Under the pieces are notes generated by a model. The model searched no databases and was not told the origin of the DNA. It saw only the letters and a program-made list of their open reading frames with translations. From Burkholderiaceae bacterium (GTDB lineage: Bacteria > Pseudomonadota > Gammaproteobacteria > Burkholderiales > Burkholderiaceae_F), in assembly GCA_019236735.1 (NCBI GenBank), contig JAFAIM010000012.1, positions 1 to 64,000 of the forward strand: a stretch of DNA of 64,000 nucleotides. Reading direction: 5' to 3'. The translations under genes were made by a program, and so were the position numbers. Positions 1 through 64,000 of the stretch are shown in pieces (within the stretch, counting starts at the first letter, position 1; each line of letters begins with the position of its first letter).

Positions 1-450
1 GTCCAGTCCGCTCAGGGGCCCGAACGCGAACATGAAGGTCTGGCTGCCGTCGGCCTCGGTCATGTGGCCGTCGCCGCCGGAGATCTGCTGGCACTTCACG
101 GTGCCGCCATTGCTCACGTACGGAGGCGTGACAGAGCCATTCGTAGCGGTCGCGCCATCAAAGGTAACGCCCGCGACGGTAACGGGCGGCACCAGCGTCG
201 GCCCGGTGTAGTAGTTCTCGAAATGCGGGCCGTAGTTGTTCGGCATGGTGCCGCCGCTTGTGTACGTGAGCGTGTTGACGCCCGTCGCGTTGTAGTCGTC
301 GTACAGGTTGGCGCCCGAACCTGTCGTGACGCTGCCAGGCGGGTGCAGCAGCGTCGCGTTCGGACACTGCACCATGAAGTTCTGCGCTCCCGCGGGCAAC
401 GCGACTGCCAGCAGCAGCGCCGCAACGGCGCGACTAAAGAGCTTGAACAT
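1..450 (-). CDS. Secreted multicopper-oxidase-like protein, N-terminal part only (runs off the left edge)
   Basis: Open minus frame from ATG (CAT at 448-450) to the window edge: signal peptide MFKLFSRAVAALLLAVALPAGAQNF, then ...KCQQISGGDGHMTEADGSQTFMFAFGPLSGLD, resembling large bacterial multicopper oxidases. Not in the ORF track because it lacks an in-window stop. Confidence 0.6.
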   Translation of the reverse strand, partial: MFKLFSRAVAALLLAVALPAGAQNFMVQCPNATLLHPPGSVTTGSGANLYDDYNATGVNTLTYTSGGTMPNNYGPHFENYYTGPTLVPPVTVAGVTFDGATATNGSVTPPYVSNGGTVKCQQISGGDGHMTEADGSQTFMFAFGPLSGLD

Positions 451-900
451 GAGACCTCCCCTGGACCTGGCGGCCGCAACTGTTCCTGCGGAAACCGTAC
501 CGAACGCAGGCTATTGCGTGCCCTTGTTGCTGGCAGCGTGGGAGCCACCGCTATTGGGACTCGGGGGCACCCTAGGCTTACATGCGCCTAGCCTCGACGA
601 TGGGTCGCAACGCTGTGCCTGGGGATATCTCCCCAATATGTGGAAAATACAGAGTTCCGCTTTTTTTTCAGATACTTATTGAATATCCATGCTGCGTCGC
701 AGGAAAACGCTATCTTGCAAATGGTAGGGATGCACAGTAAGCAAAATTGGTTCAAACCACGCCATAAACACGGTAGTTATGCTGCTTTTCCGCCGCTTTT
801 CAGCGGGAAACGGGAAGCAGTTTGGGGCTAGCGGGAATGGCCGCAGACGATAACGGCGGACGATAAAAACGGGGGCGACACCTCAATCAAGAAACAACGC

Positions 901-925
901 GAACGAGCCCGCCTCGCGGGCGTTC
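901..925 (-). terminator. Putative rho-independent terminator after the SCO-family gene
   Basis: Hairpin gaacgagcccgcctcgcgggcgttc; on the minus strand it is followed by T-rich gcgttgtttcttgatt; lies just past the SCO stop. Confidence 0.5.
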
Positions 926-943
926 TTGCGACGCGGAGCGCGA

Positions 944-1606
944 TCAGCGCGTCTGCGCGCCGCCCTGCGAGAACTGCGCGACCTGCTGATGGACCTCGTC
1001 GAGCAGCGCATCGGGCGTCGCGAACCCATCGAGTCGGATCCACGGGCCGCCCGGCGCTGCGCGATACAGAGTCACCGGCGAGTGGCTCATCTTGTCGCCG
1101 CGATACACATCGAACGCGCGTTGCACTCCAACGCTCGCCTCGAGGGTGCCAGTCAGGAACTCCCACTGCGGGCCGGCCTGGTAGCGCTTTGCATACTCGG
1201 TCAGGCGTGCCGGAGTGTCTTCCTCCGGGTCGATCGAGACCGACACCATTTTCACTTTGGCCGCATCCGCACCGAGGCGCCTCTGCACCTCGGCGAAGGT
1301 TTGCGTCAGCACGGGGCAAATCGTCGTGCAGGTCGTGTAGATGAAATCGAGCAGCACCGGACGGGGATCGCCCTTCAAGTCCTGCACAAGATTCACGCGC
1401 GTGCCGTCCGACCGAACCAGCGTGATGTCCGGCACCGCGTAATTGGTAGCGGTGCGAGTCACAGACGCCGCCCCCTGCATCATGTGGTGATGGTGTGCGT
1501 GAGGGTCGGACTGCGGGTCGTCCGCGCGCGCCACTGCCGAAGCAAACAGCAGGCAGCATCCACACAGCGCAAGGACACCATTCGTGCTCTTCATTGCGTC
1601 GCCCAT
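944..1606 (-). CDS. SCO1/SenC-family protein (copper chaperone / thioredoxin-like)
   Basis: DFIYTTCTTICPVLTQTF (CxxxC), VSIDPEEDTPARL, His-rich N-terminus HAHHHHMMQ. Confidence 0.9.
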   Translation of the reverse strand: MGDAMKSTNGVLALCGCCLLFASAVARADDPQSDPHAHHHHMMQGAASVTRTATNYAVPDITLVRSDGTRVNLVQDLKGDPRPVLLDFIYTTCTTICPVLTQTFAEVQRRLGADAAKVKMVSVSIDPEEDTPARLTEYAKRYQAGPQWEFLTGTLEASVGVQRAFDVYRGDKMSHSPVTLYRAAPGGPWIRLDGFATPDALLDEVHQQVAQFSQGGAQTR

Positions 1607-1618
1607 CCCAAGAAAGCG

Positions 1619-2371
1619 CTACGAGTTAGATGATAGCAGGGCACCGAAATCGCGCAATTCGGCCGCATTGAGGTCCGATACGGCCCAATACGACAGGCCC
1701 GCAGCGCCCCAGCGGACCATGTTGTAGCCGCGGCGCGGTTCCGTGGGGCCGGTGCCGGGGTGCTCCGACGGCCAGATGAACACCGAAATCACGTGCTGGC
1801 GGCGCTTGTACACCAGAACCGCGACCGGCTTGGCGTCGAGAACGTCGAGGCGCCCGCCGATCAGTTCGAATCCCTGCTGAGACAGATCCGGAACCGCCGG
1901 CGAAAATCCGAGGTGCGCGCTGAGCCACGGTTTTACCGTGTGATGGTCGGACGAAGCGACGTCCACCGGATTCGGCCCCAGCAGCGCGCGTAGGTGATCG
2001 TCCAGCACCTCCTGCACGCTCGGCTGCCATCCGGGCGGCTGCGCCTGCATCATCGGCAGCAGCGCCGGAACGAGCCAGGCGGCCAGCGCGGCGCACGCCA
2101 CGCCGGCGGCCAGCAAACCCCAAAATGGCGGCAGCCTGCGCGAGCGCGGTTCGGCCCGCCGCACCTGTCGCAGCACGCGCTCGTGCAGTCCCGCGGGCGC
2201 TTCGTAGTAGCGCGCCTGCGCGCGGATGCGCTCGCCGATCGCTCGCAGGTCGGACAGCCCCTGGCGCAGCTCGGCGTCGGCAACCAGGCGGCGCTCGAAA
2301 TCGCTCGATTCGGTGGCGCTCAATTCGCCATCGAGGTAGGCGTGCAGGCGCAACTCGTCGTCGCGGCTCAT
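1619..2371 (-). CDS. Anti-sigma factor (transmembrane)
   Basis: MSRDDELRLHAYLDGELSATESSDFERRLVAD N-terminus and one central TM segment; overlaps the upstream ECF sigma gene stop. Confidence 0.85.
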   Translation of the reverse strand: MSRDDELRLHAYLDGELSATESSDFERRLVADAELRQGLSDLRAIGERIRAQARYYEAPAGLHERVLRQVRRAEPRSRRLPPFWGLLAAGVACAALAAWLVPALLPMMQAQPPGWQPSVQEVLDDHLRALLGPNPVDVASSDHHTVKPWLSAHLGFSPAVPDLSQQGFELIGGRLDVLDAKPVAVLVYKRRQHVISVFIWPSEHPGTGPTEPRRGYNMVRWGAAGLSYWAVSDLNAAELRDFGALLSSNS

Positions 2372-2912
2372 CGCGACGACTCCTGCCGGTCGGCGGCAGC
2401 CTCGATCACCTTGACCGACTGCGACAGCAGACGGCGCGCGCGCGCCAGCCGCGACATCACGGTTCCGATCGGGATGCCGGCGATCTGTGCGATCTGCCGG
2501 TATGCAAGGTCCTCCAGTTCGCGCAGCACGATCACTTCGCGCAACGCCGGCGGCAGCGCTGCGATCGCCTCGCTCAGAAGGCGTGCCTCCGCGCGACGGA
2601 TCGCGGAAGTTTCGGGCTGATCAGATGGCGGCGCCGCGATCTCGTCGGCGCCTTCTTCGAGTGCGGTCAGCTCGGCCGGACGATTGGCCTGCAGCCAGGT
2701 CCAAGCGGCATTGCGAACGATGCCGAGCAGCCACGGGCGTGCCTCGTCACCGCGCAATCCGTCCAGGAAGCGCAGCGCGCGCAGCGCGGCGTCCTGCACG
2801 ATGTCTTGCGCGTCGTGGTCGTTGCGCGTGAGCCAGCGGGCGAAGTTGTACGCCGCTCCCAGATGCGGAACGACCACCTGTTCGAAACGTCGCCCACGGT
2901 CGTCCATTCCAT
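2368..2912 (-). CDS. ECF-family RNA polymerase sigma factor
   Basis: AYNFARWLTRNDHDAQDIVQDAALRALRF (region 2) and LPPALREVIVLRELEDLAYRQIAQIAGIPIGTVMSRLARARRLL (region 4). ORF extends to 2952; MDDRGRRFEQ start preferred. Confidence 0.95.
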
Positions 2913-2926
2913 ACGATAACCCGTGA

Positions 2927-3103
2927 TCAGGAGTGCTGCGCTCCCGGCGCAACTTTGATCATCGTGCAGCTACCCACTTCGCCAGCCGCGGGCGGGGCAC
3001 CCGCCGTCGCCACGGAGCCGATCGTCCACGTGACGAAAGCGGCGATCAGCACGGCAAACATCGCGTTGTCGGGGGAAAACAGCCAGTTTCCTGTGTTGCC
3101 CAT
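2927..3103 (-). CDS. Small single-TM protein
   Basis: MGNTGNWLFSPDNAMFAVLIAAFVTWTIGSVATAG...; GGAAAGGAA-type RBS; related to the next ORF upstream. Confidence 0.6.
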   Translation of the reverse strand: MGNTGNWLFSPDNAMFAVLIAAFVTWTIGSVATAGAPPAAGEVGSCTMIKVAPGAQHS

Positions 3104-3199
3104 CTCAGTTCCTTTCCGGTGAATCGCTGCAGGCGGAATTGCCACAGGCGCAATGTAGGTGCGAGCCTGCGCCTTCGCCATCCGCTTCTTGCCACCCAA

Positions 3200-3367
3200 T
3201 CAGGAATTGCTGCCGCTTACCGCGACTCGCGCCAGCGTGCTGGTAGCCACCGCCGCCGAATGCTTCGACAGATCCGTTGCCGCCGAAATCGCGAGCGAGC
3301 CGACGAACACGGCGATCAAAAGCGTGAAAAGGGCATTCTCGGAAGTCCGTTGAAATGCGTTTGTCAT
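3200..3367 (-). CDS. Small single-TM protein, apparent paralogue of 2927-3103
   Basis: MTNAFQRTSENALFTLLIAVFVGSLAISAATDLSKHSAAVATSTLARVAVSGSNS; AGGAGAG RBS directly upstream. Confidence 0.6.
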   Translation of the reverse strand: MTNAFQRTSENALFTLLIAVFVGSLAISAATDLSKHSAAVATSTLARVAVSGSNS

Positions 3368-3636
3368 TTTCTCTCTCCTGGGTTGGACCGGGGCCGTTCC
3401 CCGATGCGATGGAGGCACTGTATGGATGGGCCTTGCGCGTCGCCAGCCGATTGCGACGAAGCGCCAATTGCGGCGCGCGAAGTGCAAAAAGGCAGGACAG
3501 GCGGAGCGAAACCGCGATTGGCGGTGCGAAACGGGCGTAGACGGGCGCGAAAATCGGATCAAGGGACCAAGTCAGCATCACGGTTATCGGGAGAAAATCG
3601 CCACGCGTCGCTCCCCCGGCGACCTCACTTGGGTGA

Positions 3637-4660
3637 TCAGATGAGTTGGCTCAGCAGGGTTTGCACTGGCACAACGACCGGCTCGGCCCGTTCGAAGCAG
3701 TCTGCGTTCACGAAGGCCCGGTTCATGACGGCCTGAAACGCGTGGCGGGCCCTTGTCTGCGATTGGAAGTATTCCAGCGCGTCGGACAGTCCAGCTTCAC
3801 TTGCCTTGACTTCCACCAGGAACCACGGTTTGCGATCGCGCACCACCAGGAAGTCGACCTCCCGCTTCAGCTTGTCGCGCACATAGCGAAGATCGAACTG
3901 CCCCAGGCCCAAGTCTGTCCAGCCCTCGACGGCCTTGAGCAGATGGCAGCCAACGAAGGTCTCCGCCCTGGCACCGAGATCCTCGATACCGGACCAGTCG
4001 CGCAAGAACCACTTCGGCTCCTTGCGCAGTGCCTTGGCGACGTTGGCGAACCACGGTCGCACGAGGAAGCCGAAATGCAGGCGAACGAGAAGGTCTACCC
4101 AGCGTCTCACGGTATCGACCGCGACAGCGATTTCGCGGCTCAGGTTCGAATAGACGATCTGACTGGCGGAACGCTCGGACAGAATCTGGGCGAGCACTTC
4201 CATCGAACCGAGATCTTGCAGTTGCGCCACGTCGCGCACATCCACCTTGGTGAGTTGATCCAGTCTGAGCGATCTCCACCGGCGCGTGAAGCGTACGTCA
4301 CGTTTCAGGAAGGGCTCCGGAAAGCCGCCATGGTCGAGGAGAGCACACCAGTCGGCTTGCGGGATGGGAACGGGCGGCTGGACAGCCTCGCGCGGCACCG
4401 CCGTGCGGACGCATTCGGCAACGCTCCACGAATGCATGCGAAACGGGAAGTAGCGGCCCATAAGGCTCTCGCCGCCGCGGCGCGCGATATCCAAGCGAGA
4501 GCTTCCCGTGACGATCACCCGCACGCGCGGCCCGTACATGTCAAAGAAGCCTTTCAGGAATCCCTTCCACTTGGGGTACTTGTGCAGCTCGTCCAACACG
4601 ACAACGGCGGCGCGCTCGCGAAGATTGGTACTAACTTGAACCGAGTCGAAACAGGTGTGA
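3637..4660 (-). pseudogene. N-terminally truncated AAA ATPase with DUF4143-like C-terminus
   Basis: Keeps Walker B (AAVVVLDELHKYPKWKGFLKGFF), sensor-like VTGSSRLD and the C-terminal nuclease-like region VDFLVVRDRKPWFLVEVKAS, but no Walker A (GxxxxGKT). The upstream frame runs antisense into the thioredoxin gene. Confidence 0.65.
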
Positions 4661-4711
4661 AAGGACGCTTCGGCGACGAACCGGGACCGCGGGTTCGGGT
4701 ACCGTATCGGC

Positions 4712-6358
4712 ATGGACATGCGAGAACTGCGGCACGGCAAGCTCCAACTTGCGATCCTCCTCGCAGGTGCGCTGGGAGCTGCGCCTGCAATCGGAGCATC
4801 CGAGGCAGACCCTCGGGATGTGGGCAGCTCCGCGGTCACGGCGTCAGGCGAGCACTCCGGCGCTCTGGCGATCGCGTGGTTCGCCGGCGACGTCGACGCC
4901 GCGTTTGCGCGCGCGCGCGCTGAGCGCAAGCCCGTTTTCCTCTACTGGGGCGCGACATGGTGCCCGCCCTGCAACCAAGTGAAGGCGACGATCTTCCAGC
5001 GCCAGGATTTCATCGAGCGTTCGCGCCAGTTCGTTCCCGTCTATATCGACGGCGATCAGCCGAGCGCGCAGAAGCTCGCGGACCGTTTCCGCGTGCGCGG
5101 GTACCCGACGATGATCCTGTTCTCGCCTGACGGCACCGAGGTGACGCGGCTGCCGGGCGAAATCGATCCGCAGCAGTATCTCGAGCTTCTGTCGCTGGGG
5201 CTTGGCGCTGGCCGTTCGGCGCACGCGACGCTGCAAACGGCGCTGCACGCAGGCAACGGGCACGAGGCCGGAAACCTCACCGCCGAAGACTGGACCCTGC
5301 TCGCCGATTACTCCTGGGACACTGACGAGGGGCAGTTGGTGGCACCCGACCACGTCGCTTCGACGCTGGTCGCGCTGGCGCAGTCGTGCCCGGCGCGCTA
5401 TCGCGCCGCCTCCGATCGGCTGGCGCTGCGCGCGATCTCCGCGACCGCCGCGGGCAAGGGGACGGTCAGCGTGGATCGTGCGCGCGCACTCGCGCACGTC
5501 GAATCGGTGCTGGCGGACCCTGCGCGCGCTCGCGCGCAGTTCGACCTGCTGGTGGAATGGGCGCCGATCGTCGTAGGGGCCGTGACCGATCCGCAGAGCA
5601 GCGAAAGGCAGCAGCTGGTTGAGCGCTGGGATGCGCGGCTCGCCGCATTCGCGGCGGATCAGCAGGTTTTTACCGCCGACCGGCTCGATGCGCTGTCCAC
5701 CCGCGCGGTCTTACAAAAGCTGCTCGATCCCAATGCGCCCGTTGCGCCGCCTCTGGTCGAAGCGATCCGGTCCGCAGTGGCCCTGGCCGATCGCGAAACC
5801 ACGGATCGCTACGAGCGACAGGCCGTGATCAGCTCGGCCGCCTACGCGCTCTCGGCCGCCGGCCTCGACAAAGAGTCCGACTCGCTGTTGACCGCTGAGC
5901 TCACCCGCTCGGCCTCGCCGTACTATCCGATGACCGAGCTCGCCGTGAACGCGCGCAAACGTGGCGACGCTGCCGCCGCGCTCGACTGGTACGAGAAGGC
6001 ATACGGCGCTGCGCAGGGGCCCGCCACGCGACTGCAGTGGGGCGCTCGCTATGTGACGGCGTTGCTCGAGCTGTCGCCCGACCGGGAAGACCGTGTCGCA
6101 CAATCCGTTACACGCGTGATCGGGGATCTGGATCCGGCGCCAGAGACCTTTCACGGCCGCAACCGTGTGGTGCTCGAGCGGCTGGGAGCGGCGCTGCTCG
6201 AGTGGGACTCCGGCCATGCGCACGATTCGGTCGTGAGCGACGCAGCCGAGAAGATGGTCGCGGTTTGCATCAAATTGCCGGACGCTGCGCCCGAGAGGGT
6301 CGTGTGCGGCAGCCTGTTGCAGCGATCAGGATCGCCGACCTTGCCAGAGCATCACTGA
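4712..6358 (+). CDS. Secreted thioredoxin-family protein
   Basis: Signal-like N-terminus; KPVFLYWGATWCPPCNQVKATIF with WCPPC active site; FRVRGYPTMILFSPDG. Confidence 0.88.
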   Translation: MDMRELRHGKLQLAILLAGALGAAPAIGASEADPRDVGSSAVTASGEHSGALAIAWFAGDVDAAFARARAERKPVFLYWGATWCPPCNQVKATIFQRQDFIERSRQFVPVYIDGDQPSAQKLADRFRVRGYPTMILFSPDGTEVTRLPGEIDPQQYLELLSLGLGAGRSAHATLQTALHAGNGHEAGNLTAEDWTLLADYSWDTDEGQLVAPDHVASTLVALAQSCPARYRAASDRLALRAISATAAGKGTVSVDRARALAHVESVLADPARARAQFDLLVEWAPIVVGAVTDPQSSERQQLVERWDARLAAFAADQQVFTADRLDALSTRAVLQKLLDPNAPVAPPLVEAIRSAVALADRETTDRYERQAVISSAAYALSAAGLDKESDSLLTAELTRSASPYYPMTELAVNARKRGDAAAALDWYEKAYGAAQGPATRLQWGARYVTALLELSPDREDRVAQSVTRVIGDLDPAPETFHGRNRVVLERLGAALLEWDSGHAHDSVVSDAAEKMVAVCIKLPDAAPERVVCGSLLQRSGSPTLPEHH

Positions 6359-6425
6359 GCCGCTCCGGCTTGCACCGGCCGAGCTACGAATGCGTTGACC
6401 GATCTTCCTTCGCCTGTGGTGGGAA

Positions 6426-7805
6426 TCACCCCACGAATTGGGGGGGAACTGTCGGTAGGACCCGCCGAATCGTCAGGATCGCTCGCAGCCCGCCACCCTC
6501 GCGCGACTCGAACGCGACATCTCCTCCGTGACCGCGTGCGATCGCGCGCGCAATCGCCAGCCCGAGCCCGGTTCCGCCAGTGTGGCGCGCGCGAGATGCC
6601 TCCAGCCGCACGTACGGTTCGAACACGCGTTCTTGCTCGGATTGCGGGATTCCCGGACCGCGGTCCTCGACGACGAATTCGATCCGCTCGGCACCGTCGC
6701 GGAGGGTCAGATCAATGTCGCCTCCGCCGTATCGACGCGCGTTGTCGACCAGGTTGCTCAGGCAGCGCCGCACCGCTTGCGCGCGCGCGAGTAACGGCGC
6801 GCCCGCCTGTCCATGCGTGCGGATCTGGCAGCCGAGCGCCCGCATGTCCTCCGCAACCGATTCGACCAGCGCGTTCGCGTCGACCCGGGCCGGTTGCTCG
6901 CCACTGTGTCCGGCACGCAGGAATTCGAGCGTGTTGCCGATCATGCGATCCATCTCGACCAGGTCGCTTTCGATCGCCTCGCGTGTCGCCTCGTCGGCGA
7001 GACGCTCGATTCGCAGGCGCACGCGCGTGATCGGCAGCCTGAGGTCGTGTGAGACCGCGGCGAGCGCTTGCGATCGGGTCTGCAAGTTGCGCTTCAAATC
7101 CTGCTGCATCCGGTTGAACGAGGCGGCGGCGACCGCGACTTCCGCCGGACCGGTTTCTGCCAGTGGAGGCTGGTCGAGGTCACTGGCCAGGCCCTGCGCC
7201 GCGCGCGCCAGCGTCTGCAGCGGCAGCGTCAGGCGCCGCACCGCCCACGCGGCAAGTGCGCCGGCGGCGGCCATCAGCGCTGCAACCGCGATCAACAGAT
7301 TGGTCGATGGCCCCGACAGCGGCGGCGGCAGCGCGTGCCGCAACGTCACGACCGTCCCATCTCTCAGTCGCGCCTGAACCGCGAGCAGCCGCAACTGTCT
7401 CCGGTGCGTGCCCTCGAAAGGTTCCGGCGCAGCGGCAGGCTCCGGGCGCAGTACCACTGCCTGCACCTCGAGTGGGTGCACCAGTTCCTTTCGAAGGTTG
7501 TCCAAGAATGCGGACGCCTCGTCCGGCAGCGGTTCCTGCGGCTTGCGCCACGCCTCCTGCAAGCTCGCGTGCCCCGGATGCAGTCCAGCCGTGCCAATGA
7601 TGCGCAGCCGTTCGTCCGGCGTCGCGGCGTCGATCGCGCCGATGAATCCCGCGATCCGCTGGGCCGCCTGATCACCCCATATCCGGCGCACCAAGCGCTC
7701 GCGCTCGACCAGCAGCACTCCGGCCACGACCAGTTGCGAGACGACCACCGCCACGACGGTGGCGAAGACCACCTGGCCGAACAGCGATCGGGGAAGAAGC
7801 TTCAT
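6426..7805 (-). CDS. Two-component sensor histidine kinase
   Basis: HAMP region, H-box AAVSHDLRLPITRVRLRIE, N-box NLVDNARRYGGGDIDL, G-box EDRGPGIPQSEQERVFEPYVR...GTGLGLAIARAIARGHGG. Confidence 0.95.
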   Translation of the reverse strand: MKLLPRSLFGQVVFATVVAVVVSQLVVAGVLLVERERLVRRIWGDQAAQRIAGFIGAIDAATPDERLRIIGTAGLHPGHASLQEAWRKPQEPLPDEASAFLDNLRKELVHPLEVQAVVLRPEPAAAPEPFEGTHRRQLRLLAVQARLRDGTVVTLRHALPPPLSGPSTNLLIAVAALMAAAGALAAWAVRRLTLPLQTLARAAQGLASDLDQPPLAETGPAEVAVAAASFNRMQQDLKRNLQTRSQALAAVSHDLRLPITRVRLRIERLADEATREAIESDLVEMDRMIGNTLEFLRAGHSGEQPARVDANALVESVAEDMRALGCQIRTHGQAGAPLLARAQAVRRCLSNLVDNARRYGGGDIDLTLRDGAERIEFVVEDRGPGIPQSEQERVFEPYVRLEASRARHTGGTGLGLAIARAIARGHGGDVAFESREGGGLRAILTIRRVLPTVPPQFVG

Positions 7806-8545
7806 CCGCGCTGCGGTGCGCTCACGAGCATGTAGCCTTCGCTGCGGACGGTGCGGATCATGCGCGGCTCGCGCGCGTCGTCGCGCAGCCGCTTGCGCAG
7901 CCGGCTCACCAGTACGTCGACGGTGCGCTCGAGACGGTTGGCCTCGCGCCCCGCGATCGCGTCGATCAGCTGGTCGCGCGTCAGCACTCGATTCAGGTTC
8001 TCGGCCAGTGCACGAAGCAGGCGGAACTCGCCGGTCGACAGCGCCACGACGACACCTTCGGGATCGACCAGGTGATGTGCACCCAGATCGAGCGTCCAGC
8101 CGTCGAAGCCGATACGGGAGGACACGTTGCTGCCGCGATCACCGGCGCGCCGCAGAATGCTGCGGATTCGCGCCAGCAGCTCGCGCGGCGAAAACGGCTT
8201 GGCGAGGTAGTCGTCCGCCCCCATTTCGAGTCCGAGCACCCGTTCGAACTCGTCGCCGCGCGCGGTCAACATCAGGATCGGCACCGACGAACGCGCGCGC
8301 AGGCGGCGACATAGCGTCAGCCCGTCGTCGCCGGGAAGCATCAGGTCCAGGACAATCAGATCGTACTCGGAGCGCCCGAGCTCATCATGCATCGCAGCGC
8401 CGTCGGCCACCGCACGCACTTCGTAACTGGAGTCGCGCAGGTAGCCGTCGAGCAGCTCGCGCAAGCCGGGATCGTCGTCGACGACCAGGATCCGTTGCGT
8501 CATTCGGCGCGCGGTCACAGGAGAGGTTCTCTGCAGCATAAGCAT
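7802..8545 (-). CDS. OmpR-family response regulator
   Basis: ILVVDDDPGLRELLDGYL receiver; winged-helix LDVLVSRLRKRLRDDAREPRMIRTVRSEGYML; ATGA overlap with the kinase; AGGGAG RBS before ATG at 8545. Confidence 0.95.
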   Translation of the reverse strand: MLMLQRTSPVTARRMTQRILVVDDDPGLRELLDGYLRDSSYEVRAVADGAAMHDELGRSEYDLIVLDLMLPGDDGLTLCRRLRARSSVPILMLTARGDEFERVLGLEMGADDYLAKPFSPRELLARIRSILRRAGDRGSNVSSRIGFDGWTLDLGAHHLVDPEGVVVALSTGEFRLLRALAENLNRVLTRDQLIDAIAGREANRLERTVDVLVSRLRKRLRDDAREPRMIRTVRSEGYMLVSAPQRG

Positions 8546-8682
8546 GGTCGAACTCCCTTTCGAGTGAGGATACAGGCGCTGACCAACTGTTACGCGCAGT
8601 TCACAGGCCGAAGGGCGGCACCATGAACCCATTGACACCGCGTCGCTCTAATGGTTCGCAACCTTCCCAACCGGAGAGCTTC

Positions 8683-9228
8683 ATGATGATCGTTCGCAAA
8701 CAGGTGCCTTGGACTGCAATGCTTGCCGTCGTGCTGGTCGCGGCGCTCCCCCTCGCGGCGATGGCACAGCAGCAGCGCGAGACCGGGGATCCTCCGCACG
8801 CAGAGCGGATGCACGAGTACATGCAGGAGCGGATGGAAAAGCACCTGGACCGCCTGGCCGCACGCCTCGAGATCCGCGCATCGCAGCAGGATGCGTGGAA
8901 AGCGTTTGCCAGCGCGGTGCGTGCGATGGTGCCGGCCGCCCCGCCGGCCCCGCCCCCGAAAGACCTTGACGCTGCGGCCCTTGCGCGCCGGGGCGCCGAT
9001 CGCGCCGCCGATCGAGCCAAGCACCTCGAGCAACTGGCAGACGCGACCGCCAAGCTGCAGCAGGCGCTCGATCCCCCGCAACGCGAGGTGCTGAACGAGG
9101 CCGCACGCCGCTTCGCCCATCGGATGCATGAAATGGGCACGCACGGCGAAATGGGGCGATGCAACGGACATCACGGACATGACGGGCATGAGGGTCACGG
9201 CGACGGCGACGGTATGCACGACGGCTGA
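8683..9228 (+). CDS. Spy/CpxP-like periplasmic protein with His-rich C-terminus
   Basis: Signal peptide, LTxxQ-like helical body (LEIRASQQDAWKAFASAV), tail GEMGRCNGHHGHDGHEGHGDGDGMHDG; divergent from the two-component genes. Track ORF begins at 8623. Confidence 0.8.
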   Translation: MMIVRKQVPWTAMLAVVLVAALPLAAMAQQQRETGDPPHAERMHEYMQERMEKHLDRLAARLEIRASQQDAWKAFASAVRAMVPAAPPAPPPKDLDAAALARRGADRAADRAKHLEQLADATAKLQQALDPPQREVLNEAARRFAHRMHEMGTHGEMGRCNGHHGHDGHEGHGDGDGMHDG

Positions 9229-9313
9229 ATGGGCGGATTCGTGCCGCCGGCGAGCGTCTCCTCCCGTCGACGGTAGTGCGCTGAGCTTGACGTATGTCAA
9301 ATGCATTACTAGA

Positions 9314-9532
9314 ATGACATATGTGGAGAAGATTCAGGTCTATCTGCCGAAAGAGGAGCTCGACGCCTTGCGCAAGGCCGCGTCCCGCTCGGGGCGCAGC
9401 GTCGCGGAACTAGTCCGGGGAGCGATCCGCGCGGCCGGGTTGAGGACTCCGACGGCCGGCCCTGTAGCCATCTGGGATGGTGAGCCGCGGCGGCCATCGG
9501 TCGAGCACGATACGGTCCACGACGAACCTTGA
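9314..9532 (+). CDS. CopG/ribbon-helix-helix antitoxin-like protein
   Basis: MTYVEKIQVYLPKEELDALRKAASRSGRSVAELVRGAIR; overlaps the start of the PIN gene. The track ORF at 9128 is extended upstream. Confidence 0.8.
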   Translation: MTYVEKIQVYLPKEELDALRKAASRSGRSVAELVRGAIRAAGLRTPTAGPVAIWDGEPRRPSVEHDTVHDEP

Positions 9533-9948
9533 TGCGGCACGGCGAGTCCGTGTTCGTCGACAGCGGGGCGTGGATCGCGCTTGCTCTGGCCCGTGATCCG
9601 TTCCACGCGCGAGGCCGGGAACAATGGGAGATCCTGCGCGCGGCAGGAGCCAGGCTGTACACGTCCGTCCCTGTGGTAATCGAGACGTTCACGTTCCTCG
9701 ATCGCAACGCCAACCGAGACGTCGCGCTTGCGTGGCAGGACTCGATCTATCGGACCCGCGCGGCGAAGATCCTTCCGTGCGAGCTGCGCGATCTCGAAGA
9801 CTCCTGGGAGTACTTCCGACGTGCGGATCTGCACAGGCTTTCGGCCGTCGACGCGACGAGTTTTGCCATCATGAGGCGCTCACGCATCCGTATCGCGTTC
9901 ACGTTCGACCATCACTTCTCCGCGGTGGGGTTCCGGCAGCTTGCGTGA
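9532..9948 (+). CDS. PIN-domain ribonuclease toxin (VapC-like)
   Basis: SVFVDSGAWIALALARDPFH ... VIETFTFL ... SAVDATSFAIMRRSRIRIAFTFDHHF: acidic PIN pattern; TGATG junction with the antitoxin. Confidence 0.85.
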   Translation: MRHGESVFVDSGAWIALALARDPFHARGREQWEILRAAGARLYTSVPVVIETFTFLDRNANRDVALAWQDSIYRTRAAKILPCELRDLEDSWEYFRRADLHRLSAVDATSFAIMRRSRIRIAFTFDHHFSAVGFRQLA

Positions 9949-9962
9949 CGGCCACCGAGCTG

Positions 9963-10784
9963 TCATCCGGCTTCGCCATCGACATCACCCCCCTGTAGCG
10001 TAACCCCAGCCAGCGCGCCGTCGGCCAGCCACTGATTGAGCCACTTTACTGCCTGGCCGGCGGCATTTTCCTCACCGACCATTTCGCCGAGCTCGGCGCA
10101 CCACTGCCCGAAGCTGACTCGTGCCGCCAGCCGATCGAACGCCTCGGCCTCCTGCGGACCCATCGCACGGAACCGCACTTGTAAGTCGCGACGCGTCAGC
10201 AGCCATGGCGCCGGGACCGGCTCATGCTGTACCGGCGCGAGCGCCTCGCCGCGCGCCTGCGCTGACCAGGCGCGTGGCACATCGGTTGTGAGCACGACGC
10301 ACCGGGTGGCCGGGTGTGGAAGGAAAATGAGGCGGGACCAATCTTGCGCTCCGATTCCGCTCAGGGCTTCGCGCGTCAGGCTGGTCGAATCCAACGCATC
10401 GAACGAGATCCCCATCGCCCATTCGAAGCGCGCCATATCGGCGAGCTCGGACCGAATGGACCACGGCGAGGTCGACTCGAGAAATTGCGCCAGCTTTTCT
10501 CCATACCAGCGCAGGTTGCGCAGCGTCGACGGGCACGCGGCGATGTACGCTCGGCCCAGCTCGTTGAATTCTTCACCGGCGATCGCTTTCAGCCCGGGAT
10601 AATCAGTGGCGAGTGCTTCGAGCAGCCGTAGCGGGTATCCCTCTGCGTAGATGTCCATTTTGATCGCAGCGCGGGTAGCGCCCGCAACGTGTTGCAGCAC
10701 CGCCGGATTGCCGTGCAAAACGTAGTCCTGGAACCTGCGTTGCAAGCTCTCCAGGTCGTCCGATTGCGCGGTGCTTTGCGTCAT
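9963..10784 (-). CDS. bufC: BufC-type (DUF2063) putative DNA-binding-domain protein, bufferin maturation partner
   Basis: SLQRRFQDYVLHG...YAEGYPLRLLEALATDYPGLKAIAGEEFNELGRAYIAACPSTLRNLRWYGEKLAQFL; ATGA overlap with bufB. Confidence 0.85.
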   Translation of the reverse strand: MTQSTAQSDDLESLQRRFQDYVLHGNPAVLQHVAGATRAAIKMDIYAEGYPLRLLEALATDYPGLKAIAGEEFNELGRAYIAACPSTLRNLRWYGEKLAQFLESTSPWSIRSELADMARFEWAMGISFDALDSTSLTREALSGIGAQDWSRLIFLPHPATRCVVLTTDVPRAWSAQARGEALAPVQHEPVPAPWLLTRRDLQVRFRAMGPQEAEAFDRLAARVSFGQWCAELGEMVGEENAAGQAVKWLNQWLADGALAGVTLQGGDVDGEAG

Positions 10785-11629
10785 GCCGCGCGCGGCGTCC
10801 GCTGCGTCCGCGCCTCCAGGTCGATACGCTCGGCGATGCTGCGCGCCCGTTCCAGCTCGCCCAGCAACTCTTGCAGCGGGGGAATCTGCGCATCGCGCTC
10901 GATCATCGTCGGCACGTCGCCGAAGCGCCGGCGCGCATGCTCGTACAGGCGCCACACCGCCTCCGACACCGGGGAATCGTGTGTGTCGACGATCAGGCCA
11001 TCGGGTCGGAGCTGGTGGCCAGCCAAATGAATCTGCCGAACGCGCGCAACCGGGATCGCTTCCAGGTACGCGAGCGGGTCGAAGTCGTGGTTGACGCTGT
11101 TGACGTACACGTTGTTGACGTCCAATAAGATCATGCAATCGGCGCGCTGAGAGACTTCGGTCACGAACTCCCACTCGGTGAGCTGTGAGGACGCATAGCC
11201 CGCGTACGTCGAAACGTTCTCCAACAGGATCCGGCACCCGAGGCGGTCCTGCACGCGTCGCACCCGCTCCACCACGTGCGCCAGCACGGCTTCGGTGTAT
11301 GGCAGAGGCAACAGATCGTGCAGGTTGTTGCCGGCAACGCCGGTCCAGCACAAGTGATCGGAGATCCACGCCGGCTGCACGCGCTGTGCCAGCCGCTGTA
11401 GAGCCGTCAGATGTTGCTCGTCAAGCGGATCGGCGCTCCCGATCGACAGCGACACGCCGTGCAACGCGACCGGATAGTCGGCTCGGATCCGCTCCAGCCA
11501 ATTCAGCGGGCGGCCGCCCGCAACCATGAAGTTCTCGCTGATGACCTCGAACCAGCCCACGTCTGGGCGGGTTTCGGCCACCTGCGAGTAGTGCGGCGGG
11601 CGCAGTCCAAGGCCAAATCCTAGTGACAT
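10781..11629 (-). CDS. bufB: DUF692 multinuclear non-heme iron-dependent oxidase (MNIO), bufferin maturase
   Basis: LGFGLGLRPPHYSQV...WFEVISENFMVAGG...HGVSLSIGSADPLDEQHL...WISDHLCWTG...LLENVSTYAGYASSQLTEWEFV...LLDVNNVYVNSVNHDFDP...HLAGH. Confidence 0.93.
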   Translation of the reverse strand: MSLGFGLGLRPPHYSQVAETRPDVGWFEVISENFMVAGGRPLNWLERIRADYPVALHGVSLSIGSADPLDEQHLTALQRLAQRVQPAWISDHLCWTGVAGNNLHDLLPLPYTEAVLAHVVERVRRVQDRLGCRILLENVSTYAGYASSQLTEWEFVTEVSQRADCMILLDVNNVYVNSVNHDFDPLAYLEAIPVARVRQIHLAGHQLRPDGLIVDTHDSPVSEAVWRLYEHARRRFGDVPTMIERDAQIPPLQELLGELERARSIAERIDLEARTQRTPRAA

Positions 11630-11656
11630 GTAAGCACCGGCCCGCCGCAATCGCTG

Positions 11657-11941
11657 CTACTTGGACATACCCGACTTCATTTCCTGCTGGGCCTTTTCGC
11701 ACTCCTCCTTTGACATCTCCTTGAAGCCCTGGCCCTTGCACGAATTCTGCCCTTTGCAGGAGTTGCTCGCCGAGGAGCAGTCGCTCTTGCCCTTGCAGCT
11801 ATTGACACCTTCGCAGTGGATCTTGCCGCCCTCGTCGGCCAGCACGGGCGCGGCGTATCCGATTGCAAACAACCCTGCCGCGGCTGCAGCGATCGCGGCT
11901 CCGGCCAACCCTTTCGCGCCCGACTTTGTTGCGATTGTCAT
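11657..11941 (-). CDS. bufA2: Bufferin-type Cys-rich RiPP precursor (BufA2-like periplasmic metallophore)
   Basis: MTIATKSGAKGLAGAAIAAAAAGLFAIGYAAPVLADEGGKIHCEGVNSCKGKSDCSSASNSCKGQNSCKGQGFKEMSKEECEKAQQEMKSGMSK: signal peptide plus six Cys, three in SCKG; immediately upstream of bufBC. Confidence 0.85.
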   Translation of the reverse strand: MTIATKSGAKGLAGAAIAAAAAGLFAIGYAAPVLADEGGKIHCEGVNSCKGKSDCSSASNSCKGQNSCKGQGFKEMSKEECEKAQQEMKSGMSK

Positions 11942-12239
11942 CGTCCATCCTTTCCGAGTTTGATGCACCAAGCTTCACGCTTCCCTGGCTCCCAATTTTT
12001 CGGCAACAGCAGGGGACCGCGTACCCGACCGTCGGATACGCCGCTTGGTCGCATCCGCGGTACCGATCTTACAAGCCGCATCGCCCAAACGTGACTGCCG
12101 GCTCCCGGTGGGTGCGGTCGCGGACCCGTCTCGTTCAAAACGCGGCTGGTGCCGATGCTACATTTGCCACCCGCTCGCGGCGGTGCCATTCCGCGCGAGG
12201 ATCGCTCGGCTAACATAGTGAGGTTTCGCACGATCGAAA

Positions 12240-13391
12240 ATGGACACCACGACTCGCGCCGGAACCGTCGTCTGCGCGGCCGCGCTGGCCACGGTGTGGC
12301 TCGCCGGATGCAACGCGCGGGGCGATGCGCCGCCGCCGGCGCCGCCGCCGCCCGAAGTCGCAGTGCTGCGGTTGCAGCCACAAGCAGTGACGCTTTCGGA
12401 GGAGTACGTTGGACAGGCGGAGGCGGTCGAGACCGTCGAGATCCGCTCGCGCGTGCAAGGGCTGCTCGAGCGGCAAGCTTTTCGCGACGGTGCCACGGTT
12501 CGCCGCGGCGAGCTGCTCTTCTTGATCGATCGGCAGCCGTTCGAGGCGGCACTCGAGCAGGCGAAGGCCAACCTTGCGCAGGCCGAGGCGAATGCGGCCA
12601 ACTCTGCGCAGAGCCTCGCCCGCGTCACGCGCCTGATCGCCGACAACGCGGTCAGCCAGCAAGATATGGATACTGCCATTGCACGCGACCGCTCGGACCG
12701 AGCGAGCGTCGAAGCGGCGCGCGCGGCCCTGCACGAAGCTGCCTTGAATCTCGGCTATACCCAGATCACTGCGCCGCGCGACGGCGTCGTCAGCAAGGCG
12801 CTGGTCAAGCCCGGTTCCCTCGTCACCGTCGCGCAGACATTGCTCACGACGCTGTACTCGACCAACCCGATCTACGTGAACTTCGCGCTGGGCGAGCAGC
12901 GCATGTTGCAGCTGACGCGCAGCGAGCACAGCGGCAAGGGCGACCATCCCGAGTTCCTGCTGCGCCTCGTCGACGGCACCGAGTATCCGCATCCGGGGAG
13001 GCTGAATTTCGTCGACACCGCCGTTGATCCGAAAAACGACACGCTGCAGGTACGCGTCGTCGTTCCGAACCCCGACGGCCTGCTTCGCCCGGGCCAGTAC
13101 CTGAAAGTGCGCGTTCCAACCGGCACGCGCCCCGACGCGCTGCTTGTCCCTCAGAAGGCGGTGACGGAGCTGCAAGGCCTGAAGACGGTGTTCGTAGTCG
13201 GCGCCGACAACAAGGTGGCGGTGCGCCAGATCACCGCGACCCAGCGCTTGGGTGCCGACTGGGTGCTCGACGGCGGCCTGAAGCCGGGCGAGCTCGTGAT
13301 CGTCGATGGCCTGCAGAAGGTCACTCCCGGCGCCGTCGTCAAACCGGTGTTCGTCGCCGAACAAGCCTTGCCGGCCGGGGCCAAGAGCTGA
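12240..13391 (+). CDS. RND efflux periplasmic adaptor subunit (AcrA/MexA type)
   Basis: Lipobox [58 protein letters not shown]. Confidence 0.95.
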
Positions 13392-13422
13392 TCCGCGCGA
13401 CCACCATCTCCAACACCCCGCC

Positions 13423-16400
13423 GTGCTGAATTTCTTCATCGAACGGCCGATCTTCTCGGCCGTCATCTCGCTGGTGATTCTGCTGGCAGGGGCGTTGGCC
13501 GGGTTCAGCCTGCCGATCGCGCAGTACCCGCAGGTCGTTCCGCCGCAGGTGCAGGTTTCCACCAGCTTCCCGGGTGCGAGCGCTCAGGTCGTTGCCGAGT
13601 CGGTCGCAGCGCCGATCGAGCAGCAGGTCAACGGCGCCAAGGACATGCTCTATATGGATTCCAAGAGCGGCGCCGACGGCTCGTACAACCTGGTGGTCAG
13701 CTTCGAAATCGGCAGCAACGCCGACATCGCTGCGGTGGACGTGCAGAACCGCTTCGCGATCGCTCAGAGCCAGTTGCCGACCGACGTGGCACGGCAGGGC
13801 GTGACGATCCGCAAGGTGTCGACCGATTTTCTCGAAGTGTTCGCCTTGACCTCTCCGGACGGCCGCTACGACAACGTGTTCCTCAGCAACTACGCGACGC
13901 TGAACCTGGTCGATACGATGACGCGAGTCGCCGGCGTAGGGCAGGTGCGGGTGTTCGGCGCGCGCGACTACAGCATGCGGATCTGGCTCGACCCGGACCG
14001 GATGGCACGGCTGGGCGTGACCGCCGGCGACGTCGTCAATGCGATCCGCGAACAAAACGTCGTTGTTCCAGGAGGTGTGATCGGCGCTCCCCCGGCTCCG
14101 CCCGGAACGCCGATGTCGTACACGGTCAACGTGCTGGGGCGGCTGTCCGACGTGCCGCAGTACGAGGCGATGATCGTTCGCGCTTCGCCCGACGGCCAGA
14201 TCGTGCGGCTGCGCGACGTCGCCCGCGTCGACCTCAGTGGGGCCGATTATTCGCTGACCGCTCGCGAGGGGCAGCTCGCATCAGCCTTCATCGGCGTCTT
14301 CCTGTCGCCGGGCGCCAACGCGCTCGACGTCGACCGCGGGGTGCGCCGAGTGATGGACGAGAGCTCGCGCTCGTTCCCGCAAGGAATGGTGTACTCGATC
14401 CCGTACACGACCGTGCCGTTCGTGACCGAGTCGCTGAAGGAAGTCGGCATCACGTTGGGCATCGCGTTCGTGCTGGTCGCGTTCGTCGTGTTCCTGTTCC
14501 TGCAAAGCTGGCGCGCGACGATCATCCCAGTAGCTGCGGTGCCGGTGTCGCTGATCGGCACGCTCGCGGCATTCGCAGCGCTCGGGTTCTCGATCAACAC
14601 GCTGACCCTTTTTGGCCTGGTGCTGGCGATCGGCATCGTGGTCGACGACGCGATCGTCGTGGTCGAGGCGGTGCAGCATCGGATCGATACCGAGCATCAG
14701 TCGCCGTTGGAAGCGACCAAAGCCGCAATCGCCGACGTCGGCGGTCCGGTGGTTGCGATCGCGCTCGTGTTGGCAGCGGTGTTCGTTCCGGTCGCTTTCC
14801 TCGGAGGTCTGGCGGGGCAGCTGTACCGGCAGTTCGCGCTCACGCTCGCGGTCTCCGTGGTGCTGTCAGCGATCGTCGCGCTGACGCTGACGCCCTCGTT
14901 GTGCGCACTTCTGCTGCAGCCCGCGCGCGAAGGCACACTGCGACAGAGCGCGCTAGCCCCGTTCTACCGGCTTTTTAACCGCGGCTTCGACGCTTTCCGC
15001 CGCCACTACCTTCGCGCAGTCGATCGGCTGGTGCACCACGCGGCGATCGTGTTCCTGGCGTTCGTGGCGTTGCTGGGAGTGTTGTACTGGCTCGTAAGCA
15101 CTCGGCCGACGTCGCTTGTGCCCGACGAGGATCAGGGCTTCGTGATCGGTCTGGTCCAACTGCCGCTCGGCGCTTCAACCCAGCGCACGCACGAGGTTTA
15201 CTCGAAGATTGAAGCGTTCGCGCACGACGTGCCGGGCGTCGGCGGCGTCGCGGGGCTGGAAGGCTTCAACCTGTTTACCGGAATCGCCTCGCCCTTCAAC
15301 GCGACGCTGTTCATCCGCCTGACGCCCTGGAGCGAGCGTACCGGCAAGCCCGGGCAAAGCGCAGACGGGATCCGACAGGCGTTGACCGCTCGCATCAACC
15401 GTGAGATCAAAGATGCCTTCGGCGTCATCGTCAACCCGCCACCGATCCGGGGTATGGGCGGCTACGGCGGGTTCGAATTCGTTCTGCAAGACCGCGCCGC
15501 CGGTTCGCTGGACCGTTTCACCGGGATTTTGCAGGAGTTCGTCTCGCGCGCGCGCAAGCGCCCAGAGATCGGCTTCGTATTCGCGAATTTCGACCCGCGT
15601 GTGCCGCAGATCGAATACTCGATCGACCGCGACCGCGCCAAATCAATCGGGGTCGATCTGGGCGATGTGAATTTCGCGCTGCAGGCGTTCCTCGGCAGCT
15701 ACTACGTGAACGACTTCAACCTGTACGGCCGCACCTTCCGTGTGCAGGTGCAGGCCGAGCCGGGCGCGCGGGCGCGTCCGGAGGATATCGACCGGATGTA
15801 CGTTCGCAGCAGCGCCGGCGCAATGGTGCCGCTCTCGACCGTGGTCAGCATCGGTTCGGTCAACGGCCCACAGTATCTGGAGCGCTACAACATCTACCGC
15901 GCGGCCACGATCAACTTCTCGCCGACGAAGGGGTACACGTCCGGACAGGCCGCAGCGGCGATGGAGGACCTTGCCAAAGCTCTGCCGGCAGGTTACGGGT
16001 ACGAGTGGACGGGGTCCGAACTGCAGGAGAAACGCACCGGGGGCAAGACGAGCTACGTGTTCGCGCTGTCGCTCGCCTTTGTATTCCTGGTGCTCGCAGC
16101 GCTGTACGAAAGCTGGGCGATGCCGGTGGCGATCCTGTTGGTGATCCCGTTCGGCGTGATCGGTGCTTTCACCGGTCTTTTGACACGCAGCATGCCGAAC
16201 GATGTGTACACGCAGATCGGGCTGATCATGCTGATCGGCCTGGCCGCTAAGAACGCGATCCTGATCGTCGCGTTCGCGAAAGACGCGCACGAGCGCGGCG
16301 CATCGATCATGGACGGCGCGATCCGCGGAGCCGCTTTGCGGCTGCGCCCGATCCTGATGACTTCGTTTGCGTTCATCTTCGGTGCGCTGCCGTTGGCGAT

Positions 16401-16620
16401 CGCCTCCGGTGCCGGCGCGGGGGCGCGTCGCTCGATCGGCACCGCGGTCGTCTCCGGTATGACGTTCGCGACGCTGATCGGAATCTTCCTGATCCCGGTG
16501 TTTTACGTCGTGACGCAGCGGATCAGCGAGCGCCACCCGCCGTTCCGGCCGGAGAAGGGGGTGCAGCCGAGCGGCGGCGCGCACGCCGAGCTGCCCGGCG
16601 GCAGCGTCACAGATGACTAG
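13423..16620 (+). CDS. RND efflux inner-membrane permease (HAE1 type)
   Basis: [26 protein letters not shown]...[31 protein letters not shown] start at 13423; the track ORF begins upstream at 13306. Confidence 0.95.
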
Positions 16621-18253
16621 AGATCCGTCGGCAAGCGCGACGCGGCCAGCGGCCGGTGCGGTTCCGCTCGCGTTACGCCCTTCGCCATCACGGGGGGCGG
16701 AGGCGGGATTTCGCGAAGCGCGGCTTCGCGCCGCCGCAGCCGGCGCGCCTTGCAAGGCGCGCCGTCCCGGGCATGACCTCGCTCCACCGCAACCGACCAC
16801 TGGCCGCGTCGCGCTTGCCGGTGCGCTCTGTACGGCTGCGCTGCTGGCCGCGTGCGCAGTCGGCCCACGCTACGAGCGCCCGCCGCTGGACCTGCCGTCG
16901 AACTGGCGCTCCGGCCCGACCGCAGCGGCTCAGGAATCGAACGTCGCGTGGTGGGACGGTTTCCGCGACCCCGCGCTGTCGAAACTGGTGGCCGACACCA
17001 TCGCCGGCAGCCTTGACCTGAAACAGGCGGTGGCACGCGTGGACGAAGCTCGCGCGCAGTACGGGATTGCGCGATCGGCGCTGTTCCCGCAGTTCAATGC
17101 AGACGCTTCCGGCGAGCGCCAGCGCGCCAGCCGCACGACGTTCTCGGGGCGACAAATCCTGCCGGGGCAGCAGAACTACAGCAGTTACGACCTGGATGTC
17201 TCGGCAAGTTATGAGATCGACCTATGGGGCGGGCTGCGAAGCGCCACCGCGGCCGCACGCGCCCAGCTGCTCGCCGGCGAACAGGCCCGCCGCACGGTGG
17301 TGCTGACCTTGGTCGCCAATGCTGCCGATGCCTACATCGAGCTGCTTGCGTTGGATGACCAGCTGGCGATCGCGCAACGCACGCTCGAATCGCGCCGCGA
17401 GGTGCTGCGGCTGCAGAAGGCCCGCTTCGAAGGAGGAATTGCGCCGGAGAGCGACATGCGGCAGGCCGAATCGCAATTCCAGATTGCGGCCGTGACGGTG
17501 CCGTCGCTGCGGCGGCAGATCGCCCAGCAGGAGAACCTGATCAACCTACTAGCTGGGCGCAAGCCCGGGCCGATCGAACGCGACAGCAAGTTCGAGGCGC
17601 TCGCCTTCCCGCCGGTGCCTGCCGGTCTGCCGTCGGATCTGCTGGAGCGCCGTCCCGACGTGCAGCAAGCCGAGCAGAACCTGATCGCCGCGAATGCGGA
17701 CATCGGCATTGCGCGCGCAGCTTTTTTTCCGCGAATCGATCTGACGTCTTTGCTCGGCCTGCAGAGCGAACAGCTGTCGCAGCTGCTAAAGGGTCCCTCG
17801 TTTACGTGGAATGCGGGAGCTGGGCTAACGCAGTCGCTGTTCAGCGGTGGCGCGCTGACCAGCCAGCTGCATCTGACGCAAGCGCGCGAGCGCGAGCTGG
17901 CGGCTGCTTACCAGGAAGCGGTGCTGTCGGCGCTGCACGACGTCGAAAACGCGCTGGTCGCGCGTACCACACTGCAGCAGGAGGTCGCCGAACAGGAAAA
18001 GAACGTGGCCGCGCTCACACGCCTGTTGGTGCTGGCGCAGAGGCGCTACAAGGAGGGTGCGGCGATCTTTTTGGAGGTCGCGACCGCCGAACAGTCGCTG
18101 TTCGATGCGCAGATTTCGCTCGACACTTTGCGCGGGGAGCTCTTCCAGAGCTACGCCGACCTGTACCGTGCGTTCGGCGGCGGCTGGGTCGACACCGCGG
18201 AGAAGCTCGCGCCGCAAGCGGCAGACGCACGCGCGGCGGAAACGACGCACTAG
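16613..18253 (+). CDS. RND efflux outer-membrane lipoprotein (NodT/OprM family), with unusual N-terminal extension
   Basis: Lipobox [55 protein letters not shown]; about 55 extra residues before the signal region derive from a palindromic DNA element. Confidence 0.88.
16629..16820. repeat. Palindrome-rich element with 21-bp perfect inverted repeats inside the OMF coding sequence
   Basis: cggcaagcgcgacgcggccag (16629-16649) and its exact reverse complement ctggccgcgtcgcgcttgccg (16800-16820). Internal cgcgaagc-gcg-gcttcgcg (16712-16730) and perfect palindrome ggcgcgccttgcaaggcgcgcc (16742-16763). Confidence 0.8.
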
Positions 18254-18264
18254 AACTTGGGGCG

Positions 18265-18675
18265 CTATTTTTCCTCCTGCGGCCCGCGCCGGTATTGAAT
18301 GAGATCCCAAAGGTTCCCGTAGAGATCCTTGAAGACGGCAACGATCCCGTAGGGCTCCTCCTTCGGTTGACGCACGAACGAGACACCCCTGGCGACGAAT
18401 GATGTGTAGTCGCGCCAGAAATCATCGGTGCCAAGGAAGAGGAAGACGCGACCGCCGGTTTGATTGCCGACCCGGGAGAGCTGCTCTTCACCGACAGCTC
18501 GCGCAAGCAGCAGGCGTATTTCCTTCGAACCGGCAGGCGCAACAACGACCCAGCGTTTGTCTTGATCGGGGATACGGGTGTCTTCGATCAGTTCGAATCC
18601 GAGCGTCCCAACGAAGTATTGGATGGCCTCGTCATAGTCTCGAACAACCAAGGCTGTGAGGCCGATCGATTGCAT
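18265..18675 (-). CDS. VOC/glyoxalase-family protein
   Basis: LTALVVRDYDEAIQYFVGTLGFELIEDT...VAVFKDLYGNLWDLIQ. Confidence 0.88.
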   Translation of the reverse strand: MQSIGLTALVVRDYDEAIQYFVGTLGFELIEDTRIPDQDKRWVVVAPAGSKEIRLLLARAVGEEQLSRVGNQTGGRVFLFLGTDDFWRDYTSFVARGVSFVRQPKEEPYGIVAVFKDLYGNLWDLIQYRRGPQEEK

Positions 18676-18732
18676 TGCGTTGGTCAGGCTTTCGACTTTG
18701 CCAGCGGCGTACTCGGTGCGCCGAGGTTTGGC

Positions 18733-18957
18733 TTATTTCTGCTGCGACTCGACCTGCTGCCTTTGTCGCTCAGCGGCATCCTGCACCGCCTGGTCCGTCG
18801 CCTTGGCCTTCTGCAGCGCTTCGCGCTGCGCCTTCAGCAGGTCGGGAGGCGGTTCGGAATCCGAGCGACTGCAGCCTTGCAGGAACAGACACGCGACGCA
18901 GACGATGACGACGCCGAAGCAGTGCGTCGATCGGGTACCGGAAGGCGTTTCATTCAT
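18733..18957 (-). CDS. Small lipoprotein, unknown function
   Basis: MNETPSGTRSTHCFGVVIVCVACLFLQGCSRSDSEPPPDLLKAQREALQKAKATDQAVQDAAERQRQQVESQQK; lipobox LQGC; the track ORF is extended. Confidence 0.6.
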   Translation of the reverse strand: MNETPSGTRSTHCFGVVIVCVACLFLQGCSRSDSEPPPDLLKAQREALQKAKATDQAVQDAAERQRQQVESQQK

Positions 18958-18971
18958 CGAAACACACTGAC

Positions 18972-19472
18972 TCAGACTTTTGGCAACGACAACCTCAGGC
19001 CGAACGCGCTGTCCGCACGCTCGCCCGATGCGTCGAAGTAACGAATCCGCCCGCCGAGTTCGATCAAAATGACCTCTTTCGCTCCAGCGTCCAGGTACGC
19101 GGCCGCTTTCTCGAGCAGCCACTTTTCCGTGTTGCCAGCCGAGGCGACCTCTATGCAGATTTCCGGCGCACGAGACGCCGGATCTTCGAGGATCGTTTCG
19201 ACCGCTGCGGTCCAGCAAACGTCCGGTACGCGCACCCCGATGCGGGTATTGATGGCAATGCTGGTGGCCGATGTCCCGCCAAGCTGAGCGCGCAACTGCA
19301 GAGCAATCTCGCTCGCGACGACCTGATGACGATTGGACGGCAACGGAGCCAGGAGCAACTCCCCGTACTGATCCATCTCTGCGCGGCCGTCTTCGGGCAT
19401 CAGCGGCGAAAGCTGCAGCCAGCGGGCTGCGGCTTGCGATCGCGATAGCGCTGGAATGTCGACGGTGAACAT
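18972..19472 (-). CDS. Uma2-family (DUF820) restriction-endonuclease-fold protein
   Basis: EDGRAEMDQYGELLLAPLPSNRHQVVASEIALQL...VRVPDVCWTA...PEICIEVAS...KAAAYLDAGAKEVILI. Confidence 0.85.
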   Translation of the reverse strand: MFTVDIPALSRSQAAARWLQLSPLMPEDGRAEMDQYGELLLAPLPSNRHQVVASEIALQLRAQLGGTSATSIAINTRIGVRVPDVCWTAAVETILEDPASRAPEICIEVASAGNTEKWLLEKAAAYLDAGAKEVILIELGGRIRYFDASGERADSAFGLRLSLPKV

Positions 19473-19550
19473 GTTCGGATTATCCCCGTCTGCGCCTGCG
19501 CGGGGTGCGGATCTTCTGAGGCGAGCCCTCCGTTCTTCGACTCGCCACAG

Positions 19551-20717
19551 TCACTTGCCCTTTGGCTTCGTGGACGCGGACGCCTTCTCTGCAACCGGGG
19601 TCAGCAGATCGTTGAGCGGGCGGAAAATCTGGTCGTACTGGTAGACGGGAATCTGGAACTCGTACGCCTGCGCTCGCGAGTTGATCGCCGCGGCCTCCTC
19701 CGCAGGGTTGCGCTTGCCAGCGCCCGCTGCACTTGCGGAGTTGGCACCTGCAGCGCTTGCGGCGCTTTTGTTGCCGGCCCCGCCGGCACTCGACTTGGAC
19801 TCGGATGCGGAAGTCTTCTGCTCCAGCGCGAACCGTTTCGCCGCGTCTGCATCGACTGCTGCATTCAGCCGGATCCACGCGGACGTTGGGTCGCGAGTGC
19901 CATCGACGACGATCTGCAGGCCGTCGAAAGTGCGGAAGATCGCTTCGCTGGCCTTTTCTAACGGTTCGGAGGGGCGCTCTTTGACGTCCTCGACAGTGAG
20001 GCGCGCCACCACGTCGCCCACAGCATCGATCAGCGCATTGGAGCCCGCTTTGCGCCCTGGCGGAACTCCGTGCAGGGTGAAATCGGGAGCGCCGCGCGGT
20101 TCGCGCGCGAGCCAGTACGACGGGCCTGACAGAGGATGGATCGCGACGTGCTGCACCTGGTCGGCCGGGATGTCGAGCACCTGGGCCTGGATCCAGCGCG
20201 CCGGCTGCGGATCGGCTTCGACTCGCGGCCGCGCCCACAGCGCAGCGGGGCTACCCGACACGCGCACGTAGTTGCCGTCCGGCTGCGCCTGCCTGCCGAG
20301 CAACAACGACCACGTGTGCGTGCCGGCCACAATGTCGATGCGGACGCTGTGGGAGTGCGCGACATTTTCGTCCTCGACGCCTAAAGTGGCGTAGTGCGCC
20401 GGGTCCGATGTTTTCTGCTCGACCACGCGCAGGCCGGCGAGTTCGATCAGAAGGCTGCGCAGCTTTGCAGCGTCGGCGGGATAGTTGCGCTGCGCGACAA
20501 ACCAGCCGCCGGTCCGGCGCTGCAGCGTTGTCGCCGCACCGTCCGCCCGCGACAAGCGCACCTCGCTGACCGAGTCGAGCGAATCGGCCAGCGCAGGCAG
20601 CACGCGGTGATCGGCCTTGGCCGGCCGTTCGGGGCGGCCGGCGAAGGAGACCCAGATCGCGCCGGCGCCGACGATCAGGGCCGCCACTGCCAAAGCGAGC
20701 AACGGGCGTCTGTTCAT
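19551..20717 (-). CDS. DUF4340-domain protein
   Basis: MNRRPLLALAVAALIVGAG...VSEVRLSRADGAATTLQRRTGGWFVAQRNYPADAAKLRSLLIELAGLRVVEQKTSDPAHYATLGV; in a Gld-type ABC operon. Track ORF extends to 22133 in an unrelated frame. Confidence 0.85.
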   Translation of the reverse strand: MNRRPLLALAVAALIVGAGAIWVSFAGRPERPAKADHRVLPALADSLDSVSEVRLSRADGAATTLQRRTGGWFVAQRNYPADAAKLRSLLIELAGLRVVEQKTSDPAHYATLGVEDENVAHSHSVRIDIVAGTHTWSLLLGRQAQPDGNYVRVSGSPAALWARPRVEADPQPARWIQAQVLDIPADQVQHVAIHPLSGPSYWLAREPRGAPDFTLHGVPPGRKAGSNALIDAVGDVVARLTVEDVKERPSEPLEKASEAIFRTFDGLQIVVDGTRDPTSAWIRLNAAVDADAAKRFALEQKTSASESKSSAGGAGNKSAASAAGANSASAAGAGKRNPAEEAAAINSRAQAYEFQIPVYQYDQIFRPLNDLLTPVAEKASASTKPKGK

Positions 20718-22732
20718 CGTGCCGCGGCTGCTTCGGAAGCGGCGCCGGCGGCGGGCACAGCACCGTCGGCGGGCGCCGCTGCCTCTGTAGAGGAGGCCGC
20801 CGAGCGGCGGCGCCGCGCGAGCGCGGCGACGAGTCCCGCCAGCAGCGCAAACACAGCGGGCGCCACGACGATGTCGATCAGCTTCAATCGCGCGCCAAGC
20901 CTCTGGATGCCACGATCCAGCCCGAGCTTGACGTCGCGCAGCTCCTTGCGGATTCGCAGCCTTTCCTTCTGGAAACGCTGCAGTTCGCGCTCCTGGTCGG
21001 CCGTCAGGATCGTCTCCGACGGCGCGCGAGCGCCTGGGTTTTGATCCGGCCGGTCCGCTTGCAGCGCGTTGAGCTTCTGTTCGGTCTGTGCCAGCTCCGC
21101 CTCGAGCTGCTTCTGCTCGGCGAGGAAGCGATCCTCGGCAGCCGCGCGCAGCGAGTCGACACGCTCGAACGGCCGCAGGAAGCTCGCCCTGCCGCGCACG
21201 CTGATCAGGTCGCTGCTGCCCGCCAGATTGTCGAGCGCGTTCCAGACGAAGTCTCCGTTGTTGGCCCACGCCGATGCGGTGCGCTGGCCAAGGAAGCTGT
21301 CCCACCGCACCCACAGCATGTCCGCCAGCATGTCGGCATCGGCCACGACGATGAGGTTCAACGGCTTGCTCGATGCGGCGAGTGGCGCGGCGCCGGCTCC
21401 GACCGCAACTCCGGCCGGCGGGCCGTTTGGATACGCGGTCTTGACGGTCCCGGTCACGCGTGCTGCCACCGTGTATCGCTCGCCGCTGGGTTGGAAACCT
21501 TGGCGCAGCGCGGCCGGGTCGGTCAGCTGCGCGAGGCGCTGCGCCGGGATCGGCGCTGCTTGACTGCTCGACTGGATCAATGGTTCGAAGCGCACGCCGG
21601 CGTCCTTCTTCTGGCGCAGGATTCCTGCCGTCTCCACCGTGATCTGCGTCAGCCCCGAAGTGATCACGTCGTTCGGGTCGAGTGAGCGAGGACCGAAACC
21701 AATGATTGCGAGGTGCCGCTGTGGTGGCTCGTTTTCGCGCACGCGGATCGTCAACCCCTGCTGCAGGTCGCCCAACACTTCGTTCGGGTCGAAGGACACG
21801 CCCCACGACGACAGCAGCGGCTCCAAGCTCGACGCGCGGGGAGCAGCGCCAGGTCCGTTCGCCGGCGTGTCCTGCTCGGCGATCGGGTCGACGAACACCA
21901 GCAGGCGCCCGCCGCGCATCGCGTACTGGTCGATCGCGTATAGCGCGGGCGCCGGTAGATCCTTCGGATGCACGATCACCAGAACGTCGATGTCCGGATC
22001 GATCTGCGTGATCGAGCTCGAAAGATTGCGCACCGTAAACAGCTGCCGCGCCTGCGAGTAGACGAGCCAGGGCGAATGGGGTTGCTCGGTCGCTGGATCG
22101 AACCCGCCCGACATCGGAAGCGACGACAGCCACCCGATCACGGGCTTCTTCGGCTGCGTCAATTCCACCAGCAGCTTGGCCACGTCGTATTCGAGAAACG
22201 GCTCCTTCGCCGGGTCGAGAAAGTCGATGACTGCACGCCCGTCGGTGCTGTTGGTGCCGGCCAAGCCGAGGTACAGTGAAGTTCCGGAGCTGTCCACCGG
22301 CACCGCGCGGACCCCGAACTCGGTGGCTCGGTCCTCGTCCTCGGAAAACGGCTGTGGATCGATCACGTGCACCTGGACCTTGCCGCCGCTGCGCGAGGCG
22401 ATCTCCTGCAGGAATTCACGCACGCGCTGGCCGTACACGCGCACCACCGGAAGGCGCGAGGCGGCGCGCTCGGAGTAGAAGTAGTACAGGTTCAGCGGCT
22501 CCTGGATGGACCGCAGGATGTGCCGTGTGCCGGGCGTCAGCGTGTACATGTGGTGTTCGGTCAGATCCAGCTGCACCCCCCGCAGCAGTTGACTGCTCAA
22601 CACCGTCAAGCCAACGAACAGAATTCCCAGCGCAACCAATGCACCGCCGCCCGCCGTCCATTTGCGCCACACCGGGCGCGACATCGACATTTTCAGGTTC
22701 CGATCCTCAAATTCTCGCGACGCTCCTGGCAC
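20714..22732 (-). CDS. GldG-family ABC-type transport auxiliary protein
   Basis: TLTPGTRHILRSIQEPLNLYYFYSERA...VQVHVIDPQPFSEDEDRATEFGVRAVP; C-terminal TM; ATGA overlap with the DUF4340 gene. Confidence 0.88.
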   Translation of the reverse strand: MPGASREFEDRNLKMSMSRPVWRKWTAGGGALVALGILFVGLTVLSSQLLRGVQLDLTEHHMYTLTPGTRHILRSIQEPLNLYYFYSERAASRLPVVRVYGQRVREFLQEIASRSGGKVQVHVIDPQPFSEDEDRATEFGVRAVPVDSSGTSLYLGLAGTNSTDGRAVIDFLDPAKEPFLEYDVAKLLVELTQPKKPVIGWLSSLPMSGGFDPATEQPHSPWLVYSQARQLFTVRNLSSSITQIDPDIDVLVIVHPKDLPAPALYAIDQYAMRGGRLLVFVDPIAEQDTPANGPGAAPRASSLEPLLSSWGVSFDPNEVLGDLQQGLTIRVRENEPPQRHLAIIGFGPRSLDPNDVITSGLTQITVETAGILRQKKDAGVRFEPLIQSSSQAAPIPAQRLAQLTDPAALRQGFQPSGERYTVAARVTGTVKTAYPNGPPAGVAVGAGAAPLAASSKPLNLIVVADADMLADMLWVRWDSFLGQRTASAWANNGDFVWNALDNLAGSSDLISVRGRASFLRPFERVDSLRAAAEDRFLAEQKQLEAELAQTEQKLNALQADRPDQNPGARAPSETILTADQERELQRFQKERLRIRKELRDVKLGLDRGIQRLGARLKLIDIVVAPAVFALLAGLVAALARRRRSAASSTEAAAPADGAVPAAGAASEAAAAR

Positions 22733-22751
22733 CCGTTTCCATCATGCGATC

Positions 22752-23486
22752 TCAATCCGACTTGTGCAGGTCGAGCAGAACCACGCTCGCAGCCAGGAAG
22801 CAGCCCATCGTTACGACGAAGAACAGGACATCGCGCAAATCGATGACGCCTTTGGCAATCGTCTCGAAGTGCGTCAGGAACGACAGCGACGCAACAGCAT
22901 CGACGATCCCGGAGGGAGCCCAGCCGCGGAACGCGTCCAGCACCATCGGAAGGCCTGCCAGCAGCAGGGCGAAACACGCTGCGACTCCCAGGATGAACGC
23001 CACCACCGCGTTGCGCGTCAGCGCCGACATGCACGAGCCCACGGCGAGCAGCCCGCCCGCCATCAGCAGACTGCCGAGATAGCCGGTGACGATGGCGCCG
23101 TTGTCGGGGTGCCCGAGATAGTTCACCGTGATCCAGATCGGGAACGTCAGCGCCAGCGCGAGTGCGGCACACGCCCACGCTGCCAGGAACTTGCCGGCCA
23201 CCGCGTGCCACAGCGTGATCGGTTGTGTCATCAAAAGCTCGATGCTGCCGCTGCGGCGCTCGTCCGACCAAAGCCGCATCGAGATCGCCGGGATCAGGAA
23301 CAGGTACAGCCACGGATGGAAGATGAAGAACGGCTCGAGATCGGCCTGACCACGCTCGAAGAAGCCCCCGAGATAAAAGGTGAACCACGCCGCCAGGACG
23401 AGGAAGATCACGATGAACACGTACGCGAGAGGAGTTACGAAGTACGCACCCAGCTCGCGCCGGAAGATGATTCCGATGTTTCGCAT
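22752..23486 (-). CDS. ABC-2-type permease (GldF-like)
   Basis: RELGAYFVTPLAYVFIVIFLVLAAWFTFYLGGFFERGQADLEPFFIFHPWLYLFLIPAISMRLWSDERRSGSIELLMTQPI. Confidence 0.92.
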   Translation of the reverse strand: MRNIGIIFRRELGAYFVTPLAYVFIVIFLVLAAWFTFYLGGFFERGQADLEPFFIFHPWLYLFLIPAISMRLWSDERRSGSIELLMTQPITLWHAVAGKFLAAWACAALALALTFPIWITVNYLGHPDNGAIVTGYLGSLLMAGGLLAVGSCMSALTRNAVVAFILGVAACFALLLAGLPMVLDAFRGWAPSGIVDAVASLSFLTHFETIAKGVIDLRDVLFFVVTMGCFLAASVVLLDLHKSD

Positions 23487-23574
23487 GGTTTTTACACGGC
23501 TTGGCGAGGCTTCATGCGCTGCAGAGACACCCGGCTCCCGGGTGTCGTGACAATCATCGGACGTTCGCGCAATT

Positions 23575-24501
23575 TCATTGGCTCGTCATCATCCGGAACA
23601 CTTCATCCAGGCGACCGGGCTCAACGCGCAGCGCCGTGACGTAGATGCCGGCGTGCGTGATCCGGTCGCTGACCGGTTCGAGGATCGCAGCTCCATTATC
23701 GGCGAGCACAGTGAGCCTGCCCGCGCGCTCGTCCACTTCGACCGTCGACACGTTCGGCACGCCAGCCACCGCTTCGCGCGCCGCGGCAAGCTGCTCCGGC
23801 CGCTCCAGCTGCAGCGATACGGCATTGTGATAGCGCGAGCGTGCTGCGAGACCCGCGGGAGTGTCGTCGGCGACCAGGCGCCCGCGCGCGATCACCATCG
23901 CGCGGGTGCATACCGCGTCGACCTCCTCCAGGATATGAGTGGAGAGCACGATGATCTTGTCGCGCGAGATCTCGTTGATCAGTGTGCGCACCTCGTGTTT
24001 CTGGTTCGGATCGAGGCCGTCCGTCGGTTCGTCCAGGATCAGAACGGGGGGATCGTGCACGATCGCCTGTGCAAGGCCGACGCGACGGCGAAACCCTTTT
24101 GACAAGGTTTCAATGGTCTGGTTCAGCACCGGAGCCAGCGCAAGCCTTTCGATCGCAGTATCCAAGCGCGTCTGCCGCGCGGCGCCACGCAATCCGCGCA
24201 GGTCGGCAACGAACTCAAGGAATGCGCGCGCGGTCATCTCGCCGTACAGCGGCGCACCCTCGGGCAGGTAGCCGATGCAGGACTTCGCGGCCATGGGGTC
24301 GGTTTCCACATCGTGGCCATGGATCCACGCGCGACCCGATGTGGGTGCGATAAACCCGGTCAGCATCCGCATCGTCGTGGTCTTTCCGGCGCCGTTCGGC
24401 CCGAGGAAGCCGAGCACCTCGCCCGGCCGCACCTCGAAACTCAGATCGTCCACTGCGGTCAGCGCGCGGTACCGTTTGGTCAGGTGTTCGGTCTTGATCA
24501 T
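23575..24501 (-). CDS. ABC transporter ATP-binding protein (GldA-like)
   Basis: MIKTEHLTKRYRALTAVDDLSFEV, Walker A GPNGAGKTTT, signature LSKGFRRRVGLAQAIVHDPPVLILDEPTDGLDP. Confidence 0.93.
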   Translation of the reverse strand: MIKTEHLTKRYRALTAVDDLSFEVRPGEVLGFLGPNGAGKTTTMRMLTGFIAPTSGRAWIHGHDVETDPMAAKSCIGYLPEGAPLYGEMTARAFLEFVADLRGLRGAARQTRLDTAIERLALAPVLNQTIETLSKGFRRRVGLAQAIVHDPPVLILDEPTDGLDPNQKHEVRTLINEISRDKIIVLSTHILEEVDAVCTRAMVIARGRLVADDTPAGLAARSRYHNAVSLQLERPEQLAAAREAVAGVPNVSTVEVDERAGRLTVLADNGAAILEPVSDRITHAGIYVTALRVEPGRLDEVFRMMTSQ

Positions 24502-24566
24502 TTCAGCAGTGTGCGGGCAGCCAGATGAATGATGCTCGCATTCGATTGCAAATACCCTCGCCCACA

Positions 24567-25451
24567 TCAGCGGTCCGCATCGTTCCCCATCTCACGGCGC
24601 TTCTTCAACTCTGCACAAGGATCGGGGCGCCGCTGAATCGGCGTGAAAAAGACCGCATCGTACGCATCCTGGGGCACGGAGTCGGCCGGCTCGTCGCGTT
24701 CAATCAGCGCGATGCTGATCACGCGGTCGCGCTGCGGCGCAGGCAAAAAGCGCGCCACGCCGATGTCGCGGCGCACGTGTCCGTCCCCGGTGAACAAGAT
24801 CACCCCACGCTCCAGATACGGGCGAATCGACAGCGCCAGCGTGGCATCACGTGCGATCTGCGCACGCGCGAGTCCCGGCAGCAAGTGCGACGGCAGTTCG
24901 TGGCAATGGCCTTGCGCGATCGCTTGTTGCTGGGCATCCAGCAAATCTGCGGGCACCGGATCGAGACCAAACTGGCGCAGCTGCTCTGCCTCGAGTACTG
25001 CGACCAAGCCCTCCCTGGACACGCGCATCGCGTCCGCGCGCGAAAGATCGGCGGCAACGATCGGCAACCTGTATCGAAGTCCCAGCTCGAGAAGAGGCCG
25101 ATACAGGTCCCAGTTCCACCCGCGGTCTCCCAGCGCGACGAGGCGCTCGGCACGTTGCGCTTCGCTGCCGTCGTCCTCGGCAATCACCCGATCGATGTCG
25201 GCCTGGCGTTCGCGGTCGAACTGCTCGAATGCGAGCGCCGGCCGCAGGCCAGCCAGCAGCACGCTCGCCAGCGCGCTCGCCTCCACCGCGTGTTGCGGGG
25301 AATTGTCGTGGATCTCGCCGAGCAGCACGATCGGGCGTCGTTGCATCTGCGCTGCCAGCGCCGGCGCATCGAAGGCGCCGTCGCGTTCGGGGTCAGTTGT
25401 GCACCCCGCAAGCGCGAGCGCGCCGGTAGCTGCACGCAGGAAGCGCAACAT
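24567..25451 (-). CDS. ChaN-family lipoprotein
   Basis: Lipobox LALAGC; RRPIVLLGEIHDNSPQHAVEASAL...FEQFDRERQADIDRVIAEDD. Confidence 0.9.
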   Translation of the reverse strand: MLRFLRAATGALALAGCTTDPERDGAFDAPALAAQMQRRPIVLLGEIHDNSPQHAVEASALASVLLAGLRPALAFEQFDRERQADIDRVIAEDDGSEAQRAERLVALGDRGWNWDLYRPLLELGLRYRLPIVAADLSRADAMRVSREGLVAVLEAEQLRQFGLDPVPADLLDAQQQAIAQGHCHELPSHLLPGLARAQIARDATLALSIRPYLERGVILFTGDGHVRRDIGVARFLPAPQRDRVISIALIERDEPADSVPQDAYDAVFFTPIQRRPDPCAELKKRREMGNDADR

Positions 25452-25510
25452 GGAGAGAATCGGATTGCTGCGACACTACCATATGGAGGGCGGCACATCG
25501 GGAGCGGGCG

Positions 25511-26098
25511 ATGGGCAAAGGCAGACTGGAAGCGTTCAGCGACGGCGTGATCGCGGTGATCATTACGATCATGGTGCTCGAGTTGAAGGTGCCGCGGGGC
25601 TCGCAGCTGGCGGACCTGATCCAGCTTGGTCCGGTTTTCTTCAGCTACATACTGAGCTTCGTGTATGTCGGTATCTACTGGAACAACCATCATCACATGC
25701 TGCATACGGTGCGGCACGTGACGGGCGGCATCCTTTGGGCCAATTTGCACCTGCTGTTCTGGCTGTCGCTGGTACCGTTCACGACCGCATGGATGGCGGA
25801 AAACCATTTCGCGACCTGGCCGACCTTTGTGTACGGGCTGGTTTTGCTGCTTGCGGCGATCTCCTACTTTCTGCTGCAGACGTGCGTGATCCGCACCCAC
25901 GGCGCCGGTTCACTGCTCGCCAAAGCCGTCGGAGTCGATTTGAAGGGGAAGCTCTCGCCCGTCCTGTACATCGCTGCGATTGCTTTGGGATTTGCCGATA
26001 CGCGGCTCGCACTCGCGGTCTATGTGCTGGTGGCGTTGATCTGGCTGATACCCGACCGGCGCATCGAGAAGCTGGTAGCGGGGACCGAAGGCGAGTAG
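25511..26098 (+). CDS. TMEM175-family (DUF1211) potassium-channel-like protein
   Basis: RLEAFSDGVIAVIITIMVLELKVP (FSDG motif) ... SYILSFVYVGIYWNNHHHMLH. Confidence 0.93.
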   Translation: MGKGRLEAFSDGVIAVIITIMVLELKVPRGSQLADLIQLGPVFFSYILSFVYVGIYWNNHHHMLHTVRHVTGGILWANLHLLFWLSLVPFTTAWMAENHFATWPTFVYGLVLLLAAISYFLLQTCVIRTHGAGSLLAKAVGVDLKGKLSPVLYIAAIALGFADTRLALAVYVLVALIWLIPDRRIEKLVAGTEGE

Positions 26099-26196
26099 CT
26101 AGATAGGCTGCCACGTAGCTGTACAACATTCCTCTTCGATCCGCTCCATTTTGAGGTGGTTCAGCCGACCGTTCGGCGCGCCAGGGCTCGTCGGTT

Positions 26197-27162
26197 ATGC
26201 TCGGTGACATCGAACAAGGAGGGGCCATTTTGGCGCAGTTCGCGCAGGCCATGTTGGAGGCGCTCCGCAGGCGGCCCCGCAGCATTGCGCCGAAATTCTT
26301 CTACGACCAGCGGGGCATGCAGCTTTTCGAGCGGATCTGCCTTCTGGACGAGTACTACTTAACGCGCACCGAGACTGCGCTGCTGCGCGAGCATGCCGGG
26401 CAGATCGCGGCGTTGATCGGGCCGCGGGCCGAGCTGGTGGAGTTCGGTGCGGGCAGTCCCGACAAAGCGAAGATCGTGCTGGATGCGCTCGCGCAGCCGG
26501 CACTGTACGTGCCGGTGGATCTTTCGGTTGAGGGACTTAGCGCGGCAAGGCGCGAGCTGGAACGCGCGTACCCGGGCCTGCGCGTCGAACCGCTGGCGGC
26601 CGATCTGATGGCGCCATTTTCGCTGCCGGATCGCAGCTCGACACGAGGCTGCCGCGCTGGTTTGTTTCTCGGTTCGACGATCGGCAATTTCTCTCCGGTT
26701 GAAGCGCGCGACTTTTTGGCACGCGCTGCCCGTGCGCTCAATGGCGGAGCGTTGCTGGTTGGGGTCGATTTGGTGAAGGATCCGGCGCGCTTACATCGCG
26801 CCTACAACGATGCCCAAGAAGTCACTGCCGCCTTTAACCGCAACCTGCTGGTACGCGCCAACCGGGAGCTCGGAGCGGATTTCGACCCTACCGGATTTCA
26901 TCACTACGCGTTTTATCAGCCCGACGAACAACGGATCGAGATGCATCTTGTCAGCGCGCGGCGCCAAGTGGTGCACCTTTGTGGTCAGGAGTTCGAATTC
27001 GCCGATGGCGAGAGCCTTCATACCGAGAATTCGTACAAGTACACCGTTGAGGGCTTTCACGCACTGGCCCGCCAGGTAGGTCTCGCGCCCGGCCCCGTCT
27101 GGTGCGACCGCGAGCGCCTTTTTAGCCTGCACTGGTTGGCGCAAGCGGCGCAAAGCGCCTAG
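26197..27162 (+). CDS. egtD: L-histidine N-alpha-methyltransferase (EgtD-like)
   Basis: LRRRPRSIAPKFFYDQRGMQLFERICLLDEYYLTRTE...VEFGAGSPDKAKIVLDAL...LFLGSTIGNFSPVEARDFL...HTENSYKYTVEGF. Confidence 0.93.
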   Translation: MLGDIEQGGAILAQFAQAMLEALRRRPRSIAPKFFYDQRGMQLFERICLLDEYYLTRTETALLREHAGQIAALIGPRAELVEFGAGSPDKAKIVLDALAQPALYVPVDLSVEGLSAARRELERAYPGLRVEPLAADLMAPFSLPDRSSTRGCRAGLFLGSTIGNFSPVEARDFLARAARALNGGALLVGVDLVKDPARLHRAYNDAQEVTAAFNRNLLVRANRELGADFDPTGFHHYAFYQPDEQRIEMHLVSARRQVVHLCGQEFEFADGESLHTENSYKYTVEGFHALARQVGLAPGPVWCDRERLFSLHWLAQAAQSA

Positions 27163-27188
27163 AACTAATTTAGCGTCCACGCCGCGAG

Positions 27189-27983
27189 TTACCGCAGCAG
27201 TTCGGCCGTCAGGTCGACCGACACACACACCAGCAGCGCCGCGAAGACGCGCTTGAGCAAGTGCACAGGCAACCGGTGGGCCAGGTTGGCTCCCAGCGGC
27301 GCTGCGGCGATGGCCGCCAGCGAAGCGCCCAGCACGCCCGGCACGAACACGTAACCCACGCATGCTGCACACCGCGCCGCGTGACCGGCGAACAGGTATC
27401 CGCTCAAGCCCGCGACAGCAAGCGGCAGTCCCAGAGCCGAGGCGGTTCCGATTGCCCGCTTCATCGGAAGGTACCGCGCAAGCAAAGGCACGGAGAGAAG
27501 TCCGCCGCCGACTCCAGCAAGAGCCGATAGCAGTCCGATGGCGACGCTGTAGGCCCGCATCCAGGCACCCCGCATCGCGGCGGCCGAATCCGGCTCGCGT
27601 GTTGCTTTCAGCGGCGCGACGAGTTGGCGGGCGGCGAGCAGAGCGAAGCAAACGAAGGCCGCGAGCGCGAAGCGCGCACCCGCCGCGCACGCGACTACCG
27701 TTCCGACCAGCGCTCCGGCGGCGACCCCTGGAGCCAGCCTGCGGAACGCCCGCCAGTCGATTGCACCGCGCACCGCGTGCGCGCTGGCGCTCGAAATCGA
27801 CGTTGGGATCACGATCGCCAGCGCAGTGGCCATCGCCACCGGCGCCGCATCCTCGCCACCGATCCCCAGCCACCCTGACCACATCATCAGGGCGGGCACG
27901 ATGACGGTGCCGCCGCCGATTCCCAGCAATCCGGCCAACAGGCCTGAACACAGCCCGATGCACAGGCAGAGACTCCAGATCAT
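27189..27983 (-). CDS. TauE/SafE-family membrane transporter
   Basis: GLLAGLLGIGGGTVIVPALMMWSG and second repeat SALAGVGGGLLSVPLLARYLPMKRAIGTASALGLPLA. Confidence 0.92.
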   Translation of the reverse strand: MIWSLCLCIGLCSGLLAGLLGIGGGTVIVPALMMWSGWLGIGGEDAAPVAMATALAIVIPTSISSASAHAVRGAIDWRAFRRLAPGVAAGALVGTVVACAAGARFALAAFVCFALLAARQLVAPLKATREPDSAAAMRGAWMRAYSVAIGLLSALAGVGGGLLSVPLLARYLPMKRAIGTASALGLPLAVAGLSGYLFAGHAARCAACVGYVFVPGVLGASLAAIAAAPLGANLAHRLPVHLLKRVFAALLVCVSVDLTAELLR

Positions 27984-28016
27984 CGGCGTGGGCCGCAGAC
28001 TCGATTCGGACCGGCC

Positions 28017-28640
28017 CTATCGAATCGGGCGCCGCAAGCCACTGGCTTGCATGCGCGTGGCCTTCGTGAGCGCTCGCCGGAAGTGGTCTGCGCGCATCGT
28101 GTACTGCCGTGCGTTTACGCAGATCGCGTCGAGTTCACGATCCGTCAGCCGGCGAACGACGCGCGCAGGACTTCCTTGCAGCAGCACCCCAGGCTCGAAG
28201 CTGCGCCCCGCCGGAACCAGCGAGGCAGCTGCCACCACGGTGTCGTCACCGATGGTGGCGGCATCCATCACGACCGCATGCATACCAATTAGGCAGCGGT
28301 CGCCGATGTGCGCGCCGTGAATCGCTGCCAAGTGGCCGATCGAGACCTGGTTGCCGACGCTGGTCGCCCCACCCGGCAAGCAGTGGATGACCGCGCCATC
28401 CTGCACGTTGCTGTCGGACCCGATTCGGATCGGGCCGTTGTCCGCACGGACCACCGCGCAGAACCAGACGCTCGAGCGTTCGCCCAGTTCCACATCCCCG
28501 ACGAGACAAGCGCCGTCGGCTACGTAGCTGTGCGGCCCCAAGCGCGGCGCGGAGTTATCCAGCGCGAAGGTGCAAGCATCTCGGGGCGGGCGCTGCCGCA
28601 GATCCCAATGCGCGGCCGCGCGGCAGGCGACGAGTTTCAT
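28017..28640 (-). CDS. Gamma-carbonic-anhydrase-family protein
   Basis: Left-handed beta-helix hexapeptides: VGDVELGERSSVWFCAVVRADNGPIRIGSDSNVQDGAVIHCL...VSIGHLAAIHGAHIGDRCLIGMHAVVMDAATIGDDTVVAA. Confidence 0.92.
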   Translation of the reverse strand: MKLVACRAAAHWDLRQRPPRDACTFALDNSAPRLGPHSYVADGACLVGDVELGERSSVWFCAVVRADNGPIRIGSDSNVQDGAVIHCLPGGATSVGNQVSIGHLAAIHGAHIGDRCLIGMHAVVMDAATIGDDTVVAAASLVPAGRSFEPGVLLQGSPARVVRRLTDRELDAICVNARQYTMRADHFRRALTKATRMQASGLRRPIR

Positions 28641-28758
28641 GCAGCAAGCGTGAGGCTGCAGTTCGCCATGGTCCAGCCGAAAAATGCGCGCCGTGCGTAG
28701 CGAATTCGCCCGCGCGCGAACGACAGAAGTCGTGTTGAGAAGAGGCTACGTGCGAGAA

Positions 28759-29181
28759 CTAACCCTGCGTCAGCGCACGGATCACGCGCTCGGCGTCCTC
28801 ACGCGAATCGAGCGCGATGTAGGCGATGAACTGGGTACCGAGCACAACCGATGAGAAACCGCGCATGTTGATCCCGCCTTGCGCGATCTTCAGAGCGATG
28901 CTCGCCGCAATCCCCGGGCGGTCGCGTCCCATCACCCGCACCGAGTGCACCGTATGGGAGGCACTGAAGCCGACTTGCCCGGCTGCAGCGATTTCCCCGT
29001 CGCCCTGGAGCGGCGTCACGAAAACGACCCCCTTTCCCGGCTGATCGGGAGCGCGCCGCGAGATAATGCATTGCAGGTCCGCCCCGGCGTCGCTCAACGC
29101 TTTCAGCGCCTCTGCCAGTGCTCCTGGCCGGTCGGAGATCGGTGCGGCCCAAACATCGACGGATTCCACGAACAGGCCCAT
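28759..29181 (-). CDS. Tandem-ACT-domain protein (glycine-cleavage-repressor-like)
   Basis: VDVWAAPISDRPGALAEALKALSDAGADLQCIISRR...MGRDRPGIAASIALKIAQGGINMRGFSSVVLG. Confidence 0.8.
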   Translation of the reverse strand: MGLFVESVDVWAAPISDRPGALAEALKALSDAGADLQCIISRRAPDQPGKGVVFVTPLQGDGEIAAAGQVGFSASHTVHSVRVMGRDRPGIAASIALKIAQGGINMRGFSSVVLGTQFIAYIALDSREDAERVIRALTQG

Positions 29182-29379
29182 CGCGACTCTCCTCTCGGGG
29201 CGAACGACCGCGCAGCCCGGTCCCGGCCGGTGCCGCAACCTGCGCCCACTGTAATCGAAGGCTCGCGCCCGGTGCAAACCAGATAAAGATGGGGCGGCAG
29301 CCGCATGGTGCGGCCGCCCGGGACCGAGCCGCCGCCGGGCCTGGTGGCATGGGCGCGCGGCCTTACTGTCTGTGCGAAT

Positions 29380-29919
29380 TCACTTCCACTCGTGCACGAA
29401 ATCGACGCGCCGGTTCTCCTTCCAGCAACTTTCGGTGTGACAGAGTCCCCGCGGCTTCTCTTTGCCGAAGCTGATGGTTTCGATGCGCGTGGATGGGATC
29501 CCCATTAGCACGAGTCGTTGCTTGACCCCATCGGCGCGCCGCTGACCCAGCGCGAGGTTGTACTCGCTGCTGCCGCGCTCGTCGCAATTGCCCTGCAAAG
29601 TGACGTTGTCGTTGGAGTACGTGCTCGCGAGCTTCTCGTTGTCCGTGATCGCACCCTCCTGGTCCGACCGGATCGCGTACTTGTCGAAGTCGAAATACAC
29701 GCTCTCGTTCGCGACATTGGCACGCATCCGTTCGAACACTTGCTGCGGCGACTCGGCAGGTGCAACCGGCGCGGGCGCCGGCGGCGGTGGCGGCGGCGGA
29801 GGCGGCGGCGGTGGAGCGGGCGCCGGCGCTGGCGGCGGCGGAGGCGGGGGAGCTGGCGGCGGCGTCGAGCAGGCGGCAGCCAGCGTGGTGATCAGCAGAA
29901 ACAGGGCGGCGCGTTTCAT
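29380..29919 (-). CDS. pal: Pal/OmpA-family peptidoglycan-associated lipoprotein with long polyproline linker
   Basis: Lipobox LAAAC; VYFDFDKYAIRSDQEG...NVTLQGNCDERGSSEYNLALGQRRADGVKQRLVLMGIPSTRIETISFGKEKP; linker [32 protein letters not shown]. Confidence 0.93.
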   Translation of the reverse strand: MKRAALFLLITTLAAACSTPPPAPPPPPPPAPAPAPPPPPPPPPPPPAPAPVAPAESPQQVFERMRANVANESVYFDFDKYAIRSDQEGAITDNEKLASTYSNDNVTLQGNCDERGSSEYNLALGQRRADGVKQRLVLMGIPSTRIETISFGKEKPRGLCHTESCWKENRRVDFVHEWK

Positions 29920-30093
29920 TGTGTTGTCGTTTCGTTGTGGGTTGAAGAAAATTTGCGGCCGGTAAAACCTGACAAACGGTGATTATCGCGCCGCTCATCG
30001 CGGCGGAGCGTTAAACCGGCGTTAAGTTGATGCCCGATCCGGGTCGTTCGAGCGGGTCGCGAGTAGCGCGCCGACGGGATCGGGTGCACCCAC

Positions 30094-30531
30094 TCAAGCG
30101 CCGATAACCTCGAACTGGACGTCGACGTTGCCGCGCGTGGCGTGCGAATACGGGCAAATCTTCTCGTGTGCCTCTTTCGCCAGTGCTGCCAAAATGGGTT
30201 GCGAAAGGCTGCGATCCTCGACACGTAGCTTGACCGAGAGACCGAACCCCCCCAGTTCGCGCGGGCCGATCGATACCGCGCAACGCACGGTCGCCTTGCT
30301 CGCATCCTTCTTCTGCTGCTTCCCGACGAAATCGAGTGCTCCGCCGAAGCAGGCGGCGTAGCCAGCTGCGAACAGATGCTCCGGGGTCGCTGTCCCCGGG
30401 CGGCCCGGCCCACCCAATTCTTTGGGCAGCGAAAGGTCCGCCTTGACCACACCGTCGCTTGACTCGGTGTGTCCGTTTCGGCCACCGATGGCGGTGGCTG
30501 TGGCGGTGTATAGAGGCTTGATTGCGTCCAT
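30094..30531 (-). CDS. ohr: Organic hydroperoxide resistance protein (Ohr/OsmC family)
   Basis: MDAIKPLYTATATAIGGRNGHTESSDGVVKADLSLPKELGG...LFAAGYAACFGGALDF...KICPYSHATRGN: both conserved Cys present. Confidence 0.95.
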   Translation of the reverse strand: MDAIKPLYTATATAIGGRNGHTESSDGVVKADLSLPKELGGPGRPGTATPEHLFAAGYAACFGGALDFVGKQQKKDASKATVRCAVSIGPRELGGFGLSVKLRVEDRSLSQPILAALAKEAHEKICPYSHATRGNVDVQFEVIGA

Positions 30532-30610
30532 GGGATTGCTCCTTCCTCGATGCCGGGGCCGATGCTGCTCGCCGCGAGCGCCGCGGTCAAGTCGACTCGG
30601 CCCGCAACTC

Positions 30611-30643
30611 ACCCACGCGTCACCCACGCGTCACCCACGCGTC
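30611..30643. repeat. Tandem repeat, 3 x 11 bp (acccacgcgtc)
   Basis: Three perfect copies spanning the 3' end and stop of the MerR-TPR gene. Confidence 0.9.
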
Positions 30644-31482
30644 AGCCGTCGGTACTCGGACATGTGCCGGATCGCGTCCTTCGCCCGGCCCAAGCGCTCG
30701 TACAGCAGCGCCAGGTTGTAATGCGCATCACCGAGCGTCGGGTCACGCCGCAGCGCGTGACGATAGGTCTCGATCGCCTCGCCGATGCGGCCCGCGTCGC
30801 CCAACAGCACGCCCAGGTTGTACAGCAGCAGCGGATCGGGGCCGCACGCAGCGATCGCTTCGCGGTACACGCGCTCGGCTTGGCGGTGACGCCCGGCCTC
30901 GTGCAAGAGGCGACCGAGGTTCACGCGCGCGTCGATTCGCTCCGGATCCAGCGCGATTGCCTGTCCGTAGGCGTTTGCGGCAGCCTCGAGCGATTGCCGC
31001 TCCAGCGTCGCCGCGCGCGCAAACCAATCTTCCGAGGCCGTACCGCCCGGAGGCCGACCACGTTCGATCACGCTCAGTGACCCATCGGGATCGCCTTCGA
31101 AATCGAGCACGTACTGGCCCGATTCGACCTGGCGCTGATGCGATCCATCGCGCACCACAACCTGATCGCCCACAGCGCCGATCGACAGTCCGGACAGAGG
31201 CATCGTGTCGGGCAACTGCCGGCGCAGCTGCCGGAGCGCGCGCATGATGCGATGCGCCGGTACGCTGGCGTCGGCGAGCGCCTGCGCCGCGCGAAGCACG
31301 ATCAAATCCTGGAACGAGAACTGCAGAGAGTTGCGCATCCCGCGCGCCGGGTTGACGAAACCTGCCGCCACCATCGCGCGGATCGTGCGACGCGGAAGGT
31401 GCAGCATCTTTTCGACGTCGCGCACGCCGTAGGAGCGCATGGCATCGATTCCGGTGGGAAATGTCGGAAAGCGCCGCCCCAT
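30631..31482 (-). CDS. MerR-type HTH fused to TPR repeats
   Basis: YGVRDVEKMLHLPRRTIRAMVAAGFVNPARGMRNSLQFSFQDLIVLRAAQAL (MerR-like), then TPRs AYGQAIALDPERIDARVNLGRLLHEAGRHRQAERVYREAI... Confidence 0.85.
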   Translation of the reverse strand: MGRRFPTFPTGIDAMRSYGVRDVEKMLHLPRRTIRAMVAAGFVNPARGMRNSLQFSFQDLIVLRAAQALADASVPAHRIMRALRQLRRQLPDTMPLSGLSIGAVGDQVVVRDGSHQRQVESGQYVLDFEGDPDGSLSVIERGRPPGGTASEDWFARAATLERQSLEAAANAYGQAIALDPERIDARVNLGRLLHEAGRHRQAERVYREAIAACGPDPLLLYNLGVLLGDAGRIGEAIETYRHALRRDPTLGDAHYNLALLYERLGRAKDAIRHMSEYRRLTRG

Positions 31483-31554
31483 TTCGGAAAGGCGGCGCCG
31501 GGGCCGGTCCGGGAGAGACGAACGTGCTGCTGCCCGGATCGCCGGCGCTGCCGC

Positions 31555-32508
31555 CTACTTGCGCGCGCGACCGCGTATCGCCGGCTGCGCTGCTTCCGCC
31601 GGCTCGACGGCGGGCGCGCGCCTTGGCGGTTTGCGCGCCTGCTGTTGCGCCGCCGGCTGTTCTTGGGGCGTCTCCTCGTTCGCTGCCTGCACCTCGAGCG
31701 GCCGCGCCGGCGGCTGGCGCGACGGGCCGGCGCCCTTGCGCTCCAGGCTCGCTCTTAGCGCCTCCATCAGGTCGATCACCTGCGCCCCACCCGGTTCGGC
31801 GCCGTCGGCCAGCGTGATCTCCTGACCCTCGACTTTCTTTTGTATCGCCGCCTCGATACGTGCCCGCACCTCGTCCTTGTAGACGGTGGGATCGAACGCC
31901 TCGGACGACTGCTGATCGATCAGCTGGTGCGCCAGCTTCAGTTCGCCCTCCTTGACCTCTGTACCGGGGATCTCGAGCTCCCGGATCGATCGCACCTCGT
32001 TCGCGTACAGCAGTTGCTGCATCACCAGACCGTCCTCGACTGCCCGCACCATCACGATGTACTGCTTGCCGCGAGCGGCCCACCGGCCGAGTGCGCAGCG
32101 TTTCGATTCGCGCAGCGCACGTGTGAACAGCGCATACGGCTTGGCGCCGCCCTTATCGGGCGCGAGGTAGTACGCCTTGTCGAAATACACAGGGTCGACC
32201 GAATCGAGCGGAACGAACTCGGAGATTTCGGCGCTGTGCGTGCCGACCTCTTCCATCGCCTTGAGCTCTTCCGGAGTAAAGATTACGTACTGGTCCTTGG
32301 CGAACTCATAACCTTTGACGATGTCGTCGCGCTCGACCGGCACGCCTTCTTTCACGCACACGTACTGCTGCTTGAGCCGCGAGCCATCCGCTTTGTGCAG
32401 CATGTTGAAGGAAATGGCGCGGCCTGATTCGGTGGCCGAGTACAGCTTGACGGGAATCGCAACCAACCCGAACGACAGCGTCAGCGAACCAATCGAACGC
32501 GCAGCCAT
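31555..32508 (-). CDS. ku: Bacterial Ku protein (NHEJ)
   Basis: ARSIGSLTLSFGLVAIPVKLYSATESGRAISFNMLHKADGSRLKQQYVCVKEGVPVERDDIVKGYEF; basic C-terminal tail. Confidence 0.96.
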   Translation of the reverse strand: MAARSIGSLTLSFGLVAIPVKLYSATESGRAISFNMLHKADGSRLKQQYVCVKEGVPVERDDIVKGYEFAKDQYVIFTPEELKAMEEVGTHSAEISEFVPLDSVDPVYFDKAYYLAPDKGGAKPYALFTRALRESKRCALGRWAARGKQYIVMVRAVEDGLVMQQLLYANEVRSIRELEIPGTEVKEGELKLAHQLIDQQSSEAFDPTVYKDEVRARIEAAIQKKVEGQEITLADGAEPGGAQVIDLMEALRASLERKGAGPSRQPPARPLEVQAANEETPQEQPAAQQQARKPPRRAPAVEPAEAAQPAIRGRARK

Positions 32509-32547
32509 CCGCCACCTCCTAGCAATGAACCTCAGCCGGTACGCACA

Positions 32548-35256
32548 TCATTGTTTCGCTGTCGAACCGCTCAACACGCTTTCCAGGCTCTGCTTGCGCG
32601 CCAGGACGCCGTGCCACGCATCGCCTCTCTCCGCAAGCCGCCGCGCCGCATTGTCGAGGCGGAAATCGAGCGGATGCGCGCCAGCCAGTTCGTCCCAAGT
32701 CAACGGCATCGAGACCGGGGCCCCCGGCACGCCCCTCGGCGAATACGCCGAGTTCAGCGTCTTGCCGCGCACGTTCATATTGTAGTCGATGAAAATGCGG
32801 CCGGTGCGTTTGGGTACGCTCCATTCCATCGTGATGTCACGCGGGTGCTGCCGCATCAAGTGGCGCCCAACCAGCTCGCAAACCGCACGCGCCTGCTCGA
32901 AATCGATCGACCGGCGGATCGGAACGAACACGTGCAGCCCGGTTTTGCCCGAAGTCTTGACGATCGGCTCCAGCCGCATACTGTTGAGCAGCTCGCGCAG
33001 GCGGAACGCGACCTCCTTGCCCTTCTCGAACGCGGTCGTGTTGAGTTCCGGCTCATCGCCCGGTGCCTCCCGGCCGGAGTAGATATAGGGGTCGAGATCG
33101 AACACGAGGTAGTCAGGGTAGTTCAGCACAGAGGCTTCGAGCGACTGCTCCGAGCTGGCGTAGTCCGTTTCGTTTGAGACGGCGTCCTCGCCGACCTGCG
33201 CGCGTGAATGCCACACGTGCAGTTCCAGCGCACCGGATTGCGCCAGCCAGAGCAGCGTGGGCAGGTTGTTGCACAGGAGCACCTCTTGATTCTCATCCTT
33301 GTGGCTGGAGAACACGGTGAGGGTCTCGACGAACGGCGGCCGCTGTTGTTCCCAGTGTTTCTGGAAGAAGCGCTGCCCCTGGATGCCGTCGGGCATTCGG
33401 ATCAGGGTAAGCGGCCGATCGGCCAGGTGCGCTAGCAGGAATGGCGATACCTGTGCGAAGTAGCGCAACAGCTGGCGCTTGGTGAGCGCAGGCTGGCGCA
33501 GCGCCACATTTTCCGGCCAGTAGACGCGGTCCAGGTGTGTCAGGCGGATACGATGTTCTCCGAGCACAAGCACGAACGCATTCTTCGCGGTCTCCAGCTG
33601 CGCGAGCACTTCATCGACCTGGTCGCGTGCGGCATGCGGCGCCGGAGCCGGGGGCTGCGCTTCGCTCGGCCATTGCACCGACGTCGGTGCGATGTCGTCG
33701 CGCAAACGCAGGAATACCGGGTGGCGCAGACGATCGTCCTCGGTCCAACTGTGGAACCGAACCTCCGCGACCAGTTCCGGCTCGACCCATCGGGTCGGGT
33801 TCGGAAGCTCCGGCACCGGGGAAAATGGGCTGGTGGCCCGCTCGAGACCCCGCAGGCGTTCCATCAGCTGCGCGAGCGTGCGATCGTCGAAACCCGATCC
33901 CACGTGCGAGGCGAAACGCAGCTGGCCGGCGTCCCACGCGCCGACGAGCAGCGCGCCGAGCGGGGCACGAATGCCGCGCCCCTCCGTGAAACCGCCGACC
34001 ACGAACTCGCCGGTGCGCGACGGCTTGGCCTTGAGCCAAGCAGGCGAGCGCCGCCCGGACTCGTAGCGGCTGTCCAGGCGCTTGCCCACAACGCCCTCGA
34101 AACCGCTCTCGATCGCTGCCTGTTGCAGCGCCAGGCCGTCCTGCTCGGTATGCACGAGTTGCACCCGCGGCGAAGGCAGCAGACACTCTGATAGGTAGCG
34201 TCGCCGGTCGCGGTAGGTCGCTTGTCGCAACTCGATTCCTGCGAAGTAGAGCAGGTCGAAGCAGAAGAAAACGACGGCGGCGCCGGAATCGGCTACGGCG
34301 ATCTCGCGTTCCGTCTTCAGCTGAACACGGTTTTGCAGCGCCTGGAACGACGGCCGTCCGTTCGCATCCAGCGCCACCAGCTCGCCGTCCAGGATCATTC
34401 CGTCGACCTGCTGCTTGCCCAACTCGGCCGCCAGCGCTGGGAACGCCTTCGTCAAGTCCAACCCGCGCCGCGACCGCAGTCGAACGCCGTTCGCGTCGAC
34501 GAAAGCCAGCACCCGGTAGCCGTCCAGTTTCGGCTCCCACATCCAGTCCGCGCGGCTAAAGGGTGCATCGACCGTTTCGGCCAGCATCGGCGCGACATCT
34601 TCGAGCATCGGTACGGTTTTGCCGGCCGGCACCAGCTGGGCAGCAGGCATCGGGTGCGCCGGAACGTACTTCAGCTCCTCGACCGCAGCGCCCGACAGGA
34701 CGGAGCGGTTGCGCCGCGTGATATCGACAGCCAGGGCGAAACGGTCTCTGTGCTTGATCAGCAGCCAGCTCTTGGGGTCCTGCGCGGTGCGCACCAACGC
34801 GAAGGAACCCTTGAGTTTTTCCCCGCGCAACAGGAAGCCGAGCTTGCCTTTCGCCAGGCCTTCGCGCGCGCGCAGCTCGGCCTGAGCGCGTTCATGGAAC
34901 CAGGTACCGTCCTCGTCCGGCGAATACACCCCGCAATCCCACACGATGACTTCGCCCGCGCCGTATTGGCCGGGCGGGATCACCCCTTCGAAAGACGCGT
35001 AGTCGTACGGGTGATCCTCCGTTTGCACCGCCAAACGCTTCTCCGCGGTGTCGAGCGAAGGGCCTTTCGGAACCGCCCAGGACTTGAGCACGCCGTCGCA
35101 CTCCAGCCGCAGGTCATAGTGCAGCCGCCGCGCCGAATGTTGCTGCACGACGAACAACAGCGGGCCGGTCGAAGGAGCGGCTTGCTCCGGCGCCGGCTCC
35201 GGAGTCTGGTCGAAGCGGCGCTTGGTCGAGTATTCGCTAAGCTTGTCCTTGTCCAC
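32548..35256 (-). CDS. ligD: Multidomain DNA ligase D (phosphoesterase-ligase-polymerase order)
   Basis: PE domain FVVQQHSARRLHYDLRLE; ligase WEPKLDGYRVLAF; polymerase LTHLDRVYWPEN...YLVFDLDP. Confidence 0.96.
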   Translation of the reverse strand: MDKDKLSEYSTKRRFDQTPEPAPEQAAPSTGPLLFVVQQHSARRLHYDLRLECDGVLKSWAVPKGPSLDTAEKRLAVQTEDHPYDYASFEGVIPPGQYGAGEVIVWDCGVYSPDEDGTWFHERAQAELRAREGLAKGKLGFLLRGEKLKGSFALVRTAQDPKSWLLIKHRDRFALAVDITRRNRSVLSGAAVEELKYVPAHPMPAAQLVPAGKTVPMLEDVAPMLAETVDAPFSRADWMWEPKLDGYRVLAFVDANGVRLRSRRGLDLTKAFPALAAELGKQQVDGMILDGELVALDANGRPSFQALQNRVQLKTEREIAVADSGAAVVFFCFDLLYFAGIELRQATYRDRRRYLSECLLPSPRVQLVHTEQDGLALQQAAIESGFEGVVGKRLDSRYESGRRSPAWLKAKPSRTGEFVVGGFTEGRGIRAPLGALLVGAWDAGQLRFASHVGSGFDDRTLAQLMERLRGLERATSPFSPVPELPNPTRWVEPELVAEVRFHSWTEDDRLRHPVFLRLRDDIAPTSVQWPSEAQPPAPAPHAARDQVDEVLAQLETAKNAFVLVLGEHRIRLTHLDRVYWPENVALRQPALTKRQLLRYFAQVSPFLLAHLADRPLTLIRMPDGIQGQRFFQKHWEQQRPPFVETLTVFSSHKDENQEVLLCNNLPTLLWLAQSGALELHVWHSRAQVGEDAVSNETDYASSEQSLEASVLNYPDYLVFDLDPYIYSGREAPGDEPELNTTAFEKGKEVAFRLRELLNSMRLEPIVKTSGKTGLHVFVPIRRSIDFEQARAVCELVGRHLMRQHPRDITMEWSVPKRTGRIFIDYNMNVRGKTLNSAYSPRGVPGAPVSMPLTWDELAGAHPLDFRLDNAARRLAERGDAWHGVLARKQSLESVLSGSTAKQ

Positions 35257-35286
35257 GGTACGATTCTAGTGTTGGGAGGTGCGCGG

Positions 35287-36006
35287 ATGCGCGGCAAGCT
35301 TCTGGCCGGCGCGAGCGGCTACTCGTACAAGGAGTGGAAAGGAAACTTTTATCCGGCCGAGATCAAGCCGGAGCAAATGCTCGCGTACTACTCTGGCCAC
35401 CTGCCCACAGTCGAGATCAACAATACGTTCTATCAAATGCCCAAGGTGGCGGTTCTCGAAAACTGGGCACGTGCCACACCACCGCATTTCCGCTTCGCGA
35501 TCAAGGCGTCGCGAAGGATCACCCATCAAGCGCGAATCAAGGCAGACGAGGCGGCCGATTCGGTTGCGTTCCTCTACAAGAACCTGTCTGTTCTCGGCGA
35601 GAAACGGGGCCCGGTGCTGTTTCAGCTGCCGCCGCTCCTGAAAAGGGATCTGCCGCGCTTGCAGGAGTTTCTGCGCGTGCTGCCGCCGGAGCACGCCGCG
35701 GCGTTCGAGTTTCGCAACGACAGCTGGTTCGACGACGAGGTATACGAGGCGTTGCGCAGCGCGGGGGCGGCGTTGTGCCTGTCGGAACGGGAAGACAGCG
35801 CGCCGCCGGCGCTCGTGCAAACAGCCTCGTGGGGCTACGTTCGCCTGCGGCTGGAGGAATACTCGGGCGATGCGCTCGAGCAGTGGGCGAAGCGGCTCGC
35901 TGCCACGGGTTGGCGCGAAACCCACGTTTACTTCATGCACGAGCCGACCGCGCCCGGGTACGCGAGGGCCCTGATGCAATATGCTGGCGTAACTCGGGCC
36001 GAGTAG
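35287..36006 (+). CDS. DUF72-family protein
   Basis: LLAGASGYSYKEWKGNFYPAEIKPEQMLAYYSGHLPTVEINNTFYQMP...FRFAIKASRRITH. Track ORF begins at 34222 antisense to ligD. Confidence 0.92.
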   Translation: MRGKLLAGASGYSYKEWKGNFYPAEIKPEQMLAYYSGHLPTVEINNTFYQMPKVAVLENWARATPPHFRFAIKASRRITHQARIKADEAADSVAFLYKNLSVLGEKRGPVLFQLPPLLKRDLPRLQEFLRVLPPEHAAAFEFRNDSWFDDEVYEALRSAGAALCLSEREDSAPPALVQTASWGYVRLRLEEYSGDALEQWAKRLAATGWRETHVYFMHEPTAPGYARALMQYAGVTRAE

Positions 36007-36038
36007 GATTCCTCTGGGGCATCGGTTAGGAGGGAGCC

Positions 36039-36722
36039 ATGTTCAAGGCAGGGATCGACCAGGATGCAATTGTCCAGATGTTCTCGAAGGCGAGCGCCGA
36101 GCGCGCACAAGATCTGCGCAAGGCGGTGAGCGAAGCCACGCTGAAGGCGCTTCAGGGGCGCGCGCTGACGCTGGCGAACATCCGCAAAGTGCTCGAGACC
36201 GTGGCGCAAGCGGCGTCGGCCGGCACCGCGCAAAGCAGGCTTCCGGCGCCCGACATCGAGAACGTTCTTACTTCGGCGTTCGCGGGGATGGACGCAGCGC
36301 TGCTGCAGGCGGTGCAGGCCCATCGCACCGCGCTGCAGCAGTTCGTGGAACAGGGCATTCCGCTGCAGGAACGTCACATGAAAGATGCGCTGGCGAACAT
36401 CGAAAAAATGGAGGACGTGTTTTTCGCCACGGTCGGCAAGGCGGCACAACAAGCGACCGGCGCGCTCCGCCCCGCGTGGGAACATGTGCTGGATTCGATG
36501 CGGATGAAAGGCACGGGAACCGGCGCACAAGCTTCCACCAGCGTCGAGCACTTGATGGCACAGGCGCAAACCGCGTTGCGCGAGGGGCGCGCCGCCAGCT
36601 TGCGAAGCGCGCAAGCGATGATGGAAAGCTACGCGACTCTGGTGAGTGGCGTCTTAATCGGCATGTCGGAGGGCTTGCAGCAGTCGACGACCGCGCAGGA
36701 GCGCGGCAGCGGGCAATCTTGA
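36039..36722 (+). CDS. Uncharacterised helix-rich protein (phasin-like composition)
   Basis: Ala/Gln-rich helical sequence, good RBS (aggaggg region), codon use matches neighbours; family not recognised with certainty. Confidence 0.7.
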   Translation: MFKAGIDQDAIVQMFSKASAERAQDLRKAVSEATLKALQGRALTLANIRKVLETVAQAASAGTAQSRLPAPDIENVLTSAFAGMDAALLQAVQAHRTALQQFVEQGIPLQERHMKDALANIEKMEDVFFATVGKAAQQATGALRPAWEHVLDSMRMKGTGTGAQASTSVEHLMAQAQTALREGRAASLRSAQAMMESYATLVSGVLIGMSEGLQQSTTAQERGSGQS

Positions 36723-36725
36723 GGG

Positions 36726-38660
36726 CTAGTGGCCTGCGCCGGCCAGCAGACGCTTGACGTTGCCCTGGCGCTTCAAAATGGCCGAATCCTCGACGGCGGC
36801 GCGATAGGCGGCGTCGCCAGCTTCGCCATAATGCTCGACGTACTCGCTGACCATCGCCGCGAAGACCTCGACCAGTTCGGGGTCGAACTGCCGACCCGCC
36901 ATGAAGCGCAGCTCCTCGAGCGCGGCCTCGTGCGAGCACGTGCGCTTGTGCACCCGCCCGCTGGTCAGCACGTCGTACGCGTCCGCCAGCGAGACGATTC
37001 GCGACTCCACCGGAATCTCCTCGAACTTTAGCCCGCTCGGGTAGCCGGTGCCGTCCCACCACTCGTGGTGGGTGCGCGCCACCAGCGCTGCCAGCTGGGC
37101 GCCCGGGTGGCTGGATTTCGCGAGCATTTCGGCACCGATCACCGGATGTTTGCGGATGATGAGTCGCTCGGCCTCGGTGAGCCGCGATGGTTTCAGCAGT
37201 ACCTGGTGGCTGATGCCGATCTTGCCGATGTCGTGCAGCCGCGCTGCCATCTCGACGATCTCGGAGCGGCCATGATCGAACCCGAGTCGGGCGGCGGTCA
37301 GGTATGCAAGGCGCCCGACTTTGAAACAGTGACTGCCCGTTTCATCGTCGACCAGCGACGCCGCTACTGCCCAGTCTTCGAGGAGCGTGCGTTCGCGCGC
37401 GGCAACTTCCTGCTGGAAGCTCTTCACTCGCAAGTCGGCTGCGTGATCTCCCAGCAGCACCTCCGCGTGCGACTGCGGATCCAGTTCTGCCAGTGCTTCC
37501 TTCTGGATCTGCGACAGCAGCTGGTGCAACTGGCGCGTTCGCATCGCGGCAAAGTACGTAGTCAGCTGCTCGACGTATTCGAGCGCGCGCCGCAGATCGC
37601 CCGCTTTTTCGTGCGCGCGGATCAGCGCTCGCAGCACGTCGTCTACGTACGAGTCCGCGTTCTGGGCGCGGGGCAGAAGCTTTTCGAGGCGTGAGATTCC
37701 GATATCGGATTGTCCCGAAAATACCTCGCACAGCCCCTGTGCCAGCGCGAACATCACCTCGGTGCGGGGGTTCCCCGACAGCTGCGCCTGCCGCAGGCGG
37801 CGCAGGCGCTCGCGCGCCTCCTCGGTGCGGCCGGCTTCCAGCAGAGCGGCGTTGAAAAAGCACTCGAACTGATGCCGCGCGAGCGGGTTGAACGTCGGAT
37901 CGAGCGACGCGAACACCTTCGCTCCGCGCTCGCCGGTCACCAGCGCGTCATGCAGTTCGCCGCGCACCAGGTGGCAGTACACGAGGTTCCCGAGCGCATT
38001 GGCGACGCATGACCGTCCTGTCATGCTGCTTGGAATCTCTTCGCTCGCCAGCAAACCCCGATTGACCTCGATCGCGCCTTCGTAGTAACCGGCGTCCTGC
38101 AGGCAGGTGGCGAGGTTGCCGAGCGCCGACAAGCGGCCGTCCTCCAGTCCGTTCGCGCGCGCGACCTCGTAGGCCTCCTCCAGCAACGTCAGCGCCGCGG
38201 CGAAGTCCCGCTGCTTCAGACAGTACGCGCCGCTCAGGTTGGCCGCCTGCCGGTGTAGCTCGGGGATGCCAAGCGTCCTCGCCCACCCGAGAGCGTGCCG
38301 GGCGAAGTGCACCGCGCGTCCCCGCGAACCGCAGCCGAACAGGATCCGCGCTGTCAGTAATAGACCCTCTACCTGTAGGGGGCGATGTTCCGGCGCGTGC
38401 AAGTCACGAAACAGCCGCCCGTAATGATCGGCGATGTCCGCCGTCGTGTGGTCCAGCGCCTTTGACTGCAGTCCGCGCAGCGAATCGATCAATGCCCGCA
38501 GAGCCGCTTCCCGCGTTTGCGCGTCGACATCCCCCAGTGCGGCGAGGATTTCGTCCAATCGGGCGCTGAAAAAGTCCGCCGCCTCGACGTACGATCGGCT
38601 CCATCGGCTTGACCCGGTGCCGCCGTTGCGCGGTTCCTTGCCAGGTTCCCTGCCGATCAT
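36726..38660 (-). CDS. TPR-rich HD-GYP-domain protein
   Basis: ETGSHCFKVGRLAYLTAARLGFDHGRSEIVEMAARLHDIGKIGISHQVLLKPSRLTEAERLIIRKHPVIGAEML...HHEWWDGTGYPSGLK. Confidence 0.93.
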   Translation of the reverse strand: MIGREPGKEPRNGGTGSSRWSRSYVEAADFFSARLDEILAALGDVDAQTREAALRALIDSLRGLQSKALDHTTADIADHYGRLFRDLHAPEHRPLQVEGLLLTARILFGCGSRGRAVHFARHALGWARTLGIPELHRQAANLSGAYCLKQRDFAAALTLLEEAYEVARANGLEDGRLSALGNLATCLQDAGYYEGAIEVNRGLLASEEIPSSMTGRSCVANALGNLVYCHLVRGELHDALVTGERGAKVFASLDPTFNPLARHQFECFFNAALLEAGRTEEARERLRRLRQAQLSGNPRTEVMFALAQGLCEVFSGQSDIGISRLEKLLPRAQNADSYVDDVLRALIRAHEKAGDLRRALEYVEQLTTYFAAMRTRQLHQLLSQIQKEALAELDPQSHAEVLLGDHAADLRVKSFQQEVAARERTLLEDWAVAASLVDDETGSHCFKVGRLAYLTAARLGFDHGRSEIVEMAARLHDIGKIGISHQVLLKPSRLTEAERLIIRKHPVIGAEMLAKSSHPGAQLAALVARTHHEWWDGTGYPSGLKFEEIPVESRIVSLADAYDVLTSGRVHKRTCSHEAALEELRFMAGRQFDPELVEVFAAMVSEYVEHYGEAGDAAYRAAVEDSAILKRQGNVKRLLAGAGH

Positions 38661-38690
38661 GTTCCGACTACGCCAGCGGAGGATAAGAGA

Positions 38691-38834
38691 ATGAACGCCA
38701 CGTTAAAGAATCAGGAAATCGTCGCCACCCAACAGATCGAGGAAATCTCCCCACAAGCTCCGGAGATCACTCAGCTACCGTTTGAAACCCTCCAGCTTAT
38801 TGGCGGCGGCGAAGGCATCATCAACGAACACTAA
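38691..38834 (+). CDS. 47-aa peptide with double-glycine-leader-like C-terminal region
   Basis: MNATLKNQEIVATQQIEEISPQAPEITQLPFETLQLIGGGEGIINEH*; RBS cggaggataagaga before ATG; below the track length cut-off. Confidence 0.65.
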   Translation: MNATLKNQEIVATQQIEEISPQAPEITQLPFETLQLIGGGEGIINEH

Positions 38835-38850
38835 GGGAGGAGCCCTGCGC

Positions 38851-38876
38851 TCGGCCGGCGTACGCGCGCCGGCCGA
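38851..38876. terminator. Strong hairpin just downstream of the 47-aa ORF
   Basis: tcggccggcg-tacgcg-cgccggccga, perfect 10-bp stem; no clear U-tract. Confidence 0.5.
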
Positions 38877-39121
38877 CGAATACTGTCGCACCATCGGCGT
38901 TTGCGCCAGCGGGGGGCATTCACGCTGTTGCGGGAGGCATCGCCCGCGTTTGCGTTTCTCGCAAAGACGGTTTTTAAAACGCGTATGAATGCGTGATCAC
39001 GCGCGTGCGTGAGCGGGCCGCACCGGCGCTTTAAGCTTTGGTTTTCCGAGGGCCGCGCAGACCTGGACGAGTTTCAGCGAAATTCGTCCAGGGCGCAGAT
39101 CACCGCATCTTCACGACCCGC

Positions 39122-40351
39122 TTACGCAGGGGCGGGATCGACAACCGTCATCGTGCCTCCGCGTTTTTCGGGGCTGAAGCGGATGAAGATCGCGACGCAC
39201 ACCGCAACGACGGCGACGACCAGCGCGAGTGCGTAGCTGTAGTCGTTGCCCCGGCTTTCGGCCAGCCATGCCTGAAACGGTCCGTTGTACGAAGCGAGGA
39301 AGTTTCCGATCTGATAGACGAATCCGGGCAGCGTGGCCCGCACCGCACCCGGCACGATCTCGTTCAGGTGCGCCGGAATCACCCCCCACGCGCCCTGCAC
39401 CGAGATTTGCATGATGAAGGCCCCAACGGCGAGCGCGACCGGGGTCGATCCATACGCCCACAGCGGGATTGCCGGCAGCGCGATCAGCGACGCGATCGTG
39501 ATCGCATTCAAGCGCCCGATTTTCTCCGACAGGCGCCCGAAGTACAGCCCGCCCGCGATCGCTCCCAGATTGGCGACGATCGACACCAGGCCCACGGTGT
39601 GGTGATCGAACCCGTGCTGCTTCTCCAGGAACGTCGGGTACAGGTCCTGAGTGCCGTGGCTGAACAGGTTGAAGAACATCATCAGCACGATCGCATACAG
39701 CGACACGCGCCAGTTGGCAGCGAGCGTGGCGAAGAATCCGGGCTTCGGCACGTTGCGGCTCTCCGTGAATGCGGGCGACTCCGGAACGTGCGCGCGGATA
39801 AAAAGCACCAGCAGCGCCGGCACCAGGCTGAACAGGAACATCGCCCGCCAACCGAACGTGATGCCGAAGAAGCTCTCGCCGTAGAAGACCCCGAAAACGA
39901 TCGACGCAAGCAGGTAACCGGTCGGGTATCCGCATTGCAGCAGCCCCGAGACGAAACCGCGCGAAGCGGGCGGAATCGATTCCATCGTCAGCGACGAGCC
40001 CAGACCCCATTCGCCGCCCATCGCGATGCCGAACAGCGCGCGCAGCACCAGAAACACCGACAAACTGGGCGCCAGCGCAGCGGACGCGCCGAGCACCGAG
40101 TAGCACACGATGTCGAGCATCAGGACCGGCTTGCGGCCAAAGCGGTCACCCAGGCGGCCGAAGACGAAGGCGCCGATGAAGCGCATCGCCAGCGTCAGGA
40201 AGATCGCGTAGGCGACCTCGTGCACCGCGACGCCGAACTCCTTGGCGATGGCCGACAGCGTGAATACCAGGATGAAGAAGTCGAACGCGTCGAGCGCCCA
40301 CCCGAGGAAGGCCGCGAGGACGACCTTCTTCTGCTGGCCAGTCAGCTGCAT
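39122..40351 (-). CDS. MFS transporter (carboxylate-permease-like)
   Basis: LGWALDAFDFFILVFTLSAIAKEF...GRLGDRFGRKPVLMLDI...GIAMGGEWGLGSSLTMESIP. Confidence 0.92.
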   Translation of the reverse strand: MQLTGQQKKVVLAAFLGWALDAFDFFILVFTLSAIAKEFGVAVHEVAYAIFLTLAMRFIGAFVFGRLGDRFGRKPVLMLDIVCYSVLGASAALAPSLSVFLVLRALFGIAMGGEWGLGSSLTMESIPPASRGFVSGLLQCGYPTGYLLASIVFGVFYGESFFGITFGWRAMFLFSLVPALLVLFIRAHVPESPAFTESRNVPKPGFFATLAANWRVSLYAIVLMMFFNLFSHGTQDLYPTFLEKQHGFDHHTVGLVSIVANLGAIAGGLYFGRLSEKIGRLNAITIASLIALPAIPLWAYGSTPVALAVGAFIMQISVQGAWGVIPAHLNEIVPGAVRATLPGFVYQIGNFLASYNGPFQAWLAESRGNDYSYALALVVAVVAVCVAIFIRFSPEKRGGTMTVVDPAPA

Positions 40352-40442
40352 CGCCCCTCCCCCTGCCTTACGGCAGTTGCTTTAGGCTGCGAAGCATACT
40401 CGACCGCCATAGAATCCAACGAACTCGTCGAGGAGCGTCCGG

Positions 40443-41249
40443 ATGCGAAGCACAGCTTTTCTTCCCACAATGCTGGTGGGCGCATGTTCGGTTTTTTCCG
40501 CGCTTCCCCTTTCTGCAGCAGCGCAGCCGGGCGCAAGCAGCGCTGCCACCACCGCGATCGACTCGGCAGTGTCCGACCCGGCGCGGCCCGAGACAGATCG
40601 CGCGCGCGATGCGGACCGCAAGCCGGCGCAGTGTCTCGCCTTCGCCGGAGTAAAGAGCGGCGATCGCGTGCTCGAGCTGCTGCCGGGCGCCGGCTATTTC
40701 ACGCGGATCTTTAGCGCTGCAGTCGGCCCATCCGGCCGGGTAACCGCACTCGTGCCGCCGAAATCCGCAACCGCCGCGGCGGACGCACCCGAACCTGCGG
40801 CGCGGGTGCGCGCGATCGCCGCGGACTCGCACTATGCAAATGTGGGCGTGGTCGTGCAGTCGGTGAAGGAGCCGAGCCTGCCGCACCCGGTCGATCTGGT
40901 GTGGACATCGCTGAATTATCACGACCTGCACAACGTTTCGGGCTTGGACATCGCCGTCTTCAACAAGGCGGTCTTCGATTCGCTCGTGCCGGGTGGAATC
41001 TACGTCGTGCTCGATCACGCCGCCGAGGCCGGATCGGGAGCACGTGACACGAATACGCTGCACCGGATCGATCCGGAGCTCGTTCGCAAGGAAGTGCTAG
41101 CCGCCGGTTTCGAATTCGCCGGCGAAAGCGAGCTGCTGCGGAACTCGGCCGACGCCCACACGTTGAAGGTGTTCGACGCTTCGATCCGAGGAAAGACCGA
41201 CCAGTTTCTGTTCAAGTTCCGCAAGCCGGCGGCCGGCATGTCGCGCTGA
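40443..41249 (+). CDS. Exported class-I SAM-dependent methyltransferase-like protein
   Basis: Signal peptide; VKSGDRVLELLPGAGYFTRIFSAAVGPSGRVTAL; VPGGIYVVLDHAAEAGSG. Confidence 0.85.
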   Translation: MRSTAFLPTMLVGACSVFSALPLSAAAQPGASSAATTAIDSAVSDPARPETDRARDADRKPAQCLAFAGVKSGDRVLELLPGAGYFTRIFSAAVGPSGRVTALVPPKSATAAADAPEPAARVRAIAADSHYANVGVVVQSVKEPSLPHPVDLVWTSLNYHDLHNVSGLDIAVFNKAVFDSLVPGGIYVVLDHAAEAGSGARDTNTLHRIDPELVRKEVLAAGFEFAGESELLRNSADAHTLKVFDASIRGKTDQFLFKFRKPAAGMSR

Positions 41250-41293
41250 ACCGAGCGTAACGAACCGATCGCGACAGCCAAGGGATCGGCAGC

Positions 41294-42148
41294 TTGCCGA
41301 TGGACCACAGAAAGCAGTTCGCCGTCAGGCCCGGTTCAACGGTCCGGCTTGCGCGGATCGATCCGGAATCGGCGGGAAGTTTTGCCTCCCGTGAGTCGGC
41401 TGCGCACGAAACGCGCAAGCAGATGGAGCGGATGGATCGGCTTCAGTACCTGCTCTATGCGGACGCGAGCCAGGCGCTGTTGATCGTTCTGCAGGCGCTC
41501 GACGCCGGCGGCAAAGACGGCACGATCCGGCACATTTTCTCGGGAATGGACCCGCAGGGTATTGCGGTGTTTCCGTTCAAGGAACCCAACAAGGTCGAGG
41601 CCGCGCACGATTTCACCTGGCGCGCGCACCTGCATGCACCGGCCCGCGGCCAGGTCGTGATCTACAACCGCTCACACTACGAAGATGTGCTGGTGACGCG
41701 CGTGCACAAGCTCGTACCGCGTCGTGTGTGGTCGCAGCGCTATGAGCTGATCAACAACTACGAGAGGATTTTGGCCGCGGAGGGCACGCGAATCCTCAAG
41801 TTCTACCTGCATATCAGTCCCGAGGAGCAGCTCGAACGGTTCAAAAAGCGCCTCGACGACCCGACGCGGCACTGGAAGATCACCGAAGCCGATTACACCG
41901 AACGCGAGCGTTGGCCGCAGTACATCCAGGCCTACGAAGATGCGATCGAACGCACCAGCACTACCTGGGCGCCGTGGTACGTGATCCCGGCCAACCGCAA
42001 GTGGTTTCGCGACCTGGCGGTATCGACGATCGTGGCCGATACGCTGGACGACATGGATCTGAAGTTCCCGCCAGCGCAAGTGAATTTGGACGAGATTCGT
42101 CGCAGGTACCACGCCGCGACGCGGCGAGCGGCGCGCAACGCGACGTAA
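41294..42148 (+). CDS. Polyphosphate kinase 2 family protein
   Basis: LLIVLQALDAGGKDGTIRHIFSGMDPQGIAVFPFKEPNKVEAAHDFTWRAHLHAPARGQVVIYNRSHYEDVLVTRVH. Confidence 0.95.
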   Translation: MPMDHRKQFAVRPGSTVRLARIDPESAGSFASRESAAHETRKQMERMDRLQYLLYADASQALLIVLQALDAGGKDGTIRHIFSGMDPQGIAVFPFKEPNKVEAAHDFTWRAHLHAPARGQVVIYNRSHYEDVLVTRVHKLVPRRVWSQRYELINNYERILAAEGTRILKFYLHISPEEQLERFKKRLDDPTRHWKITEADYTERERWPQYIQAYEDAIERTSTTWAPWYVIPANRKWFRDLAVSTIVADTLDDMDLKFPPAQVNLDEIRRRYHAATRRAARNAT

Positions 42149-42149
42149 G

Positions 42150-42932
42150 CTACGCCAGCACCGATTCGTCCAGCGAGATCACCGTATTGCCTTCGCTCCA
42201 GGGCGCATCGCGGTAATCGAACCGCTTTTCAATGCGTGGCTTGACCACCTGAAAGAACGGCGAGATATCGAAGTCGCGCGGCACGTACAGGCTGTAATGG
42301 CGAATGCGCCACAGTTCGCGCACCAGGTCCGCGCGGCTCGGATTGCCGTCGTTCTTGCGCGAGATGATCGGCAAGATGGGGTAGCGCACCGCGCCGAACG
42401 CTTGCGCGATCAGCGTCGAACAGATCGCGCGAGTCGGATCTGCACTGCCGCAGGAGATCAGCCTGCGCCGCAGGCGCGCGGGCATCGGAACAGGCAACAG
42501 ATAGCGCGCCAGGTCGAAGACGTGCTTCAGGTCGTACCGATGCCCGAGACGCTCGATCAGGAATTCGATCAGCCGTTCCCGGTCCGTCGACGTCAGGTTC
42601 ACTGGACGGCAGATCCGAACGCGAAAGGCGCTGTAGCACGAAAGAGGCACGGCGCGTACGCCTTCGAGCACATCGGCTTCGATCAGCGTAGCCGGTTCGC
42701 CGTCTACGCACGGCAGTTCCGGTCGCGCGCCGACATAAACCGCAGCGTGCGACCACATCGATTGCGTCAGATACTTGATGGCGCCGGCGATCCGGGTGTT
42801 GCCTTCGACCAGCAGGACGTCTCCCGGCTCGAGCGTCTCGGCGACCAGCAACGCGTCATTGCCTCCGCCGCCGGCCTTGCCAATCGGCTTTGAGAGATAG
42901 CCGGCGATCGCACGTCCGACTGGCTCGAACAC
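42150..42932 (-). CDS. YiiX/YebB-like NlpC/P60-fold hydrolase
   Basis: LEPGDVLLVEGNTRIAGAIKYLTQSMWSHAAVYVG...CSTLIAQAF. Confidence 0.75.
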   Translation of the reverse strand: MFEPVGRAIAGYLSKPIGKAGGGGNDALLVAETLEPGDVLLVEGNTRIAGAIKYLTQSMWSHAAVYVGARPELPCVDGEPATLIEADVLEGVRAVPLSCYSAFRVRICRPVNLTSTDRERLIEFLIERLGHRYDLKHVFDLARYLLPVPMPARLRRRLISCGSADPTRAICSTLIAQAFGAVRYPILPIISRKNDGNPSRADLVRELWRIRHYSLYVPRDFDISPFFQVVKPRIEKRFDYRDAPWSEGNTVISLDESVLA

Positions 42933-43185
42933 GACTTGCCTCTACGGATTCGGCATGTGTCACTACACTACCTTGAATACGGTAGAGCAATTGCCTTACA
43001 ATTAGCCAAAAGTAGTACTTTTCTTATTAAAGAACGCAGGAATGGGATCACGCACTACTTGTTTACCCCATTAAGTCATTACTGTTGTCACGGTTAAAGC
43101 TCCCTCAGGAGCGCCGCTACCAGCCACTACGATGTGGCTGGCCCCGTGCGCGACCTGAGCACCCCTCGATAACAAGGATCCAGCG

Positions 43186-44280
43186 ATGACGACTTCCGGC
43201 CAGCGCCTGATTTCCCTAGCGAGCGACACCGAAACCCGGCCCACGCAGAGCATGCGGGAGGCGATCGCGCGCGCGGAGGTCGGCGACGAGCAGCGGGGCG
43301 AGGACCCGACCGTCAACCGTTTGCAGGAGCGGGTGGCGCAGCTACTCGGCAAGGAGGCGGCGCTGTGGCTCCCTGGCGGCACCATGTGCAATATCGTGGC
43401 AGTGAAGGTTCACACTCGACCGGCAGACGCAATCGTCGCGGACGGCATGTCGCACGTGATTCGGGCCGAAACGGGCGGTGCGGCCTTCATTTCCGGCGTC
43501 ATGGTCGAACCGATCGATACGCCGCGGGGCATCTTCACGCCCGAACAATTGGCTCGCGCGCTCGATCGGCTGAAGACCGCGCCGGAGCTTTACGCGCCGC
43601 AGGCGCGCTTGGTGTGCGTGGAGCAAACGCACAATTTTGGCGGTGGCGCCGTATGGTCGCTCGCCGAGCTGGGTGCGGTCAGCAAGCTGGCCAGAGACAA
43701 GGGGCTTGCGCTGCACATGGACGGTGCGCGGCTGATGAACGCTTGCGTAGCCAGCGGCGTGCCGGCATCGAGCTTCGGCGCGCTAGTAGACAGCGTCTGG
43801 ATCGACTTCACCAAGGGCTTGGGCGCCCCCATTGGCGCGGTGCTCGCCGGCAGCCGCGGCTTCATTGCCGATGCCCGGCGTACCAAGCACGTAATGGGTG
43901 GAGCGATGCGCCAAGCCGGCATCGCCGCTGCCGGTTGTCTGTATGCGCTCGACCACCATGTCGAGCGCTTGGCGCAGGACCATGCAAACGCGCAACGGCT
44001 CGCCCACGCTTTGACGCAGATCGCGGGCATCACCGTGAGAACTCCGAAGCCCGAGTCGAACATCGTGTTCTTCGACGCGAGCCCGACGGGCGTGTCGAAC
44101 GCTGCGTTCCTGGAGGCGCTATCGGCGCGCGGTATCCGGATGGTCCAGGTACGCGGCGAGATCCGGGCTGTGACACACCTGGATGTGAGCGAAAAGGATG
44201 TCGAGGCGGCGATTCGCGCGATCGAGGACGTAGCCGCTACCAGCCGAACGTCCGGCCGAACGGCTGGCGCGCGGTCCTGA
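43186..44280 (+). CDS. Threonine-aldolase-family PLP enzyme
   Basis: LASDTETRPTQSMREAIARAEVGDEQRGEDPTVNRLQERVAQLLGKEAALWLPGGTMCN...DSVWIDFTKGLGAPIGAVLAG (PLP Lys). Confidence 0.93.
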   Translation: MTTSGQRLISLASDTETRPTQSMREAIARAEVGDEQRGEDPTVNRLQERVAQLLGKEAALWLPGGTMCNIVAVKVHTRPADAIVADGMSHVIRAETGGAAFISGVMVEPIDTPRGIFTPEQLARALDRLKTAPELYAPQARLVCVEQTHNFGGGAVWSLAELGAVSKLARDKGLALHMDGARLMNACVASGVPASSFGALVDSVWIDFTKGLGAPIGAVLAGSRGFIADARRTKHVMGGAMRQAGIAAAGCLYALDHHVERLAQDHANAQRLAHALTQIAGITVRTPKPESNIVFFDASPTGVSNAAFLEALSARGIRMVQVRGEIRAVTHLDVSEKDVEAAIRAIEDVAATSRTSGRTAGARS

Positions 44281-44384
44281 TCGCCACTGATCCTGTCACC
44301 GCTCGCCGATCGCCGGCGGCCCGGCGATGCCGGGCCGCTCTTCTGCAAGAAAAACGCGCGGGACTTACTACCCGCCGCTTTGGA

Positions 44385-44960
44385 TCAATTGACCTTCTGA
44401 CCGACCACCGTCACGCGTTGTGGGCGCTCCGCGTTCCACTTCTGCCATCCGGCTAGTTTGTCGGAGAGGGACTTATTTGTTTCTTTAAGCTGTTGATTTT
44501 CTCGTCCAAGGTCTTGAGCGATGCCGGTAACTTCTCCGATGCTGTCGAAGACTCCGTCGAGGGCTTGGGAGATTCCAGTAATTCTTGAGGTACAGGCTTC
44601 TCCGGAGGCTCTGGCGGCGGACAGGTCGGTTTCGAGAACATGGCGCACCCCGGCAGCACGGTGAGTAGCAGCAGCCAGACTCTTATCCTTTGCCTCAATA
44701 GCCTTTTCATGATCTTCGCGCTCCTTCGCCATTGTTTCGATCAACGCCTGCTTTTCTTGCTCAGCCCTGTCCGCCGCCCGCTTCAGGTCTTGCTTCGTCT
44801 GCTGTTCCTGAGCGAGTTTGGCGTTGGCGGCTGTTCGCGCGGCGAGCTGCGACTCCAATAGCAAGCCCGCGAGGAACGCCACTACAGCGACCCCCAGGTA
44901 CGCGAAGATCGTCACCGCCTGGTTCTTCGGTGGTTCACGCATCGACCCTTCGGTACTCAT
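44385..44960 (-). CDS. Rz-like inner-membrane spanin (i-spanin) candidate
   Basis: Single N-terminal TM (VTIFAYLGVAVVAFLAGLLLESQL) then an uninterrupted charged helical/coiled-coil periplasmic domain; fully contains an out-of-frame lipoprotein ORF. Confidence 0.7.
   Translation of the reverse strand: MSTEGSMREPPKNQAVTIFAYLGVAVVAFLAGLLLESQLAARTAANAKLAQEQQTKQDLKRAADRAEQEKQALIETMAKEREDHEKAIEAKDKSLAAATHRAAGVRHVLETDLSAARASGEACTSRITGISQALDGVFDSIGEVTGIAQDLGRENQQLKETNKSLSDKLAGWQKWNAERPQRVTVVGQKVN
44453..44710 (-). CDS. Rz1-like outer-membrane spanin (o-spanin) lipoprotein candidate, nested in the Rz-like gene
   Basis: MKRLLRQRIRVWLLLLTVLPGCAMFSKPTCPPPEPPEKPVPQELLESPKPSTESST...: lipobox LPGC, Pro-rich mature region, alternate frame entirely inside 44385-44960 on the same strand. 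Confidence 0.7.
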   Translation of the reverse strand: MKRLLRQRIRVWLLLLTVLPGCAMFSKPTCPPPEPPEKPVPQELLESPKPSTESSTASEKLPASLKTLDEKINSLKKQISPSPTN

Positions 44961-45093
44961 CCGTGTTTCCTCCCATCAATGAGGGTTCGGTTGGCACATT
45001 TGTACAGGACTTCGTCGGGTGCGTGATGCCGGGACGGGGCCAGCCGTTCGGATGTAGCGGCGCGAGCACACCCGCACCACAGCAGGCCCGCGC

Positions 45094-45810
45094 CTACTGC
45101 ACCTGGGCCGAACCGAAGTAGTAGTTGAACTCGCTGCGCAGCGCCGCCAGCTTCGGATCGGCGGCCGCATCTTTCAGGAACAGATCGACGGTCGACCGCG
45201 CCCATTTGATGCCGTCTTCGCCGAGACCATAGGTCTTGTCTTGCGTCCAGATGTTGCGGACTCGCGTGAGCGACGTGCTGTACGTATGGGACGTCACCGG
45301 CACGCCGTTGACCAATACTTCGTAGACGATGGAATGGTTGCCGCTGGATACCTGCGGAATCAGACCCAGCGTCACTCCGGCCAAGAAACCGGTTGCGGTG
45401 GCCGCGCCGCGGTCGATCCGGTATGTGTGGTACACGCGCAACTCGATCGGGCTGCCGATTGCTTCGCGGCTGAGCTTGTCGAACTGCGGTGCGTGGTGGA
45501 TCGAGTCGAATAGGTCGTTGGTGACCGAGTCGGAGTTGTAGCGCAGCGCAGGCAGAGCCACATCTTGCGCAGCCGTGGCTGGCGGCGCTGCGGCTGCCGG
45601 CTGTGCGGCGCCTGCAGGCGGCACCGGAGCCGATGCGGGCTGTTCGGCGGCCGCAGGCGGCACCGGAGCCGATGCCGGTTGTTCGGCCGCCGCGGGTGGC
45701 GTCGCCGGGCTGCCGCTTTCGCCGCTGCCACCTTTCGTATCGTCGGCAAAGCAGGCGGTCGACCACAGAAGCGCGCCGGTCAGCAGCAAGAGCCTGCTCG
45801 ACCTACTCAT
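45094..45810 (-). CDS. Secreted Pro/Ala-repeat protein of unknown function
   Basis: MSRSSRLLLLTGALLWSTACFADD... with PPAAAEQPASAPV duplicated; start overlaps the stop of the upstream protease. Confidence 0.75.
   Translation of the reverse strand: MSRSSRLLLLTGALLWSTACFADDTKGGSGESGSPATPPAAAEQPASAPVPPAAAEQPASAPVPPAGAAQPAAAAPPATAAQDVALPALRYNSDSVTNDLFDSIHHAPQFDKLSREAIGSPIELRVYHTYRIDRGAATATGFLAGVTLGLIPQVSSGNHSIVYEVLVNGVPVTSHTYSTSLTRVRNIWTQDKTYGLGEDGIKWARSTVDLFLKDAAADPKLAALRSEFNYYFGSAQVQ
45613..45690. repeat. Near-perfect 39-bp tandem duplication
   Basis: gcaggcggcaccggagccgatgc..gttcggc.gcc repeated twice, encoding PPAAAEQPASAPV twice. Confidence 0.8.
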
Positions 45811-46981
45811 AGCAGCGGACGCTGACAACAGCTCCGAGGGCCGCTTGGTTGGCCGTGTGGATGTCGCCATGCGGGTTCTCCTCGACGCTATTAAATTGCA
45901 GGTTGTTCTTCTGCAAGAACTTGACCGCGTAGCGGGAGTCGAGCGCAAAGTTGACGTTCTGCGGAATCACGCCCTGCTTCGCGAGCGCGGCCGCGCTCAA
46001 CGTTCCCACAGTGATCCCGAGCACTTCTCCGCCGTCGGACACGACCGGTCCGCCGCTGGAGCCCGGCTGCACCGGCGCCGAAAACTGGATCTGCCCCTCG
46101 GATCCGGTCAGTCCACCACGAGCGCTGATGTTTCCGCGGGTCAGATTCGGGGACTGCGAGAGGATGTCCTGCAACGGAAAGCCGACGTTGGTCACTGACT
46201 CGCCGAGCTCGAAGTTCAGGTTGCGCCGGAACGACAGGAAAGCCGGCGAGGTCGCGCCGGTATCGAGTGCCGCGACGTCGATCACGCTGCTGGTGGCAAT
46301 GACCTTCGCCGGCACCACCTTCTCATCGCGCTTGACCTCGATCTTGGCGCACTCCTGTATCACGTGCGCCGCCGTCAGCACCTGGCCGTTGCCGTTGAAG
46401 TAGAAACCGGTTCCGCTGGCCCAGGGCTTGTCCTTTTTCACCGCGAATTCGAGCGAGCGCGACTTCAGGTCCAGCGTCGCCGGGTACTTGGTCGAATCCG
46501 GACGCAGACCCCCGACCACCGCCGACATCACCTGCTGCGCAGCCTGATACGTCGCCACGTCGAGCGGACCGCCCCTTGAGAAGTCGCGAAGATCGACCGT
46601 GACGGTCTCGGTACCCTTCAGCAGCGGATCGTCGGAAGCCGCGAAGACCGCGTAGTCGAGCGTGTAGGCGACCCGTCCGGATTCGGCTTTCACCTGCGGA
46701 TGCAACGCAAGCAGCAGGCCGAACGAATCGTCGGCGCCGGCCTCGGCCATGCGGCTCTTCGAAAAATAGACCTGTCCAGCCGACAGCACGGTGTCTTCGA
46801 GCGTGCGCCCAGATTCGAACACGCCGCCGAACCCATGAAACCGCCGGACCTGTGCCGGCATGTAGATCGCCACGGAAACGTCGGCCGGCAGCTTGACATC
46901 CTTGGACTCGGCGCACGCGGCGTCGACAGCCGCTATTGCCGCCAGCAGCCCCGCCAGCCCTCGTGGCCACAGGCCGCGCAT
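45803..46981 (-). CDS. Secreted trypsin-like serine protease
   Basis: Triad regions VLTAAHVIQ, IDVAALD, VQPGSSGGPVV; MRGLWPRGLAGLLAAIAAVDAACA signal. Track ORF extends to 47026. Confidence 0.9.
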   Translation of the reverse strand: MRGLWPRGLAGLLAAIAAVDAACAESKDVKLPADVSVAIYMPAQVRRFHGFGGVFESGRTLEDTVLSAGQVYFSKSRMAEAGADDSFGLLLALHPQVKAESGRVAYTLDYAVFAASDDPLLKGTETVTVDLRDFSRGGPLDVATYQAAQQVMSAVVGGLRPDSTKYPATLDLKSRSLEFAVKKDKPWASGTGFYFNGNGQVLTAAHVIQECAKIEVKRDEKVVPAKVIATSSVIDVAALDTGATSPAFLSFRRNLNFELGESVTNVGFPLQDILSQSPNLTRGNISARGGLTGSEGQIQFSAPVQPGSSGGPVVSDGGEVLGITVGTLSAAALAKQGVIPQNVNFALDSRYAVKFLQKNNLQFNSVEENPHGDIHTANQAALGAVVSVRCYE

Positions 46982-47096
46982 GCTTATCCGCCCCCCTCTG
47001 CGCGCCGACGTAACATGGGTTCGCATCCGCTCGGCGCCGTTGCCGCCCTTTGCAACTATAGCCGCTGCGCTCGACGCCAGAGGTCCAAGTTAGCGC

Positions 47097-47879
47097 CTAC
47101 CCACGGCGAGCCAGGAGCCCGCGGTAGGAATCTGCGACCACCCAGCCGCCGGCGGCCAGCACCCAAGAGATGACGGTCTCGCTCCATTGGAACGCGTCTT
47201 TGCTGCCCGCCGCCACGCTCGGCACCCACACGAGAAGCGTAAACATGCCCATCTGCAAGACCGAAAGTGCAGCCGCCAGCCGTGCATAGACGCCGACGAG
47301 TACCGCCGCTCCGGCAGCGATGTACGAGCAGCCGGTGAAGTACACCCAGAAAACATGCGACGGCAGCCACGCGGGCACTAGCGCGGCGGTTTGTTCGACG
47401 TATGCGAGATGGGCCAGACCGAAGGAGATCATGGCAAGGCCATAGAGAATCCTCGCAATGCGCACCCCGTTTTCACCGGTGGCGAAACCGAGGTGACGCC
47501 GGTCCCAGTCAGCGGCGAACCAGGCGTACAGCACCCATGCGCCTGCGACGATCACCGCGGTCTCGCCCCAGCTTTCCCACGAGACTGCCGAGGTGGGCGC
47601 ACGAACGACAGCGGGCAGTTTTAACAGCAGCAACCCAAGCAGCAGATAGGCCAGCAGCACGCGGGCGGCGGGAGCTGCCGCGCGCTTCCAGAGCAGGCCG
47701 ACGCCGGACGCGAGCGAGATCCATGCGCAGAGATACGACAACGCCTCGCGCGCGGGCACTGCCTTGGGTACCGCTTGCCAGATCGGGGCGAAATCGCCCT
47801 TGGCCAGGCCCAAGATGCCAAGGCCGATCATCGTCGCCGCGAAGAGGAGATGACCCAAGCTTGCGAGGCGCATTGCCAA
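47097..47879 (-). CDS. DoxX-like multispanning membrane protein
   Basis: [36 protein letters not shown]...[52 protein letters not shown]. Confidence 0.8.
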
Positions 47880-47917
47880 CGGGACGCCAACCGCTCGCTC
47901 GACCGGCTACCGCGTGT

Positions 47918-50446
47918 TCAGAACCTGTAGCCGACCTTCACTCCGAATTCCTGCGGCTTCGTCGGATAGAGGCGCTCGTACGGGCCGCAGTCGTTCGGTA
48001 CGCAGGACGAGTTCTTGCTCAGGATCCCGCGCCGGTCGAACACGTTGTTCAGGTACGCCGTGACGCTGTAGCGATCCATCGACACACCCCCCGACAGATC
48101 GAAAGTCATGAACCCGGCCGTCGGCCCGACGAAGGCCTCATAGTCTGTTCGCAGCTGCTGCGTTGTTGAGCTCTGAAAGTTGAACCCACCCAGTACGTAC
48201 GCGTCGTACTTGTCGACTTCGAAGTTGTACTTGGCATTGCCGTTGAGCTTGAGCTTCGGGTTGATCGGCAGTTGGGTCCCTTCCGGCGCAAACACCACAC
48301 CGTGAGGCCCGCTGCAACCACTCACCTGACTGCAGAAATCCGTGCTCAGGCGCGCATCGAGCCAGGTCCCGTTGGCGGACAGCGTCAGCGCCGAGGTCGC
48401 CTTCCAGGTCACGGAGCTCTCGATGCCTTGGGACCTGGCATTTCCGGCGTTGACCGTGAAATAGATGCCGAGAATCCCCGGCTCGCTGTACTGGGTGTTG
48501 TGCCAGTTCTCCCAGAACAGTGCGCCGTTGACGAAGAGTTTATGGTCGAGCCAGCTCGTCTTCCAGCCCAGTTCATAGTTGGACAACGTATCCGCCTTGA
48601 ACGGCGCAACTTCCTGCGTCTTCCCGTTGGAGAAGGCCGTTCGATTGTTGCCACCGGGGCGGAATCCGGTCGAGTAGATGAGGTACAGCATCTTCGCCGG
48701 GTCCATCTGCCATTTGAGCTCGAGCTTGTGGGTTTCGCCGGTCTCGTGATAGCTCTTGTTGATGTTCGGGCAGTTGACGACCGTGGCAGTGGCGATCGGG
48801 CAGCCCTGCTGACCAGCCGCATTCGCTAGGCCGCTGGCGCTGCCCGAAAACCCGCCGAGAGTGTTGTACGCGACGAATCCGCGGATGCCGGCGATGAATG
48901 TGAGCTCTTTCGTGATGTCGAACGCGCCCTCGCCGAACAGCGCGTAATCGCGGTCGACGCGGCGAGCGTTCGTGTAAAAGACGTCCTCGGGCGGAGCACC
49001 TGGAATCGGGCTTGGAGGGAAGTCAAGAGCCGGGTCGGGCGGCGGCGCAACGCTCCCGAAGCCCTTGATTCGGTAGTCGGCGATGTGACTATCGACCTGC
49101 CGCTGCATGTATGCGCCCGCTGTCATGCGCAAGGGCCGGTCACCCGGCGAGGTGAACCGCAGTTCGTGGCTCTGCTTCAGGTAATGGTCGTACGTGTGCA
49201 CGAGCTGCGTCGGATCGATATCGTGCCCCAGCGAATCCTTCAGGTACGTGTAGCCCGCATAAGAGCCTCCCCCTAACGCTTTCTTGTCGTATGCGACCGT
49301 GAAGTAGGAGTAGTCCAGGATGTTGTCGACCCGGCGGCTCAGATACGCGCCGTTGTAGGTCATGTCCCAGTCCGATACCTTTCCCTGCAGCGTCAGCGAG
49401 GCCAGCTCCCAGTCGTCCCGGTTGAACTCGTGGCCGAAATCGTGAACGGTCAGGTCGCCCGCATTCGGGTCGAACAGGTACGAGCCGCGCGCAAGCTGGT
49501 TCTGCATGAACACGGTTGGCGTTACGGTCCAGTTCTCGTCGAGGTTGACTTTCAACGCTGCACGTCCGCCGTAGGAGTCGACCGAATTGAACTTGTTTTC
49601 GGCGAACTGGTTGTTGTTGACGGTCAGCGGCGCCGTGCTTATCGGGACGGTCGGAATTCCGTTCGAGTCGACTGGGGTGCCTGCAGGGTAATAAGGTCGT
49701 AGGTACGTCCGGTTGACCGGCGTGTTGTCGATGTAGCCGCCGTCATGTTGGACGAAGGCGACGACGCGCGCCGCCATCCGGTCGTTGATCGGAATGTTGA
49801 GGAAGCCCTCGAAGCTGCCGCCGGGGTCGCCCGGGCCGTACTTGCTGCCGCCGACATCGAACCCGCCTTCCCACTTGCCGATCACCGGCTTGTTCGTAAT
49901 CAAGCGCAGCGTTCCGGAAAGCGAGCTCGCTCCGTACAGGGTCCCCTGCGGTCCGGACAGCGCTTCGATCCGCGCCATGTCGTACGTGTGGATGTCGAGC
50001 GACTGGAAGATCGTCGTAACCGGCGTCTCGTCGACATACACACCGGCGGTTGGCACCGGCCCGACCGCAACGCCATCGCCGCCGGTGGTGATACCGCGGA
50101 AACTGATCTGGGACTGGCTGGGCCCGAACGACTGGTAGCTGACCGACGGCAGCAGCTTGACGTAGTCGTCGAGCGAAGTGACCTGGTGCTCGCTCATCTG
50201 CTCGCCGGTGATCGCGGTCACGCTCAGAGGCGCACTCTGCAAGCTCTCCGCTCGCTTGCTGGCGGTGACGACGATCGTCTCGGGAGTGCCAGCCGCCTCC
50301 GGCGCTGCGGTTTCCGCCGCAACCTGCTGGGCCATCGCCGGCGAAATGGCATAGGGCGCTGCCGGCACTGCGATCACCACTGCGGCAATACGGCGCGCGA
50401 TCCGCTCGATGTGGTCCCGGCGAGCGTTACACAGGTGCTTGTACAT
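47918..50446 (-). CDS. TonB-dependent receptor
   Basis: ETIVVTASKRAESLQSAPLSVTAITGEQMSEHQVTSLDDYVKLLPSVSYQSFG plug; DRRGILSKNSS...YPTKPQEFGVKVGYRF C-terminal beta-strand ending in F. Confidence 0.95.
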   Translation of the reverse strand: MYKHLCNARRDHIERIARRIAAVVIAVPAAPYAISPAMAQQVAAETAAPEAAGTPETIVVTASKRAESLQSAPLSVTAITGEQMSEHQVTSLDDYVKLLPSVSYQSFGPSQSQISFRGITTGGDGVAVGPVPTAGVYVDETPVTTIFQSLDIHTYDMARIEALSGPQGTLYGASSLSGTLRLITNKPVIGKWEGGFDVGGSKYGPGDPGGSFEGFLNIPINDRMAARVVAFVQHDGGYIDNTPVNRTYLRPYYPAGTPVDSNGIPTVPISTAPLTVNNNQFAENKFNSVDSYGGRAALKVNLDENWTVTPTVFMQNQLARGSYLFDPNAGDLTVHDFGHEFNRDDWELASLTLQGKVSDWDMTYNGAYLSRRVDNILDYSYFTVAYDKKALGGGSYAGYTYLKDSLGHDIDPTQLVHTYDHYLKQSHELRFTSPGDRPLRMTAGAYMQRQVDSHIADYRIKGFGSVAPPPDPALDFPPSPIPGAPPEDVFYTNARRVDRDYALFGEGAFDITKELTFIAGIRGFVAYNTLGGFSGSASGLANAAGQQGCPIATATVVNCPNINKSYHETGETHKLELKWQMDPAKMLYLIYSTGFRPGGNNRTAFSNGKTQEVAPFKADTLSNYELGWKTSWLDHKLFVNGALFWENWHNTQYSEPGILGIYFTVNAGNARSQGIESSVTWKATSALTLSANGTWLDARLSTDFCSQVSGCSGPHGVVFAPEGTQLPINPKLKLNGNAKYNFEVDKYDAYVLGGFNFQSSTTQQLRTDYEAFVGPTAGFMTFDLSGGVSMDRYSVTAYLNNVFDRRGILSKNSSCVPNDCGPYERLYPTKPQEFGVKVGYRF

Positions 50447-50531
50447 CGAACTCCCCTCGCTTTTTGTCGTTATCCGCCCTGTTCCGATGCACGTGCGCGC
50501 CGGGCGGTTAACAGGCAGTTTAGGTGCCTGC

Positions 50532-50544
50532 TGAAACGGTTTCA
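50532..50544. promoter_or_regulatory. LacI-type operator-like palindrome
   Basis: tgaaacggtttca between divergent TonB receptor and sulfotransferase genes. Confidence 0.4.
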
Positions 50545-50579
50545 ATAGCCTCGCTGGTGGGGGCAGTATTATCCGAGCC

Positions 50580-52322
50580 ATGGGTATCGAGGCTGCGGGC
50601 GAGATTTCCTCCAACCCAGGCGAGTTCATCGTGGCCCTGCGGGAGGCCGCCCGGCAAGAACCCGCCAATCCCAACAGGTGGCGCGCACTGGCGGACGCCT
50701 GCTTTCACGCGGGCCTGTCCGTTGAAGCCGATGCGGCTTACCAGCGCGCAACGCTCGTTTCTGTAAACGATCCGGTGTTGCGCGAAGCGGCGCTCGCGCT
50801 GGCGTCCAACCGGCTCGACATCGCCGAGCGGCTGATCAAGCCCCATTTAAAGGCCCACCCGACCGATGTCGCAGCGATTCGGATGCTCGCCGAGCTCGCC
50901 GCTCGGATCGGACGCCTTGACGATGCCGAGGCATTACTGACCCGGGCGATCGAGCTCGCGCCCGGATTTCTTGCAGCGCGTCAGAACATGGTGATGCTGC
51001 ACCTGCGAAAACAACGCGTAACGGAGGCGCTGGCGGAGGCGCAGAGCCTGCGGGAGGCCGAACCGGACAACCCGGCTTTCATCAACCTCGAGGGTGTAGC
51101 GCTCGCGAAGATCGGGGACTACGCGGATGCAGTGCTGCGGTTCGAGGCGGTGCTGAAACGGCGACCGAAGAGTTCGCGCATCTGGCTGAGCTACGGGCAT
51201 TCGCTGAAGACTCTCGGGCGCAGCACCGAGAGCGTTGGGGCCTACCGTCGCGCGATCGAGCTGCAGCCGTCGCTGGGCGAGGCGTGGTGGAGCCTTGCCA
51301 ATTTGAAATCGATTCGCTTCGCGTCTTCGGACGCCGAGGCAATGGAGCAGGCGTTACAAACGGGGGACCGGTTGACGGACGACGACCGTCTGCACCTGCA
51401 CTTCGCGCTCGGCAAGGCATACGAAGATGCTTGCTCGCCGCAGCCCGCGTTTCGCCACTACGCCGACGGCAACTCGATCCGCGCGAAGCAGCTCCACTAT
51501 GACCCGGGATGGGTGGAGGCGCTGGTGAACAGCGCCGTCGAACGACTCGATGCCTCGTTTTTCGCCGCACGGCGGGAGCAGGGAGACCCTAGCGCGGATC
51601 CGATCTTCATCGTCGGCATGCCGCGCTCAGGCTCGACGCTGGTGGAGCAGATCCTCGCAAGCCACTCGACGGTCGAAGGCACCCACGAGCTGCCCGACAT
51701 GGAAATGCTGGCGCGCAGCCTCGGTGCCGTCGATGCCGGCCATATCGATGCGTTGGCCCGATGCGAGCAGCAGGAGCTAGCGGCGCTCGGCGCCGCCTAC
51801 CTGAAATCGACGCGCGTCTATCGAAAAACCGGCCGACCGCTGTTCATCGACAAGATGCCCAATAACTGGCTTTTTGTGCCGATGATCCACCTGGTCCTGC
51901 CAAATGCGAAGATCGTCGATGCGCGACGCGGCGCAATGGCCTGCTGCTTTTCCAACTTCAAGCAGCATTTCGCCCGCGGCCAAGGCTACAGCTACCGGCT
52001 CGATCACCTGGCGCGCTACTACACGGCGTATGTCCGCCTGATGTCGCATGTCGATCGCGTGCTGCCGGGCGTCGTGCATCGAGTGCGGCACGAAGACATG
52101 GTAGCCGACACGGAAGCTCAGGTTCGTCGCCTGCTCGCATCGCTGGGACTGCCGTTCGAGCCTGCCTGCCTGCGCTTCTGGGAGACGGAGCGCGCGATCC
52201 AAACCGCCAGTTCCGAGCAAGTGCGCCGCCCGATTTTTCGGGACGGAGTCGATCAGTGGCGCGATTTCGATCCGTTCCTGGGTGAACTGCGCGCGGGTCT
52301 CGGAGATCTGGCGGGGGACTGA
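50580..52322 (+). CDS. TPR-containing sulfotransferase-family protein
   Basis: N-terminal TPRs; sulfotransferase FIVGMPRSGSTLVEQILASHSTVEGTHELPDM (PAPS 5'-PSB loop). Confidence 0.93.
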   Translation: MGIEAAGEISSNPGEFIVALREAARQEPANPNRWRALADACFHAGLSVEADAAYQRATLVSVNDPVLREAALALASNRLDIAERLIKPHLKAHPTDVAAIRMLAELAARIGRLDDAEALLTRAIELAPGFLAARQNMVMLHLRKQRVTEALAEAQSLREAEPDNPAFINLEGVALAKIGDYADAVLRFEAVLKRRPKSSRIWLSYGHSLKTLGRSTESVGAYRRAIELQPSLGEAWWSLANLKSIRFASSDAEAMEQALQTGDRLTDDDRLHLHFALGKAYEDACSPQPAFRHYADGNSIRAKQLHYDPGWVEALVNSAVERLDASFFAARREQGDPSADPIFIVGMPRSGSTLVEQILASHSTVEGTHELPDMEMLARSLGAVDAGHIDALARCEQQELAALGAAYLKSTRVYRKTGRPLFIDKMPNNWLFVPMIHLVLPNAKIVDARRGAMACCFSNFKQHFARGQGYSYRLDHLARYYTAYVRLMSHVDRVLPGVVHRVRHEDMVADTEAQVRRLLASLGLPFEPACLRFWETERAIQTASSEQVRRPIFRDGVDQWRDFDPFLGELRAGLGDLAGD

Positions 52323-52340
52323 CAGCCAGCTTATGCGCGG

Positions 52341-53672
52341 ATGATGGATTCGCAGCATCGGCCGGGAGCGTTGCCGGTCGCCTCGGGCGCGCCAAAGCGC
52401 CGGCTCATATCGGTGCGCTGGGCAGTGCTCGCGGGCCTGTTCGGCTTCTCGTTCTTTGCCTACGTACAACGCACGAGCATCGGTGTCGCCGCTGATCGGA
52501 TGATGCCGGAGCTCGGATTGAGCCAGGTGCAGGTGGGCTGGCTGTTCACCGCGTTTCTGACGAGTTACGCGGTGTTCCAGGCTCCGGGCGGGTGGATCGG
52601 GCAGCGATTCGGAGCGCGGCCGACGCTGGTGGCGTGCAGCACGCTCGCGCTGGCCGCAACAGCGATCACCGCCGCTGCGCCGGCGCTGTTCGCGGGCACT
52701 GCCGCCTTCATCGTGCTGCTGCTGTCGCAACTGCTGCTCGGCACCGCGCAGGCACCGGTGTTCCCAGCAACCGCCGGGGCGACCGAATTGTGGTTTCCGC
52801 GCAGACAGTGGAGTTTCGCCCAAGGCCTGATGAGCAGCGGCTTGAATCTGGGAGCGGCGGCTACGCCGCCGGTGGTCGCGGTCCTGATGGTCGCGATGGG
52901 CTGGCAGGCCGCGCTGTCACTGACGAGTGCTCCCCTGGTCGCGTTGACCTTGTTCTGGTATCTGCGAGCGCGAGACCTTCCCGCGAGCGACCCGCGCGTG
53001 TCGCGCGAGGAGCTCGAAGAGCTGCAACCCCTGGAGACTGCGTCGAGAGCGTTTCCGAGCGCGCGTCGAGTGTTCGGACTGTTGTTCGACCGCAGTCTTG
53101 CGTGTCTGACCGCGTCCTACCTGGTGATGAACTACGTGTTCTATTTTCTGACGTTCTGGTGTTTTCTCTACTTCCGCCAGGAACGTCACTTTTCGACGAT
53201 CGACAGCGGGTGGCTGGCTGCGGCTCCGTTCATTGCAGCCGGTGCCGGCGCTGCGCTCGGCGGAGGCGTGTGCGATGCGCTGCGCAAGCGCCTTGGCGAG
53301 CGTTGGGGATTTCGCGCGGCGCCCTTGCTTGTGTTGCCGATCAGCGGACTGGCCCTTGTGGCCGCAGCGAGCGCCCCGAGCGTGATTGCCGCGGAGATCG
53401 CGCTGTGTGCCGCCTTCGCAGCGATCGAAATGACCGAGGGAATCTATTGGGCGGCGGCGATGCGAATCGCCAGCAGCGACAGCATGCTGGGGACCGGTAT
53501 CTTGAACACCGGCGGCAACGTCGGCGGCATTATCGGAACGCCGGTTGTTGCGATGTTGACCGCGCAGCACAGCTGGGACGCGGCGTTTTTGACCGGGGCC
53601 GGGTGCGCGGTCGTCGCAGCGCTGCTGTGGTTCGCCGTCGACCCCCTGTCGAAAGAGCGCTCTGAAAGCTGA
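52341..53672 (+). CDS. MFS transporter
   Basis: FGFSFFAYVQRTSIGVAADRMMPELGLSQVQVGWLFTAFLTSYAVFQAPGGWIGQRFGARP. Confidence 0.92.
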   Translation: MMDSQHRPGALPVASGAPKRRLISVRWAVLAGLFGFSFFAYVQRTSIGVAADRMMPELGLSQVQVGWLFTAFLTSYAVFQAPGGWIGQRFGARPTLVACSTLALAATAITAAAPALFAGTAAFIVLLLSQLLLGTAQAPVFPATAGATELWFPRRQWSFAQGLMSSGLNLGAAATPPVVAVLMVAMGWQAALSLTSAPLVALTLFWYLRARDLPASDPRVSREELEELQPLETASRAFPSARRVFGLLFDRSLACLTASYLVMNYVFYFLTFWCFLYFRQERHFSTIDSGWLAAAPFIAAGAGAALGGGVCDALRKRLGERWGFRAAPLLVLPISGLALVAAASAPSVIAAEIALCAAFAAIEMTEGIYWAAAMRIASSDSMLGTGILNTGGNVGGIIGTPVVAMLTAQHSWDAAFLTGAGCAVVAALLWFAVDPLSKERSES

Positions 53673-53674
53673 TC

Positions 53675-54892
<1,218 letters not shown>

Positions 54893-54931
54893 TACGCGGA
54901 GGAGTGCGGTCGGTCAAGCTCGCTTCGTCCA

Positions 54932-54965
54932 TATATTACATATACTTGACCATTTCACATGAAAT
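54932..54965. promoter_or_regulatory. Candidate hipBA operator/promoter region
   Basis: AT-rich with two inverted repeats: tatat-tac-atata (54932-54944) and atttca-ca-tgaaat (54952-54965) just upstream of the HTH gene. Confidence 0.4.
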
Positions 54966-54980
54966 AGCTATATTTATGTT

Positions 54981-55346
54981 ATGCCGAAATCGTCCATAGT
55001 TGCCACCACACTGCCTCCTGTCGCCGCGAGCGCCCTACGCCAGCTGGGCGAGAACCTCGCGATCGCCCGCGTGCGCCGCAGGCAGTCGCAGCGCGCGTGG
55101 GCACAGCGCATCGGCATTTCGGTTCCCACGCTGATCCGCCTCGAGAAGGGCGACCCGACGGTCAGCATGGGCACATATGCGAGCGCCCTGTGGCTCATGG
55201 GGCGCGTGCAGGAACTGGCCGATGCAGCCGCTCCGTCCGCCGATCTCGGCGCCCTCGAGCGCGATCTGCGCGAGGCGCGCCGCCGTCGTTCCGTGCGCAA
55301 GCCCGCATCGGTCGCTGCCAAGCTCGCTGCGCCGAAACGCGCATGA
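54981..55346 (+). CDS. hipB: HipB-like XRE-family antitoxin
   Basis: LRQLGENLAIARVRRRQSQRAWAQRIGISVPTLIRLEKGDPTVSMGTYASALWLMGR; ATGA overlap with hipA. Confidence 0.88.
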   Translation: MPKSSIVATTLPPVAASALRQLGENLAIARVRRRQSQRAWAQRIGISVPTLIRLEKGDPTVSMGTYASALWLMGRVQELADAAAPSADLGALERDLREARRRRSVRKPASVAAKLAAPKRA

Positions 55347-56620
55347 CGGACAGCTACCGCGTTACGGATGAGCTGTACCTGTGGTGGCTCGGCCGGCCGC
55401 AGAGCCCCGTGCCGATCGGCACGCTGCGCTTGCTGCGAGCGACTCGCGGCGTGTCGCTGCAGTATCGCGAAGAGTGGCTGCGCAACGGCTTCGCGCTCAG
55501 CGAAGATCTGCCGCTCACCGACATCGAGCATCGTCCCCTGGAACGGGACGCCGCAGCCGGCGCGGTGGACGACGCCCGGCCGGACCGCTGGGGCGAACGC
55601 GTGGTGCGATTCATCGACAAGCCGCCGCGGCTGTCGCTGCTCGAGTATCTGTACTTCGCCGGTGATGACCGGTTCGGGGCGCTCGGCGTGTCGTTGTCGG
55701 CCGAGACGTACGTTGCGCACCACACCGGGGCGCTGCCGCAGCTGCGCGATGTGGAGGAGATCCACGAGCTCGTACGCAAGGTGCTCGACAACGAACCCGT
55801 GCCGCAAACCAAGCGCCGGCTGATCGCGCCCGGCACCACCTTGGGCGGCGCTCGGCCCAAGGCGCTGATCGAGATCGACGGTGCGCAATGGGTCGTTAAG
55901 TTCGCCGAACCCGGCGAGCCGACCGATGCTCCACTGATCGAGCATGCCTGCATGACGTTGGCGGCCGAGGCCGGCATCCGGGTTGCGAGCACCCGGCCGG
56001 TACGGCTGGTCGACGGCCACGCGCTGGTCGTGCTGCGCTTCGACCGCGAGGGTGTTGGCGAAAGCGCCCAGCGCACTCACGCGCAGTCCGCCCTCGTTGC
56101 GTTGCGCGCGGAAGGCAGCCCCGTCGGGTATCCCGAGCTGGCGCAGTTGCTGCGCCGGCGCGCCCCGGTGCCGCTGGCGAAAGATCACATGCGGGAACTG
56201 TTCCGCCGGATGGTGTTCAACATCCTGGTCGACAACACCGACGACCATGAGAAGAACCACGTCCTGCTAATGGACGACGCACAACAGCTGCTGCTCGCAC
56301 CGGCCTTCGATGTGCTGCCCGCGGGGCAGGGGCTCGGCTATCAACAGATGCGCGTGGGCCAAAATGGGGCCGACTCGACCATCGAGAACGCCTGTTCGGA
56401 GGCTGCGCTGTTCGGATTGGCGCCCGATGAGGCGCGGAAGGAGGCGGCGCAGGTCGCGCAAGTCTGTAGCGGGTGGAAGGCGCACTTTGCCGAGGTGGGA
56501 GTGGGTCGAAGCGACATCGAATACCTGTCGCAGTTCATCGACCGGGACTTTCTCCGGGAGCAGCGCGAAGAATCGAATGCCGCGCCTGCCAAGCGCCCAC
56601 CTCGCGCTCGTCGAAGCTAG
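55343..56620 (+). CDS. hipA: HipA-family serine/threonine kinase toxin
   Basis: LYLWWLGRPQSPVPIGTLRL...DDRFGALGVSL...TLGGARPKALIEIDGAQWVVKF...FNILVDNTDDHEKNHVLL. Track ORF starts upstream at 55097. Confidence 0.92.
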   Translation: MTDSYRVTDELYLWWLGRPQSPVPIGTLRLLRATRGVSLQYREEWLRNGFALSEDLPLTDIEHRPLERDAAAGAVDDARPDRWGERVVRFIDKPPRLSLLEYLYFAGDDRFGALGVSLSAETYVAHHTGALPQLRDVEEIHELVRKVLDNEPVPQTKRRLIAPGTTLGGARPKALIEIDGAQWVVKFAEPGEPTDAPLIEHACMTLAAEAGIRVASTRPVRLVDGHALVVLRFDREGVGESAQRTHAQSALVALRAEGSPVGYPELAQLLRRRAPVPLAKDHMRELFRRMVFNILVDNTDDHEKNHVLLMDDAQQLLLAPAFDVLPAGQGLGYQQMRVGQNGADSTIENACSEAALFGLAPDEARKEAAQVAQVCSGWKAHFAEVGVGRSDIEYLSQFIDRDFLREQREESNAAPAKRPPRARRS

Positions 56621-57288
56621 AAGGCCCAACGCAGGCCGAACACAATCGAATGGCTGTCGTAGTCGGTGTGGTAAAAAAACCCGCCCATGTCCTGGAACAG
56701 CGGGCGCGTCGTCGCAAGATAGCGGTACTCGATCGTGGCGCTCATCCGGCGCGAAATCACCGGAAACTCCATCCCGCCGATCACTTGGTACGCGAACGCG
56801 TGGCTGGAGGCGTCGGACAAGCGACCCCCATCTAGGCGGATGTCCTGCGTGAACTGGGCTCGTCCGAGACCTACACCGATGTATGGGATGAATCCGGTGA
56901 GCGAAAAGACCGGAAAATCGTAGTAGCCGTTCACCATGTAGGTGGTCGACGTCACCGTTCCGTCCGCGTCGACCCCGGGGTCGATGTCGAAAACGTCATT
57001 TTCCCGGTGCGAAATTTCGACCTCGAGGCGCAAATAGCGCCGCAGTCGAAACCCGAGCGCGCCGGAGGCGGCCCAACCAGCGTCGTACTCGATTCTGTAG
57101 TTCGCAATGGCGCCGCTGTAATCGAGATGCGAATCCTCGAGGCCGACGACGCCGACGCCGAGCGCGCCATAGAAGCCGCCGAACAGCGGAGCGTCCTGCG
57201 CTCGGCAAGGCACAGCTGCAGACAGCAGGGCGACCACCACTGACGCGGCGAGCCCGCCTCGACGTAAGAATCGAAGCTGCATTTGCAC
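56617..57288 (-). CDS. Outer-membrane beta-barrel (opacity-protein-like)
   Basis: Signal peptide; GFYGALGVGVVGLEDSHLDYSG...ISRRMSATIEYRYLATTRP...SIVFGLRWAF (C-terminal aromatic). Confidence 0.85.
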   Translation of the reverse strand: MQMQLRFLRRGGLAASVVVALLSAAVPCRAQDAPLFGGFYGALGVGVVGLEDSHLDYSGAIANYRIEYDAGWAASGALGFRLRRYLRLEVEISHRENDVFDIDPGVDADGTVTSTTYMVNGYYDFPVFSLTGFIPYIGVGLGRAQFTQDIRLDGGRLSDASSHAFAYQVIGGMEFPVISRRMSATIEYRYLATTRPLFQDMGGFFYHTDYDSHSIVFGLRWAF

Positions 57289-57403
57289 GGCGCCCTCCTC
57301 GGAACCTTCGACCTCTTCAGGCGCGCTTTTGACGCTACTCGCGTTTCGTAAAGGGCGTTTTACATTTGCCCCTGCACTGCCGAGGAGAACGGATGTGGCG
57401 CGT

Positions 57404-57637
57404 CTACCGGTTCGGCGCCCCTGTCATCAGCATCCACCGAGGCGTCGAATCGTCGTCCATGTAGAAGCGCCAATCAGCCAGTCGAGGATCAGACGCGTTC
57501 ATCGGGCCGACATTGAGGCTGTTGCCATACAACCTCCCATCGGTGCCGGCGTAGTGAGTTTGAAAGTCACCGGTCGAAGCGCAAGCGCAAAGCGACATCG
57601 GCACGGCCAGCAAAACGGCATTTCTCAGCATCGTCAT
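57404..57637 (-). CDS. Small putative lipoprotein
   Basis: MTMLRNAVLLAVPMSLCACASTGDFQTHYAGTDGRLYGNSLNVGPMNASDPRLADWRFYMDDDSTPRWMLMTGAPNR; Cys after signal. Confidence 0.55.
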   Translation of the reverse strand: MTMLRNAVLLAVPMSLCACASTGDFQTHYAGTDGRLYGNSLNVGPMNASDPRLADWRFYMDDDSTPRWMLMTGAPNR

Positions 57638-57919
57638 CTCTCGCCCCCGCGCAACCCAAGCGCACAAGGAGCAGGATAGCGCAGAAATTCGCGGCGTTGC
57701 CTGACGCAATTTTGAGGATGTCAGTCCTTCCGCGCGGAATTCAAATGTAACGCACCGCACAGGCTAACTCGGGATTGGCTCTCGCCAAGTACCCTGATCA
57801 CCACCCCGGGCAACGGTCACCGGTTACAACCGAGGACTGGACCCGGACGAGGTGATCGGGCGGGGCAAGGCCGTCACGCGGACCCGCGCCTGACGCTGCG
57901 CTGCTTCTTGCGAAACAGC

Positions 57920-59695
57920 TCAGATGTCGATCACCACGTCGCCCTGCGGCCGCGAGCAGCAGATCAGGACATTTCCGTCTGCCGGCGGATCGAGCGGATC
58001 CGGCATGTATGCAACAGCGCCGGAGATCAATCCGCTTTCGCAGTTGTGACAGACGCCGCTGCGGCATGCCCACCGGACCGGCACGTCGCAGGCTTCGGCA
58101 AGTTCGAGAAGGCTCTGGTCGTCCGCGCGCCAGCGAGTCGTAATGCCGCTGCGCGAGAATGACACCATCGGCCCAGTGCCGGGGGCACCCGCGGGCTGAT
58201 GCGGCGCGGGCGCCGGAGTGCCGGCAATGCCGGGCGTCATCGAAGGGCCACCGGAAAAAATCTCGGCGTGGATGCGGTCCCGCGGCACGCCCCACGCAGT
58301 CAGGCCTATTTTCAGGTCATTCAGGAAACTGACCGGCCCACAAATGTAGAAGTCGCCGTCTCTCGGCACGCCCAGCTGGTCGAGAGCTTTCGTCCCGATG
58401 CGGCCGATCGCATCGTAGTTCCGACCTTCCTTATCGTCCGCAGCCGGCCGGCTGTACCAAATTCGACTTCGGCCGCGAGCAAGCACTCCGAGAAGCTCGC
58501 GCACCTCCGTCGCGAACGGATGCGAGTTTTTATCGCGCGCACCGTACAGCCACCAGACCTCACGCGACGCAGCAGCCGAACCCAGGGCGTGCAACATTGC
58601 GAGCACCGGTGTCGCCCCGATTCCTGCACTCAACAGCACCACCGGTCCATCGCCTGACTCCAACGTGAATGCGCCTCTGGGCTCGCTGACATCGAGGACG
58701 TCGCCGCCTCGAACGCTGTTGCTCAGATAGGTGCCGGCAGCACCGTCCGGTTCGACCTTGACGCTGACGCGATATTGCTGGTCGGATTGAGGCCCCGAGA
58801 GCGAATAGCTCCGGAAGACGACAGGCTGATCCGGCACAAGGCGCAAACGCAGCACGACGAATTGGCCGGGAAGTGGAGTCGTGAGCGGCTTGCCATCGAT
58901 CGGTTGCAGCGAAAACGAAATGACATCGACGCATTCACGATCGATGCGCGAAACTCGCAAGGGACGAAACCCGGGTGCCGCCGTCTGTGCAGCAGCCGCC
59001 GGCGCCAGGCCCGCGTTGCCTTTCGCGCCCGGGTGAGCATCCTGACTTCGTATCAGCTCCTCGAAGGACTTCCTCCACCCCGAGGACAGCGCCGGGATTC
59101 GCAGGGCGCGCTCGAGCTCATCGCGAGGGTGTGGGGAGGTGTACAGGAGCGAATTGATCTGGGCGACGGTCATTCGCTCCGGCCCTCGAGCAATCGCGAC
59201 AATCGAGTCGCCGGCGCCAACCTCGCCTTCTTCGATAACGCGCAAATAAAAGCCCGGCCGGCCGCTGGAGGTCAGCAGGCCGGCCATTTGCGGCTCGTCC
59301 ATCCGAATCCCGACGCGGAAGCACGTGACGCGGGGTTGGGTAACCTCGAACAGTGCAGTGCCGATCCGGTAACGATCGCCGATACAGACCTCGTCGTCCG
59401 GCAATCCCTCCACGGTGAAATTCTCACCGAATTGGCCGTGGATCAGACCATCGCGACCCAACCGCTCCTCCCAGTAGCGATACGATTCAATCTGATAGAC
59501 GAAGACCGCTCGCCGTTCTCCTCCGTGGCCGAGAAGGTCGGCCTGCTGGTCGCCCTCGACGTTGAGTCGATTGACGCGGCGACGACCCTGTACCGCCTCC
59601 TTCCAGATAGCTGTGCGCACGGTTCTTCCGCGCCACTGGACGTCGCGCGGCAACCCGACGTTGACCGAGAGTAAGCGGGCCATTGATGCAAACAA
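57920..59695 (-). CDS. Fused MOSC domain + FNR-type oxidoreductase + plant-type 2Fe-2S ferredoxin
   Basis: MOSC: NRLNVEGDQQADLLGHGGERRAVFVYQIESYRYWEERL; FNR: RSYSLSGPQ...LLSAGIGATPVLAML; ferredoxin: CDVPVRWACRSGVCHNCESGLISG...VLICCSRPQGDVVIDI. Confidence 0.93.
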   Translation of the reverse strand: MFASMARLLSVNVGLPRDVQWRGRTVRTAIWKEAVQGRRRVNRLNVEGDQQADLLGHGGERRAVFVYQIESYRYWEERLGRDGLIHGQFGENFTVEGLPDDEVCIGDRYRIGTALFEVTQPRVTCFRVGIRMDEPQMAGLLTSSGRPGFYLRVIEEGEVGAGDSIVAIARGPERMTVAQINSLLYTSPHPRDELERALRIPALSSGWRKSFEELIRSQDAHPGAKGNAGLAPAAAAQTAAPGFRPLRVSRIDRECVDVISFSLQPIDGKPLTTPLPGQFVVLRLRLVPDQPVVFRSYSLSGPQSDQQYRVSVKVEPDGAAGTYLSNSVRGGDVLDVSEPRGAFTLESGDGPVVLLSAGIGATPVLAMLHALGSAAASREVWWLYGARDKNSHPFATEVRELLGVLARGRSRIWYSRPAADDKEGRNYDAIGRIGTKALDQLGVPRDGDFYICGPVSFLNDLKIGLTAWGVPRDRIHAEIFSGGPSMTPGIAGTPAPAPHQPAGAPGTGPMVSFSRSGITTRWRADDQSLLELAEACDVPVRWACRSGVCHNCESGLISGAVAYMPDPLDPPADGNVLICCSRPQGDVVIDI

Positions 59696-59764
59696 TTATC
59701 CAGTATCGAGTACAACGAAACCCAGTGCCGGGTCTGAAAAGCTCGACTTCTCGGTTGTCAGAAT

Positions 59765-60600
59765 TCAGGAGTTTCCGGTCGCTGTCGCTGCCGAGATCAA
59801 TTTTTTCACTTCGGAAAAGGACATCGACACAGATGCCTTTGCGAGATCGCCGGCGGCGAGCTGGTCGGCCGCTAGCTTCAGATCGGTCATCACCCGAAGG
59901 TACAACGTCGAACCCATGCTCAGTCGCTTCACACCAGCCTTTTTGACGTCGTCCCAGGGGAGGGTTTCGTTCCAGGTCCCGACGACAAGGTTGACCGGCT
60001 TGGGCGCGACGGCTTTTACGATTGCGCGAACCGCATTCATATCCGGGGGGTAGGGAGCGTATAGGACATCGGCACCGACCTCGGCGAAAGCCGCCAAGCG
60101 TTTGATCGTGTCATCCAGATCGGGGCGGCCTTGAATGAAGTTATCGGTGCGGCCGGTCAGTACGATCCGACCCTTGGCGGCCTTGGCAGCAGCACGCACC
60201 CGTTCGACCGCCTCGTCGAACGGGCGAATCGGGCTCGCCGGGTCACCCGAGGTGTCCTCGATGCCGATTCCCGCAAGCCCGGCCTTGATCGCCGCGTTGA
60301 CTGTGGCGGCAACGTCGGCCGGCGTTGCACCGTAGCCGTCCTCGAAGTCCCCGTTGATCGGTAGATCGGTCAGCTTGCCCATCAGGGCAGCGTGATCCAG
60401 GTGCTCCTGCAGCGATACGGCGTGGCGGCCGTCGAGCCGGCCGAGAGATGAGGCGAGCGCTGCAGAGGAGGTTCCGAGCGCTTTGAAACCGGCTTTCTTC
60501 AACAGCAGGGCCGAGAGGCCGTCCCAGCTGTTGGGCATGATGAATCCCTCCTTGTGCAGGCCGAGAAATCGTTCGTAGAGCTGCGGCTGAGTCGACAATG
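59765..60600 (-). CDS. Isocitrate lyase/PEP mutase-family protein
   Basis: NSWDGLSALLLKKAGFKALGTSSAALASSLG...LPINGDFEDGYG...GLAGIGIEDTSGDP...VLTGRTDNF. Start uncertain (MPNSW at about 60540, or upstream). Confidence 0.9.
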
Positions 60601-60683
60601 GTGCTCTCCCGTTGTGTGGTCGCGGTGGCGCTAATGAAGGCGGCAGAATAGGCTCATCTGGTGTTCCCGCACGCTTCAGTGCA

Positions 60684-61520
60684 CTAGTGTCTCGCCGAGG
60701 ATGCGGCCAAAAGCCTTGCGTGAAGGACCTCCGTTTCGTCGTCGACCGGATATATGCATTCGATCCGAATTTCCTGCGCGGCAATGATCTGGGGAGTTCC
60801 GACCGTTGTGATCAGCGAAAAATAATTCATCACCGCGCCGTCCTTGACGAAGCTCATCGGTATCATCGGCAGGTCGCGGGGCGTCTGTGAACCTCTCCAG
60901 TCCGACGGAACGTCCGGATAGGCGAGCAGGTCCGCCACCAAGTCCTTGGTCCTCTGATCGGCGACGTGACCTACCGCTTCCCGGTGGACGCGCTGGATCA
61001 AGCTGTTCGCCAGTGCTTCCCAGTTGGCGATGAACGGCCGCATTCCTTTCGGATCGAACATCAGATGAAGGATGTTGCGGGGGGAAGGCCTCGCGGACAT
61101 ATCGATGAAGCAGTTGAAGAAGCGCGCAGACGCGTTGTTCGTCAACAGGACGTTCCAATAGCGGTCCATCACGATCGCCGGATAGGGCTCGTGCTGGGCG
61201 AGCATCCTTTCCAGCGCGCGAGCGATGCTTTTCATCTCGCCCGAGTTCCACGCCGCCTCCGAATAGTGTGGCGCATATCCGGCGGCCAACAGCAGAAGGT
61301 TGCGCTCGCGCAGGGGAATTTCCAGCGCCTGGGCGATTCCCATCAGCGTCGAACGGCCGGGGACACTACGGCCGCTCTCGATGAAGCTGATCTGTCTCTG
61401 CGAAATCCCTGTGTCGAGCGAAATGTCCAGCTGGCTGCGGCCTCGAACCCCGCGCCATTGCTTGAGCAGGCCGCCCAGCTCGGTCTGTTGCTTATCCATG
61501 GAGATTCTCGATTGGCCCAT
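60684..61520 (-). CDS. XRE-family regulator with MmyB-like ligand-binding domain
   Basis: LGGLLKQWRGVRGRSQLDISLDTGISQRQISFIESGRSVPGRSTLMGIAQALEIPLRERNLLLLAAGYAP...PAIVMDRYWNVLLTNNASARFF. Confidence 0.92.
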   Translation of the reverse strand: MGQSRISMDKQQTELGGLLKQWRGVRGRSQLDISLDTGISQRQISFIESGRSVPGRSTLMGIAQALEIPLRERNLLLLAAGYAPHYSEAAWNSGEMKSIARALERMLAQHEPYPAIVMDRYWNVLLTNNASARFFNCFIDMSARPSPRNILHLMFDPKGMRPFIANWEALANSLIQRVHREAVGHVADQRTKDLVADLLAYPDVPSDWRGSQTPRDLPMIPMSFVKDGAVMNYFSLITTVGTPQIIAAQEIRIECIYPVDDETEVLHARLLAASSARH

Positions 61521-61573
61521 CGGCGTCCAAGAGCCTCCTGCGGTAAGCCGGAGGCCCTTGGATCACAGGCTGC

Positions 61574-62125
61574 TTATGTGGCGCTCCAGGTGTGCTCACG
61601 GAAGGCGGCTTCCAGGGGCGGCTGTGTGACGCTGCCCGTGTAGTTGGTGATGGTAGATGCCGCGACTACGGCGATCACCTCCAGCAAACGGGCCTTGTCG
61701 AAGCCGGCCTCCAGGAACCGGGACTTGTCCTGCTCGTCAAGCCGGCCGCGCTTCTCGATCAGGGTCCGCGCCAGTGTAGAAAGTGCCGCGTGCTTTGGAT
61801 CTTTTGGATTGCGGCGCTCACGGATCGCTTTGACATCCGCGGGATCCACGCCTGCCTTCAGTGCCAGGAAGCTGTGGAAAGCCACCGCCCAGGTGCTGGT
61901 GTTGGTCACCGCATTGGTGAGCAGCAGGACCTGGATCTGGTCTTCGGAAAAGCTGCCTCCGTGGACCTTCTGGAACAGCCCCACCAAGCTGCCGATGAGG
62001 ACCGGGGACGTGGACATGGTGCCGGCGATGTTCGGGATCATGCCAAAGGCGCCTTGCAGCGCCTCCAGCGACGGCTTGGAACCTTCGGGCGCGGTTTGGA
62101 TCGTGTGTACCGGAAACGTGGGCAT
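61574..62125 (-). CDS. Carboxymuconolactone-decarboxylase/AhpD-like protein
   Basis: LEALQGAFGMIPNIAGTMSTSPVLIGSLVGLFQKVHGGSFSEDQIQVLLLTNAVTNTSTWAVAFHSFLALKAGV; catalytic Cys pair of AhpD not present. Confidence 0.8.
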   Translation of the reverse strand: MPTFPVHTIQTAPEGSKPSLEALQGAFGMIPNIAGTMSTSPVLIGSLVGLFQKVHGGSFSEDQIQVLLLTNAVTNTSTWAVAFHSFLALKAGVDPADVKAIRERRNPKDPKHAALSTLARTLIEKRGRLDEQDKSRFLEAGFDKARLLEVIAVVAASTITNYTGSVTQPPLEAAFREHTWSAT

Positions 62126-62255
62126 TTTCGACCTCGCAGTAGTGGAAGTGGTTTGCGCTGGGCTGCAGGTGCAACCCCGCTGCGCGATCGAAATAATATG
62201 GATTGCCTGCGGGCCGGCAATTACATGCGATGTAATGGAGCGAAGGTCGTTAGAT

Positions 62256-63761
62256 CTATTCCCTCCAACGTCCGTAAAGAGTTGTGTCAATTGCGTCATG
62301 CAACAACGCCTCTCTCGCTGAGCGTTCCACTTCGGTTATCGCAGCGTCTCCCGGAAAGCGATACGCACCGATGACGACAGCATTTTCGACGCCTGCCACT
62401 ACCTTGCCGATGTATTGCTGAAAATCGGAACAAGACCTGGCGTTGTCCGCGGTGACTGTGTTCTTGAAGCCGGGCTGCTTGCCAAAGCATGCGTAGTATC
62501 GGGTCGCCATTTCGATCGTTTGTTGCTGGGCGCCCTGATAGCGATAGGGATCGTAGCCGGCACCGCGCAGGGTCTCTGCCGACGTATATAGCCAGCTCAG
62601 AGTACCCATCGGATAGCCTATGCCGGCCATTGCATGGGCATTTCGAAATCGATCGTTGATCTCCCCCGGGGCGACAACACTCGTGGAGTACGCCGGCCGG
62701 CTCTTCAACGGATCATCACTGGAATTCGGTGTGATGCGGAGCATGGGCTGGTCGTTGACACCGTAGATGACGTAGCTGAAAAGCTTCGTCCACGGCAGCT
62801 CCAGTTTGAACACCGTGTCGCCACCATGGAGCGCGGCCTCAAGTCTGCTCGAATCGTCCAATAGCCGTGCAATCGCGATGAGGGCGGCAAGATGGGATGC
62901 GAACTGATTGTTGTAAGTCTCGTCCCCATTTGTTTTGCCCGCGATGCTGTGGACGAATTCTTCATTCGACATCGTACGGATCGTCTCGTACATTCCTTGA
63001 TGAAAGAGATTGAGACGGGCCACTTCATCGGGGCTGAAAGCGCCGATTCCCTGCAGCAAATCCTGCGCCTGGACCGAATAGACCACGCCTCGTGAGATCT
63101 GGAGCGCATTGGCGATGGGCTGCGCCGGCTTGCCGTCCGCCTTGCAGTACTGTGCCGTGGACCGGCGGAAGGTTCCGGACGCGTCACGAAATCCGCGGTC
63201 GGCCCACGCGACAAGAATGCGCTTGGCCGCGCTTATCGCCTGATCGGCTGATGGAGCCGCGGCGGGAAGCGCGGCGCCAGCCTTGGCAAGTGCGGCGTAG
63301 AGAGCAAATTGCGCGGCCACCACGGCAACTCCGGCAGGCGGTGCGGCACCCGGGCGAACCTTCAATGCGGATACAAGATCCTGCTCGCTGGTTGTCTCGC
63401 CGGCATAACCCCTCGCACTTTCGATCGAAAACGCGTGAAGGTAGATATAGATGTCGCAACCGGAGTACGCCGCATCCCAATCGATCTTGCTGGCCAGGTG
63501 GGTTTTGACTGCAGTCGCCAATCTGGCGAAACTCCGCGCGGAGTACGAGGCTGGAACATTGATTCGCTGAGCTATATCCATTACGTCAGCCTGCGTCTCA
63601 AACACTCGCGGAAATTGTTTGGTGCTGACGTATTCGCCGGAGAGTCTGGGAAACCTGTCCGGCATCCGACGATTGCCTGAGGCTGCATGCGCGGCCTGTG
63701 GAATCAAGAGCAGACACATTAGGCTGGCAGTAAGTGCGCCTGCTGTCCAAGAGCGCGTCAC
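62256..63761 (-). CDS. Secreted alginate-lyase-like protein
   Basis: Signal peptide; alpha-toroid-like FPRVFETQADVMDIAQRI...YNNQFASHLAALIAIARLLDD pattern. Confidence 0.6.
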   Translation of the reverse strand: MTRSWTAGALTASLMCLLLIPQAAHAASGNRRMPDRFPRLSGEYVSTKQFPRVFETQADVMDIAQRINVPASYSARSFARLATAVKTHLASKIDWDAAYSGCDIYIYLHAFSIESARGYAGETTSEQDLVSALKVRPGAAPPAGVAVVAAQFALYAALAKAGAALPAAAPSADQAISAAKRILVAWADRGFRDASGTFRRSTAQYCKADGKPAQPIANALQISRGVVYSVQAQDLLQGIGAFSPDEVARLNLFHQGMYETIRTMSNEEFVHSIAGKTNGDETYNNQFASHLAALIAIARLLDDSSRLEAALHGGDTVFKLELPWTKLFSYVIYGVNDQPMLRITPNSSDDPLKSRPAYSTSVVAPGEINDRFRNAHAMAGIGYPMGTLSWLYTSAETLRGAGYDPYRYQGAQQQTIEMATRYYACFGKQPGFKNTVTADNARSCSDFQQYIGKVVAGVENAVVIGAYRFPGDAAITEVERSAREALLHDAIDTTLYGRWRE

Positions 63762-63767
63762 GAAGTC

Positions 63768-63998
63768 CTACTCCGCCTTTCTGAAGCCTACCCCGTCAGT
63801 CGTTGGAACGATTCTGTTTACGCACCAAGTTGGTATGGAATCTGCGCCACCCGTCATGAAGTACGGAATCCTGCCGGCGCCATGCCAAACCGTTCGACCA
63901 AACGCCACTGATCTGCCTGTCGGCCAGCCAGTAGCGGGGTCTATTTCGCCACTGCCGAGACTCCACTGGCCGGCTGGTGCCGTGAAATTGCTCCAATA
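63768..63998 (-). CDS. C-terminal fragment of an uncharacterised protein (runs off the right edge)
   Basis: Open frame ...YWSNFTAPAGQWSLGSGEIDPATGWPTGRSVAFGRTVWHGAGRIPYFMTGGADSIPTWCVNRIVPTTDGVGFRKAE*, 7 bp before the alginate-lyase-like gene; more protein-like than the track ORF 63796-63996. Confidence 0.45.
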   Translation of the reverse strand, partial: YWSNFTAPAGQWSLGSGEIDPATGWPTGRSVAFGRTVWHGAGRIPYFMTGGADSIPTWCVNRIVPTTDGVGFRKAE

Positions 63999-64000
63999 CG

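Follow-up and report, generated by a model that had tools for sequence, protein, structure and literature searches.

Two nested genes on the chromosome of a Burkholderiaceae bacterium probably form a genuine embedded two-component spanin-type pair of a previously undescribed sequence family, standing alone, with no lysis genes beside it. The window, that is, the whole 64,000-base stretch of DNA analysed here, covers bases 1–64000 of the 149,760-base contig C32 from a 3.3-Mb assembly (genome G000), where the pair is present in a single copy. The original prediction, an isolated nested pair with the architecture of Rz/Rz1 lysis genes, agrees with the ORFs, the hydropathy profile, the structural model and the lipobox described below. 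Known spanins either carry out the final step of phage lysis or belong to complete domesticated lysis clusters. A lone pair kept in both reading frames in several genomes poses the question whether spanins may serve the host without a holin and an endolysin or are carried as lone cargo. The features of the locus are as follows.

44385..44960, minus strand: outer gene, i-spanin-like, 191 aa (ORF, homologues with 71% and 63% identity, hydropathy, structural model)
44453..44710, minus strand: inner gene, o-spanin-like lipoprotein, 85 aa, in the +1 frame (ORF, homologues with 71–72% identity, dual-frame constraint)
44969..44973, minus strand: Shine-Dalgarno sequence GGAGG of the outer gene, 8 nt 5' of its ATG (sequence and alignment)
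44721..44726, minus strand: Shine-Dalgarno sequence AAGGAG of the inner gene, 10 nt 5' of its ATG (sequence and alignment)
44358..44375, minus strand: terminator-like hairpin, five G-C pairs followed by a T run, about 10 nt past the outer stop codon (consensus match only)

Homologues were sought at several taxonomic levels. The scan of 85,462 species genomes yielded one true relative, locus L005 in the Betaproteobacteria bacterium MAG BP_15, whose outer protein is 71% identical over its full length to that of the window. This genome (G357 in the family set) belongs to the same genus as the genome of the window. A two-row profile run against 67 family genomes detected the pair in three of them, including G357 and G320, the latter from a different genus. 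Compared to the window, the outer and inner proteins are both 71% identical in G357 and, respectively, 63% and 72% identical in G320. Absence of the inner ORF from homologues of the outer gene would have counted against the original prediction; it is kept in both of them, starts at the equivalent position, spans 85 codons and encodes the lipobox LPGC. Among 400 genomes of the order and 399 of the phylum, only the genome of the window itself was matched; these searches use a fast first pass, which remote relatives can escape. Three other candidates were rejected. The match in Acidobacteriaceae (L006) is antisense to a conserved radical-SAM-like gene, as read from the ORF; those in the family genomes G337 and G340 are short and limited to the C-terminal coiled coil, the former lying within a 294-aa ORF that by inspection resembles MreC.

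The inner ORF is contained entirely within the outer one in the +1 frame. It starts at 0.44 and ends at 0.88 of the length (L) of the outer gene, corresponding approximately to outer codons 84–169. The outer protein has a single hydrophobic segment at approximately residues 16–35 (the best 19-mer starts from residue 16, KD 2.45). In its AlphaFold2 model, constructed from a three-row alignment and of moderate confidence (mean pLDDT 73), residues 14–178 form a single helix, and the product is predicted to be a single-pass membrane protein with a long helix. Inspection of the inner protein reveals a signal sequence and the lipobox LPG/C followed by alanine at position +2 in all three copies; the lipobox deviates from the consensus [LVI][ASTVI][GAS]C. 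Lipoproteins with alanine rather than aspartate at +2 are expected to reach the outer membrane, and the inner product is predicted to be an outer-membrane lipoprotein. Proline accounts for 17–20% of the mature inner protein among the copies (20% in that of the window). The only cysteine of the outer protein, C123, and the second cysteine of the inner one, C30, are invariant in all three copies.

Expression signals were considered at the same locus. The Shine-Dalgarno sequence of the inner gene is identical in the three copies, and a purine-rich run occupies the position equivalent to that of the outer gene in both homologues. The score of the terminator-like hairpin falls within the shuffle expectation. 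No match to a σ70 promoter was found at the pair, and none to riboswitch or sRNA families above the threshold.

Spurious ORFs abound in the GC-rich window, so nesting by itself is weak support for a gene, and the homologues are decisive. In the codon alignment of the outer gene, the fraction of differing third positions is 37–51% before the overlap, 17–20% inside it and 38–43% after it. In 20-codon windows, third-position divergence falls from 0.32–0.58 to 0.13–0.20 at approximately codon 85 and recovers around codons 155–174, so the drop coincides with the extent of the inner ORF. Fourfold-degenerate sites of the outer frame differ at 3/37, 4/33 and 4/38 positions inside the overlap in the three pairwise comparisons, and at 16/35, 17/28 and 16/32 outside it, in the same order (Fisher's p = 4e-4, 1e-4 and 4e-4; the three comparisons are not independent). 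We also simulated the overlap under an unchanged outer protein, allowing synonymous changes at the rate observed outside the overlap, with 5,000 runs per homologue. The simulated identity of the inner protein was at most 56 and 53 of 85 residues vs 60 and 61 observed, and the observed value was reached in 0 of 5,000 runs for each homologue (0 of 10,000 in total).

These data bear on the explanation that the outer gene alone is real, the inner ORF arising incidentally from GC-rich coding. Long spurious ORFs are common in the window, the codon-usage score of the inner frame is negative, and the inner frame stays open in 32% and 23% of the simulations constrained by the outer protein only, so that openness alone is no evidence for a gene. 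However, a by-product would leave neither a third-position constraint limited to the overlap, nor an inner identity beyond all simulated values, nor the conserved Shine-Dalgarno sequence, lipobox and length of the inner ORF. We give this explanation practically no credence; judging from the alignment, it is already contradicted by the dual-frame constraint. Because the third-position constraint is confined to the overlap and the inner identity exceeds that in the simulations, the comparison indicates that purifying selection acts on both frames and that both genes are real. The original prediction noted that both frames are open; in the three genomes they are also intact and under purifying selection. 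Few examples of selection on two frames of a bacterial chromosome are as clean as this one, and it concerns a gene that most annotation pipelines would overlook.

The GC content of the pair is 57% vs the background of 64–67%, and the deficit is located in the overlap (53%). Outside the overlap, GC3 equals 0.73–0.75, close to the mean of 0.78 for genes of the window contig. Hence, foreign origin was rejected as a reading of the low GC content, which, given that the deficit lies in the overlap, can be ascribed at least in part to dual coding.

The pair has the sequence features of embedded spanins: the architecture of the outer protein, the lipoprotein, the relative position, selection in both frames and cysteine. 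Comparison with Rz/Rz1 families, the check proposed with the original prediction, gave no significant match: the Pfam, PHROG and NCBIfam profiles produced none to a spanin or any other family. Weak matches to Rz-like spanins (E from 0.05 to 1) were obtained for 5 of 16 PHROG families; one of seven shuffled controls yielded two such matches, and these matches were dropped as evidence since a shuffled sequence produces them too. A tblastn search of the window's proteins against 50,697 phage records gave no match, and no relatives were found in viral contigs and plasmid collections. Foldseek against viral structures found nothing, a single long helix being a poor query, and sequence searches of PDB gave nothing useful. 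Spanins fall into many unrelated sequence families. The lack of a profile match is therefore expected of a new family and is a weak argument against spanin function.

The three copies reside in three different, non-phage neighbourhoods. In the window, one flank of the pair holds a gene for a threonine-aldolase-like enzyme, and the other flank holds genes for a secreted protein and a trypsin-like protease. The latter two occupy positions 45094–47026 on the minus strand, the protease (with an HtrA-like domain) preceding the secreted protein, which has no known family and whose true start is probably nearer 45810. Elsewhere in the window (31555–35256, minus strand), PHROG matches mark genes for a Ku-like protein and an ATP-dependent DNA ligase, apparently adjacent and probably forming a bacterial end-joining cluster. 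In G357, the pair follows phoH and lies ahead of a Sir2 gene, a gene for an OMP-like protein and an MFS transporter gene. In G000 and G217, phoH and dnaB are adjacent, whereas in G357 they are separated by about 4.2 kb including the pair; by this comparison, a segment of about 4.2 kb is inserted between phoH and dnaB in G357. An internal segment of phoH recurs as a perfect 58-bp direct repeat (L005, 7055–7112 and 8672–8729) immediately downstream of the G357 pair, at a distance of about 1.6 kb from the original copy in phoH; the repeat may be a mark of the insertion event or an assembly artefact. In G320, the pair comes after an enoyl-CoA hydratase gene, and the contig ends about 140 bases past the pair, where a prophage to the right is possible.

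The isolation of the pair from phage genes, claimed in the original prediction, was upheld in the window: among the PHROG matches (E ≤ 1e-5) of 42 predicted genes, 25 from 20.7–47.0 kb and 17 from 47–64 kb and 9.5–19 kb, there were no families of phage structural proteins, holins, endolysins or integrases. The same held for the 18 genes scanned in G357, with no such family among the best 25 of the 27 families matched. The adjacent prophage that might have explained the location was thus found in neither scan. Three further families, Phage_portal, Terminase_6N and Phage_sheath_1, had no match in G000 or G357, both more than 90% complete. Genome G320 contains phage portal and terminase genes at positions 7148–9678 of contig C412 (L038, L039), and by these genes it holds a prophage on a contig other than that with the spanin pair. 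On contig C79 of G000 (L040, 41–2396), a GH24 "phage lysozyme" gene has genes for a DUF900 hydrolase and a putative membrane protein ahead of it and an LprI-type lysozyme-inhibitor-like gene after it; no other phage gene was recognized there. A split lysis module involving this lysozyme was rejected as a partner shared by the copies, given that G357 and G320 have no GH24 match.

Phage origin of the pair is most likely, as genes arranged in this way have otherwise been described in phage lysis cassettes. Less settled is what maintains it on the chromosome. The original prediction offered a domesticated lysis module or a relic. The relic is disfavoured by purifying selection in both frames and by the intact state of the pair in three genomes, and domestication is possible, but the neighbourhoods differ and at least one copy was inserted at its locus, so repeated capture from an unsampled mobile element has to be weighed as well. 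The pair might be cargo from unsampled phages or satellites of this bacterial family, inserted separately and selected in the phages, an explanation that may well be true although we would not call it probable. It would account for the three unrelated neighbourhoods, the placement of the G357 copy in an insertion between phoH and dnaB, the repeated phoH segment beside it, suggestive of a recent rearrangement, and the sparse occurrence in 3 of 67 family genomes and in no others among the sampled genomes of the order and phylum. On the other hand, no phage relative was found in the phage and viral collections searched, no other phage gene was recognized beside any copy, and GC3 outside the overlap is near the gene mean of the contig. 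Fourfold-site divergence outside the overlap (0.46, 0.61 and 0.50) is also near that of phoH in the same genome pairs (0.43, 0.53 and 0.50; the counts are small), as long residence predicts. Common descent, accompanied by relocation and numerous losses, would produce such values, while the variety of sites and the rarity of the pair speak for movement; descent and movement can both hold. Capture as cargo concerns the history and upkeep of the pair and is compatible with the spanin mechanism.

Two explanations place selection in the bacterium. We tentatively suggest that the pair could be a host-resident spanin, selected over inter-genus time and acting in trans with host peptidoglycan hydrolases without a holin or endolysin of its own, in programmed rupture of the outer membrane or in the release of vesicles or proteins. 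It seems unlikely that the pair is instead a resident non-lytic envelope system, in which an inner-membrane coiled coil and an outer-membrane lipoprotein would serve tethering, vesicle release or export. Both frames are indeed maintained without a linked holin or endolysin, and work on type 10 secretion reports protein release as a function of lysis cassettes that contain spanins. However, the embedded layout, position and cysteines are of the phage-spanin type, the pair is rare in the family, and no secretion partner is common to the three neighbourhoods.

If the pair is of the spanin type, as we consider probable, the outer protein would reside in the inner membrane and the lipoprotein in the outer membrane, each partner possibly dimerizing via its conserved cysteine (C123 and C30, respectively). 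The C-terminal regions of both partners would pair across the periplasm. After removal of peptidoglycan, the complex would collapse, the two membranes fuse and the outer membrane open. Since a linked holin and endolysin are absent, the pair would depend on an unlinked host enzyme, or on an infecting phage, to clear the peptidoglycan.

Among the papers on spanins and type 10 secretion found in an open-access library, no title or listed abstract describes a spanin pair standing alone on a chromosome; subscription papers are mostly outside this set, and we make no claim of priority. Type 10 secretion systems, which are domesticated lysis cassettes (e.g., that of Yersinia entomophaga), resemble the present case in having spanins on a bacterial chromosome. 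These systems keep the holin, endolysin and spanins together, whereas the window pair stands alone, with no neighbour common to the genomes and no cluster of holin, peptidoglycan hydrolase and spanins at the window locus. The lysis cassettes of prophages have the same pair layout, but structural, integrase and other lysis genes were not recognized in the examined flanks in G000 and G357. Unlike lambda Rz/Rz1, the window pair has no holin, endolysin or phage around it; unlike known spanins, it has no detectable similarity to the profiled families; and unlike known embedded spanins, its inner protein has the lipobox LPGC. The mature inner protein is also longer than lambda Rz1 (64 vs 40 aa), the latter containing 25% proline (PMC5295617). 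In other respects the pair closely follows the embedded type. As in lambda Rz/Rz1 and embedded spanins, the o-spanin gene lies wholly within the i-spanin gene in the +1 frame (PMC6139136 and PMC5295617), and an N-terminal membrane helix with a long helix is combined with a short proline-rich lipoprotein. In a published survey, the inner gene of about 70% of embedded spanins spans from 0.4–0.5 L to 0.9–1 L, in agreement with the position of the inner gene here (PMC6139136); this position and the cysteines are also consistent with the genetics of lambda (PMC5295617). In the same survey, 507 of 528 two-component pairs have cysteine in one partner or both (PMC6139136), and in the window pair both partners contain it.
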